From assembly GCA_021234155.1 (NCBI GenBank), contig JAJEKV010000035.1, positions 9,312,779-9,376,778 of the forward strand: DNA of 64,000 nt. The letters run 5' to 3'. Shown here piece by piece: positions 1-64,000 of the stretch. Position 1 is the stretch's first letter, and every line of letters starts with the position of its first letter. Made by a program: the position numbers and the translations under genes. The DNA comes from Isoetes taiwanensis (taxonomy: Eukaryota; Streptophyta; Lycopodiopsida; Isoetales; Isoetaceae). The notes beneath the pieces were generated by a model. It saw only the letters and a list, made by a program, of their open reading frames with translations. It was not told where the DNA came from and searched no databases.

Positions 1-34
1 CATGATAGCGTCTATCGTACATATAGTATGAGAG

Positions 35-1597
35 GAGTAGCATTTATTAATAGGCTTCACTAAATCCCATTTGGTTGACTGCCTTAAAGTTTGTCATGTG
101 TGCCATGGGTGTAAGAAGCAAGTGCCATGGAGATGATTCTCCGAATTTAACTATTCTGCATATGGTACACTTTCTAAGGGGCAAGCCGAAATAATTTTCC
201 CCTTTATTTGATGACAGTGGTTCCTAAGTCCAGCCTTTCAAATGCAATAAAAATTTAAGATAATGAAACTAGTTTTTCCTCAAAAACATAGATAGATGAA
301 AAGAGGCTACTCAAATTGGCATTCTCTCTCCTTTTCGCCGCTTCGCCTACCGATCTTTATGTAATATGCTTGCCAATCTATGCTTTTCAAAGGTTTCATT
401 TCCCAATGAAAATTACGCATTGTAACAGAAGTGTTTCCTAAGTTCATGTGATCTTGTAGCCTCTTAATAGCATTTTGACAGGGAAAGCCTCTCCAGAGAG
501 CGATAATCATACCAATTTCTCAATTATAAGAAACTTTTTCCACCCCATTTTCATCTACCAAATAGTCAAACCATCTCACCATCCCTTTTGTTCTTGGCAT
601 TTTGAAAAGTGTCTCCATGGCAATCGATCCCTCTCACTCAAACACATCTAACCATGTCTACTTTGAAACCAAACTTGGCAAACAATTTTCCAAATCATTC
701 TTTAGTCTTATCACCCTTTTAACATCATCCCTGACATATCTTGAGATGGATTGAAGAGCACCTCATGGCATTATATATCTCATCATCTTCAAACCTCTAA
801 CAAGTGCATCAATACAGCAAGATATTTCTAAGTCAATGGTTCATTGGTTTCTAGAGCATTATATTTTAAATTAGGTTTAGAAAATGGGGATAATAATAAT
901 CTATTTCAATATAAATTATAAATTTATATATGAAATATAATGAAAATGGCAATTTCTCTGTTCCTAACCTTTGAATGGCAATATGTCTTGTGGTTTCCTT
1001 CTACTGTGAACCCAATTGCTGATCATATCATTTGAAAAATTTTTCCACTGTTTTAGGGCAAAAATCCAAAAAAAGACGTGAAAACCGTAAATTCTAATTT
1101 ACGTGATTGTAAAGAAATAGCTATAAAAACACCAACTACTATGTGTTGGAACCTAGAAAATTGTGTTTGGAAAGGAACCAAAGGATTGCTCAGGTCAACT
1201 CGAATCGAAACCCACTTCGGTTGACAATCTGAGTGTCATTCAAAGAGAACTGATAGCCGGGCCGAATTGGTGGTCCAGCAGACAGGAAAAATGTTGCCCA
1301 CATTTGATATTACTGGATTTCCAGATTATTTGAAGCCTATTTTTCGGATTTCATTAGTTTTTAAAAAATGGCAGGAAAATTGGCAGGATTTTATCTAATT
1401 ATGAAAAGTGGGATGACCGATTTTCGGGGGCTTGCCTATTTTATCCATGATAAGTCTGCGTGTATTAGACGTATGTATAGTATCCCAAGAGGGTTTTGAA
1501 GTTTTGAATCACAAAGAGGGAGAGTAGCATTTATTAGTAGGATCCACTAAATCCCATTTGGTTGAATGCCCTTTAAGTTTGTCATATGTGCCATGGA
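35..1597. repeat. dispersed direct repeat pair, about 78 bp
   Basis: Positions 35-112 and 1521-1597 are near-identical in the same orientation. Both run from GAGTAGCATTTATTA through AAATCCCATTTGGTTGA to GTGCCATGG. A second shared phrase (TCGAAACCCRCTTCG followed by GTTGACAA) occurs near 1,201 and 1,921. The arrangement suggests pieces of one older repeat family interrupted by other insertions. No terminal TG...CA or primer-binding site was seen, so I do not call it an LTR. Confidence 0.6.
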
Positions 1598-1599
1598 AT

Positions 1600-4500
1600 T
1601 GTAAGAAATAGCTAATACATGAAAAACACATCAACACGTAATGAGAGGGAAGAAATTTCCAGTGGGCTTCAGGCCTATATTACATAAATGTGTAGAGGAT
1701 TATGTAACTAGTGGGTCCCATGACTATTTATTGTTTTGCAACGTGTATGTCTATTATTTTGATACGTGTCATGAAATTTCTGCCCCTCATTACATGGGGA
1801 GAATGTGCGCAGAAGGCCCTTACCCTACGTCCAGGCACATCACCTCTACCATAAGTTGAACTACAGAATATTTTCTTTTGGAAGACAAAACTTCTAATAA
1901 AATGGGAATTGAACTCAGACTCGAAACCCGCTTCGTTGACAAATGAGTAGTATGCGCACTTAACAAGTAAATGACATTATTAGTTTAGAATATGCATGTG
2001 CCACAATCTAAAGTTCGCAAGTTAAAGTACACAGTTAGAAAACTTACTGTGCATAATCGACATCAGAGTTTGAAATATAGACCAAACAATTAATAACAGA
2101 GTAACTAGTACGTCAATCTTCCTAAAATAGAAATGATGCTTAAAAGGTACATCATTATTTCTGGAAATTATTTCGTTGGAATTTGTAACAATAGAAAGAC
2201 TCGACAAGCCCCTAATTCCATAGTCTAATCGACTACTTATTTTTAAAAATGTAGACCAAACAACATAGTAAGTAGTACCTTGAACAGGGATCATGCCTCT
2301 AAGATAATATAATAAGAATTTCGAAGATTTGATCAGAATATGAGGCCCGGATCAGATGGAGACAAACCATAGATTTTTGGGAAGCACGTTCCAAGCCTTC
2401 TATTTTCCAAATTTAGCTTCGAATTTAAAAATTATTATTTAACACTGTAACCTGCACTTTTTTTCTCATTTTCATACGACGTGATCATTTATGAAAAGTA
2501 GAAATTGATATGGGTTCTTTAAGACCATCTATTTTATACTTGAGTTGCTAGAGGATATTCGATTAACCTTAGACTAAAAAAAAGGGAGAGAGCTGCTGCT
2601 ACATGCATAAATATTTTTTATGTTTGCACGTGCCCCACATGACTCTTGTAGCTCTGTAATCTGAGTTGTGTAGGTTCTAATGAGTGATGCGTGCAGGCCC
2701 ATTGTATAAGAGATAAGTTAAAAAGAGAATATATATGTTTTGATTTGATGTTGAGTGGTACTATAGACCTATGCTACAAAATTTTCACCATGAATAGAAC
2801 AAAGAGAGCATGGTTTCTTTGACAGGCTTTAGCTTTAGCTTTAGCTTTCGCTTTTACATGTTCTCAAATTTAACCTGAGAAAAAATTAAAAAAATAAAAT
2901 AAAAGGAGATTCTATTAGAGAGAAAAAGCTAGGTAATGGTACTTTTGTCACATATCATACCAGAAGGAAAAGAAACTATATTAGGAGTTGTATCAAAGCT
3001 GTGTCATCCCAGTACTGGATAAAGATAGTGGAAAAAAAATTAGTAAAGATAGCTCCCTTTGAAAAACACAGTCATGATATTAAAGATTGACATATAACAA
3101 ATTCAATCAATACTTAATCCGCATAAAAAAATTTCATATTGCTCACCAATTGAGCATTATGATGTTGGAGCTCGTCAAAGGCAAGATAAAGGTAGATTAC
3201 ATCAAATTTAGGTGCATGATATGGAGATGAGCATTATGATGGTTATGCTCACCAGAGGCAAGACAAAGGTTCATAAGTTCAAACTTGCCCTCCAAAGGAG
3301 GAGGGTTCCACGGTGGCATGGGGGCAGGCGAGGAGTGAAACTGGAGTCAAATCCCTCCCGCGGTGTGCTCTTCTTGCCCTCAACCGGACAGCTTCCAAAG
3401 AACAAGAAGAATAGAGAGCCCAGACATATTTGCCATAGTTAGAATGCAGAACTTCCTACAGATCCTACTCCAAGAGGCAGGAGTTTTCTACCTTCAATGA
3501 GGTACGTATTGGAATGCCATGTTATTACCACTTCGAGGAAGATTAGGTAAGCTATGGGTGATACGTTTGCTTAACTTTGCTTTGGTCGGCAGCAATGCTA
3601 CAATGCCTCAAAACACCATCACCGGAAGACCGGTGGTGGTTCTCCGTTGGATATGCAATTAAGCAGTCTTGTGTAGAAGATCACAGTATTACTTCGGTTG
3701 TACTTAGATACTAGTTTTCCGCCCATGGCTCACGGGATATAGATGCTGCGACCTGCGCTAAGATGGCACACTACTCGTGCTCGTCAATCCCCTATGCTCG
3801 AGAAATTTACGCAGGTAACGTACCCATTGCCCATGAAGAAGCCTTGGACGCAACTTCCATTGCATAGATGTATCGTCTCCTCGATGTGGGGAAGGCGGCG
3901 TTGGGCTCGAAACGCGGGTATGGAAGCCGTCGGTCTTGCCTGCGGGCACCATTGAAGATGTCATTACCCTCTAGATCTGCTGACATTTGCCGCTATCAGA
4001 GGTGTGTACTGTTGGTTGGTATGCACATTATTGGCGCATGAGTTATTAGATCTGGCGTCAGAGTAGGCTTGTTGAGGTCATACCTCCGAGGGGAGGTTAT
4101 GGATGCATGGACTCGGTTGTCCTGGGGCGATGTAGTGTCCTATAAAATTGTCTGATGTGCCATCATACTTATTGTTCTAAGGTTTTCCCTTGAAAACCCG
4201 CGCCGGGATGTGGGTTTTTTAATCGGCGATGTATAAACTGGCGCTCTCTTTTGTTTGGGTCCCATAGGACAATTGGTCTCCGTAGACGATAAAAAATCTA
4301 TTCTATTCTAATTGCACTAAGTTTTTCTTATCCCATGGAAAGCTTCACTTCCATATGATCTAGAATAGTTGGACCAAGTTATTGTAATTAGGAACATCAG
4401 GGAGTTTAAACATCTCGGCTAGAAGCTTCTCATTGTTTTTGCAAACAAAATGAGCGAGACTTGCTGAAAATGCGAAGCTACTTAGATGAATTAAAAGTGT

Positions 4501-5020
4501 GTCCAAGACTTCCCAATAAAATAGACTCACCATATCAAATCAAAGCTCAAAGCTGGGAAGTTAGAGCTTAGGGCGAGGTAAATAAATAATGAAGCGGCTT
4601 AACAACGCGCCATGAAAAGGCGGACTGATGAGACCATCGAGGTGGGCTTTTGGCGGAGTTCGTGGCTGCGGTGATCGCTATGTGACCAGGATGCGGGCAT
4701 TGGTGCTATTTTCTATCAAGTCTTTGGCAATATGAATGATGGCTTGACACCTGTTGGGAGAACATAACCGCAACATTGCCCCAATAAGCAGCGGTGAAAA
4801 TATGCGGGGGCTTGTCCACCCCATTGGTAGTTCCAAAAACCACGTGAGTTATTTTGCTCTTGGATTGCCCCCATTCTTTTATTATTTTGTAGCGCATTTC
4901 TTTGCTAGCTTCCAACACTCCCCTACTCTACGATGTCTTGCACATATTATTTTACGGTTTTTGTATGTGATTTTCCTTTAAAATTTGTTCGGCTAAATAG
5001 AGATGCCTCTTCTGAATTCC
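1600..5020. other. intergenic, no supported gene
   Basis: ORFs here are short, lack recognisable domains and have composition expected of noncoding AT-rich plant DNA. A GCTTTA microsatellite (about four units) lies near 2,827-2,852. Around 3,290-4,260 there is a locally GC-richer patch, likely a decayed repeat, but no protein motif can be read on either strand. Confidence 0.6.
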
Positions 5021-5035
5021 TGATTTGTCACCATT

Positions 5036-5070
5036 AAGAAAGAAAAGAGAAGGAAGGAAGGAAGGAAGGT
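5036..5070. repeat. GAAA/GGAA purine microsatellite
   Basis: AAGAAAGAAAAGAGAAGG is followed by repeated GGAA units. It is a simple repeat on the edge of the CGTC-rich block that follows. Confidence 0.8.
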
Positions 5071-5234
5071 TCTTTGCTCGTCAAGGCCAATCCCGGCCTA
5101 TGGGACCCAAATTACCAGGTCGCGGCCCATTGCTACCGGATTACACTAAAGAATGCACAGTTACCGCGTCGGAAAAATGCGTCCAGATGGTCTTCACAAA
5201 GCGGAACAAGCGCCTAGACCCTCTTGGTTGACGA

Positions 5235-5440
5235 TTTACTGGCGATTTTATCGGCAGTAAGCGTCCGGAAAATGCGTCGGAAAATCTTCGGTTACGACGG
5301 TCGATAGGAAAAAGCGTCAAAATCGTCAGTTCCCGATGAGTTAAAGCGTCAAAAAAGCGTCGGATTAAAATCCAGGGAAAAAGCGTCGAAAAACGTCGGG
5401 GAAAAGCGTCAAATCGTGATAAATTGTCAAATCGTCAAAG
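5235..5440. repeat. AAAGCGTC / CGTCGG motif field
   Basis: About 200 bp contain more than ten copies of a short word built on GCGTC, CGTCGG or CGTCAAA separated by runs of A (for example AAAAAGCGTC and AAAAGCGTCAAATCGTG). Clustered short CpG-containing words of this sort are typical of the subterminal regions of plant CACTA and related DNA transposons. No CACTA terminus or transposase was found. Confidence 0.5.
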
Positions 5441-7900
5441 GTACATCATGGCACAATTTTACAAATTTGTCGGTTGTTGTCTATTTGCATTTTGTATTGG
5501 ATTTACATTTTGTTTGGGTGAAATTTGTATTGTTTGCAATGTCTACATTTTCAATTACCGCGACTTGTAATCTTTGCTAAAAGAGTTAATAGCGCTTATG
5601 AATTTAGGCTACAAGTATAAGTTATGAAGAAGTGAGAGCAGAAACCAAAGCGGAACTCCTTTGTTCAAATGTAATAACAAGTCGATTACATGTAACAATC
5701 TCTACAATACCAACAAGAATAATGTGGCAAGTCATCGCGAACAGGTTTCATTTCCTTGTTCGCGATATGTGATTTCTCTATAGAATGAAAATATCTGATA
5801 TTATTGATTTGCATGCATGTGACTACCTGAGTATACCTTAAAGACCAACTAACAAGTATACCTTAAGGTCAAACTTATTTTAAATCGCTGAACCTAAAAT
5901 TCAAAATGGGCATTGATATATAAATCAATTTAAAATGATTAAAGAGTTCAGAATATTTTAATCAAATAGAGATTATTTCCCTCCGAAACCCTTTGCGGCC
6001 GGGGTTTTTTTAATCTGTATCGATGTAAAGCTTGTTGCTCTCTTTTGTTTGGTCCATAAGGCCAATTGCTCTCCGTGGATACTTTAAAAACCCTATTCTA
6101 TTATTCTATTCTTTAGCACTTTATTGTTGAGTACAATATAAGAACAATATGAAGCTGGTGAACCATTCAATATTTAGGAGCAAAACAATAGTTTGTTCTA
6201 CCATGCCATACATGCAAAATATTTACCAAAATTGTATGTTCATCTAAACGTAGTATTACACGAATGTGCATATTTCAATTGCCTCATGAAACGCAGAAAA
6301 TACATACGATGTATGTCCAAGTTTCAGCAATCAACATCATCTCAATGAAGTAAGCCTTTATAGCCAAAGTGGAGAATCGGACATCATCCACTATTTTCAA
6401 ATGCAGGTAGACACGATTATATGGCGAGAGCGTATCGGTGTATGGAACAACCACAATATGACCGGCTTCTCTGCGCGGCATCAAAACTTGTATAGCTGTT
6501 ATTACATATATCTATGTTGAAGCGAGAAACTAGATGAACAGCGGCATGGCTGAATCAAGTCATTTGCCGGTAGAAAACCCTAAAACAAGAAGTCACGAGA
6601 TGCATGGCTATGGCGAAACCTCCAAATCTGGATTTAGCTGCCATTTTGCTTACGCAAATCGGGATGCATTCTCTCTATCTTTGGGCACTATTATTTTGCA
6701 TTCTACTACGCTCCCTATAGTATAGAAATTTTGTCGGCGAATATGTCGGCTTCGGGTAAAAGTGACGTTTTTGCTCCAAAGCCTTCGGTTTTGATTATTC
6801 TAGGATTCGATTTCAGTAAACATAGAAATTAATTTTTGAAAAACTTATATTGGTACACAGTGTGGCAAAGGTTGTGAGGTACAATTAGGGGATGGGTAAC
6901 TTCTGAAGTATTCCACTGTGTTCATGTTTTTGCGGGTAGCTCAACGTCCAAGCGTTGGACATCAAAGCGCTCCAGCGGTTCTGTCGACGGTTGCTTCCGC
7001 AGTTTGGCGTCTTGACCTCGGATTTCAGTCGGTTTGGTCTTCACCGACAATAGGTACCAGAATTCTTGGAAACAGTGCCAGTTTGGTGTGCAAAAACAAT
7101 GATGGTGTAAGTAAAAAGCGATTGGCGGTGTAGCAATCTTGAAGTTGGGTGAAGCGTGTGAGTGATGGCATGTAAGCGCTAACGTTTCTTTGGAGAGCGT
7201 TGCCGATGGGGGTACGTCGGGCAGCGTTACATGTAGCGTCTCTTATTGGCATCCAAGCCACAATGTCCTTTACATTGTCACCTTCTAAAATCATGGCTTT
7301 ACAAATTACCATTGTCGCAGCACAAAACCATGGCTTTAATTGCCATAGCACCACCAGGGTGTAAAGCCATAATTTTAAAGTCCACATATTTTAATATATG
7401 GACAATTTGCATTATATCTGTAATGCAAGCAATTGTTCAATCGCCCGATTTCATTGTATTATAAGATAACCATGGTGCCATTATGCAAACCACCATGCCA
7501 TTGCATTTTGGCAACCATTGCATTGGGAATGGTCCTAATTACGTGACGGTGACCTTGAGCCTTAACCTTGTGACCCTTCTGTATTTTAAGTAGAACCTTT
7601 GAACTTCGGGTTTAAAATTTAAAAGTACGTAATGGAGTTGCTGAAATTGATGGCATACCATATCTTATGATGGGGAGGTTTCCACCCATGCACTCTAGAA
7701 AACATGGTACTTGTTGCATTTATGGAGGTTACAGAACAAACTATATACTAAAAACCAGCCAAAAGGTTATGCTTTTCAACCACATAACAATCCAAACTTG
7801 ATTCAATTATATACCATGGAAGAGTTCTATAAAGAGCTTTTGGTGCAACAAATCTCATTCAGCAGTTGCGGATCAGCTTTTATGATAAAATGGTTAAGAA
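5440..7900. other. intergenic, no supported gene
   Basis: AT-rich sequence with only short ORFs lacking known motifs on either strand. It lies between the CGTC-rich block at 5,235-5,440 and the CGGCG-rich block at 7,910-8,110. Confidence 0.55.
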
Positions 7901-7909
7901 AAACAAAAA

Positions 7910-8110
7910 AAATCGGCGTTTTTTTCTGATTTTCTGACATCATCACGGCGGTTTTGGCAGTTGTCGATGTTACCGGCGATTTTCGTGATACATGTAGGCC
8001 TTAATTTACATTGAATTTGCCGGCGTTTGTCAGCGATATATCGTCGGGGACTCATCGAGATATATTACGTCGGACAAATCATTCAATTTTCGGCGATTTT
8101 TACGACACCA
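7910..8110. repeat. CGGCG-rich motif field
   Basis: CGGCG, TCGGCGAT, GCCGGCG and GTCGG words recur through about 200 bp of AT-rich DNA (AAATCGGCG, ACCGGCGATTTTCG, TTGCCGGCGTTTGTC, TTTTCGGCGATTTTTACG). The block resembles the one at 5,235-5,440 and could be the opposite subterminal region of one decayed DNA transposon of roughly 3 kb, but the ends were not identified. Confidence 0.4.
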
Positions 8111-8149
8111 AACCCTCATCCTCTTGTAGTGTTGACCCTCCGAGAAAAA

Positions 8150-11100
8150 CCGTGCCAGCAACAAACCTGCTTGTGTTGTACAAATATATATACACATGAA
8201 TTCGGCACCTCGGTGAAGGTGATGCAGTGTCAAAACCTCACGGGTAAGACAGGGATGTGGCCCGATGGCCTCTTGAGTAGCTTCGATCGCAGAGGCGGAA
8301 CCAGTCGCACAAAGAGGAATGTGGCAGGCAATTTGACTATAAGTGAGCCTGACTCACGGAAGGCATGGCTTTCATCCTCATGACCCCGGCCAGACCCGAC
8401 AAACTTTGTCACAGTAGCTCTCAACCCAGGCCCTCTCTCAAGCCGAGATAGTGGGGCCTGTTGAATGGGCCTTGATAATCCTGGCAGCTTCTTCCATGGA
8501 GCAGGCTGAGCGGTGGGGACCCCGATGCCCTCGAACTAAGATTAGGGTTTGTGTATTTGTAGTGTGCCTGCTTTACACATTCAGAGCATGGGTGGTCTGA
8601 GCTTCCCGAAACAAGAGTCCAGTACCCCTCGGCTGTCCGGTCCGGCGATGCGGCACTGGGCGCACCTGTGCGTCACGTTCAGTAGCGCCGATACTTGGGC
8701 TCTCTTGTCCTTCAACAAGCCACGGTCGTTCGCGGGCTCATCGCCCGCAATGAAAGCCAGAGTGTGGGCAGTGTAATGGCCATGTTGGCCACCTTACGGA
8801 AATAGACAATGTGCCTATCTCCGAGGGGCGCATCGCGCAGGCATGAATCATCTCTGCAACAAAGATCGATATGGGCCGAGGGCTTGGCGCCAGCTGCCCG
8901 CGTCAAGTACATACGGACCTGCTCTGATGTTCCGTCGTAAAGGTACCGCTGGGCCCCACCGACCCATACAAAAGGCGGCTCGACGGTGCGGAATAAATAT
9001 TATTTGGTAGCTGATCCCATACGGCTACATCACAATGAATATTGTTTTGCATTGCGTGCCTGCCTTTAACTGCAGTCACCGAAGGTGATGGATGCATCCC
9101 AACACATTGAGGGCGGGAATTCCACCCCGGTACTTGTAGGCAGGTGTGACCTCCACCGCCCACAGTAAGTGAGGGAGGTGTGGGACGTGAGGAGGATATG
9201 AGGGACCACATGTAGCGAGGTTGACCCACATGTCTGGGTGTGCACGCATTCCCCTGCAGTTGTATATGGAGCCAAGGAGTTCACATCATCGCATAGATAG
9301 GCTGCGGACACAGTGCAGAGCTATCTGGCAAAATCCCCATTGGCGTATGAGGCTTCTTGGTCAATGTAAAGAGTCAAGAAGTGTAGAGTGAGAGGACAAC
9401 CTTGCTTACTCCAATGCTCTTGGCAAATGGCCTCCTTAGGTTGCATCGCGGCTTGTGCAGCTCTCAAATGCGATCTGTACATTTAGATTGCCAGGATCCA
9501 TGAGAGCCCCAAATGGGTGCAATGTAAGCCCTAGCTTTTCTCGAGAGGCGTAGTAGAAAGCCTTTGCAAAGTCCACAAATGCCTTTCGTCTGAAGGTCTC
9601 CTCTAGGCGGTTCTTCTTTGTCCCTCGACCGAGTCTTGAGTGTGAAGATGTGATCAATGAGTGATATGAGTGCCGAGCTTGCGCACAGGTAAATTACGAC
9701 TTTGTGCCTCGCCATCGGTTATCTGTACATTGAGAATACTGACATGACTTGGCAAAATCTTGAAGTGACCATGATGGTTGATTGTTGTTTGGGCGATTAC
9801 TGGGTCCCACGCCTTGTAGATCGGAACAACCACCTTGTAGTCCATGATAGGGGAAAACCCACTTGCGTACATTTAGGCAGGTCTGATCGGGGGCGGGCAC
9901 CATGGGGAACATCTGCCCATGAGCAACTCAGCTTGAGCCATCAAGTACGCGCCTTCATTAGCGGTATTTTACATGACCCTCTTAGGCATCTTCGTGATCA
10001 CCGGCGGTGGAGGCCATGTTAGCGAACATTCATCCTTTTCCGGGGATCATAAAAGTACGTGCGAATCCATCCCAGCGCCATGATGTTCCCAGCGGTGTGC
10101 TGGTCTACGAGGTACCTAAGCCGAAGCTCGGTGAAGCGTCCGGTAGGCGAACATTTCTCCGGTGCCTTGCCAGTGCAGGTGCCTTTGTTTCGCCGGGAGA
10201 ACGCGGTATGGGCGTTAACTTTGGCTTCGGCTGGTCGATCCCGATGAGGCGGTGCGTTTGCGTTCGCCACTTTCAGCATCAAACCATTTGTTCGCAGCGG
10301 GAAGGTTGCGGTCTCGATCTCGCGTGGGGAGGTCTCCCAAAGCATCATGCCGCCCACGCTGCGAGAGCTCAACCGGTGGTTGGTTTACTGTTGCTCCAGC
10401 GTGTGAACTGCCGAAGCCAGCCAGGGAGAATACGAGCATGTCGGCGTAACCCTCATACACTCATAATCCAAAGCGCAACGGAATCGGCAAGATGCTATGC
10501 GAGGGCCATAGCGGTACGACAGAGCCATTACTCCGCATGATGGAGAATTGTTGGTCGGCCTCTTATCACCGTATCCGTCTTGGGCGTGAAAATCGACAAA
10601 GATGCGCATCCTGCGCGGCCACTATGACATAATCCACGACACTAGTTCCGCGCCTTACGTGATTGTGTCTCCTGCAAGTCTACCCGTGGGAAGGGGCCAT
10701 TGTGGTGAATACCATTGCATATGGCGGTCAAGGGCTCAGCACATCGGGAACAATTAATGCACCTTAAGCCAGTGACTTGTTGTCATCTGGCGTCGTGTGC
10801 AAGCACCTCTGCTTGAGACCTGTGCGGCCTTGCGTCATCTGCCCAGGGAGTCCGGCCATATTTTGTTCCACCCTCTGTCGGCATTGAAGTCTCGAGGCTT
10901 AACTTTCAGCCCACATCGGCTTGTCTGGCTGTATGTCATCTTATATGGAGCATCTGGTCCATCTGTCCCTCCGGGTGGCCGTGATAGAAAGGACTCTCTG
11001 CGCTGAAGCCATGGCGACTAGGAAGAGGATCCCTACCGCCGAGGGTACTTTTCGGATCCACAAGTAGCGGTTATGTCTGTCGGTCTTAGGAAACCAAATG

Positions 11101-12800
11101 TGCCAGGCTACCCGGTAGTAGCGAGCAATCCCAGGTACTTAACGTCTCCATGTACAACCATTGAACCTTCCGAAAAATCTTTGGTACTGGCGGTCAGGCG
11201 GCCCCGTGGCCTGGGTGTTCCCATGTCTCCATGAGAGGAAGGAATGGGGTCCATCCCCTGACCTCTTTGGTGGGAGCTATCACCCATACGCCATGGGAAA
11301 CCCCGAGCGTTCAGACCTGCGGAGGCACAGATTCCTATTGAACAGCAGTAGGGCTTGGTGAGTTGGGGAGATTGCTTGACGGAGGCGTGAGGCATTTGGT
11401 GGCGGGGGCGGAACCCGAGCATGAGGCGGGGTCTTGGGGAGTCGGGGAAAGCGGTGTGAGGGTGTCATTTGGCAATGCATGAGTGGAGCTGCGACATTTG
11501 GTCAGCTAGGTCCACGACCACTGGCGAACTCTATCTGCCCAGTGCCCGTGCTGCTGCTTGGAGTAAGATCGGCTCACATCTGAGAGATGTGTGTGCCCTT
11601 GGTACCTGCCACGTAAGTAGTATGGCCTCTCCGAGACTTCGTGCATCATAACCGTGAACACCACTACTGGTGTAGCTGGTGGCCCAGACCCCCTGCCCGG
11701 GCTAATTAGTAACTGACAGTCACGGGCCGAAACATCATGCTTAGGATGCATTGTTTATCTCGGCTGAAATACTAGTGTGGCTCATTTCTGCGGCTTGTTC
11801 TCCGTCCGGGCTGACTCTTACAGGCTGGTCTGTCTTGCCCATCTCCCGATGCGATGCTTCATTGTTCATCGCCTGCACGGCCTGCCGCCTATTTGACGGC
11901 CGGTCGAACTCTGCATTTCCCGTCCAGCCGTCCTTCTCCTAAAACAGTCTTTGCTGGTTAACCTCCAAGGCTGACTGCGGCTACGTCTTGTAGCGAAGTA
12001 GCCTCCTCAACTTCCAAAGCTGGAGTGCGGCACATGCGGCGTATTGCCGCCGGCGTTGGCCTCATCAACCACCTGCGATGTGGTACGGAATGTGGCTGCA
12101 AGTGTAATGCCGTACGCGGTCGTCTTTGGCGGCGTCCGTAGTATCCATCGGGCTTTGCATGTCTGCGGCACTGCCGATCTTCTTTTCTCGATTAGCCTGC
12201 TGTCCAGGATCTTGTCGTCGGTGTGCTTGGGTCTCCAACTTCGATGTCTATGTGTTTTACAGCTATCGCAAGCTGTCTGCGCAACCGTGAGATGTTGCCA
12301 GACTCCATCTCGATCTCCAGGCCCATATGCGGACACTATTAGCCTCAACCCCGGCTTGGATGGCGGCCCAAGATTCTGCGGAGGGGCCACATGGGGCTGG
12401 GCAATAACTTTCGGCTGCGAGGCGGCTTGGGCTGTGTGGAGCCTTGGCCCGGGCCTCGCCTTCTTCACTGGGGATGTCTCTCCCTTGCCCATGCACTTGC
12501 AGGGAGTGCAACTGTAGTGGCCTTCTTGGTTTCCCAGGCAGGTTAGGCCCGGCGGGAGGTCAGTATTTGTCGCGGGGGTTTGCAGGAGTGGTGTTGTGAT
12601 GCGTGACCACGCTGAGGTGATCCCGGACAGCAGGCTGCTCTGTGGCCATGGTAGGGGTATGTACGTCAGCGGGATTTAGGCCTCAGAGGGCTTGTCGGTC
12701 AGCCCGAATGGTGGCAGACTATGTGGGGGGCAATGGCCAGGCTAGAGCAAGGCAAGAAGAAAGCGGTTGAATTTGAGCTATGGCAATGTCGAACAGGAAG
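8150..12800 (-). mobile_element. decayed non-LTR retrotransposon, minus strand
   Basis: This block is clearly richer in G+C than its surroundings and holds many overlapping short ORFs, as expected of an old element broken by frameshifts. Reverse transcriptase motifs are readable on the minus strand at about 9,250-9,660 (separate entry). The upstream part (10,000-12,500 read leftward) would correspond to ORF1/endonuclease, but no diagnostic motif could be read there. A 161-codon basic, proline-rich ORF at 12,007-12,492 (minus) could be part of ORF1 and is not more than a guess. Boundaries are set by composition and are approximate. Confidence 0.5.
9250..9660 (-). pseudogene. reverse transcriptase core of a non-LTR retrotransposon, broken
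   Basis: Read on the minus strand from about 9,640 downward: basic FRRKAFVDFAKAFYYASREK matches the RT palm A motif (F-V-D-x-x-K-A-F-D, with the last D now Y). About 60 codons later comes QGCPLTLHFLTLYID, equal to the QGCPLSPxLFxLYID block, and then a CDDV at the place of the YADDV catalytic box. Order and spacing are those of LINE reverse transcriptases. The 'GLYID' flavour differs from the plant L1 element at 23,565-28,100 and recalls lineages found in algae and invertebrates. Frames change between the motifs and stops intervene, so it is a fossil. Clade assignment needs an alignment. Confidence 0.6.
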
Positions 12801-12844
12801 TGTTGGAGCCCTAGCTCAACATTATTAAATGTATTGTTGTTTCT

Positions 12845-13790
12845 GAGGCGGGGTTCTATCACCGCCTACAATTGTGCATGTATGTGGCCTAAAAGTTTGT
12901 CCCAGCGGATGTGTGTGGTGGGGTGGTATAGGCCTAGTAATGCCAAAATAAATGTGCACTTGGTTAGGGTTCAGCCACGGCGGTGTATGTTTAACTTTGA
13001 AGGTTGGATTCTTAGGGTTGTCTGATGATGATCCCGACGTGGTAGAACTTGTGCCTATCGTGTCCTCCACTTTGTCTGCCATAAAATGACAGGATAAGCT
13101 CACAATAATTGTGTGAATGAACCAGTAAAATTGGCTTCCATGTACACTTGGAACGCTATACTGGTTGTTGCCTAAAAATTTCCACAAACTAGGAAAGGGT
13201 TCTATCTATACAAAGTGTGCATGTATGGCTAAAGTTTGCCCAAAGAGGGATGTGTGGTGAGTTGGTATAGGCCTAGTAATGCCAAAATAAATGTGCACTT
13301 GATTGAAGGGACACCAACCGGCGTGTATGTTAACACAGGAGTTAGTTCTTTGAGATTTATCGATGATGATCCCGGCGTGGTAGAACTTATTACTATCTGA
13401 TAATCTTCCACTTTAATGCGCCATGGAAACAGCGAGGATAAAGCTCCACAATAATTGTGTGAATATATGAACCGGTAAAATTGGCTTCCTGCACCTTTGA
13501 GGGCTATATCTTGGTTGTTGCAAAATGTGGTGATTTGGTATGGAAAGCGTGGTAGAACTTGGTGAGTTGGGTATGCGGAGCTAGTAATGCCAAAATAATT
13601 GGGGGGTTCAAACCTGGCGGTGTAGCTTTGGGAGTTAGTTCTTTGGGGGTTATCTGATGATAGTCCTAGCGATGGTAAGAACTTGTGCCGTGTCCTCGCA
13701 CTTTAACCGCCACGCAAGGCAGCAGATAACTCCACAATAATTGTGAGTATGCACCCGGTAAAATGGCTTACATCCGTTGGGCAAAACTTT
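12845..13790. repeat. three degenerate tandem units (about 300-350 bp)
   Basis: The same series of phrases recurs three times in order. GTTCTATC opens units 1 and 2; CTAGTAATGCCAAAATAA occurs near 12,932, 13,272 and 13,581; CACAATAATTGTG and GTAAAATTGGCTT are in all three, the last copy being slightly altered. Starts are near 12,851, 13,197 and about 13,540. The third unit is shorter and more diverged. Such tandem blocks are often found inside LTRs or promoter regions of retroelements, but no flanking element was identified. Confidence 0.8.
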
Positions 13791-13799
13791 AGCCATACA

Positions 13800-16700
13800 T
13801 TGAGAAATTTTAAGTCTCTTTTCATCCCCACAGAATCCTCAATGGAATGGCTACCCTCTATTAACTGCAATTGTCGGCTGCTTCATTACTATCATTAAAG
13901 ATGTATGAATGGGTTCACTAGATAGATCTTGTGAGCGAACCCATTGCTAGAAAAAGTTTTGAATCGGGTTATGGACAAAGTTATAATAAAAAATGATACC
14001 TCTGGAAGTTAGTTGCAAGCTGCATTGATGCAATTTCTCCCCATCCCCAGAATGAGATATCTGGAGCTCTTCTCTTATTGAATGATTTAAAAGGCGGCTT
14101 ATGGCACATTTTAAGCATCCCTTAATGGGACAAAATGTGATCTCATTTTCCTCTGAAATACATGCCTGAGGCAGGAGTAGAATCGCCTCGAGAAGTCCCG
14201 GAGAATTTTAAGGTAGTAAAAGTGTACTTTCAGAATCAATTTAGGGGACCAAATGTTGTCGAGCACCTTTTTGGGAGTTTGAGGTTTTAAGGGCTAGAGA
14301 GGTGTAAAACCTAGAGAGAGAAAGTGAGGGAAAATCAAGGGGAGAAGCTCTGCTGCAAGAGCGGTGAGAGCCTAGAGAGAGAGTGAGGGGATTTGAGCAT
14401 CTAAGAAAGGAAAGCTCTGTGAAGCAGAAATCTGACTAAATAGCATATTTTGAATTGTTTACTCAATCTCAAAAATAGTTAAAAGCCAAAGATTAGCACT
14501 GTAAAGTACAAATCTATAGATTAGAAGGAAGAGTAAGCAATGATTTGCAACTTTTGACTCATGTTGATTAGGTAAAACAAAGATTCATAAGTTCCAAGAA
14601 GACTCCAATTTGACTTTATTGGTGCAATAGATCAACAAAGTTTGAAAAGGGTTTGTTTGGCCTGATAAGCAACTGGTTCGGACACCATAATCAATGATGT
14701 TGTGTTAGCACCAAATGGACCAATTTTTGATGTCATTCATTTAGGATTTGGAAACTTAATGTTGTGATATTCCTACATGGAAGAAGAGCTAGAGTTTTAG
14801 ATACAGAGCTTATTAGTTATTTTGATGATGTTTCAGATGCTTCTCATGGCATACCTATCTACTCTCACTACAATATAGAAATCTAGATCTCGCAAGGATA
14901 TCCATGACGCTCGATCAGCCGCATGACCTGCTAAAGCCCCATGATCTAAAAGCTTGCACTAGGAGTAGATCATGGCAAAAGTATAAAGCAATATCCTTCT
15001 AATCTGCCAAAATATCCTAGGGCTGAAAAATAGGAGAGCCCCACTTGTTTCTATAGATTTATCAGAGAAAACTTCAAAGGTCAGAAGCCCATATGGAGCT
15101 AAGAATGCTATTTAGATAAACTCACATCCTTCCTTGCGTTTTCTTTTTGGGGGTGTAGGATACTCATGCAGAAACTCAAACGTGGGATCTCACAAAATAC
15201 CCCAATGCACACACATGTGAACAGGGAGCTTGAACCTCATAAGACTATCAGAAATATAGATCAGAAACAAAGCCTTGCCATACCTACAATATATTGATGG
15301 AGATGATAGTTGATCCATGCAAAGGAAAGCTACGAATTATCTGACAAACAACATCTAACGAGAAGAAAGAAAATCCATCGAGCCTGATCAATATACCTAT
15401 GTCTTTGTTGCAGCCGCAAGGCTTGAGCTGAGATCAAGCGTGCCCGCCACCTTGAGCTGCTAGCATTGCCCTCGATAACATAAATGTCATGTGGGTTCAA
15501 TTCTGGGCACAGGTCAATCTCGCATTGCCACGTGGCGAACATTTTTTCAACGAATGTTGCCCTAAACTGCAGTTCGAGATGTCATCATCGTTCCAATCTA
15601 TTTTCACCTGCATTCTTCCTTCTACCTTGCATTCTGATTGCATCCTAAAATGCCTTTCTTGTATACGAAAGGCCTGGTAAGCATAGTAAGTGTTGTGATA
15701 TATGACGTCCCCTACTTCATCTACGATGCTCCCATCGTATCGGAAGGCGGAGTTCATTCCCCTGGCAGCCAAGCTGACAGAGGCCATCCACCTGACACCA
15801 ATCCCTTAGCAAGGAATCGATGAGGAAGAATGGACAGGTCATTTGCCCCGTCTTCCCTCGGGACCGTCCTAGCTGCGGAAGCGTAAATAAATGTAATCAC
15901 ATGACATCAAATACAAATAGAGCCACCTCGAAGGGTGGTTTTACCATAGCATACATGTATAAGCACATCAGTAACATCATCATCAAATGGAAGATCCTAC
16001 TTAAGGCTCAGACTGTAGGGGTATGGACTGACGGTTTGGGTCTTTAGAAGCTATTGCAGACATAATTTATGAGAGTGGATTGGGCTGGCATAGGAACATG
16101 GTTGTCGGGCTCTCCATCCGCCCCTCCTGTGCATACTTTGCAGAATAGGTTGAAGAGTCTTGGGTCTGGACAGTAGCCTGCCAGGTGCGTAGCCAAGGGA
16201 GCTACTACTGGGTTTCATCTCCCCAGCCCCGATGAGGCAGGAAGGGGATCACCCTCTCCAGAGGCACGCATGCCCATCACAAGTGGCTAGAGGGCCACTA
16301 CCCGTCTACGACTTGAACCTCATTGAAGGCGATGCATCACCCAAGAGGTGTCGAGCCCATGCCTTGCCCACACGCGGTGGCAAGCCATTAGGCCTAGCCC
16401 GCTAAGATCCCTAGTAGGCTTTTCACACCAGAGGGATCAATCTGCCATGGGACATGTCCTTCTTATTCCACCGGTCTAGCCCCGCCACTCACAACCAGGC
16501 GGGCTCTTATGCACAGGCCATATTAATTGGGAATTAATGAGGCTATCTAGTACATCTACTACTGAAGCTTTCAGGGTCTCTATCCCCTTTCCAATACATA
16601 GGAGTGCGCATAGAATAGAACATCATCATCAAAGAACTGAAATACAGAGTAACATCTAATCTATCTACCTAAACATACATGGTTAGGTTCCTTTGTTAGG

Positions 16701-17500
16701 GCTTGTGATCTCTGTATCTATAAGGCCGCTAAGGTTGATCTAACATAATATCCCAGCTCATTGCCAGACTAAAAGTCGGCATTGCACAACAGAATCACTA
16801 GTTACTTGATCGCTTGCTCCCGCGTCTCGAATCGCGTCCATGCCTTTGCTTGGATCAAAGGCAGCTGAACCTGGATGATGTATTGTGCAAAGGCGGCTTG
16901 GGGGCGTCTGGCAATGCGAACTAGCAGCTTGGCTTGGCCGGAATGGCCCAAGGAAGCTGAAATGCAAAAATGCAAAAGGTTTAGGGTTTCCCCTTTTGTT
17001 CTTTTTACATGACATTTTAGGTTTAGGGTTAAAGGACATATGGGGTTTTGCCATGAGGCAAGGGGGTTAAATGCATAGGTTTATAGACATGTGCAACATA
17101 CGAGGTTGCCCCCTAGGGTGCAACCCTTTACGGTTCCCAAGTACATGTCATCAAGGTGACATGTACGAGTGGCGTGGCAGTACAATATATGTATTTGGAC
17201 CGTATATTATGCTGGAATGTAACATGATCCATGGCAGTTGGATGAACATGGGAATTTGCCCTTGTTATATATCGAGCCAATGGTTTTTATTTACTTTTTT
17301 AAATTTGAAAAAACGTAGAAACGTATATGTATCAAGTATAGGTCGGTCTTCAGCCCAGAAATAATAGCAATGTATTTTTTAAGAATAGAAAACACACAGC
17401 ATTATATAAGGAGTGATAACAAAGGCTAAATTTCAAATATCATTCAATTGGATATTGATTAAGATTCAATACTAGAGAGATGCATTGAATAATATTAGTG
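13800..17500. other. intergenic, no supported gene
   Basis: Nothing with a recognisable domain was found. On the minus strand at 15,340-15,790 two ORFs (96 and 70 codons) give a fairly protein-like sequence that could be a captured gene fragment. They overlap in different frames and match nothing I recognise. 16,080-16,510 is locally GC-rich without ORF support. 14,270-14,390 is purine-rich (repeated CCTAGAGAGAGA). Confidence 0.5.
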
Positions 17501-17511
17501 ATTAGTGATTA

Positions 17512-18697
17512 TGGCAAAGACTAAATTTCAAACATCATTCAATTGAAAAATGACTAAGCCTCAATATTCCTTTCTTCCTGGCTATGGGCTCCATACAAGT
17601 TCATCTCAAAGGATGTAAAAAAAATTTGCAATTAATATTAAGTGGAAATGGATGTTATGCTCTGGCCCATAAATTGCAACTCCTTAAAGGGCATTTATAT
17701 ATCCCCAGTCATTTTTATGACAAACTTAAAGGGCATTCAACTCTAGCCATTCATGTGACAAATTCAAAGGACATTCAAGCTAGTCATTCACGGATGAAAT
17801 GGCATCCAATGGATGTAAAAAAAATTGCAACCCTTTAAGGAATATGTAAATCTTATTAGATAGCAAGTAAATACTTGAATTAGTATTAAGTGGAAAATGG
17901 ATGTTATGCACTGGCCCATAGATTGCAACTCCTCTTGTGCTCTTTCTTGTACTTAGACCTCTTGGTCTCCGTGGATGATAAAAATCAATTCAATGCAATT
18001 CTCTTGTCTTTAAAACACGGTCCTTGTAACTTATTTCGATCTAATTGCCCACTGTTGGATCGAGCTAAGGTTATTTTCCGTAATCATCCGAATACTTTTT
18101 TTTGAGGAGTATTCCAGTGATTATCATAATAATCTCATGAATATTCTTTTCAACAAAAGATGTTGTCGCGAAATCTGTCTGACACAGCTCTTGTTGAAAA
18201 TATGTTCCAGCATATCCATCTCTCTGTTCTGGCATACCCTATTTTGAACCACATTTTTCTTTAAAATAGAATGGGCCATATGCTCTATCAGGCCTGTGAA
18301 AAAAGAATCCGCAAAATGCCCTTTTAGGAAGGGGTGTTCAATCAGGAGACCAAAGCCATGCCAGAAAAAACTATGGTTATGGCTATGGAACTGGAGCAGA
18401 CATAAGCTTAAACCCATTTACAGAGGTCGGATTTGGTTGGAAGAAGAATGCAGGGGAAATCCTGTTGCAAGACGGCAAAAGCGTGACAAAGGGATACAGT
18501 GTATTCGAGCTCTAGTTGTTTATTTTTATAGATCTGGAGCTCTTTTCCTTTGATAGATCTTCATATACTTTTAGAATCATCTTTCTCATTTTGTTTCAAT
18601 GAAAACTCGGACCAAGGCTTCAATCCAAACATGATGCTAGGGATTCGAAACCCACCTGTTAATAACATTGATGCACCCTCGTAGCTAGAGATGGTGG
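17512..18697 (+). repeat. copy 1 of a 1.15-kb direct repeat flanking the LINE
   Basis: The sequence from AAATTTCAAACATCATTCAA to ACATTGATGCACCCT recurs in the same orientation and order at 28,460-30,175. Shared landmarks include GTGGAAAATGGATGTTATGC, TTGTACTTAGACCTCTTGG, AGACCAAAGCCATGCCAGAA and TCATCTTTCTCATTTTGTTT. Differences are mostly substitutions and small indels. A shorter local duplication (CAAAGRCTAAATTTCAAA) opens this copy. The repeat ends in TGCA in both copies, which would suit an LTR, but no primer-binding site follows. Confidence 0.8.
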
Positions 18698-18949
18698 TCA
18701 GTTTGCTTCCTCGATTGGAACTAAAAAGAAAAAGCCAAATACACAATACTTGCAAGGATTCAACAATAAACTAATAATAGCTCAGACCTCGGTTTAAGGC
18801 AGGTCAACTCTTTCCTCTCAAGGATCATGACAACCACCCCCTCAACCTCCTGGTCTCGAGGGTTATTTGCTATACTCCCCTTGAAGGGAGGGTTAACCCC
18901 CTCTTCTTTTCCCCAGTATAAATTACGAAGTTTTGTTTTCCTTCTAAGG

Positions 18950-20060
18950 TTATTTCAGGAAAGAGTGGAGAAAGAAAAATGAGCATGCAAAAATGTTGGA
19001 AAAAGTCAAGGTCCTGGTTAATCCAACGAAACTCTAAAGGACCACAAGAAAGGAAAAGACCTGGTCCAACGTGAGAGCCTGCTCATTACTCATTACTCCA
19101 GCACACTTATTAAGGAGCAATGCTCTCATTACAAATGAAGCATGTATTCCTCCAATAAATAGTTATCCCGAGTCTGTAGATTCGGATGTCTCTATAGGAG
19201 GAACTAAGTTATTCAAAGGGGAATCTTCCATGGAAGGAGAGGTACATATCAGCCCCACTAAAATAGAATTTAGAACTCCTGTAAACTCTGAGACTCCCAA
19301 AGAGCAACAGGAACAGTTATCTGCACAAGTAGTATAGAGATGCATGAAATTCTATTGAATCTCATGGAGAAGCAAGAGGACTAAGGCCAAAGACTATGTT
19401 CCTGACACTTCTGTAGTTCTATCACCCCCTGCTAAATGTGATGGGCAGTACAAATTCTTTACAAGATCTCCCATCTATTTTGACAATGTTGAAGGAGAGT
19501 CTGATAAAGGAACAAGGGAGTTAAGGTTGTCTTCAAATAATGAGAGCCTAACCAATGACCTTATAAGTCCAAAGAGCCAAGGTGTGGTTAATAGCAATCA
19601 GCAAGATCTTCCAAGACCATGTGGCCTGGAAATTGATCTGGACAGATCAATAGGTCAATAAGCCCACATGATCAAGTCTTGACTTCCAATGGAGTATCTG
19701 ATAACGGATTGGAAATTGAAGTTTCTGATGAAGAAAGGGATAAGGAAGATGAATTTTATACCCCATCAAAGAAAGAAGATGCTAAGAACTAAACCAAAGA
19801 CCCTATAAGTCCAAGTGGTCAGGGATTGGTTAAGAGTAGCGAACAGGATAGTTTATCCCCAGGTGGCCTGGAAATTGACCCCCCTTAAGCAGAACAATAG
19901 GCCAATAAGTCCACCTGGCAAGGTTTTGGCTGCCAGATCTGTCAAAGGGAAAGAAAACAAAGAGCCTGATGGTAAAGGGATAAGTGACAAACAAGGTTGC
20001 AAATTAAACGAGAGTGTTGCAGCACTCCCGTTTCAAAGATTCCCTTTGAAAAAACAGCAT
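18950..20060 (+). pseudogene. acidic ORF1-like region upstream of the LINE ORF2, broken
   Basis: Several overlapping plus-strand reading frames (for example 19,071-19,337 and 19,815-20,180) encode hydrophilic Ser/Pro/Glu/Lys-rich protein. An internal duplication of about 130 bp is present (near 19,555-19,680 and 19,795-19,925), each copy reading PISPxxQG, then a Gln-Asp pair, then GLEID. A phrase DEFYTPSKK (near 19,750) recurs as DKFYTPHTKK just before ORF2 (23,450-23,480), which suggests both belong to the same ORF1, split by a later insertion. Function as a LINE ORF1 (RNA-binding partner of ORF2) is inferred from position only; no zinc knuckle or RRM is visible. Confidence 0.4.
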
Positions 20061-20739
20061 GCTCTTAAAATTGGCCTTTTTTGGATAAACTTGAGAATTT
20101 TAAAAGGTTCAGTTTTTTTTTTCCCTCATTTTGGCTCCTCGTTAAGTGGCAAGTTTGTTTTGTGCAAAGAAACATCTTGAAAATGGCAAAATGTAGACAT
20201 GAATACATAATCTCTAAAAGTGAGATATGAAGAACTTCAAAATAGAGAAGAAAAAATAATAATTCTCTCTTTAAATTTTTTTAGTACATCAATTTGGCAC
20301 CCTCTAAATTTGGTGCATATTGAACAATACGCTTGTCAGACGTTGCAACTGGGTATCTGTCCCAAGTTTCCACATTTAGTTGTTCCATCAAACATGTTCC
20401 ACATTCTATTGGCGGAATAAAAAACAAAAAAAAATAATCAAGTAAATAAATGAACACTAGACACATAAAACAAAAAATGTAAAAACAAAAGTGTATTCTG
20501 GAATACACTTTTGCTTTCCTGATAAAGCAAATGTGTATTCTGGAATACATCTTTGCTTTCTAAGAAATCAAATGTGTTTTCCAAAACAACGTGTTGCCTA
20601 TGTATTAAGGTTTAGAGCTAGCTTACTTGTGCAATTCCATGGACATTTCTTACCCTATTCCAGAATACAAATCAAAAGCCATATTTTCGAATCACCTGCA
20701 CCCCACACCTGTTAAAATTGTCATCCTGCATTCTGAATC

Positions 20740-21110
20740 TATGAAGAATGGGTGGCGACTTAATGTGAACTGAAGAATGGATTGAAGAATGGATGGAGAC
20801 TTAATGTGAACCTGAGATATTCATGATGTTATTTCCTTGTCTTTGTCTTTGTGCAAAAAAGAAGCAGAGATGTTGACATAGAAAGTCATTAAGCCCATCA
20901 AAAGTACTAGTTTATTTCCTGCTCCTTTTACAGAAAGGAACATGGATATAGAACTCATTAAGCCCATCAAAAGTACTAGTTTATTTCCTGCTCCTTTTAC
21001 AGAAAGGATCATGGATATAGAACTGTATGCCTATGGTGATATGCATTGTGAAAGGAAAGATACATGGATATAGAACTGTATGCCTATGGTGATATGCATT
21101 GTGAAGGGAA
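20740..21110. repeat. short tandem duplications
   Basis: Three neighbouring duplications: GAAGAATGG...GACTTAATGTGAAC near 20,740-20,815; a roughly 70-bp unit containing AAGTACTAGTTTATTTCCTG near 20,882 and 20,955; and a roughly 50-bp unit containing ATGGATATAGAACTGTATGC near 21,010 and 21,062. Such clusters are usual for noncoding transposon interiors. No protein is supported here. Confidence 0.8.
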
Positions 21111-21119
21111 AGATGGGTA

Positions 21120-22560
21120 TGTACGAACATTCAATAAAGACATGTGGCATGTTTGTACCTCGTCTAAGTTATTGTTGGCATATTTGTACCTCGTATTAAG
21201 ATGTAAACTGTAAAATGAAAGGAAGGAGAAAAAGCAGATCAAAACATGCTGATATTTCATTGATTTTGCATTCCCTTCAAAGTTGTACATTAACTTTTCA
21301 GTTTGGCGTACTCATTTTCCACTGGAATGGTGCTTTTTAATCTCTAAGTTCTGGTCAAAGTGGCTTTCCATTACACAGCTTAATGGGTTCGCATCTCTCC
21401 CCATCAAAACTTTATTTTAAGGACATGTACATAAGCCTTGCCTTTCTGAAAACATATTGCAAGAGAAGTGTAAGAGGATATGAAGATAAAAAAGATAGAC
21501 AAGAAGTAGATACTTTAGCAATTGTAGAAATTGAGAAGGTGAAATAAAGTAAGAACTGCATGGTTTAGATAGAAAATATAGAACATGTAAGGGGATGAAG
21601 GATGATGCAAACGAAGACGAGGCAGCAACATGACAATTGATGTCAAACGACAATGCCTGCTTGTTGGTTACGCTTGTTGGTTCTGCAGATAATGGCAAAT
21701 GATATCGAATGAAATGCTTAAATGCAAATAGGTGAGAAAGCAGAGACGCAGTCCATTTCCAGACTTAAGTTTGTAAAAACCATGCCACACAATTAGTTTG
21801 ATGCAAATAACATACAGTTTAAGGGGAAAGATGGCTAATGCCAAACAAAAAAAGGGTGTCAGGACATAAATTATATCTGAAGTGTGGTAGGTGTAGATAA
21901 AGGATCCAAAGGAAGATGGAAGCCTTGGAAGATCACTAAGGATAAGAGATACGGTTGTAATGCCCTCTACGAATCAAATGAACTTTTTGTCCATCTTGAG
22001 AAAAAAGCCATGGAATCTTAGACGATCCTACAGAAAAAAGCCATGGAATCTTAGTGCAAATCAAACGACAAAGAAACAATTTGTGCTACCTATTTGTGAA
22101 AGTGCAATCAACCGACAAAGAATCAAAAGACAATGATGTTCAAAGATCACCTGTTTTGAGACTTTGCTTGCAGACTTCCCTTGCAGACAAAGATCTCTCG
22201 TTTTGACAAAGACATTCAGAAGACCTTGCAGACAAAGACCTGTTCAAAGATCACCCATTTTGACAGACCTCCCTTGCAGATAAAGATCACCTGCCAGAGA
22301 GGTGCTGCCAGAGCTGGGTATGGCAAAAAATCCGCATCTAAGGGAGGCGACATGGAGTCGGGAGTCGACATGGTAAGCAGAATCCTAATGTAAAAAATAT
22401 TTGTGTCCTTGTTTAATTGTTGTAGCCAGCGCCCTAGCTTACCATGTAGGTAAAACCCATACCAAAGCCATGGCCACACTGAAACGGGAGCTCGAGGTTT
22501 CTACAGAAAGATCGCCGGAACAAATTCTGCAGAAAAAACACGTCTCTGTCCCTCTGGAAA
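21120..22560. other. insert between LINE ORF1-like part and ORF2, no gene
   Basis: AT-rich, without a supported ORF. Small local repeats occur: AAAAAAGCCATGGAATCTTA twice near 22,000-22,050, and TTGCAGAYAAAGA words several times at 22,170-22,285. The stretch is best read as part of a sequence inserted into or evolved inside the LINE region. Confidence 0.5.
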
Positions 22561-22615
22561 AAAAAAAAACCTATTCTGGAATACAAAAAGTATTCCGGAA
22601 TACATTTCCTTGTTT

Positions 22616-22702
22616 TTTTTTAACCACGATCCAGTATCCCACTTTTTTTTGAACCACGATCCAGTATCCCACTTTTTTTTTGAACCACGATCCAGTATCC
22701 TC
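22616..22702. repeat. 30-bp tandem repeat, three copies
   Basis: The unit AACCACGATCCAGTATCC followed by CAC and a T run is repeated at a 30-bp period (22,622; 22,652; then 22,683 after one extra T). The copies are almost identical, so the expansion is recent relative to the surrounding decay. Confidence 0.9.
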
Positions 22703-23379
22703 AATACATTTCCCTCTTTTAAGAAAAATTGAAAGGTTCTCAAAATTGAAATGTTGTTGGTTTGCTTTTCCCTTTCGCTTATCTTTTCATTATTTAGAAC
22801 TTTGTTCCTGTATCCCCTCATAAAAACAAAAAAACAGAAACAAAAAAATTGCATGGTCATTGAAAATGCCGAAAACCCAGAAAACTTGGAAAATTGCAAG
22901 ATCATTGTTGAGTCTCAAAAACTTGTACAGCAAAAGTGTATTCCGGAATACACTTTGGATTTCGAGCAAAACCAAAAGTGTATTCTGGAATACACTTTGA
23001 CTTTCAAGAAAAGCAAAAATGTATTCCGGAATACACTTCTGTCATCCTCGAATAGCAAAAGCGTATTCCGGATTACAATTTTGGTACTTTAAAATATTAT
23101 ATCATTAAAAAATAATTCATTGTAATCTAAAAGTATCATTTCTGGAATATAATCCGAGCTAACAAAATGTTGCGTAGGATGTACACTCAAATTAGTGGTT
23201 TTCTCTAAAAACACACTTCAGGTAAATTCTAATTGTTGGGAAAAGTGCACTTTGACATAGTCAATTTTCTCTTTGCACAAAAAAATGAGTGATTTTGGGG
23301 GGGTCAAAATGCAATTTTATGACCAAAATAATTTTTTTTACCTCATTTTAGCTCTTTTTTTGGAAAAAAAAAGGAATCT

Positions 23380-23565
23380 TTGAGGAATATTCCTTTTGCT
23401 CCCATTTCAATGATTTGCTCCCGTTTAATATGCAACCTTGTTGACAATGAAGATAAATTTTATACACCCCATACTAAGAAGAAAGGTACCAGATTAGTGC
23501 AATTTTCTGAAAACAGCCCTGCCTTAAACCTGAGAAGTCAAGGCAAGAAGAATTCCTTTGCTTAA
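23380..23565 (+). pseudogene. end of LINE ORF1-like frame
   Basis: This frame ends in TAA two bases before the ORF2 start codon at 23,565, a usual ORF1/ORF2 arrangement. It contains the DKFYTPHTKK phrase related to DEFYTPSKK at about 19,750, linking it to the ORF1-like block upstream. No enzymatic domain is visible. Confidence 0.4.
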
Positions 23566-26500
23566 TGAAGATCACTACATGGAATATGAGAGGTATAAAA
23601 TGACTTCTCAAAAGGAAAAAGGCACTAAATGCACTGAGAGAGATGAAGACTGATATAATTCTTCTGCAGGAACATAGATTACCAGTCTGCAAATCTAGGT
23701 AGTCGGATAATGCCAAATGGAGACTCTATATGGACCTCGGCAGATGGTACTAAAGGAGGAATTTGTATGGTCTGGCAAGGATACATGGGTCTCCAGAAAT
23801 ATAGTCATGCAGGAGGCAGATGGACAGTTGCTATCTTACAAAAAGGAAAGGATGTAGTAGGCATAATTAATGTATATGCCTCAACTGAACTAGCTGAGAG
23901 AGAAGAGCAATGGAAGCAAATTAATACCTGGATCCTAGCCCATCATACAAGGAATTGGTTGATGGCAAGGGATTTTAACAATACACCTGCCTTGGACCAG
24001 AAACTTGGAAAGCAATTGAATATGTCAAAGGGGAGAGACAGGCTTGGGATACTTTAATGTCCCATTTTGTGTATATTCCCCCATCTTCTACCTACCAATA
24101 TTCTTGATGTAATAAAAGGAAAGGTGAACAAAGAATATACTGCCTCCTTGACAGATTCTACCTATGTAATACTAATATGGAAGAATGGGATAATTTGATT
24201 ACCTCATGTGATATAGGTAACTCTATTTCGGACCATTTTCCCCAATTCCTGGGAAACATGACAGCCAAAAAAAGGGGGGGCAAATACAGCATTCAAGTTC
24301 AACACTGGGTTGCTACAAAATAAAAGGTTTGTGAGGCATTTTCTGTATTCTACGGCCAACTTCCTAGGATTTCCCTTACAGAATCCATGAACTCTTTTAT
24401 TCATAGGATGAAGCTGGTTAAATGCTGGGTCAAGGAATGGGGTAAGGAATGGAATATGAAAAAGAAAAAAGAAAAATATGAGGTGTATGAAGCTATGAGA
24501 GAGATTAGGAAGTTACTCTTCCAGGATAAAGACAATAGAATGTGGCAGAATAAAGAATTTGAACTGGAGATCAAAGTCAAGAGTATTGAGGAAGCTGAGG
24601 CAATAAGTCTTGCAGTGTGGAGCAAGTGTAAGTATATAAATGAAAGGATGATGGTAGCTCTGCTTTCTTTCTTTAGACAGCAAAAAGTAGAATTTTGAAT
24701 ATTGGAATTTTCCGACTCATAGGAGGGGAAGGCAAGACCTTGGAAAGTCAGAATGATATTGAGGAATTATTTCACAAGGAGTACAAGACACTTTTCAGTA
24801 ATCACCAGGTTGATGACGAGGAAATGGATAAGTTTTTCACAGGGATTCCTAAAGGGCCACAAATGGAAGAGGATGATATCCTCACTATCCCAGAGGAAAA
24901 GGAAATCAAAGAGACTCTCCAATCTGTCCCATGGTAAGAGCCTGGGTCCAGATGGATTTCAGCCAGAATTCTATTTGGAATTTTGGGACTTAATGAAGGA
25001 GGACTTCGTTTCTTTCATTCAGGGGGCTTGAAGGGCTAAATATTTACATCCAGCAATTAATGCTAGACATATCACACTCATTCTCAAGGTTGATAATCCT
25101 GCACAAATTGGAGATTGGAGGCCGATTTCTCTAACCAATACTACCTATAAAGTTGTGGCTAAAATTTTGGCTAATAGATTAAAGATGATTCTAATCAAAG
25201 TGATTAACCCCTGCCAGTCAGCTTTTCTTCCTCAAAGGAATATCCTGGACAACTATATAGGTGCAGCTGAAGGTCTACATTGGAATAATCGTTCTAACCA
25301 AGACTGCATGCTTCTCATCAGGGTTGCCCTTAAGGCCAAATTTGTCCAAGCATAATTTAGAAGGTCGGGCGAATAATAGAGTTGCAAGATTAGTTATGTT
25401 GGCGAATGTTTTCTAGACATAAATGTTTTTTATAGAAATCTAGGCGAATCATGGCCAATATTATTTTGCGAAGATTTAAGTGTCTTTATTTTCTAAGTGC
25501 AATTTCTATGGTGAAATTTTATTCATCAGCATCCACAAGGATACAAACACATTATAACTATAGTTGCATGATGCAATACCACAATTTAACCTTTATAAAT
25601 GAGAACGTGGCTTATCCTTGTAGATAAAACAAATCTATTAAAAAAGAGGTCTGGAAAAAAATGCTTTCCAGTGCATCCTTAGAAGTATTTGAAACACAAT
25701 AGCTACAAAAATAACTCTTAAAATTATCATATGTACCTGGATATGGAGAATAGATTAGGTTATGAAGAAAGTCTAAAATAATAGGGGATTCCTTAAGAAA
25801 TCTTCGAGAAGGAGGGTAGAGGATAAGGCGAATCCATAGTTATGATGCTTAGCAGATGTGGCGAATTTTCAAGTGGAGTGAGATTTGTTTGTAGAAAAGT
25901 TGGCTAATTTTATTTTTTTAATCTATAATGGGCTCTACTAAACAATAGCGTCAAAATTTCTCAATACCCTTAAAAAATAGCCTTTTGGCGAACTTTCGTC
26001 CTTAAGGGCTACCCTGCTTCTCATGTTAGATTTTAAGAGAGCATATGATACCATTAGTTGGCAATTTCTAAGGGCAATGGCTCATTTGGGGTCTCAGATA
26101 AGTTATATCAAAAGGTGTTTGGGTTTAACACTATGGCTTCATCTGCATTAAAAATTAATAGAACCCCCGCTGATCAATTTCCATGTAGAAGGGGGGTGAG
26201 GCAGGGGTGTCCTTTAGCTCCATATCTCTTTTTGATTGTAGCTGAGGTGGTCACCAAATTGGTTACCCATATACATGACAGGGGAGATATTCAGTGCCTA
26301 AAGCTGCCCGAGGATAAAGGTACTTTCTCTTTAATGCAATATGCTAATGATACCTTTCTAAAACAGGGAGATGAAAGCCTATTAAATTTTCTTACAGCTA
26401 TGAATAAATTTGGTCAAATATCAAAGGTTAGGCTCAACAAGAGCAAATGTGCAATTATCTTAAACTCACAGGAAACAAAGTTGCGGGGATCAAAATTCTG

Positions 26501-28100
26501 AATAAAAATGCAGGAACCTCAATTCTATGCATTCCTTGAAGGCCTCTCTTCGAGGATTGTGGGAACCAATTATTACCCGAATAAAGAGGAAGTTAGGTCT
26601 GTATTCCTCTTCCCTTTCTTTGGCTGGTAGAGTTCAGATTGCCAATGTTGTAATTGGTAGTATACATGTCTATTTTTCTTCAGCAATAGTTGGAGACAAG
26701 GCCTCCTATAGTAAGATAGTAGACAATTCATCTAGCAGGGAGTACATAAGGTGGCTTGGGGAAACCTTACCAAATCTAGGAAGGATGGGGGTCTGATATG
26801 TAAAGACTTGTTTATTCAAGCCCAAGCCTTAGCAGCTAAGATGATTTGTTGGTCAGATATTGAGTGCAGGAATCATAATTAGTTGGTACCCATAGTTTGA
26901 AATATGAGCTGCCAGATTCAGCATTCTTCCAATTCGTTTCCTGTCCCAATACATCTAACATTTTGAGAAGAATGATTGAAGCATGGAATGTAGCATCCTT
27001 ATGTTATAAACTCCAATTATAGATGCCAAATCCAAAGAGATCAACTTCTTCTGGCATCCTGAGATTGCTATGAGTGAAAATGATTGTCTAGCTCTCCAAC
27101 ATCCACAGAAATATATGCAGTGGCATAATACAGGTATCAGGCAGATTGAAGACTTAAGGAAAGGAGAGACTGAATGGAAGTCATGGGAAGAAGTAGCAAG
27201 TGTTACTAAGGGATCAGATCTTGACAAGAAAATCTATAACTCCATAATGGATAAAGTTGGACAGTATGATGAACTATGTAACAGTTCTAATCTATGGCAC
27301 TTAAAAGGTAAAGATGATAAGTCATAAACCATCCAGAGCAACACAGTTATGGAATTGTGAGGAAAAGGATTTGGCATCAATCTGTGCTAAAGGATGGAAA
27401 AGTTACTGCCAATAAGGTCTGGTTAATTCTGCACTAGAGCTTAACTACCAACTTTAAGAGAGCCAAATTTGACACCTCTATTTCTAGACTATGCCCAATG
27501 GGTTGTGGGGAGATAGAAACCTCAAACCATATTTTTGTCTGTCCTAGTGTTGGGGATTTTTGGAGTTGGTCTGCTCAAATCAATAGGGGAGCAATTCGGT
27601 ATTCTATCTTGATGGATTTCTTGAACACTGAAAATAGGTTATTGAATACAACAAAATCATTAAGTTGCTGGGCAGTTTGGAAACATCGAAACAGGGTAAC
27701 CATTGAACATAAAACACCTAATCTGATCTGGCTTAAGCAAACATTCTTGGCAGTATTGATGGACTCGGTTGTGGCCCACAGAAATCTTGATCGGAAGAAC
27801 TACGATAAATCTTGGACAACTATTGGTAGATTCCAGGGGATGTATGAATTCTATGTGTTGAAACTAACTATTAATGATGATGTTTTATACAGATGCAATG
27901 AGGAGGCTTAATAGATATGGAGTTGCTGATAGAAGTATGGGTGCGGCTGAAGTTTCGGATGGAGAAGACTCCAATCTCCCCAGAATTGAGGAAGATGACA
28001 CTTTTATTCAGTTGAAACAATAGATGATACATGCCTCAGCAATCAAGAAGGTACTGAACAGACCTGAAGCATGGAGCCACAATAACCTGAGACAATACTT
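23565..28100 (+). pseudogene. L1-type LINE ORF2 (endonuclease, reverse transcriptase, zf-RVT), broken
   Basis: Domain order is that of plant L1 ORF2. It starts with MKITTWNMRG, the opening of the exonuclease-endonuclease-phosphatase domain; an in-frame TGA follows at codon 13, and IILLQEHRL comes next. The remaining endonuclease lies at 23,710-24,057. The RT follows from about 24,930: GPDGFQPEFY, then RPISLTNTTYKVVAKILANR, then the A motif DFKRAYD (about 26,030), RRGVRQGCPLAPYLF (26,190), and a catalytic box reading YAND instead of YADD (AAT at 26,346-26,348). That change alone would abolish polymerisation. The zinc-binding domain reads MGCGEIETSNHIFVCP at 27,498. Several frameshifts and a 698-bp hAT insertion also interrupt it. 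It would copy its own RNA at nicked chromosomal DNA if intact. Confidence 0.92.
25311..26024. mobile_element. non-autonomous hAT element inserted in the LINE RT, with 8-bp TSD
   Basis: The element occupies 25,319-26,016 (698 bp). Its ends are imperfect inverted repeats: left CAGGGTTGCCCTTAAGG, right CCTTAAGGGCTACCCTG. It is flanked by the perfect 8-bp duplication CTTCTCAT (25,311-25,318 and 26,017-26,024). Eight-base duplications and CAGGG termini are hallmarks of the hAT superfamily. The LINE frame on the left (ending Met-Leu-Leu) continues on the right (Met-Leu-Asp-Phe-Lys) in phase if one duplication and the element are ignored. No transposase ORF is present, so it moved with a partner's enzyme. 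The interior has scattered GCGAAT words. Confidence 0.95.
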
Positions 28101-28459
28101 TATGAATTTGTACCACGCAGCAGAAAAGAGAGGCTCATGTACTTCTGCTGCTGGACTTCACAAACTACTTGGTTGCTAAACTGGATGCTGATCTTACTAT
28201 GCAGGATCTCATCGAGGCTCAATAAACTTAAGATAATTTTAGTGTTTCTATCTTTACATAATACAATGCATTTTGACAATATTATGTGGAATGGTGCCTA
28301 CCTGTATCTGGCCCATATGTAATGACATAGTTCCATCTTATAAGGAACATGTTTTTGTTCTTCAAACTGGAAGTATACCTTCTATGGTGTACTCCATGAT
28401 GTAACTTATTTCTATGAATATCAAACCAACCTTGCCTTCAAAAACAAAATGGGGGGGGG
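28100..28459 (+). other. LINE 3' UTR and A-rich end, then a G10 run
   Basis: No coding. The sequence ends in CCTTGCCTTCAAAAACAAAA, which resembles plant LINE 3' termini, followed by T and a run of ten G before copy 2 of the flanking repeat begins. The purine stretch could alternatively be a polypurine tract of an LTR element. Confidence 0.55.
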
Positions 28460-30175
28460 GGATTTCAAACATCATTCATTTAGATAATGATTAAGACTCA
28501 ATACTCCTTTTTTGCTACCTGTAGGCAACCATACAAGTTCATTTGCAATTAGTATTAAGTGGAAATGGATGTTATGCATGCCACTCCGTAAAGGCCATTT
28601 CTATGACAAAATTAAAGGGCATTCAACTCTAGTCATTCATATGGCAAACTCGAAGGGCATTCAAGCATTCACAATGAAGTGGCATCTCAACAGATGGACA
28701 AAATTTGCAACCGTTTGAGGAATATATAAGTCTTATTAGATAGCAAATAGGTACTTGAATTAGTATTAAGTGGAAAATGGATGTTATGCAATGGCCCATA
28801 GATTGCAACTCCTTCTCTTGTGCTCTTTCTTGTACTTAGACCTCTTGGTCTCCGCGAACGATAAAAATCGATTCAATGCAATCCATCCTCTTCTCCTTAA
28901 AACCTATTTCTTGCAAGTTCTTTTGATCCAACCATCGCCACCATTGGATCGAGCTAAGGTTATTTTCCATAATCATCCGAATATTTGTTTTTGAGGAATA
29001 TTCTGGATAGTGATCATAATAATCTCACGAATATTCTTTTCAACAAAAGATGTTTCCACAGAATCTATCCTGCACAGCTCTCGTTGAAGATCGGTTCCAA
29101 CATATCCATGTCTCTGTTCTGGTATACTCCGTTGTGAACCATGTTTTTCTATAGAATAGAATGGCCCATTTGCACTGCAAGGCTTGTGAAAGAAATACTT
29201 GCAAATTACCACTTTAGAAAGGGTTGTTCAATCAGACGACCAAAGCCATGCCAGAAAAAACTATGGTTATGGCTATCGAACTTGAGCAAAAATAAACTCG
29301 GCCATTTGCAGATGTCGGATGCCGTTGGAAGAAGAATCATGGAATAATTTAAGGGCTAAACTTAGCTATTTGGCGATTTTTTAGCATATTTTCGAAAAAA
29401 AATTAGCTAAAGTAAATGGAAAAGATTAGGAAAAAAATAATAATTTTCGCTTAACTTTTTTCGGGACTGCACCAACCCTGGAGCTCTTTAGCCAAACTTT
29501 AGAAAGTAAGAGAGTGAAGCTTTGTATTGTTTAGCTAATTCATAGAAACTTTTAGAATGAAATTCGGGCTAGTTTAGCTAATATCATTCTAGTTTATAAG
29601 AAATATATGATTAGTAGTTTAGTTTCTAGCATTATAAATTAATTTGAGTCATAGATTTTGCTAGTTAGCATTATTTTAGAATGTTTTCACAAAGAAAATG
29701 ACAAAAATAAGTGGAAATAATTGAAAAAAGTATAGTAATTTGGCTTAATATTTTCCGTTGGCCACACCATTTTGGGATGATGTTTAGGTTAGTTTGGCTA
29801 AATGCTAGAAAGTATGAGAGGAAAAATACGTAGAGTTTAGCTAAACCACAGAAAGTTTTGGGATTAATATCGAGCAAGTTTAGCTAAAGTCATTCTGGCT
29901 AATAAGAAATATGCGATTAGTAATTTATTCACTAAGAAGAATGTAGGGCAAATCCTGCTACAAGAATCCAATAGTCTAACAAAGGGAGACATTCATTCGG
30001 GCTCCAGTTGTTTATTTATATAGATCTGTAGCACTTTTCCTTTGAGAGATCTTTATATCCTTTTTGAATCATCTTTCTCATTTTGTTTCACTGAGAACTC
30101 GGACCACAGGCTTCAATCCAAATAGGATGCTAAGGATTCAAAACCCACCGAGGAATAACATTGTTGCACCCTGTT
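28460..30175 (+). repeat. copy 2 of the 1.15-kb direct repeat, with an insertion
   Basis: Homologous to 17,512-18,697 throughout, beginning GATTTCAAACATCATTCA and ending ACATTGTTGCACCCT. It is split by a 596-bp insertion (29,338-29,933). It begins directly after the LINE's A-rich and G-rich end. Together with copy 1 it either forms the LTR pair of an element that a LINE invaded, or is a segmental duplication. Confidence 0.8.
29329..29942. mobile_element. 596-bp insertion in repeat copy 2 with 9-bp duplication
   Basis: The 9-bp word AAGAAGAAT stands on both sides (29,329-29,337 and 29,934-29,942) and occurs once at the matching point of copy 1, so this is a clean insertion. A 9-bp duplication points to a Mutator-like element, though the ends (CATGGAATAATTTA and TAATTTATTCACT) pair only weakly. 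The interior is a degenerate head-to-tail dimer of about 260 bp rich in TTTAGCTAA, with the phrase AAGAAATATRYGATTAGTA closing each half. Confidence 0.75.
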
Positions 30176-30582
30176 TGCTATAGCAATTTGGATTGGCAGC
30201 CATTCTTTCAAAAAACATGCCGTTTTGAGGCATCGGTTACTGCCCATACCGATGCATGGCAGTGTGTAGCTTGCTTGGTTCTATGTGCAATTATTGAGCA
30301 TGAATTGGAAGCAATGTCATGCAAGTCTTAGCAAAACATATTCTAGAATATGCCTTCAACGCTCAAATCTTGGTAGATGACAGAGAATATTCTACGATGT
30401 CCTCTAACCCCCACATACAAATGAGGGTTCGCCTCCAAAGGGAATCCAAGCATCTGTTTGTTATAAATCTACAAGTTACGTAAAGAGTTCTGCGTACACT
30501 GGAATGCCAATTTACATGCCATTCTCGGCAGGGAAAGAGGGCGGCATGCAAAGCTTGGAAAATTTTATAGAATATCAGTTAG
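30176..30582. other. intergenic, no supported gene
   Basis: About 400 bp with one short minus-strand ORF (30,363-30,551) that shows no recognisable feature. Confidence 0.5.
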
Positions 30583-31132
30583 CATTAGGGTTTTTTTGAG
30601 ATTAAAAAAGGGCCTTCAAAACATGCCAACTAAGCCAAATGAAGATAAATGAACTACCAATCAGAAATCAGAGCCTGACGGGTCCAGTCAGCAAAACTGT
30701 TATAATTAACTCACTGGATCACATTTTCTAGCATAACTGTGGATACAAAAGTCCAAATGATCTCTCGTTTAGTGCAATAGATAGATCTCGTTGAGATCTT
30801 TCTAACCTTAGGTGCTTTGCACATATTTTAACCACTTATGATTGTCAAAACTCCAAAAAATATGGTTTTTACCATTTTTTACCATCCTATAGGGCTAAAA
30901 GATATGCAAACCACCCAAGGTTTGAAAGATCTCAATGAGATCTATCTATTGCACCAAACAAAAGCTCATTTGGACTTTTCTATCAACACTTATGCTAGAA
31001 AATGTAATCCAGTGAGTTAGTTATAACTGTTTTGCTGACTGGATTACCAGTTCTGTTTTTTGATTGGTAGTTCATATAGCTTAGTCAGCAGTTCTTAGAA
31101 GGCCCTTTTATGATCTCAAAAAATCCCTAATG
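30583..31132. mobile_element. foldback / long-TIR MITE
   Basis: The two halves are near-perfect reverse complements over about 240 bp each. The left end is CATTAGGG followed by a T run and GAGAT; the right end is ATCTCAAAAAATCCCTAATG. Matching inner landmarks include GTGCAATAGATAGATCTC on the left and GAGATCTATCTATTGCAC on the right. A short unpaired centre lies at about 30,835-30,890. No ORF with a transposase motif is present. A flanking duplication was not seen, so the superfamily stays open. A transcript would fold into a long hairpin and be a good small-RNA source. Confidence 0.88.
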
Positions 31133-31421
31133 GAAGCCCAAAATCATCGGGTAAAATTTTTCACCCCTGTCATTTTTGTTTTTGTTAACATTTTTGGAAA
31201 GTAAAAGTGCGACATCAAACATGTTAGTCGGATGGGGTTGAATTGCAGTTAACAGTTTTATACAAAACTGGGAATGCCATGTGGAAGACTAATTTCAAAT
31301 GTAACGTTTTTCATAAACTTTATACAATTCGTTTCGTATTGAGGGAGGGTATTCTCGCAATGGTTGGGACTATTATTCTTGTATTGTATTCAAATTCTAT
31401 CTTCAGACCACTTTGAGGTGC

Positions 31422-31866
31422 TTAGGGCCGCTTCACACTTGCCGTAAAAGTGCCGTTAGATTAAAAAAATTAACTTAACTGTGCTTCACATTGGCTTCCG
31501 TTAAAAAATTCCGTTAAGACTATGGGGTTAAAAAATAACGGCACAATTAAGGTAACGGTGCAAGATAACTGGGGTTCACACTGTATTCCGTTAGGTTAAA
31601 TTTTAACGGAGGAATTAACGGGCCATAATTTTTCCCTTCAAATTTAAGGGTAGGAGGGCTCCATTTGCAATTCAATTTTTAAACTTAACGGCGTGACAGA
31701 CAGTGTGAAGCAATATTTAACGGCATGACAATCAATGTGAAGTAATATTTAACGGTTTTCGTTATGTTAATTTTTAACCTAACGACGTGACCATCAGTGT
31801 GAAGCAAGATTTAACGGTTTTTGTTATGTTAAATTTTAATCTAACGGCGAATGTGAAGTGAAACCT
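31422..31866. mobile_element. MITE-like element with TTAACGG subterminal repeats
   Basis: The ends form imperfect inverted repeats: left GCTTCACACTTGCCGT, right ACGGCGAATGTGAAGT. Inside, TGTGAAGYAAKATTTAACGG occurs three times (31,703-31,723; 31,735-31,755; 31,797-31,817) and the word TTAACGG or its complement many more times. Motif-rich subterminal regions of this kind are transposase-binding regions in hAT and related elements. No ORF and no certain target duplication was seen. Confidence 0.65.
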
Positions 31867-31968
31867 TTATGTTATGTTACCCTAACATAAAGGGCATCCT
31901 GTTATGTTAGCAATTTAAATAATGGCCATTGTGTAATGACCCTTAGTCAAGTTTCTATTTAAGAGTAA

Positions 31969-31996
31969 CTAGTTATGGTGCCCGGCGTTGCCGGGC
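31969..31996 (-). mobile_element. Helitron 3' terminus (minus strand)
   Basis: Read on the minus strand: a perfect 7-bp stem GCCCGGC / GCCGGGC with a 3-base loop (31,980-31,996), then seven bases, then CTAG (31,972-31,969), followed by T. A GC-rich hairpin about 10 bases before a terminal CTRR, inserted next to T, is the diagnostic Helitron 3' end. It implies a Helitron body extending to higher coordinates. The helicase and RPA remnants next to it read on the plus strand, opposite to the usual orientation, so either they are captured fragments or two Helitrons are overlaid. The 5' TC end was not identified. Confidence 0.75.
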
Positions 31997-32023
31997 TTTA
32001 CTACAAATTGAAATAGTGGTTGT

Positions 32024-33107
32024 TTGATTGTTGACCACTATAAAGAATGTGGCAATTTTTGTATTCTTATGGATAGGAATTCGGGATCCGCAAAACTTAT
32101 AAGAGAGGTGAAGATTATAATTTGGGATGAGTTTCCAATGGCGAACAAGGCCGTTATCGAAAGTGTTAACAAGTTGCTACAACAAATTTGTGGAAACCAA
32201 CAACCATTTGGAAACAAATTCTTCATTGCCACAGAAGACTTCAGACAAGTCGCACCCGTGGTCAAAGGAGCCGGACGAACATCAATTATTAATGCATCAA
32301 TAAAATCATCCCGCCTATGGAAATCATTCAAAGTAATTAGACTTTAAAATGTTGGGGACTCAGATTTGCTTGAATTCGTAGACAAGATTGGGAATGATTA
32401 CGAGCACAAGATAGTCTCCATAGATATGAATACAATTACGCCCATTATAGAAGCAATCGAATTTCTTTTCCTTCTAAGCGTTCTACAAGATCCGATAGCT
32501 TGTGAAAAGCGAGCATTCTTATCCCCTCCTAGAATTAGTGCCAACGAACAACCAGACTTATTACAGTTACGATCATATCACTAAAGAAGATCAAGTAGTA
32601 AAAGATCATCCATATGCGACTGCAGACTTCCCAATGAACTTCACACATTCAGGAATACCAGACCACAAAGTCAAACTAAAAAAAGGTGTAGTATGTCACG
32701 TGATGAAACGTTTGGACATCGACAAAGGGCTTGTGAAAAACGCAAGAGTCATAATTGAGTCATTACATAACAAATTTGTCATAGCTAAATTTATTGGCTC
32801 AACGGCACAACCAGAGCAGAATAGAATATCCCGTGTCGATTTCTTTTACCAACATGAAAATCGACCTTGGACAATCCATAGACGCCAATTACCCTTAAGA
32901 CTTGCATATTCCACCACTTTCAATAGCTGTCAGGGATTGACACTAGACCGTATAGTTATAGACTTGCGTACAAATGTATTTGCACATGGACAACTATATA
33001 CTGCAATGACACATATAAGAAAAAGACAGGATGTGCTCGTTTTACTTGCAGAGGACAACGTTACTCATGAGACGACTAATGTTATCTACAAAGAGTTATT
33101 AGAATGA
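32024..33107 (+). pseudogene. Helitron PIF1-like helicase, C-terminal half, broken
   Basis: The plus-strand frames match the helicase half of Helitron RepHel proteins. IIWDEFPMANK is the Walker B (DExx) box at about 32,120; ATEDFRQVAPVV (32,230) corresponds to the GGDFRQ block; KKGVVCHVMKRLDI and the final LPLRLAYSTTFNSCQG and HGQLYTAMTHIR blocks correspond to helicase motifs V and VI. The Walker A segment and the whole Rep (HUH nuclease) domain are missing. The frame changes at about 32,340 (stop) and again near 32,500. An intact protein would unwind DNA during rolling-circle transposition; this copy cannot. Confidence 0.9.
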
Positions 33108-33109
33108 CA

Positions 33110-34300
33110 ATGATATACTTAATGTTTTTTTTGTTCATGAAAAAATACCATGTACAAAACTACCTTTATAATTATGTGTTAGAGATAGATATAGATAGCA
33201 CGACAAAAAAAGAAAATGTCAACAAAATTTTCAATCCTATATGTTGACATGATGTACTACTATGTACAAAAGCAATATCATATCAATAATAATATCACCA
33301 ACTTTGTGCATCAATACATCTCTATTGCTAGAAGAACATAGAATTCGTTTTCTATATATTCATTCAAAAAAGAGATAAAATTTATTTCTTGCTAACTCAA
33401 TTATACCATTTATCTTAATTGTCAATGTTGCACTCAACAATTTATCTCCGTGCATACCAATGGAACCTAGAAACACGCATGCATAACGAACGTATCATTA
33501 ACTTACACACGAACTGAAAACTCACTACACATGCTTGAAAACACCAACCTACATATACGTAAGGTCATAAAAAACATTCAAGTCTCATTTCACATTCTTT
33601 ATGGCACCAGCATGAGTCAACCATTATCCGCTTACATCACATCTTTGCACAGCATAAGTTCTTTTCGATGGTGTTGCTTCCACTTTAACCTTGCATTTCT
33701 ATTAATAATAGATATACCCACATGTCATCCTCTGCGACGCATGTCATAACTTCTTCTGTATGGTGTCCCCCATATGCTACCTTCTGTTTCTCAGGCTTGT
33801 TTTCACGAGACATACTCCGCTCTTTTCCTCCACCCTTTTTTCTCATCTCACAATAATTACCAACCAAGCTTTCAACTTTTCAATCCCAAGGCCACTTTCC
33901 AGTCAACGATCTTCATCTGTGCACATTAGCCCAGCATAACTACAACACAGTTAACCAGGTTACCCGTCATCAAAGAAATACTTCACAAAGGACAGATGTT
34001 GCAAATATCTACAGATGTTTTCCCCATCAATAGCAACTCACACTTCACAACCCACACGTGGATTCTATTTTCCCAAAAATACCCCACTGAACCAACCCAT
34101 AACAAACAGAAAACTAACACAAAACTAACACCACCTTATCTATATATAGGCATCATATACGAGCCACCTCTTCGTGAATTAGACTTAGATGAAGGACAAC
34201 CAGCATCGAGAAGATGTCGTCAAGCACAGGTAACATTCCCAGCGTACAAATTATTTCTTTCCATTTAATCTAAACAACAGGCTCCCCTCAGGCACCACCC
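33110..34300. other. spacer inside the Helitron-like region
   Basis: AT-rich, no recognisable domain. A coding-like stretch near 34,150-34,230 (EPPLRELDLDEGQPASRR) ends at a plausible GT donor (34,230) and could be an exon of the ORF that follows. Confidence 0.4.
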
Positions 34301-34362
34301 ACATGCTGGCTGACACATGCCTTTGTTGTGGCCTCCACCAACAAGTCCTGACAGGGACAGAT

Positions 34363-34638
34363 ATGGCTCCCCCACGAGATGCTACCGCACCTGACATGCT
34401 TAAGCGTCCAAGAGACTCAGGCAAGACTGTTGAAGACGAAGCCATCCACGTCCTGGTGACTCCACCGGTTCCCCCAACGACCCCAATAAGGGAACTATTG
34501 GAGATTACCAAGGAACTCTTGGACGTTTGGTACTATCTAAGCAAATTATCCACCGACCTGTGCAAGCTTCAACGCCTTCTCCAAATTCGAGACGTTGACA
34601 GCGCAATCGAGAACGCAAAAGCTGCAGGCAAAATATAG
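34363..34638 (+). CDS. small unrecognised ORF in the Helitron-like region
   Basis: Starting at MAPPRDATAP the frame encodes about 91 residues: a basic, Pro-rich N-terminus (LKRPRDSG) and a helical C-terminus rich in Leu (IRELLEITKELL, then LCKLQRLLQIRDVDSAIENA). Its general plan, a disordered head followed by a leucine-rich helix ending in a [DN]-[VS]-x-SA-type phrase, recalls the ORF at 39,022-39,330 on the far side of the RPA-like gene. I do not recognise a family. It may be an accessory or captured gene of the element, and the start codon is a guess. Confidence 0.35.
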   Translation: MAPPRDATAPDMLKRPRDSGKTVEDEAIHVLVTPPVPPTTPIRELLEITKELLDVWYYLSKLSTDLCKLQRLLQIRDVDSAIENAKAAGKI

Positions 34639-34639
34639 C

Positions 34640-36460
34640 ACTATCCTGCAGCTTACTCGTCAATCTTAGTTGTCTTCTCGATATTTACTTATCTTTATAT
34701 TAGTATTTCATGTACAGAAGTCTACCAAGTCAAGCACGCAACCATCTCCGTCGTTCTGTCAAAACCGTCCAAACTTCATATTTAACAGTCTGCCAAGTAT
34801 ATGTAAAGTTCCCCTGCATCTATATAAATGGACATCTTCAGCGTCTTTATCCTCTTCTTTTTTCCCTTACTTGCATGAATTTGTTTACGTTTCTAATTCA
34901 ACAAACTTCCATGCACTCTTCTGTAAACAACTCCGATAAATCGGAACAAACAAGCCTTCTAATCGCATTCACAGCCCCATTAAGAAGCAAGCAAGCAAAT
35001 CGGCCCCTGCAAAGCAATAAGAACACATGGGAAATAGCTCATCTGGCCGAAACTGCATTCCAGCTCCTCCCAGGGAAATTCGATACATACCATAAAGTTT
35101 AGTGCAAATTTGAATACAGGGCAATTCTACAACTTTTCCAGATTACTGAATCATTTACAATGTTTCTCTCACATAACAGTCCCAAGAACAGATCCAACTA
35201 AAAGTAAAGTGTTCTGATTTGAAACCCATGCATATCATTCTTGCTTAAAACTCGCTTCTTCCTTTGCGGGTATGCAGTGACACTCTATTATGAATCAGGC
35301 TTCAACTCGCCTGTTTCGAATCGAGCTTGCAGATCCCCTAATCATTCTAAGTCGCCTTACTCAGTTGTAACAGCGATGCCGGACTCAGAAGAGGGCAGAG
35401 TAACTCCAGCCATGACTTACAGAGGGAGACCCACAATTTAATTGCTGCATAAATCCTTTGTTTATTTTTCGAACAGAAGAATTCCAATTTCAAAGCATGA
35501 CTCTTGCTTGTGCAAGAATCAGCAGACTAGCTTTACACCCAACAGTCTGCATTCTTTGTTTTGTCTCCTTTACTTTGCTTCATTCTTATCAGACTCCTGC
35601 CCAATTATTTTCTCCTGTAGTGCATTTATTCAACAAGTTGGTCTCATTTTGACATACGCTCTTACATTGCCGTTAAAAACCAGAAGATATTTATCTTGGC
35701 GTTTGAAAGTCGTCACAATTTTTTAGTAGCATCTACCATCAATTTGCCACAGAAATTCACATTTCTGTTCCCTCCCATTTTATCGTCTAGTAAAATTTCA
35801 GTAGATCGAAGACAACCAGCACTTGACTGGAAATCTCTATTCACCTCAGCTAAATCTCCATTGACTTTGGTATTTCTGAACAAACTAAGGGATTTCAACC
35901 TCTCCAACTGCCACTCCGCTCTGCATTCAATATTCTTTCCATTTATTACGTCAGCTATTGCAAACCCAAAAAATTTCGAAGCCATAGATGAGCACAAAAA
36001 CCTTTTCGAAGCCACTTATCATAACACAAACAAGTCACACTCCGTTAACAAAAAACTAAACACACAGAACATACATGTGTGCCACATGTAAACTCAAAAC
36101 CCCATAAAAATTCTTACAGAAGCGCCCTTTCCCCTCCCAACCATCATCGCCAAGAGCTGCGACAGTTTATCAACCATCAACTACCCAGGTACTAACTCCC
36201 ATCTTCTTTCAATAAATTAGATACGCCCATCTTCTTGCACTAGTTCTCCCATTTTTCATATTCCATTATGCTTCTCCATCCATGTTACTCCTCATTTGGT
36301 CCACATGCAGGTGGTTGTAATATGTATACTCATTTTTACATTTACTTTTAGCACACATGCCACAAGATGCAATCAAAAACATCCAAAATGTTTTAGATTC
36401 TTCTAATATGTATACTCATTTCTTACGTTTACATTTAACACAATCGACCTTCTTAACAGT
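34640..36460. other. spacer, no supported gene
   Basis: Pyrimidine-rich AT sequence with overlapping short ORFs (for example 35,696-36,091) that show no domain. It may hold introns or the 5' part of the RPA-like gene, whose N-terminal OB fold was not found. Confidence 0.45.
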
Positions 36461-36466
36461 GCACAC

Positions 36467-38321
36467 ATGGAGCAAGTCAATGAATCACAAACTATTCCCA
36501 TCCATCCAACATTGGATCGACCCACCAACAAACGGATATGCCCCCTAGCAGAATTGCACCCTTATCAAGTCAACTGGACCATCAAAGCTCGTGTAACAAA
36601 CAGAGGTCCTTTGCGAACATTCAATAAACCGCATGCAGAAGGCAAAGTTTTTACAGTAGAACTCACAGACAAAGATGTAAGTTTCCTTTTGCTTCCCTTC
36701 CAAATAAACTTCCAATCATCCTCGCAAGGCCGCTCCTAACAACAGGGAACACAAATGCAGTCTGTAATGTTTAACGATGCAGCGGAAACTTTCTACAACA
36801 ATCTCGAACTTGGAAAGGTAACATCTCCCATCAAAACTTCCTAGGAGAAAAAAAATGGCTTAACTACTTCCCATCATTTTTTTAGGTCTATTACATCTCC
36901 AAGGGCTTGGTGCACCATGCAAACCGAAGATACTCGAATCTAGACAATGATTATGAGCTCACGCTGAATATCACTTCGACCATAGAGCAAGCCCCAGACG
37001 ATGAAGCAGAAAACACTGAAATACCCTTAATGCAGCAAGAGTCTACCAAGCTGGATCAACTGGTGCACGAACCCTCATTATTAAGATCTATCTTTTCTAT
37101 TGCAATCATACGTTACACATAATCTTTGGAACACCATCTTTAGATGTCATTGGAGTTCTTTCTAGTGTGTCCACACTAGGTGCCACTCGAAGAAAACTCA
37201 ACAACAAAAAGGTCCCAAGATGAGACATAACAGTTCTCGATGAAAGGTATTACATTGCAACATATACAAAATAACTTACCCCTTATTTCATACTAATTCT
37301 ACCGCACACTTACAGCCGAAAGAACGTCGGAGTAACCTTGTGGGCTGAACTAGCTCTGCAAGCTGGACAAGAATTATTCACAATTCTCACAGAACCTCCA
37401 ATAGTCAAAATCACGCACCTTCGAGCCAATGACTTCAAAGGTACATCATAAATTCATATCTCTATCTAGGTCTATCCCTATCCACAACAAATACGAGCAT
37501 ACTAGAGATCAACCCGGGCATTGTTGTCGCACATGAACTACGCTCCTGGTAATACATTCAACTTCCACATATTTACAACAAAACTACTAACTCACTAATA
37601 TTCATGTCATTTTCAAAGTACGACAACCAAGGTAGAACAGCAACATACACATCCGCAGGAGCCCAATTCCCCCGCCGCCAGACAGCCTCAACATCTGAGT
37701 CTACTCAACACACGTACACATTCTTAGCTGATATTAACGCACTCGCAGTAACTGACGACAAGGTATTCTATTCCACAACATTCCACTTCCAATCTTCTTC
37801 CCATATATTTACTCATTCTTCTTTACTCCACAAAGCCTATAAACTTCACTGTGCGAGCTTGCATAAGCTATATCAATCCAGATCAAACTATGTGGTATCA
37901 GGCCGGCACTTCATGCGTAAGAAGGTAACCAAAAGAGACTCTCACTTCTGGTGCGACACATGCCACATGAACACCGAAACATCCAAAAGGTATTTGCAAA
38001 AAACTTATATTCAATTACATTGCTTGACCACACTTTTCCTGTTACAATATTACCAGGTATGTTTTCCAAGCAAAATTAATAGATTCAACTGGAGAAGCCT
38101 GGGCATCAATCTTTAACGAATAGGCTGAGCAAATATTTGGCCACATTGCTGATGAGATGTCCACGATTCGCACCATGGATCCAGCAATGTACCAGACCGA
38201 AATCCAAAAACCAACATGGACTCCTCGAATATTCCATGTAACGGTTGTTCAAACTAGCTACATGAATAGGCAAAGACAAAAGATTGACCCGCCGGAGCAA
38301 TTATTCTTTGCAAGGCCTTAA
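36467..38321 (+). pseudogene. RPA70-like ssDNA-binding protein gene, multi-exon, two stops
   Basis: RPA large-subunit blocks occur in order in separate exons. 36,467-36,676 holds LAELHPYQVNWTIKARV and VFTVELTDKD (DBD-A). 36,746-36,817 holds MFNDAAETFYNNLELGK. From 36,886 comes VYYISKGLVHHANRRYSNLD. 37,144-37,246 holds DVIGVLSSVS (DBD-B start). 37,316-37,440 has VTLWAELALQAGQELF, 37,506-37,548 has EINPGIVVAHELRS, and 37,619-37,762 follows. About 37,830-37,990 encodes the zinc-binding part (FWCDTCHMN). 38,057-38,321 holds the DBD-C end. Exons join at GT-AG borders. DBD-B carries TGA for Arg at 37,221-37,223 and DBD-C carries TAG for Gln at 38,121-38,123, both C-to-T changes. RPA genes are common passengers of plant Helitrons, where they are thought to bind displaced single strands. 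Confidence 0.88.
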
Positions 38322-38400
38322 CCGGAAGTAGACTGCATTGCTTCGAGGAATAGTTGGTTAATGTCTAAAAGATATAGGCAAGCTTCATTTTAAGGTCCAC

Positions 38401-38960
38401 ATGCACAATGTCACGGCTGAGCAGGTGAGGTCTGGGCAAGAATTATATGCCCTCTATAGTGCTGGGGATATCAAGCATGTGATTACGCTTGACAATCGCA
38501 ACATTATGAGAAGAGCGTTTCATTACTTGTTGTACTATACTGGCAGATTTCGAACAGCCTCTTTCGTGCATAATGTGAAGTTAATGTTGCAGACAATGAA
38601 GTTCAGATTGGCAAGCTCATGGGTTTTACCCAACAATTCGGCATACATTTCCCTTGAGCGTGTGCAGGCGGCATGGCACATAATGCTAGCCCCTGAACGA
38701 TGTGCCTACAGGGATGTTAGAATGGCCTTGTTTGGCAGCCAACCTAGAATCATGCCTGTTGAGCGAATAGGCAAAAGAAGGAGGCGATTTTGGCTGGTGA
38801 TACCTTTGAGGATAGAGAAGGCAGTACAGATCGTGGTAGTAGCGGGGACGAGTTCATTCATGTAGACAGCGGAGTGCGACCATCGCCTCCCGACATCCCG
38901 GCAGTGGATGCTTCATACATTCCTCTTGATATGCATGATTTTGAGTTTGATGTATTATGA
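38401..38960 (+). pseudogene. unrecognised coding sequence with a frameshift
   Basis: A long coding-like frame begins MHNVTAEQVRSGQELYAL and contains RRAFHYLLYYTGRFRTASF. Near 38,775, in a purine run, the sensible frame shifts by one base. The new frame continues with an acidic tail (GSSGDEFIHVDSG, then IPLDMHDFEFDVL) and stops at 38,958-38,960. Composition and lack of internal stops in about 185 codons over two frames indicate a former protein. Preceding TTTTAAG at 38,391 could be an acceptor site. I do not recognise the family; being next to RPA and helicase it may be an element-borne or captured gene. Confidence 0.5.
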
Positions 38961-39021
38961 TGTGGTAGATTCCTACTATTTGAATAATTTTTTTTATGAA
39001 TGTTCCTAATGCTTAATTGTA

Positions 39022-39330
39022 ATGTTTATAGATGGAGACGAAAGGCGAGTGTTCCACAACAGAGAACGAGATATCATCATTATTAGTGATGACAGTGGCA
39101 AGTCCAAATCAGATGCGCAGTCAGTGGTGGAATGTCAAGAGAGGGAGAGGAGTCCTGATCTCTTGACTAGTTTGGCCGAAGCAGAGGAATCTGTAAGAGA
39201 CGTGTGTGCAGCAGTTCCAAAGTTGCTTATAGCACTAGCGAACACACTGGACCGAATTCAGGCATCTATGGATCTTCTAGAGAGCCAAGGTGTCAACTCT
39301 GCAGTGTTGGAAAGATCTCAATCTGTGTAG
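39022..39330 (+). CDS. small acidic/coiled-coil ORF, unrecognised
   Basis: About 102 codons: an acidic, Ser-rich head (IIIISDDSGKSKSD, then ECQERERSPDLL) and a Leu/Ala-rich helical tail (VPKLLIALANTLDRIQASMD, then LLESQGVNSAV). The first part could be an exon joined to the preceding ORF, because TTTATAG just upstream (39,027-39,033) is a possible acceptor. No family recognised. Confidence 0.4.
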   Translation: MFIDGDERRVFHNRERDIIIISDDSGKSKSDAQSVVECQERERSPDLLTSLAEAEESVRDVCAAVPKLLIALANTLDRIQASMDLLESQGVNSAVLERSQSV

Positions 39331-40180
39331 AGCTCTGTTGCTAAAGGAGCTCCGTGAGGTGGAGGTTGTGAGGAGGTGCCATGATCCGAGTATGGGCTGC
39401 AGCAAGAGAAGAATGGAAGACAGGCATACTTGAGGAACTTGTGACTTTTTGTTGTGTGTTTGCAAATGCGCATGTACATATTTTGTGGACGTAGATATGG
39501 AAAAAATGTGAATGTTTGTGCAATTTAATAGTGACCTTAGGTTTTGGCTTTTGTTTTATGTGGTTGGGACGTTCACGGAGTAGAATATGTGGAATATACT
39601 CTCTATCGATGGCTCCCGTGAGTGGCCCATGCAAAAATCCCATAAGGAAAGGAAAAATGGACAAAAATATCCCAATATGAGGACTCAAAAAAATAGATTC
39701 TTTACACGAGAGAATGAAATGTAGATAGAGGTCCTTTCCACGAGAGAATGAAATGTACATATACCTCGTTGATTGTCTTATTTAATTCTCATTTATATTT
39801 GACCCATAAAAATCCTCAATTTCTTCACGACAGCATTTAAACAATCAATTATTACGCTAAGAAGATAATAATTTACCACGTCATCACCTCTTGAACTTCT
39901 ATGCGCGCTTTTCGATCACCTCTGTCCGAAACCTTCACAAACACGACCGATTCTGTTTTCCAGCTTAAAAAATCGCCGGATTTGCCCTCTATTCAAGAAT
40001 TTTAGAGCTTCCAGGCCATCGCGCACTCCAGCTTCGTCAGTTTTCTTCTAAAAATCGTCCTTCACAGCTTCTTTTGCTGCATGCATGAAGCATTTTCTTT
40101 CTGAATTTGGTTCATTCTAAAAACAGCTTGTTTCTGAGAGTCCGATTCAGTTGATTTTTGTATTGTTGCTTATAATGCAG
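39331..40180. promoter_or_regulatory. GMI1-like gene upstream region and 5' UTR
   Basis: No ORF of note. CACGAGAGAATGAAATGTA is present twice (39,703-39,757). From about 39,890 the sequence becomes a pyrimidine-rich leader. TATAATGCAG ending at 40,181 followed by GTAATTTAG is a candidate 5'-UTR intron acceptor 14 bp before the ATG. No clear TATA box or DNA-damage motif is claimed. Confidence 0.4.
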
Positions 40181-40194
40181 GTAATTTAGTCGCG

Positions 40195-43100
40195 ATGGAA
40201 GAAGAAAACGTTGCATTTTGCTCGGAAGCCAATGTAAGCAAGGATGCACTAGTGCGTTTTAGTTCCTGGTCAGGAATGGCGAGAAAAAGGGCTCCAAATT
40301 CTGGTCGGAGCTGTTCAAGTTTAGAAGATCAACCCACTCCAGACATGAGCAGCAGCCCAAAATGTTATTCTGTGATTCCACCTCGCGGAACCCCCTTAAG
40401 CATCAGCAAGAAGCGCTCTTTAGTCAATTCCGAAGGTCCTAGCCCCTGCTATTCATCACTTGCTGGATTAACTCCTAGTCCTATACCCATCAAGCTAGAC
40501 GATGAATCATATCCTACACATTCCCGATCAAGTAAGAAATTAAAATTCGAAGAGGCAGCAGTTAGCCCGGATGTTGGTATGACGTTCACAGTCCTTCTAC
40601 CTAATGGAAAGAAATTAAACTTGTCGATTGATCCTAAAAGAGAGTGGGAACTTGAAGATTTGCTTTCGGAAATTCAAAACAAAGCTCCCAATTCAGATGG
40701 AGGAAGGAAAATAAAATGGGAAAACGAAATTGTCCTTAAGGACTTTCAGTCCGGAAAAATTGTGGAAAGAATGAGCGACCTCTTTATTCTTGGAAAAACA
40801 AAAGTGACTAAACTGATATTGGAGGTAATCATTTAGTTTGGGAGGATCAATCAGTCTATACCGAACAACTAATAGTACAGTTTATGCGTTCCAGGATGGG
40901 TGCAGAAAATCGGGGTATTTTGACAAGGTTTGTTTGGCTTTCTTTCCGTCCTATTTGTGTGGATGCGCTTTACCATTTTCTTGGCTTATTTTGCAGCATA
41001 TGTGGGATGTTACTCCTGAACCACGGATGCTTGATAGGATCCCTCTTGGTTATGATTTCAATACTGCCTTGGCAGATCAAATAGTAAGTGAGTCTGTTGT
41101 GCTGAGCTTTCTCCACATGCCCAGTTGTTTATGATCTTAGGAGAATTTGACTTTGGCTTCAATGAATTCATTTTAAGTCAATAAAAGTTGTGTGCACAAT
41201 AGTGGCCTTCTCGTGGTTAAATCCTTGTATGGTCCAGGATAACGCGCTACAAGCTGTTTGGTTTAATGACGCCAATTGCAGAAAGTTAGTCAGGTATTCT
41301 GAGTGCAAATCTCATGTCTTTTGTTTATTAAACACAAAATTGCCATTTTCAATACACAATGTTTGTTGCACCTGCAGTGTTGAGATAAACTCTGAAATTG
41401 GTACGATAACAATTTTTGATACTGGACGAGGAATGGATCTGCATGGCAGAAACTCAATTGCCAATTGGTAAATATATGGCATCACTAGTCTTCTTGTCAC
41501 CTTTGCATGGTGCCAATATTCCTATTTTTCTTTTGTTGCAGGGGAACAATAGGTTCCTCGTTGCACAGAGATGTTCATCACCTTGGCATTGGGGGAAAAC
41601 CTCCATTCCTAAAGGTCTCATCTGCTCCCTTAATCTACATTCTTAAGATGTTATATTGCATAGACAGGCACTTTATTAGGTTACATCATATATTGCCTCT
41701 TTGTCTTACAGCCATATTTAGGAAAATATGGGGCCGGGGGCGTTGCAGCTGCTTTACATATTGGACGGTAATACTTACTTTGTAATTTCTCCTCATTATC
41801 AATATCAGAAGCTAGTCTTAAACTGCATGTTCTATTCAAATAATCAAGTGAGCAGATGTCTGCTAGTACGTATTTTCTTTAATTTCAAGAGCCATCATAG
41901 TTATGAAAAAGTGTATATTACAGGAAGGCTGTAGTGCGCTCCAAGACAAAAGCCTCGACAAAGGTGGTTGGTATGGTTATTGATAAAGAAAAGCTTATTG
42001 GGAAGGGCAAAGAAGAATTTGAGAAGGATTGGCACGTAAGTGAAACATGCTTATAGGCGCATGCCTTGAAGTATTATATACTAAGGCCTGGATGCATTAT
42101 GCTTGATAGGAACCTTCACAATGGCATGTACTAATTGTGAATGCACAGAATCCTTAACAAACCTCCATTGGAATTTAGCTCGGTACACTGCTTAATTTGC
42201 AGGCAAACCAATGCATCTCGATTTCCAGTATAATGCGTACCATCTGTTTTATGCAGTTTCTTGGATTATCGCAGAAAGCATTACCTGGCCTTAGGTTCTC
42301 GATAATTGGGTTGTGCATTACTGATGGGAAAGAACTTAAGCATCCTGTGTTGCAATGTTATGCACAACAAGTCATGTACCTGCCTGCATGTTCCACTTAA
42401 ACACTAGTATAATGGTATTTTACCATGTGATGCCTGTTTTGCTTATGATTTTAATACATATCATTGGTTTATGTCAGGTGTCTGGTTTCCTTAGGAACAT
42501 GACAGAAGCTGAACAAGAAAAGGCGCCAGATGGAAGTTTTACTTGTGTAAGTATATCATGAATAGCTAACAGTTAAAGGATAGACTGGACATGATGGAAC
42601 AGTTTTAGCAATGCTTTACATCGACGGAGAACAACTCCGGGGTTTCCTAGATCCTTCGGGTGTACCCTAGATCCACACGCAGCTAAATAACATAGAAAGG
42701 CATTAAAACATAATATTTGATGTCCATTGGTTTTTAAAGCTTTTAGCACGTTCCTCATGTTGATTTAAATTTATAGCTCTCAAAATCGTTCTATTCTCCA
42801 CATGTTTGTAATTGTTAGGAGGGCATCATCCTTAGCATTTAAAACTTAAGTAGACAGAAAACATGAACGTAGTCACTCAGAGATAGGTTCTGATATCAGC
42901 TTTTGGTCCCTTGTTATCATGACTCCTCTTTGAAATGGCTGCTTCTGCTTTTGTATTACTGAGAGTTTTAGTAGAAACTGCTGACTATCTCCTTCCACAC
43001 TATCTTCCTGCTTCAGCACTCTGTTTCCAGTAAAGAATGAAGTTATTTCTACTGGTCGAAGTTTGGGGCTCGACTCCCATTTTCCTTAAGGGAGATCCTT

Positions 43101-46100
43101 CGTTCTTGAAAGACTTCGTGGATGAACAAGAGTTTAATTCAAGTAGTGGTTAAGGAAGAAATCAGATTGTAAAAGCAGCAGTAGTACCGAAGGCATTGAT
43201 AATTTTTGAGATTGAAAACAGCATTAATTAGAGTTACAATGCTGCAAAGGAAAAGCAAATTTTGACACAATAGATGTGCCAAAAGTCACACTCTATAACT
43301 ATCAGAAGTGCAAAGTAGTTCATGAAAAAGAACCATATATTCAGATTGAAGATTCGTTCTGATTGTTGAATAACGTAATTGCCTCTCTTGCCCCCTATCC
43401 ATGTACAAAATGGGCTTCTACCTCTATGCATGATGTATCGTTCGTACTATTTTCTGATGTCTTTAAATGACGATTTATTATGCTAAATCAAGGAATAACC
43501 TATCAGCCAAATTTGTGACGTAACAGGAAAAGCAGGAGTAATAAAATGTAGTGGATTTGCAGGTTGAGATATCGCAATTAAATGAGGAAGTTATTGAGAA
43601 GTGGAAAGTACAGCAGGTAAAATGGACCTTAAAAGATATATATTCACACTACATGCAGGTAATTCCAGCTTTCTGCATGTCACAACGATTGCATCCTTCT
43701 TCACTAGCAGCTTTATCCAATTGTAGGTATTGGTGGCATTCACTTTCCTGTGAACTCAATTCATTAGCAATTCTGTCCTTATCTTTCCCATATTAAAGCA
43801 TCAGTTAGCCTGGAATTGATATGTCAAATCCACTCCATTGATTAAATGTAGATAAGATTGGCATGGTTTCTCGACAAACAAATAACTTGCTTAAAAGATC
43901 AGATATTACTGGCCAGATATTACTGGCATTTAGTGATCTGTTTGAGAATGGACTTTCAGGGATTTAATATATGGCATGAACGATTTTGAAGACATTGTGA
44001 AATTCAAAATTTTGTTCTGTAAAGAATGTATGAAACTGATTTATCATTCTCTGCTCCCTGAGAATAAAGCCAATTACAGCTTAGATGCACGATAACAATA
44101 ATCTTCCTAACTATGTTTTATATGATGTGTTTCAGATAGACCATTCTGGGACCAGCTCAAAAACCATGGCTCCAGTGGAGTTTGAGGTACTTGTAATTAG
44201 ATTATGACAATACTATATTAGTGACACGCAGTTCTTCTGCATATAATGTATTATGAGTATCTTTTGGGCAGCTTAATGGTGAGAATTTGGTTGAAGAGAT
44301 CGGCGGAGAAATTACAACTTGCAATAGGCACTCGTCCAATGGTCAACCCTTTGTGGTCGATATTTCTCTAGAAAAGAAATCTGATGGTATGGTTCTTTTT
44401 CCTACCAATTATTATTATCTTCTCTTTTACGTCAAACTTGTAAGTTTTGAACCCATCAATACCTTGGAAAGAAAGGCCTTACTAATAATTCATGCGAACC
44501 ACAAATAACATAAGGTTTAACTAATGTCTGCAAGGGACTGTATGGGTCTATAAACTAAACAAAGGTTACACTGGGTTTCATGTGCAGCTAGTGTTATGCA
44601 AGACGAGTATCATGTTGAGCTAATAGTAATTTTAGGTTTGATTTGTTGCTGATCAGAATATACCTTTTTTAAGGGACTTCATAATAAAGTTCTCCAAAAG
44701 TAAAAGCTGATACTTGCATCTGCAAAGAGCAGTAACTAACTATGAATATTGTTGCTTGCATCAAATAAAGAGATGTTAGACTTGAACTCATAGGTTAAGA
44801 GTTGGCAGAAAAGAATGCTTTTATCTTACTCTTCTTAAAATTTCAGACTCGTGGAGCAGCACGCTTGCAAAAGATAAAGCCCATGCAAGAATCACATGTT
44901 GTTACTTTCCCACCAAAGGGGTGAGTTCTTCCAGAAGTCGGTGGAAAGTAATTCTTTTACTGCAATGATATAGCTAACTTTTCTATATATTTTCAAGGGG
45001 AAAGAGTCTCTTCAGACTGCAATTCAAGAGATGGGACAATATTCTTCAGATACATTCGATACACTCCCCCGAGTTCGAGTGAGGTGGCTAGGCAGGCTTC
45101 TGCCTAATACCAGATGGGTAAGTTCTGTTGAAATAACAAAGTAGTGATAACATAAACTGTGACATTCACTGTACGTCCCCATTTCAAAGTGTACGCAGAA
45201 TCCTGGGGCGTTAAGACCAATTGCTCTCTCTCTCCCTCCCTCCCTTCCTCCCTCTCTGAATGTGCAAGGATCTTGGATATCATATGAAAAGGTTAGACTT
45301 CACGAAATATAACTGTAAAGGAACAGTGGTTCTGAGTAATATCTCGCCCCTGTTCTGAAAAACTAACATAATGTATTTGAATAATCAATTAATTTTGACT
45401 GCCAATTAAGTGGAGAAATTTTTTTTATGCTGATCCAAGTGTTTTAAACTGTGTATATGTATGTGTGCTGTGTACATAATAATACAATGCTAGATAATGC
45501 CTTTTTGTCACTTTCAGGCATTGCTACCTTTTATGGAGACCGAACAAAGAAAGAATGCAATCTACTCACAATGTAGAAAGCGAGTAAAAGCTTTTGCAGG
45601 TCATCCATTTAGCTTGTAATTTAAAGAATACAAATATGAACTTTTTTATGCACAAAAGAAAAAAGAAACTACGGGAGATCCATAGTATCTATGAGACCAA
45701 ATACAGCAGCAAGTCTTCAAGATTAATCTAGGACCATTCTCCTATTTGAAATTTCTGGTATCTAGCCAAAAAAAAAAAAGAAAACACTAAAACTTAGTGA
45801 TAAAGCTTATTAGTGATTTTGTATCTTAAAAGCTCTTTAATGAACCCACTCATAGAGTCTCAAAAATCCCTGTGATGCTTTCTACATGCCTATGGTCTCT
45901 TCTCTGCTTTCGGGGTTGTCCTTTCTTAACCTTTTTGGCCATTTCTGAATGCCCCCAGCAGACCCTTCTGACTCCTTTTCCGACTACTGTTCAATGGTGC
46001 CAGATCAAGTACGAGAAGTCAGCACTGTTTGCTTTAATTTTGAATCAGCTTCTTTTGTGGTGGGTCCCTGAAAATACAGTTTTAATCTTCCTCTTAATTC

Positions 46101-46828
46101 ATAGTATGCTGGATGCAAGAAGATAAAGTGTTCTTCTGATTCCACTTCCCTTAAGTTGCGCCTTGACAGACTCCTTTGGCCCAGCCAGCTTCAAGCTCTA
46201 ACTGATTGGAAGAGACATGGAACTACCCCAATATATTCCTGAGTTTATGTGACAAGTGGGTATCTAAGTATCTAGCATGTCGACGGAAACCATCTCTGGA
46301 TATATTCAAGAAATTGTCCTTGTAGAATTTTCTGTATTTGTAGCCTTTAGCAAGCCTTTCCTGTGCTGCTGCTTTCAAACTAAACCTCGGTCCTGAAAAC
46401 TCCACTCAAAAATTTTCCACTGATGCGAAATACAACAAATGGACCAAGATAGCCAATCACTAACTTAACTACTGCTTATATGATATGCCTATATAATACT
46501 AGATATATTTAACACAGTTTCTGACCACCATAATCCTCTCGTCATTATAATAATTTCCAAGATGTGTATTTACAATTACATCCTACACTCGTAGCTAGCA
46601 TATCACTAATATTTTCTCGTAACTCCAGACGTTGATGCAGGCTTTGTTCCCACGCAATCAAAGGTATGCTTGCTTATGGTGTGATTTATTAGTGGCAGCT
46701 GGAAGTCGCAGTAAATTTCTTGACTCCTGTGATTCTACAGACGGATTTAGAATTTGATCATCCATTCACAGTTGCACTAAAGAAGCTAGGTTCGACACCT
46801 GAAGATATCAGAAGATCATCTGCCTGCG
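40195..46828 (+). CDS. GMI1: GMI1-like / SMCHD1-type GHKL ATPase, multi-exon, 3' end not found
   Basis: Exons by GT-AG borders and conserved frame: 40195-40824, 40895-40927, 40997-41083, 41238-41293, 41378-41467, 41542-41614, 41712-41767, 41924-42035, an uncertain one within 42203-42371, about 42495-42546, 43563-43658, 44136-44186, 44272-44386, 44847-44920, 44998-45117, 45518-45599, 46629-46663, 46741-46828. A Ser-rich head (1-130) precedes HMWDVTPEPRMLDR. The GHKL ATP site follows: TALADQIDNALQAVW (N box), IFDTGRGMD (G1) and LGIGGKPPFLKPYLGKYGAG (G2). RVRWLGRLLPNTRW matches a GMI1/SMCHD1 block. In Arabidopsis, GMI1 is induced by DNA damage and acts in homologous recombination. The C-terminal hinge-like part expected after 46,828 was not seen; it may lie beyond a long intron or be lost. 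No inactivating change is visible in the exons. Confidence 0.88.
45640..46620. other. intron of the GMI1-like gene
   Basis: The 1,029-bp intron between 45,599 and 46,629. ORFs inside (45,872-46,126 plus; 46,223-46,405 minus) show no known motif. The minus one is basic and might be a transposon fragment. Confidence 0.6.
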
Positions 46829-47083
46829 GTATATTAGACATTGATATTCTAGCTTGAGATTCCCCTTCTGTTGAAGTTTACTTGTCCGTTCATCTTGCAC
46901 GATTTCTTACAATGCTTTTTCTAGCTAAGATGTTAAACCAACATTGAGACCAGGTTTTTTTCTTATTGCTGGAGTTTGTATTCTCAAAGATGTCTTTAGA
47001 AAAAGGATTCTCTCTTTTTTTTTTTTTGGTAAATTAGAGATGCCTCACAATGATGTTTACGATGGAGTAAAAATAAAAGAAGA

Positions 47084-47212
47084 TAGGCATGCAAGTTAAG
47101 GTGAATGTTAGTTAGGTGGTAGAATGTAGGCATGCAAGTTAAGGTGAATGTTAGTTAGGTGGTAGAAAGTAGGCATGCAAGTTAAGGAGAATGTTACTTA
47201 GGTGGTAGAATG
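47084..47212. repeat. 43-bp tandem repeat, three copies
   Basis: The unit begins TAGGCATGCAAGTTAAGG and ends TTAGGTGGTAGAA. Starts are at 47,084, 47,127 and 47,170. Copies 1 and 2 are nearly identical; copy 3 has a few changes. Confidence 0.95.
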
Positions 47213-47604
47213 GTCTAGGATCCCATACAATAACTTGATGTTGCCATGCCATGCTTTAGCAAACAAAGGTGTTGTATTATAGACTACAATTTGAGGCATC
47301 ATTATAAAACTTTTTCTATGATGTTGTATGATGTTCACTGCAACTTGAAAAATATCATTATAGATGTTGTAGGGTTGGGAGGGCGATTTTCCAATGACAT
47401 GAAATTGTGAGGCAGAATGAAGTATGGTGGAGGTTCATATTACATACCATATGGAAGTTGAAACATTTTTGAGAATTCATATTGCAGCGCAGATGGTTGG
47501 TGCCACCTTTTATTAAGAGCTATAATCTGACAAACTTTTTGTAATAATGTATGGAAAGGTACCTCAGCCCTTTAGAAAAAGCAAGTGTCATTGGCAGTAC
47601 TATT

Positions 47605-47955
47605 GAGCAATTCGAGACAAAATGTACAGCTCACTTGAAACATAGATCAGACGCCGGAATCAAACTATGCTACTGATTTAGCTTCTTTCCCGAGAAGGTG
47701 AAGCAAAATAGCAAAAGAGGATGCACGATTTTGAAGCAACTATAAATAGCAGCCCGTGGAAGCAAGACCCATTGGGCAGAGTTGTACTTTTAGGCAACTG
47801 GAGACAAAATGTGGAATGCACTGTAAGAGAGATGAGAAGTAGGGATGAAACTATGCAACTAATTTAACTGCTTTTCTGGAAAGGTAGAACGAAATTTTGC
47901 ATTAGAAGAATACAAATTTGAAGCAACCAGAAATGGCAGCCCCTGAGAAGCATCA
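47605..47955. repeat. degenerate tandem duplication, about 180 bp
   Basis: Two diverged copies share the same order of words: GAGACAAAATG, AAACTATGC, TTTGAAGCAAC and GGCAGCCC/AGCAGCCC (about 47,610-47,760 and 47,800-47,945). Confidence 0.6.
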
Positions 47956-49027
47956 TTCTTTCTAATATTGTCTTGCAGACACACATATTATGTGCAATTC
48001 TACTGTCAAAAATGCTAATTTTGAGATCTCAATGACCATTTCCTATGGGATCTGCATGTACATGATAACTTAGGTGCCGAGACAAATACATTAGAAGTCA
48101 AAACACTAAAAGCAGTGTATAACTCTAGAAGCATTACGATGGACCTAGAATGGATGCAACAGACCCATTCTAGCATTGCTCCTAGCTATTTGTTGGGCAA
48201 ATCTGCAGAAATAAGAAACGTTGGACAAAGTAATTAGCTTTTGTATCTTACCAGTTTACCAATATTTTGGCAAGGTGGCAGCATCTAACCATCACAAATA
48301 CAGAAAATGTTGAAAGAGCAGTATTGTGTGTCCGAGAGTACTATGTGACCAATACGTGATATTAGATAAACACCATCAATATTAGTACTAAGGGATGCAC
48401 ATTGGAAAAATGTTTTTTAGGAGATAAGATGCCATATGTGACAGATATTTGGATTCTTTGCATTGGAGAAGTAACATATCTGCAAAACTTTCAGGGATTC
48501 GAATTATTGATAAAATTATAATAGCAATACTGGACATTAATGGTTATTGTGGCATAAAGAAGAGAAAGAGGAGAATAATACCATACCATAGAACTCCATG
48601 ACATATAAAGAATGTAGGTAGACTTTGACCTACTTGCACTTTTCTTTAATTGATAACTGTTATTGAGATTCAGTAAGAATTATGGTTAGATGTATCCACA
48701 TGCTCAGCTGTAACAAACTAACAGGAATGTGAGTCCACAAATAAAAGATAGATTCAACAACGAATAAAGCAATGTTCAAAATGACACACAATGTCTTAAC
48801 CATTAACCCTTTCCAGTTTAAGGTTTCTGCCTATAGCTCTTTATGAGCTTATTTGAAGTAAGAGCAGCTATAGCTTGGAACCAAGGCCTTCAAGAAGGCG
48901 GATGGCCATTTTAGTCATCAGCCATTTTAGTCATCAGCAGAAGGAGCATGCTGCATAATGCTATTTAAGTACTCTCAAGCTATTAGGTCTGTAAAGGGAT
49001 CTTCCAATGTTACTTAATTTGCAATAG

Positions 49028-49129
49028 ACAACCCTCAGATGACCTGCAGAAACTAACATGCAAGTCCTAAATCATACTACAACCCTCAGATGACCTGCAG
49101 AAACTAACATGCAAGTCCTAAATCATACA
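49028..49129. repeat. 51-bp tandem duplication
   Basis: The unit starting ACAACCCTCAGATGACCTGC is present twice back to back (49,028-49,078 and 49,079-49,129) with essentially no difference, so the duplication is recent. Confidence 0.95.
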
Positions 49130-50609
49130 TTGAGAGTTTAGATACTCACTACCATAACTCTTGAAGTCAACTATACAGAATTCTAAGTCAATCCTATCAG
49201 ACTAAGAAATGTTGGCAGGCATCTTCTCGATTAGAACAACAAATATAGGCTTTTAGAAACATATGGAAACACAAACTCTAATGCAAATAATTCATCAACG
49301 TCTCTCATAAAATCTCTTATCTTATCCTATGGAAGATTTTATTAGTAGAGAAATGGCCATAAAAGATGTTTAACCGTAACCCATATGAACTCGTCAGAGA
49401 AGATAGGGCAGTCCCATAGAATATATATGTCTCACTTATTTTGAAAAAAGAATTTCCAGATATTTAGGCTAAATGATATTTACAATATGCAATCTGGATG
49501 ATTGTAGATCGTACATACTGCATCTTTTCCTTTTGCTTCCAGCTAGGAATTTATATTCTACACAAATTCATAGAAAAGCGCACAACAGTGAAGGAAAATA
49601 GGCTCCAGGTATAGACATCATACCTTCGTGGACCTTGTGTCCACCTACAACCTCACAAATCTATCTTTTGTTAAAACACTAATGAAAACTACAACCATAT
49701 TACTTGTCTTACCAAAGAAACACATAAACTTACCTTATTAGACTGGACTCTCTGAAAAGGTATGGGTAGAGAATGTTTATAGCCATTTAACTGAGCAACT
49801 ATCTTTTGCAACCCACATAAGTTATTTTGGAAGGCATTTACCTGCATTTAGCACCATGTATATGACTGCAAATCACCATAGACAGGGATTGCTGCTCCAA
49901 GAACTATTATGCTCCATTTTCCCGAAAAGATCTTCAAGAGCAGTATATCAAAGGAGAATAGAACTGGTGAATATTTCCACTACATAGCTCGAAGAACTTC
50001 CCTTGAAAAGCACAGACTTGCCTCGCCAAAAAGGACGACTGCAAAAAATTGCTCTGGCCATAAGAAACCTCTGATGCAGTTCCTTTGTTCTCATGAACGG
50101 GTAAGAGCATGTTAGGGCCTACGTGTTTTGGAAACTACCTGGAAAATACTGCCAGGAGAGCCATTCAGCAGCATCTTCCTTATGATAGTTCTCGCAGCAG
50201 AGAAACCCTACGGCCAAATCCATGCAATTGCCTTGAGAATCCGGCATCCGATGAAGCTAAAATGCATGTCGATGCAACAAATTATCAAATTAATACAAAG
50301 AATCCATCTTGTAAAAATTTAAATGCATGTCGCCGCGACAGCTGCAGGAAGGGCCGCTAAAGGCTCCGCATGGATAAGGAAAGAAGGAAACCCCAAAATC
50401 TAAAAATTTCGAAATCACAGGAGAAGCCATCAACGATTTTTAGAATACCGTTAAATTTTTTCAGGCGGCCAAAGTCCTCCAAATCTTATGAAATCGATTA
50501 AAAAAAAATTCCAAAAACGTTTTTTGCCATGCCGGATAATCCCAAATTAACAAAGTAGATTTTTGCTAATTTATAGGTTTTTTTTTTTTGCACTCGTAGA
50601 AACAAAGAA

Positions 50610-51170
50610 ATGGATCTCGCCAATTTTGGCAAGTTCTTGTGGCAGCATCTCCGTAATCCTAGCAATTTTCTATGCAGGGCAGCGATGGAGGCGGTGCCTC
50701 AGAAGCTTCTAGAACCATGGATGTGGCATATGGCTTTGCCAGATTTTTTGATGTGTAGTGGTTCGTTCATCGGCAAGACTTTCAATAGCAGGTCTGCATC
50801 TTACCTTATTTCTTTCTTTCTCTTTCAACCACAAAACTACAATCTGGCAAACTGCACTGCCATGCCTAGAAAGTCTGTGATAGAAGCTTTATGCAGTGTT
50901 TGATTCTCGGGATTTCTTACCCTATTTTTGTTGTATTGCCATTTTGCTGTGTTGCTATTTGCATCAGAATTTCTTACACTATCTTTACAGTCCGGCAAAG
51001 TGCATTGCCATAGCCTGAAGCTTTTTGTGGCTTTGAATGGTTCGATGTGTTATTGGGCTCTGATGAGGCCGTTTTGGCCTGAAGGTTCGAATCCTCCGGC
51101 CCTGATTTCTGCTGGTCAGAGGTTTTGTTTCTTGCTTTCTTTCTTTGGCGCAGTGAATATTCGCACATGG
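50610..51170 (+). CDS. unrecognised gene, first two exons
   Basis: Exon 1 runs from ATG at 50,610 to 50,791 (donor GTCTGC) and encodes MDLANFGKFLWQHLRNPSNF, later EPWMWHMALPDFLMCSG, and GKTFNS. Joining after two bases of a Ser codon to an acceptor at 51,011-51,013 (CATAG) gives an in-frame exon 2 that reads SLKLFVALNGSMCYWALMRP, then FWPEG, then LISAGQRF. Both segments look conserved: tryptophan-rich, low stop density, agreeing splice phase. I cannot name the family; a small membrane or organelle protein is possible. Downstream exons are obscured by an antisense LINE starting at 51,173. A later open frame at 53,305-53,575 could be a further exon. Confidence 0.45.
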
Positions 51171-51172
51171 CA

Positions 51173-53100
51173 TTTTTTTTTTTTTTTGAAGGATGAAATT
51201 AACTAATATTACTCCAGAATAACTACAAGATGAGCGATATTAGGGTACTCCTGCCCACTAGAGTGAGCACCCACCTAACATGTGTACCTATCTATGATTG
51301 AAGCCACAAATCTGCCCAGGCTGTCCACAATGTGGAGGGTTCTTTCCCAGACCGCTGCTTTGAACTGCTCTTTCCGAGGGGACGCCAGGTAAGAAAGATA
51401 TAGTTTGTACCTCAACTGTGGGACCAAAGCCTCAGGCTGCGTCTCCGCATTCCTGAACACCTTCATGCGTCGTCGCTTCCAAAATGAGCCACAATAACCA
51501 GGCTTTACACAAATGAAAGGCCAAACTCTGAAGCTGAGACCACCTGTTAGGGTACACCTCCAAAAGAACCTCTTGAGTACAGAGCGGGGAATGCAAGAGG
51601 TGCTGGACCCATTGCCATGCCGGCTGGATATCTGAGCAAAGAAACATGCAGTGTTCCAGAGTTTCCACACAGGCACCACACATAGGATACAGGTTGGTGA
51701 TGCGTGGGTTGATCCTGTAGACCCAAGTGCTCACCCTCAGGGAACGGTGCACAATCTGCCACAGCAATACCCGAATCTTGGGGGGCGAGATTGGGTTCCG
51801 CACCATCTCCAAATGTAGACCCAATCATCTCCCGGCACCTAGAGACTCCAACCGTCCAAAGGAGGCAGCTCATCCTGGATTGCCAAAAGCCCATAACAAG
51901 ATTTCACAAAATTTGAGGGATCTACTTTCGGGTGACACTTCCACACCGGCCCCGATGCCTCATGGGGGGTTCAAATAAACAAGATTACCCCACCTCAAGG
52001 CCCGAGATAGCACAATCCGCTTGAAGCCGTAAATCTACGGCGAAAAAAGCCGCCAAGGTGCCCACCGTCGATATAATATTTTTCGCCACCGTCAATACCC
52101 CACACAAGGCCCCATCTCAATCCCGTTCGATTGACGGCGAGGTCGCCAACTAAAGCGTGTGTGGTCCGAAAGGACCCACCGAAGCCAGGCCTCCAACCCC
52201 GAATGCACCGGTGGCATCAATTGCAAACAGGGGCGACTGCTCCCGTGCTCGCAGAGCCCCTTCCTAAACCAGAGGCATGAGCATCACGGCTTGATATCCA
52301 ATGAACAACGCCCGTGGGAGCCGCGTGAGGCACTGACGGGGCCAGGGAAAACTATCGAAGTGAGACAAAATGCCCGATGAAGCAAGACCATGCCCTGAGT
52401 CGAAAGTGCATTCTCAAGAATGGCAAAGATAAACTTTTGACAAGAGGACCTTGCCATGCGGCCCGAGAGGTCGAAGAAGCCGAAGTCCACCCGCTAAACC
52501 TTGGGCGCTTTTTCCTTCCACCGCACCACCTTAACGGCCAGCCCTTCCCTCATTGCCTCCCCATAATGGGATTCACGAACCATAGAGGAGATTTCCCGCA
52601 CCTTGCTTTTCGGCGCCCGGGATGATAGAGGCCATATAAATATGAGTCGAACATAGGATGGACTTCGCCAACTGTGACCACGCAAAGCCATGGACGGCTT
52701 CCCCCCTTCCACCAATTAAAGGTGCAGCCCCACCGTATGTCCTCCCACATAGCTAATTTGAGATGTCGATGCGGGCAGATACCCAAAAGCTTAGAGCCGC
52801 GTGCCACTGCGCTGCGTTAAGCCAAGGGAATTGGGACCTACCATCGGCATGGGAGTGCTGCCGCGGGCCACAATGCCGAAGCACCGTCCAATTCATAAGG
52901 CGGCCCCGAAGCAAGGGAGAATGTATCCAAGCCCGGCTCGCCGTGTTTAATGATTCCTCTCTCACCAGAAGAAGAGGAACGAATCATCGGCTGCATGACT
53001 CCCCACCGGCCGCGACAAAAGGGCCCGAGGAGATGCGTTGGCGTTTCTTGGCGCTTTTAGGGTTAGCGGCGGCGGCGGCGAGGTCAGCCCCCTTTTCCGG
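51173..53100 (-). mobile_element. 5'-truncated L1-type LINE, minus strand
   Basis: The 3' end is a T15 run at 51,173-51,187 on the plus strand, that is a poly(A) tail preceded by TTTCATCCTTC on the minus strand. About 250-650 bases inside, the zf-RVT domain is readable (minus, 51,432-51,824): PPKIRVLLWQIVHRSLR, then NLYPMCGACVETLEHCMFLC. Further in, minus-strand RT-connection fragments such as LSFWVSARIDISN (about 52,760) appear in changing frames. The element is GC-rich relative to its surroundings and ends near 53,100, without endonuclease, as typical of 5' truncation. It lies antisense to, and probably in an intron of, the gene starting at 50,610. Confidence 0.8.
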
Positions 53101-53304
53101 CTTCGGCTGACCGCCGCAACACGATTCAATTCTAAGGCAACCCAGCGGCTAGCACAGACTAGGCAAAGAGTTTTTTGGCCCCTTCCCTTTCATCACGGGC
53201 TGTAAATTTGAGGTCTCAGAAGAATCTTCAGGGCGGGTTCTTGAATTCTCAGGTAAACCACTAACGTGGTATTTCATTCTAATGCTCTTGGCATTATAAT
53301 CTTT

Positions 53305-53576
53305 CTTGCAAAGATTACACTGAAGCAGCGCAAAGGCTTATAAGGTGGAACGAAATTTTGAGAGTCCTTGAACAGAGAGGTTTCTTAGCCTGTAAATTTA
53401 GCAGTCCTTATTGTTATATAGAGCCTAGAAAATCATTGCCTATTTTTAGGTCATCTCTTTTCTCCCCGTTCTTTCTTACTAGCAAGAAAGGTCACGAGAT
53501 TCCACAAGATTTGATCAGAATCTTTCTTTCAAGTCAGGAGGTTTGTTCTAAAGATTTCTGGAAGTATGAGGTCTGA
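53305..53576 (+). CDS. possible exon, unrecognised
   Basis: An open plus-strand frame gives a protein-like sequence: RWNEILRVLEQRGFLACKFS, later KKGHEIPQDLIRIFLSSQEV. It ends with TGA at 53,574-53,576. It may be the last exon of the gene whose first exons are at 50,610-51,170, or an independent fragment. Only the absence of stops and the composition support it. Confidence 0.25.
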
Positions 53577-53579
53577 ATC

Positions 53580-54536
53580 GAAGAGGTAAAAATACTGTAT
53601 GGCAGGGCAGAAAATAGCTTGTTCAAGATCTGAATCTTGATTTAAATTCGATGCTATCTCATGTATTTCATACTTGAATAGGCGCCTCAATCTTGATGCT
53701 TGAGGGTAGATTTTGGTACTAATAAGCCAATCTACATGTTTCCATTCTAAGTACTGATACGCTTGGAATAGGATCACTCGATACTGCTATGTCGAGTTGT
53801 ATGGAAATTGATGCTACATTGATGCAGCTGTACAGAAATTTGGAGCTCAGCAGTGAGCAGGGCCATGTGACTTCCTTCACTTCTCATTCTTTTGGATTCC
53901 TTGCTATGATCCTTCCGATATTGAATGATTTTTTCGGGAGCTCTATTTCCTAGCATCATCTTGGTTATTCTGGTTACCTTATGGGAGGATTTTATGTGCT
54001 TATTGTATACTTGCTTATAGAGCAGAATAAGTTTAAAGCACATAAAGGATGAAGATGTTGAGATTACTCCTATAGTAATCCTTTTTGTGTTTAAAACATT
54101 GTACTTCTTATTTCATATAATATAAAAATTTCGTTCTCTCAAAAAAAAAAAAAAAAAAAATCTGCTGCGACCACATGGCATGTTTATTGGCTATGATGAC
54201 TTGACTTGAAGGACATGTTTGGATCCATTGGTTTTTGATGATTTAATTTGCACCATTGAAAGTTTCATTGGGGTTGAGGCAAAAAAAATAAAAAAAAAAT
54301 AAAAATTGGGGTCCTTGATGCAGCACAATGGGGGAATATTCTGCCCATAGATGGCCCCAATAAAAGATGAAAACATCCCATAAACACCGAAAGGAAAACA
54401 AACAAAATGGATTTTACTAAATTATTTGGGTCATTGAAAGTTTTTGTTGCTGAAAACCAAATATGATGATACAATTATATATTCATTACAAAAAAGATGG
54501 TCGAAAACGAAATATTTTCAGACCATTAGTAACAGC
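53580..54536. other. noncoding, with a genomic A20 run
   Basis: TATAAAAATTTCGTTCTCTC followed by twenty A (54,141-54,160) looks like the 3' end of a retroposed transcript on the plus strand. It could be a LINE, SINE or processed gene copy. No body for it could be delimited. Another A-rich tract lies at 54,280-54,305. Confidence 0.5.
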
Positions 54537-55020
54537 CTAATGATGCATGGGATCCGGTCCAGAAGGGGCCTGCCTTTCAGGCTTAACATTTGCGTCAGTT
54601 GTCGATTCCATGCCCATTCTCCTCGTCATTTGATTCTCATCCTGTAAAAATCTTCTTTGATGCATCCTCAAATCGGCAGCAGAACTCTGTAATATGCAAA
54701 TAATCAGAACATTTATCTAAAAAGGCAACATCTGCAAAAATCGAAGTCTGTGATAAATTTTACCTCCGTAGCATGAATCTGAACCGCATTGGCCTGTTCC
54801 AGAGTTCTGGCCTCTGTTTTGTCTAAATGAAATCAGAAACGTTAATTAGTACAATGCAAGTGGAAATGAATATCTGAATCGATCAATGAAATTTCATCAA
54901 AAACAGACCTTTTGGTTCAATCCGAGCAGAACCGGTTCTAAAGAGCAGGAAAATAGTCACCATAATCAACAATTTTCTGCGTGCCGAGATGATTCCGACG
55001 AGATTTGAAGCGCTTTCCAT
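54537..55020 (-). CDS. CLE signalling peptide precursor, three exons
   Basis: Minus strand, exons 55020-54909, 54822-54764 and 54686-54537; 106 residues. Exon 1 encodes a short N-terminus and a hydrophobic signal segment (KLLIMVTIFLLF, residues about 16-27). Exon 2 begins DKTEARTLEQ. Exon 3 ends RQAPSGPDPMHH immediately before TAG. This is a canonical CLE dodecapeptide (R-x-x-P-S-G-P-D-P-x-H-H, as in CLV3 RTVPSGPDPLHH). Intron phases are 1 and 0, borders GT-AG. Two introns are the plan of CLV3/CLE40-type genes; most CLE genes have none. The peptide would be secreted, trimmed and sensed by LRR receptor kinases (CLV1/BAM type) in meristem control. Ala replaces the usual Val before Pro. It is too short per exon to show as an ORF. 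No defect is visible. Confidence 0.9.
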
Positions 55021-55557
55021 ACTTTTTACTTCGAAAATCGGAATAGAAATTCTAGTATATCAAAATTGTGCAAAAGCAAGCAGAATGAATTGGGAAAAAC
55101 GCTGCAATCTGCCCAGAAAGAAGGAATGCTGAATCCTTATAAGGAGAGAACAGATCCGGTGATAAATATCCAATTTCATCATTGCCGCAAAGAGCTACTT
55201 GGATTGAATGCTAAAACGGTAATGGGTTTAACGAATTGAGGGGATCTGCAATGAAATTTTGCGCAGAATTTAAGATGGTGGGTTAGGGTTTAGGATAGTG
55301 GGCAGTAAATGCGATCTCCGATTAACGAATTTGGGGCTCCAGTAATGATTATGTGTTGCGGATTTGAGAGAATATAACTAATCTGATGTGATTATGTATT
55401 AATTTAGGGGATTTAGGGCCGCTCTGCTCATCATTCTTCTCCGGTTTATATAATGTGCACTGGTTCGCGGTTTATTGGTGTTGCTCATAGAATCTCCTCT
55501 TGTTTCCAAATCCATTATCCCGGTCTCCAATTCCTAGCAATTTCTTAAATCTGCAAG
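55021..55557. promoter_or_regulatory. shared intergenic promoter of the divergent CLE pair
   Basis: 537 bp between the two start codons must hold both 5' UTRs and core promoters. A TATA-like TTTATATAAT lies at 55,445-55,454, about 105 bp before the plus-strand ATG. CCTTATAAGG at 55,135-55,144 lies about 115 bp before the minus-strand ATG. Both distances suit plant TATA boxes. Specific transcription-factor sites are not claimed. Confidence 0.6.
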
Positions 55558-56173
55558 ATGGGTTCTGTTTCCAAACCTTTGATCGTGATTTTGATGCTTG
55601 TTGTGATATCTCTGCGATCTTCACATTGCAGATCCGGTGGATTTTTTGCTGGTGAGTGCTTGGAGTTATGATTTTTCTTTAGAGTCCTCTCTTCTAACTT
55701 TCGGAATTGCTTTTATTGACGGATTGATTCTGTTTCAAATAGCGAATTCCGGCTTCTTGAATAAAATCCGATCAAATTCTCATCTTTTAGTCCATCTTGT
55801 AGATTTCTGAGAAAATCCTCTGTTCTAACTTGTTTAGATTACTCTTTCTACCAGATCAGGAGACAGAAAGCAGATCTGGATCAATGAGATTCATCTCAGA
55901 GGTAAGGGAGACCGAAAATTTATGTTTTCGAATGACAATTTATGTTTTCGAATGCTGGGATTTGAAAGAGGAAGTGCGTTACAGGGCAAAGGGGCAATTG
56001 GACGGTCAGGGAAGGAGGTGAAAAGGCTGGTGCCATCAGGGCCGTCAGATCCTGAACATTGCGAGAGAGCATATGAGCCAGAAAGAGAAGTGCCTTCAGG
56101 ACCAAGCGATCCTTTGGGATATTTCAATACCATTGATGAATGCTGGAAGTTGCATACCCCTTTCAACCCCTAA
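55558..56173 (+). CDS. CLE-like precursor with two divergent PSGPSDP motifs, three exons
   Basis: Exons 55558-55651, 55855-55901 and 55985-56173 (GT-AG; phases 1 and 0); 109 residues. Exon 1 is a signal peptide (KPLIVILMLVVISLRSSHC). Exon 2 begins DQETESRSGS, matching the neighbour's DKTEART at the same place. Exon 3 carries two motifs, KRLVPSGPSDPEH and EREVPSGPSDPLG, 14 residues apart between their cores, then a 19-residue tail with a Cys-Trp pair. Compared with the CLE core VPSGP[DN]P each has one extra Ser (GPSDP), and SGPS is also the core of PIP/IDA-like peptides. Shared intron phases and exon 2 start with the divergent neighbour favour CLE paralogy. The 83-bp second intron holds a 20-bp tandem duplication (55,917-55,956); without its splicing the motif frame is lost. 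Secreted ligand function is inferred. Confidence 0.75.
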
Positions 56174-56329
56174 ACCCTGCTGCTACATAAAATGTTTGAA
56201 TATGCATATAAATCTTTTGAAGAAACTGTATAGAAGAACCTATGCCATTTTTGTGTCTTCCCCATACTCCAGGATTAAAAAGACAATTAAAAAATATATA
56301 TCTATTATATATATACAATTATATTATGG

Positions 56330-56790
56330 GTCCTATGGGGGGGTGAAAGTTTGTAGAGATTCATCCTGGCCGTCGATTTTTTGAGGTGTCGCGACAATGG
56401 CCCTTGGATTTGATGGGGGGGCATGCATGGGGCATGGATGGGGCATGCACCCCATCCCTGGGCCGTCGATCGGGCACGTGAGAAATCGTGGCCCTTGATT
56501 TTAGGTTAAGGAAGGTGCAAGGAAATTGTTGGTGAAGATTGATCTCGGCCGTCCATCTCTGAGATGGACGGTCCAGACGGTGACACTTCAATCAACCCCA
56601 AGCAGCCCCCTTTATTTGGGGCTTTTGATGTGGCCCGTTAGATCTAGGGATTCAATTGGGGCATTTTATGTAGGCCCTTGATTTCTTTTAAAGAAGGTGC
56701 AAGGAAGGTGTCCCCTTATTTGGGGCTTTTGATATGGACCGTTGGATTTGAAGATTTCATCTCGGCCATCGATTAGTAATTGAATGTTGG
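56330..56790. repeat. degenerate repeats with 'CTCGGCCGTCGAT' core
   Basis: AGATTCATCCTGGCCGTCGA (56,358), AGATTGATCTCGGCCGTCCA (56,537) and AGATTTCATCTCGGCCATCG (56,753) are variants of one word. AAGGAAGGTGCAAGGAA or close forms occur at 56,509 and 56,691. TTTATTTGGGGCTTTTGATG occurs near 56,611 and 56,718 in variant form. GGGGCATGCA words repeat at 56,417-56,450. This is probably a MITE-like element or decayed satellite just downstream of the CLE gene. Confidence 0.65.
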
Positions 56791-56799
56791 CATTATATT

Positions 56800-59700
56800 T
56801 AATGTTGGCACATTATTATAATTAATGTAGGTAGCCCAAAAAAGGAAAAAAAAAAATTTCTCTTCCTTTGTCGGTAGAAGATGGAAGCTTTTGATATGGC
56901 CGTGCTTTGTTGTCCGGCTTCCCTGCTTCTGCTTGGTTGCACCATTCTCCTTCAGCTAGCTTCTTGAATGAGAGCTATTGGCGACTCCATTACAGGTCTC
57001 CGGATATGGTTATGCAATGCTATGGATTAACAGCTACAACTCTCGCCCTGGATCATGCTTTCTTTCGGCCATGGAGCTTTAAAGCCATGGAGCTTTGAAT
57101 GGTTCGCTTTGCATTTCTTAGCCTCTTGCTTAATTTCTTCGAGGCAATCTTTTGCCCGCCATAACCCATTTTGCTATTTGCATTTTCTCCAGAGATGCCA
57201 ACGGATTTGAGCGCTTGTTTTTCCAAATCCAAGTGCGGATTGTAATAAAAGCATGCCATTCTTTTTCATGTGTATTTTGTTACTTGAGAATGAATTACAT
57301 TTGTATGAGGGTCGTAAGGTTGGCCTCGGTATATCATGTCCTACAAAGATATCCTGTTTTGATTTTTCTCTAAACTATGTTCAAGGTTCGGGCTTGTTTA
57401 CGCTTCGATCTCGTGTTCTATGCTTCTAATTTACCTTTGATCGGGAAGAATAAAAGAGAAATGATGGGTCCTATAATACAATAGTGGGTGATTCTCATTT
57501 GCACCATACTTATGTAATCAGTATGAACTTGGCAAGATGTCGATGCATTTCGTTATCTTGCGCATCGATTTGGGTGAAAAGTGATTCTTTAAAGACCATA
57601 GAAAATACAAAGGGTATGTTCTCATCTCGCCAAATTTTGCTTTAGTGCTCCATTTTGTTAAAACCGTATTTTTAAGATAAGTTTAATAGAGCAACTTTAA
57701 CTTAGGCATCTTGATGTTTGCAACATAAGCAAAGATGAGAAGTCAACTTCAAAATGTCTCGGCGGCTTTCCAACGATAAATCATCCACAATGTGATGATC
57801 AGGTGGTGTTATATTATTTGTAACAAAATTAAATGCGATTCCTCGATTTCTACCATGAACCGATTGGCCATTGCAGTTTTTAGATAGTCACCAAGTTGTT
57901 TCTTTAATCATACCGACCGTAAATATGGCGATACCAATAATAATGCTAGTAGCGGTAGTTGTTCCTAGCCACGATGATCGAAAATATCATGCTCCAGTCG
58001 CAAGAGGGAAGAGACACATGCTTTAAATTTGAAGGAGCACCGTGACAAGAAGCTTAATCCATGGAGCCGCGGAAGACCGCAAGTTTGTACGCCTTGACAT
58101 CGCTTTGAAGCCCCATCTCACACCGGGTTACATACGCGTAACCTTGTGAGAAATCCGGAATTTGTTTTACGTACCGTGTTATTTCCGAAGTTATTTAAAT
58201 TTCTGCTATTTTTGATAAAGGTGAGAAAACTCCTCATCCGGCTTGTGGATTGAAGTTTGTTAAATCTGCGTGGTTGTGTGTGTCGCAATAACAATAACAG
58301 CCGCCAAGTCCTGTTTGAGCTGAAGGTGAAGATTTGGCTAAAGCCGGGTTATTGCCGGGAGATTTGCCTCTTCCCTCATTGATCGAGCCGTTGCTTACGT
58401 GACTTCATTTGGTGAGGACGAAGCTGTAATGCCGTTTCTGATTTTTTTACTTCAAAAATATAGGGCACATACTATTGGCAACAAACCATGGTTTGTTAAC
58501 CTACCGATCCGCTTTTAGAGTCCATGGCCCGCATGTTTTTTTATATACCGGTTTTTAGCCGACGAGGCCTTGTTTGACTAAGACTACAAGCTTGCAAAAC
58601 GCCTCTATTCCTTTAGCCATAGATCGCACTCTCGCCCGATCCAACTCTATAGCCGCAGGGCTCGAGGTATTTTGGCATCAAGTTTTTAGCTTTGAAAAGT
58701 TAGATCTTCTCACAATGTAAATCCTTGTTGTGTAAGTAAAATTCTGGTTGCCAGATGTTGTTGCTCCATAGAGTCGCTACCAACATGGGCAAGGATTATT
58801 TTGATAAAGGGTTAGCACATTCGCCCATTGTTATAGTTTAGTGACGATTTTGCAATCTCCGATCCCTTTGTCGCTTTTAAGTTGATTACCGAATAGACAT
58901 TTTTGTTGCGAATCACATAATGCTTTTTTCTCGCTTTTTGTATCTCGCAACCACATGCATTCAAAGAAGACGAACAGTCCGCTATGCCTAAACATCTTAT
59001 GTGTAGTCGCCTTTTATGGAAACCTTTAAATGTCTATGTTTTCCATGTCTTAAGGTCCGCTTCTTAAATGCCTTTTAAATGCCTTTTATTTACCTGCCAC
59101 CTATGGTCGAGGGAGAACAAAACAAGTGTCAAGTTCAAGGTCGCCCAGAATTGTTTGAAAATTTAGCATGCCGCCAAGAAGTTGCTCTCGTTCCTACAAC
59201 TTGGCATTCCAAGGAAGAACACAAGCTCTCTTCAATGTCCCTTTTTGGTGTTCATCTTTTGTGTGCGCTTGTCTCGGCAAACCCCCCGCCACTTGAACGC
59301 CCGCGAGTGGAAGGCCTTCCTCAGAAGCTCAAAAACGCCTAAGCAATAATTCTCCATTTTTTCGCATATTAGTTATCAATTCTCGAGCCATTGATGTTGA
59401 TTCTTCAGCTTTCCGGGACGGCTACCGCTGCCATGGCGGAATCTTGGTTTCCTTTGCAGCCCCTTTTTTTACTCCATCGGTGTGATCTCGCTAAAAGCCC
59501 GGAATGGGCTTATGAAGGTTAATTTTTTTTGCTAAGGGTGGAAGAGGCTTTTGCATTTTCAATTCTCGATGCTTGAGTAAAAGGATTTTGATGATTTTTG
59601 CACGCCCGTCCGCTTCAATTCAAAATGGATGTTGTTAAGATCAATTGCCTCTCTGCTTGTCGCCATTGTTATAATCTGCAGTATTTTTGCCGCACGGATA

Positions 59701-62600
59701 AGCCAAAATACCCCAATAATATTTCTATTGCAACCGTGAGCTTGCTACTATTTTGCGCTTTCCATGCCTTAAGCTCCATCCAAAGATTTCAAGTTGCGTG
59801 CTTCAAGATGTGGGGCCACATCCATTTCCATTTCGCTTTGGAGAGCAGGGGAGCCGAGATGGAAGCTCGGGCCTCCTTTAGGGCTACACTAATTATATTT
59901 AAACCAGCTTCTTCATGAAAAACGCTAGACCGCTTCTTCGCCTCAGAAGTTGTAATGCAACACGCTTCTCCAAATCGCGGATCGGGCCTCTATAGGCCAT
60001 ATCTTTAAGGCATCTAGGGTTCGGCTTCTACTTATTTTTTTCATGAAGTGTTACATCCGCCGCCGCCTGTTTTTGCAATGCAAAGATATTTTCCAAATGT
60101 TGGGCCATTGTTCATTGGACCATGTATTTATGGAATTATGGTCCTTCGTGGCACCCCTTTGTTTGAAATGTTCAATGCATATGGTTTTGTTCTTGGCAAA
60201 GATGTCGGGTTTTATGTTCCGTGAAAGCAAAGATGTTGGGTTGTTGGAAGGAACCAGAATTGTTGACCTTAAACAATTTGTAAGTTACCATGCCAATTTG
60301 CAATTCTTTCTTCATTTTGGACATCTACAAAAGAGGCAAGAAAAGGTAAGAGCCGGGTGCCGCTTTGAAAAACTAGCATGCCATTCTATTGTCTAGCTTT
60401 AAACCTCGTGTGGAGATCGGTGACCGGAATTCTCCATTTTCCTTGAAGTGGCTCCCATCGGTTTTACACATTGTCGCGATGTTTTCAAAATACGCAAGAG
60501 CACGAAAATCACCACATGATCACAAGACGCCCGTGAATGATAAAAGTTTGCATATACCGAACCGATTGAAACATATTACCCTCTCGCAGATTGCCTTTGA
60601 TGGTTCCTTTAATGCGCTTATCAATTTGCTACATATTGAATGGGTAGGTTTTGTGGTTTAGAAAATAGATGTATTTGCCAATGGGTCCATGTAAATATTC
60701 ATTTTTTGTGGCCCTCAAGCGATGGATGTTTGTTTGTGCTTCATTCGGATCATGACAAAGATCATGTCCTTCATTTTGAACCGTTTGAAGATAGGCTTTA
60801 ACAAATGATAATTTTTGAGTCCTTCATTTTGGTTTGAGGCCGATAATTTGCACAACAGATAAACGACCGTTATGCAAAGCAACATGGATCCGCTAACACT
60901 ATGTTTCCGTGTTGTGATTTAGGACCCGGTTTCTGGTTGTGGTTTGGGACCTCGCTTTCTTCCTCGCTCCAAATGATAAACCATTTTTCGAAATTGATAT
61001 TTGTGAGTTCAATTTCCTAGGATGCTTTTGTGCCAACACAAACAAGAACACCATGCTTGTGTTTTATCTCGGCCGCCTATTTCTCAATAGCATGTCCTCT
61101 TATTTGTTCTACATTTGCATCATCTATATGGATTTAGATGCCGATTCTCAATGTATTTGGACAACAAAATGAGTCAAGCAGTCTAGAAACACCAAAGGTC
61201 ATGGTGATTTCTTACACGACGCTTTGAAAAATACCCCCAATAGCCCGGTCTTCCGGTTTTAAGGCGCTAAAATTTTTCTTGGCTATGGATCTAACGTATA
61301 GAACATGCATGTTTATGTGTGCAATTGTATTTGTTTCTAGCAATATACGCGGGCACTAGTATCGAGCTTTTCTTATGCTAGAACCCGCAATCCATAGCCG
61401 CTATTATGCATGATGTACTAGTGTTTATGGCTTCACTTCAAAGTGTTTTCTCGAAAGCCAATTTTGATGTCGCTTAAAGAAGTTAGTAAACTTAGGATTT
61501 ACTTTTGCGTGTCCCTTTCTCCAAGATGACAGAACGGATCGTTGTGCTAGCTTATATGCCGCAAAGAAACGTAAAAGATTCTAAACCGATGTTATAAGTT
61601 CTATTAAAGCAATCGTTAAACTAGACCTTAAAAATTTAATGAGGCAATATCTTCTTGGGCCTTGCTAAGGACCGTTGTTGTAAAGCAGTTATGAACCATA
61701 CTTATGCATATATGGCTTATCAATTATAGCACTCGTGTTTGTGTCATACTAATAGTAGCTTTCCTTATAATACATTGGCATACATGTTCTTCATTGTTTA
61801 TGGTCCATGGGGTCGATCGTGATATGGCCTATTTCTCATTTACCACAAATATCATGAAGGGCGTGGTTTGAAGAAATTGGCGCTTGTTTTGGCCTCGATT
61901 TCTTTCTCGCGATCTCGTGCAAATTCCTAAGATAATTGCACAATTGCATGCACCAGCCCATTAAGATATTCCAATATGGAGCTCGCCAAAATTTTACTTT
62001 TATTGATGATGTGGTGAAATGATGGGTGGCATTCTATATGGCTCGCCAAATGTAAGCAAAGTCCGAAGCCGACTTGGGAAGTAACCGCTTTTGTAAAAGT
62101 GATCTTCTAGAGTTGGATTCCGCTGACGCCGATCTTTGTTCTTGCCCTACGATATAGTCCTTCAATTAGATGGGGTTGCCACATGTATCCATGACAATTT
62201 CTATCATGCCTTTTTTCCGCCTAAGCAAATCCATCGTTAGATTTGATCTGACTATCCAAAAGCAAATCCTTGGTGAAGTTAGATGCTAATATAGGTTACT
62301 TCGCTCATATCCGCATTCTTTAGTGCATGGCATGTTTTTTGCAAGTTATGCTTGCTTTGTTGCCGAATGTAGTCATTGTTTTTTTTTTTTTTTTATCATA
62401 CAACATATAATGATGCAAAGGGTTGGAATAGGCCGCTACTAATCCGTGTATTCCTCGCCATGTACTTTTGACACCGGGTTCATCATACCAAGAACACTTA
62501 TGAATGTAAATAATCTTGCCCTTAAGATATTTCTGCTTAGTCCGCCTCTTTGCCCCAACTCGCACTTCTTACATTGCAATAGTTGAAGTCAAAGCTTGAC
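56800..62600. other. long gene-free stretch
   Basis: Many short T-rich plus-strand ORFs (for example 59,079-59,342; 59,598-59,918; 60,043-60,396) show no domain on either strand. The CpG-containing words GCCGC, CGCC and TCGCC are scattered through otherwise AT-rich DNA. It is probably a decayed retroelement or plain intergenic DNA. A T19 run lies near 62,380-62,395. Confidence 0.5.
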
Positions 62601-63840
62601 TACTTAAAAATCTGATGTGTTGAAAATGTCAATGAATGTCCACTGTTTTGCTAACATATTATTCAAAAGACGTGTGATAACAATTGGCTCTAGTGATAAT
62701 ATGGCACAGCTCAAGGATAAGGTTAATTGCACCTAGATTTTATCATTTACAATGCCTTCGAAATTCATAGTGATGCAAACAGATTTATCAATTTCACATG
62801 TCACAAATTTCTTAGAGCATGAACCGCACACTATTCAAATTGCATATTATCATGAGTGTTGATAAGTGTTAGGAAATATTAATGAAATATTAATCTAGAT
62901 TGTAAAAGTTAGACATGCAATATCTTTATGCCTATGCGTTATCTAGGAAAATTTTAAGAAATGTTGGGGAAATGAGACTCTTCAAGGATCTTCATAATAT
63001 CTTAAATAACCTTAGGCAATGCTAAGATGCCATGAGGGAATCTACTAATAGGAATCATGGAGAGTCCAATCTCAAACCATAAATTTGTAGGCTAGTCTCA
63101 ACATTGGCTTAGATTGTTGCTCTTAGTTTTAACATTTTTTTGGCGTATTGAAAGGCATTCTCCATTGATAATATTAAAAGAAAAACTAAACAGTTAAAAG
63201 GGAGCTTTGGTATTGTGATGTACACAAATCTCTAAGTAATGAAATCTAAGAGAATACTATTAGTTTCAACATTTTTTTGGCATATTGAAAGGCATTTTAT
63301 AATGAGAAGCTCGTCAATAGATGTCAATTCAATTTTCAAGCAAACTTAATATAACCTTCGTTAATTGGAATTTTTGGAAAATCATAAGTGTAACTCACAT
63401 TTTTTGCTCATCAATTCTGGAATAAAGTGACTCCATATACTTTGAATACATTTGCTACAACCAAGGTTTGGTAAGATGTGACAAGTATGTCTAGAAAGAC
63501 AACATGGAACTAGAAATTGTAGACAATGTTTCTTTATTATTGAATTTATCCAAATAGGAACAATTTACCAGTTGGAAGCTAACAAAAAATGATCAGAAGG
63601 AAGGTGAAAGCTTCATATGAGAAAATGACATTCCTTCAGGGGCATCCTTTGCATGAACTCCTTTGCAATTGTCTTTCATATTTGATAGACTGTAGACACA
63701 CACTGATTGAGTAAATGGTGGTACTTAACTGTTTAGGTAGATGCTTTTTTTTTCTGAAGAAACTATTAGCATGATGTAGAAGATACCATCCTACCAATCA
63801 GATGTCGCTACAAACCAATGTTAAAATCCAAGAACACATC
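62600..63840. other. AT-rich, no supported gene
   Basis: Low-complexity AT-rich sequence. TTTTAACATTTTTTTGG..TATTGAAAGGCATT is present twice (about 63,127-63,160 and 63,264-63,297). It may be intron upstream of the repeat exon at the right edge. Confidence 0.45.
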
Positions 63841-63843
63841 ATT

Positions 63844-64000
63844 CCTAATAATGAACCAGAAGGCAAAGGATGGGGTGATAGCATTTCTCCCAATGCAATA
63901 GAAGAAAAAGGATAGGAAGATGGCATTTTTGACAATGAAGCAGAAGAAAAGTGATGGGGTGATAGTATTTCTCACAATGAAACAGAAGAAAAAGGATGGG
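63844..64000 (+). pseudogene. 14-residue WG repeat coding segment (AGO-hook-like), cut by window end
   Basis: In one plus-strand frame a 42-bp unit repeats, consensus W-G-D-S-I-S-x-N-x-x-E-E-K-G. Trp positions fall at 63,871, then a TAG in place of TGG at 63,913, then TGG at 63,955 and 63,997. A TGA replaces Gly just before the third. The two stops suggest a decayed copy, or a real exon whose frame was lost. Acidic repeats carrying WG/GW dipeptides are the Argonaute-hook signature of NRPE1 (Pol V), SPT5L/KTF1 and similar RNA-silencing proteins, in which Trp inserts into the AGO PIWI pockets. The array continues beyond the window, so its length and true reading frame are unknown. An unrelated repeat protein is also possible. 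Confidence 0.5.

Follow-up and report, generated by a model that had tools for sequence, protein, structure and literature searches.

The Arabidopsis genes CLV3 and CLE40 lie at separate loci, and the introns of CLV3 are of phases 1 and 0. The statements that we take from cited papers refer to excerpts of their texts. In the shoot meristem of Arabidopsis, CLV3 and CLE40 are related ligands, one of which limits and the other promotes WUS (PMC9434304), and in soybean and bean an intron is predicted in all CLE genes of Group I, the CLV3/CLE40 group (PMC4526924). Precursors with several CLE domains have been described as rice CLE75/76, wheat CLE30/31 and Medicago MtCLE14 (PMC2254619, PMC4526924). 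Among the neighbouring peptide families, PIP/PIPL precursors end in GxGH, and PIP2, PIP3 and PIPL1 carry the SGPS motif twice in tandem (PMC4526919). It has been proposed that SGP-rich peptides form a superfamily (PMC4154866), and a shared ancestor of CLE and IDA/IDL has been argued, with motifs transitional between CLE and IDA (PMC7552357). Our search of the open full-text literature, as far as its texts could be seen, found no study of Isoetes CLE genes, which thus seem unstudied.

The window, by which we mean the whole stretch of 64,000 nucleotides of Isoetes taiwanensis DNA analysed here (contig C1040), contains two three-exon genes transcribed away from each other with 537 bp between their ATGs. 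The earlier note had proposed such a divergent pair with intron phases 1 and 0, and its layout is borne out at base level: with exon limits set from GT/AG sites and open frames, all four introns are GT-AG and each gene shows phases 1 and 0. The minus-strand gene is of CLE type, and the plus-strand gene belongs to a family that we label DM (dual motif). The gene structures, the DM family, a second pair of the same kind, the constraint on the motif and a likeness to CLE greater than that to IDA/PIP were all derived from sequence. The features of the locus are the following:

54537..54686, minus strand: CLE exon 3, with stop
54540..54575, minus strand: CLE dodecapeptide RQAPSGPDPMHH
54764..54822, minus strand: CLE exon 2, phase-0 donor
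54909..55020, minus strand: CLE exon 1, candidate signal segment, phase-1 donor
55021..55557, no strand: intergenic region, 537 bp between ATGs, candidate bidirectional promoter
55135..55144, minus strand: TATA-like palindrome CCTTATAAGG, some 120 bp ahead of the CLE ATG, a consensus match only
55447..55453, plus strand: TATA-like box, some 110 bp ahead of the plus-gene ATG, a consensus match only
55558..55651, plus strand: DM exon 1, candidate signal segment, phase-1 donor
55855..55901, plus strand: DM exon 2, phase-0 donor
55985..56173, plus strand: DM exon 3, both motifs and stop
56024..56053, plus strand: DM motif 1, RLVPSGPSDP, then EHC
56084..56113, plus strand: DM motif 2, REVPSGPSDP, then LGYF...DECW

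The minus-strand product has 106 residues and ends in RQAPSGPDPMHH, directly followed by the stop codon. This dodecapeptide fits R-x-V-P-x-G-P-[DN]-P-x-H-[HN] save at one position; the CLV3-type peptide announced in the earlier note is present, with Ala standing at position 3 for the usual Val. The N-terminus shows a hydrophobic core (mean Kyte-Doolittle 3.24 over 10 residues, at residue 17), values stay at or below 0.14 from residue 36 on, and (-3,-1)-type cleavage sites follow residues 31/32. The plus-strand product, of 109 residues, has an N-terminal mean of 3.94 over 10 residues and values of at most 0.42 from residue 36 on, in agreement with the signal segments that had been claimed for both genes. 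Two Pfam matches of the CLE protein were both sub-threshold and were taken as chance. CLE precursors are thought to be cut before Arg1, and the prohormone encoded here would be cut before that residue, which would free the C-terminal dodecapeptide. With the CLV3/CLE40 group the window CLE shares the signal segment, the variable region, the introns and a C-terminal R-x-x-P-[STA]-G-P-D-P-x-H-H; it differs in Ala3, Met10 and the lack of a C-terminal tail, and the likeness meant here is one of sequence features. By these features the minus-strand gene is an intron-bearing CLV3-type CLE, of a class already known.

A codon pattern for the canonical CLE motif gave 16 matches in the genome and none with the reversed control. 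One is the window gene, and 14 of the 15 others were fetched, the second site on C944 being left out. They include, with the window, five distinct intron-bearing CLV3-type genes, on C1040, C1063, C1073 (with a copy on C941), C1053 and C1072, each modelled with three exons and phases 1 and 0; their limits were placed by eye on frame-keeping GT/AG sites, and alternative exon limits were tried for the C1063 CLE and the window DM gene only. The other CLE genes appear single-exon or unclear. A C-terminal tail is present in three of the intron-bearing genes and absent from those of the window and C1063, the latter of which has Val at position 3. The final exon of the C1072 CLE has partial matches (81-92%) at C1034:21933988, C908:2062252 and C995:254153, one of them with a stop. 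The CLE gene with HLVPSGPDPLHNR is multi-copy (L025, L026, L030 and L033) and might have been spread by a mobile element, since the 94-96% identity of L025 and L026 to L030 extends over no more than 885 and 524 bp.

The plus-strand gene carries two copies of the motif P-[ST]-G-P-x-[DH]-P, which corresponds to the CLE core with one inserted residue, a point absent from the earlier note. The codon pattern R-x-[VI]-P-S-G-P-[SN]-[DH]-P had seven matches in 1.66 Gb and its reversed control one; six of the seven are both motifs of the DM genes on C1040, on C1063 and on C1073 at 4.340 Mb (C1073a), and the seventh, on C1045, is unrelated. A fourth distinct gene, on C1073 at 4.555 Mb (C1073b), was found by protein search; its motifs read RSTPTGPFDP and REVPSGPQDP, it has a copy on C941 (L044/L045, 96.5% identical over 4480 bases), and it was modelled with two exons and one phase-1 intron, exon 2 appearing lost. 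The phases are 1 and 0 in the other three genes, and all four have a hydrophobic N-terminus (Kyte-Doolittle 2.60-3.94). The distance from motif 1 to motif 2 is 20, 29, 31 or 34 residues, and 15-23 residues, one Cys among them, follow motif 2. All eight motifs read GPx[DH]P and none has the GP[DN]P of a canonical dodecapeptide; if 12 residues are counted, the last one of motif 1 is H, Q, N or H, to be compared with the H or N of CLE peptides, a likeness that motif 2 does not share. No further clear member emerged when the last exon of every DM gene was searched against the genome; the weaker matches (E 0.12 to 3.3) include several with stops, and the one that was fetched, on C1038, contained no DM motif in a motif scan. 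These searches give lower bounds, and the family has at least four members. As an observation on the contigs themselves, C1073 and C941 share stretches that are 96.5-97.2% identical (L013/L015, L044/L045); on either contig one such stretch contains a CLE gene and a different one a DM gene, which points to a recent segmental duplication or a retained haplotype.

Nei-Gojobori distances among the DM genes were computed over 91-108 codons. Synonymous divergence is saturated (dS 1.39-2.43) and dN is 0.52-1.11, with 1.74 and 0.52 for the C1040/C1063 comparison; for the CLE genes of the two pairs, dS is 1.25 and dN 0.76. Much of each precursor is loose, since whole-gene dN/dS reaches 0.30-0.72 in DM and 0.61 in the CLE genes. 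Motif 1 is constrained in three of the four DM genes, as it is nearly unchanged at near-saturated synonymous sites: changes amount to 8.0 of 8.5 synonymous and 0 of 21.5 nonsynonymous sites between C1063 and C1073a, 7.5 of 8.9 and 1.5 of 21.1 between C1040 and C1063, and 6.5 of 8.9 and 1.5 of 21.1 between C1040 and C1073a. The motif 1 of C1073b is looser, with 7-8 nonsynonymous changes. Motif 2 is less clear-cut (synonymous 2.0-7.3 of about 7.8, nonsynonymous 1.0-5.0 of about 22; for C1063 against C1073a, 2.0 of 7.8 and 2.0 of 22.2). The dodecapeptides of the two CLE genes show 5.5 of 8.5 synonymous and 2.5 of 27.5 nonsynonymous changes. Judged by these patterns, the plus-strand gene is a member of a four-gene family with a constrained motif and not a decaying CLE copy, and its description as the partner that "has diverged", in the sense of a mere degenerate duplicate, has to be given up.

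The relationship between DM and CLE was assessed by local alignment of the four DM last exons with the five intron-bearing CLE last exons. In 18 of these 20 comparisons, which are not independent, at most 2 of 1000 shuffles scored as well; the weak cases are C1063/C1073 (72 of 1000) and C1073a/C1072 (30 of 1000). The best blocks, among them KRLVPSGP(S)DPxH and QPERxVPxGP(x)DP, take in residues before Arg1. All eight DM motifs scored higher with their best CLE reference than with IDA, the IDA-like PVPP motif or PIP1. DM also has the architecture of the intron-bearing CLE class, with phases 1 and 0 in three of four genes and hydrophobic N-termini. Since these phases recur in all five intron-bearing CLE genes and the best CLE reference scores above IDA/PIP for each motif, DM is, on sequence grounds, most likely a CLE-derived precursor in which the motif was doubled and one residue inserted.

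The inverted tandem duplication that the earlier note had read from the window pair thus keeps its core, a likely common ancestry; the matching phases are weak evidence for the duplication itself, because all five intron-bearing CLE genes have them. The common opening of exon 2 that had been cited alongside does not recur: the C1063 CLE reads ELKSENLHR..., the C1063 DM gene DRNAESKVW... and the plus-type gene on C1073 ARLDPQNEV..., so that the resemblance in the window looks local and is no evidence of kinship. The multi-CLE-domain proteins resemble DM in having more than one CLE-type motif per precursor. Their motifs, as far as the excerpts show them, have no insertion before D/N-P, whereas all eight of DM are longer by a single residue (GPx[DH]P), and DM differs further in the Cys after each motif and in a tail common to three of the four proteins. 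The GPx[DH]P form is not found among the motifs given in the excerpts of PMC2254619, PMC4526924, PMC4526919, PMC4154866 and PMC7552357, and the strings PSGPSDP, PSGPNDP, SGPSDP and SGPNDP are absent from the open full texts that were searched. DM is apparently undescribed, as a derived form of a known kind, CLE.

The regular placement of cysteines raises another possibility, namely that DM is a secreted protein whose motifs are not freed and whose two Cys make it a small folded peptide acting whole. Past the signal segment each of the four proteins contains two Cys and no more, the first following motif 1 and the second motif 2, at distances of 27, 31, 28 and 32 residues, as regular as the motifs themselves, and the tail Y-[FL]-x-x-x-[DE]-[DEN]-C occurs in three of them. 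Against this, the CLE-like cores are the longest conserved runs, and the residues preceding each Arg match those of CLE precursors of the same genome, so we regard a peptide acting whole as possible and rather unlikely.

Still less probable, in our view, is that DM stands in the SGP-rich branch of IDA and PIP, or at its lycophyte root, with its CLE likeness being that of the superfamily in general. The proposed superfamily and the argued CLE-IDA/IDL ancestor (PMC4154866, PMC7552357) would leave room for such a placement; the SGPS core is common to IDA/IDL, PIP/PIPL and, in three of the four DM genes, motif 1, the tandem motifs recall PIP2, PIP3 and PIPL1 (PMC4526919), and for every DM motif 1 the score of TDIF by itself is equal to or lower than that of the IDA-like or PIP1 motif. 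However, the best CLE reference leads for every DM motif, the R-x-V-P-S-G-P frame is CLE-like, and neither the [RK][RK]HN ending of IDA (as in KRHN) nor the GxGH ending of PIP occurs in any of the four DM precursors. The phases 1 and 0 shared by three DM genes and the intron-bearing CLE genes weigh in the same direction, as does the reported absence of IDA/PIP genes from Selaginella, according to the excerpt of PMC4526919.

A derivation of DM from CLE, which we prefer, is joined by a second head-to-head pair. A search with CLE exon 3 gave a match outside the window at C1063:3125881-3125979 on the minus strand (E 0.017), and one with plus-gene exon 3 gave C1063:3127123-3127317 on the plus strand (E 5e-4). 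The two belong to a CLE and a DM gene standing head to head, with three exons each, phases 1 and 0 and ATGs 516 bp apart; the CLE product has 88 residues and ends in ...QRQVPSGPDPVHH, and the DM product has 109. We judge the finding in the window to be real and beyond chance because this second, diverged CLE/DM pair exists; that two rare gene types should have come to stand like this twice by chance is implausible, on judgement and not by calculation. That the plus-strand gene consists of chance frames or decayed CLE duplicates beside a real CLE is highly improbable: its exons are small and known from sequence alone, and the window protein has no Pfam match, yet the C1063 pair of the same architecture, the conservation of the motif at near-saturated synonymous divergence and the open frames in four DM members all contradict it.

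Bidirectional pairs are defined by start sites less than 1 kb apart; the distances measured here, 537 and 516 bp, are those between ATGs. Orientation and spacing recur in the second pair, and CLE and DM may share a promoter. The C1063 plus gene has a TATA-like sequence 91 bp before its ATG, and none was seen at the corresponding place before the C1063 CLE. The intergenic DNA of the two pairs gave no alignment above shuffles (188 of 200 as good locally, 176 of 200 globally), so that the sequences themselves lend no support to a conserved promoter common to the two genes. Among the matches listed for bidirectional or head-to-head gene pairs in the literature, CLE genes go without mention.

The history of the two pairs was approached through their genes and surroundings. 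When the window was compared by blastn with about 51 kb round the C1063 pair, no synteny of the flanks emerged: the five matches, 70-610 bp long, all lie away from the pair and are probably repeats. The gene at 40195-40833 of the window, an open reading frame with no Pfam match, has a copy on C1029 (99%) and a relative on C1036 (66%), and none was reported on C1063. With exon 1 excluded, the C1040 and C1063 CLE genes are reciprocal best matches (z 13.4). Their propeptides are hardly alignable beyond the dodecapeptide and its flank, and C1063 is closer to C1072 than to C1040; when the dodecapeptide is removed, only this C1063-C1072 likeness is clearly beyond shuffles (4 of 500 as good). Among the DM genes, C1040 is nearest to C1073a (z 22.7) and C1063 scores lower (z 15.9). 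An old head-to-head pair, with the close partner of C1073a since lost, would fit these scores. A CLE gene of the intron-bearing class does lie on C1073, about 73 kb beyond the C1073a DM gene; there is no CLE motif in the 12 kb upstream of C1073a or the 2.8 kb upstream of C1073b. In a scan of intron-bearing CLE genes, no opposite-strand DM-type frame was found upstream of those on C1073, C941, C1053 and C1072 (1.25-1.57 kb each). The dS of 1.74 between the C1040 and C1063 DM genes is near the Ks of about 1.8 of the ancient Isoetes genome duplication (PMC8566536); a dating of the pair to that event is only suggestive, the CLE and other DM values scattering over 1.25-2.43.

Taken together, we consider it fairly probable that the window holds a functional CLE gene and a CLE-derived DM prohormone gene, set head to head as secreted-peptide genes. 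DM would have come from an intron-bearing CLE, probably through an inverted tandem duplication, after which the motif would have been duplicated internally and would have gained one residue between Pro7 and Asp8 (SGP-x-DP). After secretion and cleavage it would probably free one or two CLE-like ligands, possibly including the following Cys, and these might, in a shifted register, bind CLV1/BAM/PXY-class LRR receptor kinases. The adjoining promoters may bring both ligands into the same or neighbouring cells. The mention of cones had implied a seed-plant setting, which does not apply to the lycophyte host, Isoetes taiwanensis, a plant with a cambium and a zoned shoot apex. A bolder proposal, which we hold tentatively and find doubtful, is that DM represents an undescribed class of CLE-derived prohormone with two register-shifted SGP-x-DP ligands per molecule, intermediate between CLE and the SGPS peptides (IDA/PIP), and that its head-to-head position beside a CLV3-type gene has been maintained, one promoter serving both and coupling a stem-cell signal with its modifier. 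The CLV3-CLE40 pair and the window pair each consist of two related ligands, both canonical in the former, whereas DM is non-canonical; an opposition of CLE and DM like that of CLV3 and CLE40 is speculation by analogy. If the DM peptides are active, they would offer a natural test of how one residue inserted in the Gly-Pro stretch affects receptor choice, and a candidate case of new ligand classes emerging from CLE-type ligands. The intron-bearing CLV3-type genes described here inform the age of the CLV3/CLE40 gene architecture.

Some further observations concern the rest of the window and the assembly. Mobile-element remnants lie at 26058-26498, 51435-51824, 32499-33104 and 38362-38862 of the window, with reverse transcriptase and zf-RVT above the Pfam cut-offs and a Pif1-type helicase and Replitron_HUH below them. 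Positions 8001-14000 form a GC-rich block (0.49-0.56 against about 0.40-0.41 on both sides) with no Rfam match, and no Pfam match for the two frames tested. Elsewhere in the assembly, C840 (34,556 bp; L016/L017) carries psaA/psaB of plastid type, both intact and with a GC content of 30-31%, whose DNA shares no more than 77-89% identity with the nuclear plastid insertions tested; the contig is probably a contaminant, perhaps from a bryophyte. For the plastid-type psaA fragment of C450 the highest PDB scores (1047-1056 bits) belong to three groups of chains, two of them from the moss Physcomitrium, and the following groups, some from seed plants, reach 1009-1029 bits; a conifer origin of the genome was rejected. 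The fragment has no match with the insertion on C1045, aligns to the C1028 and C1048 insertions at 78-86% identity with many gaps, and is 99.8-100% identical to those on C963 and C1026.
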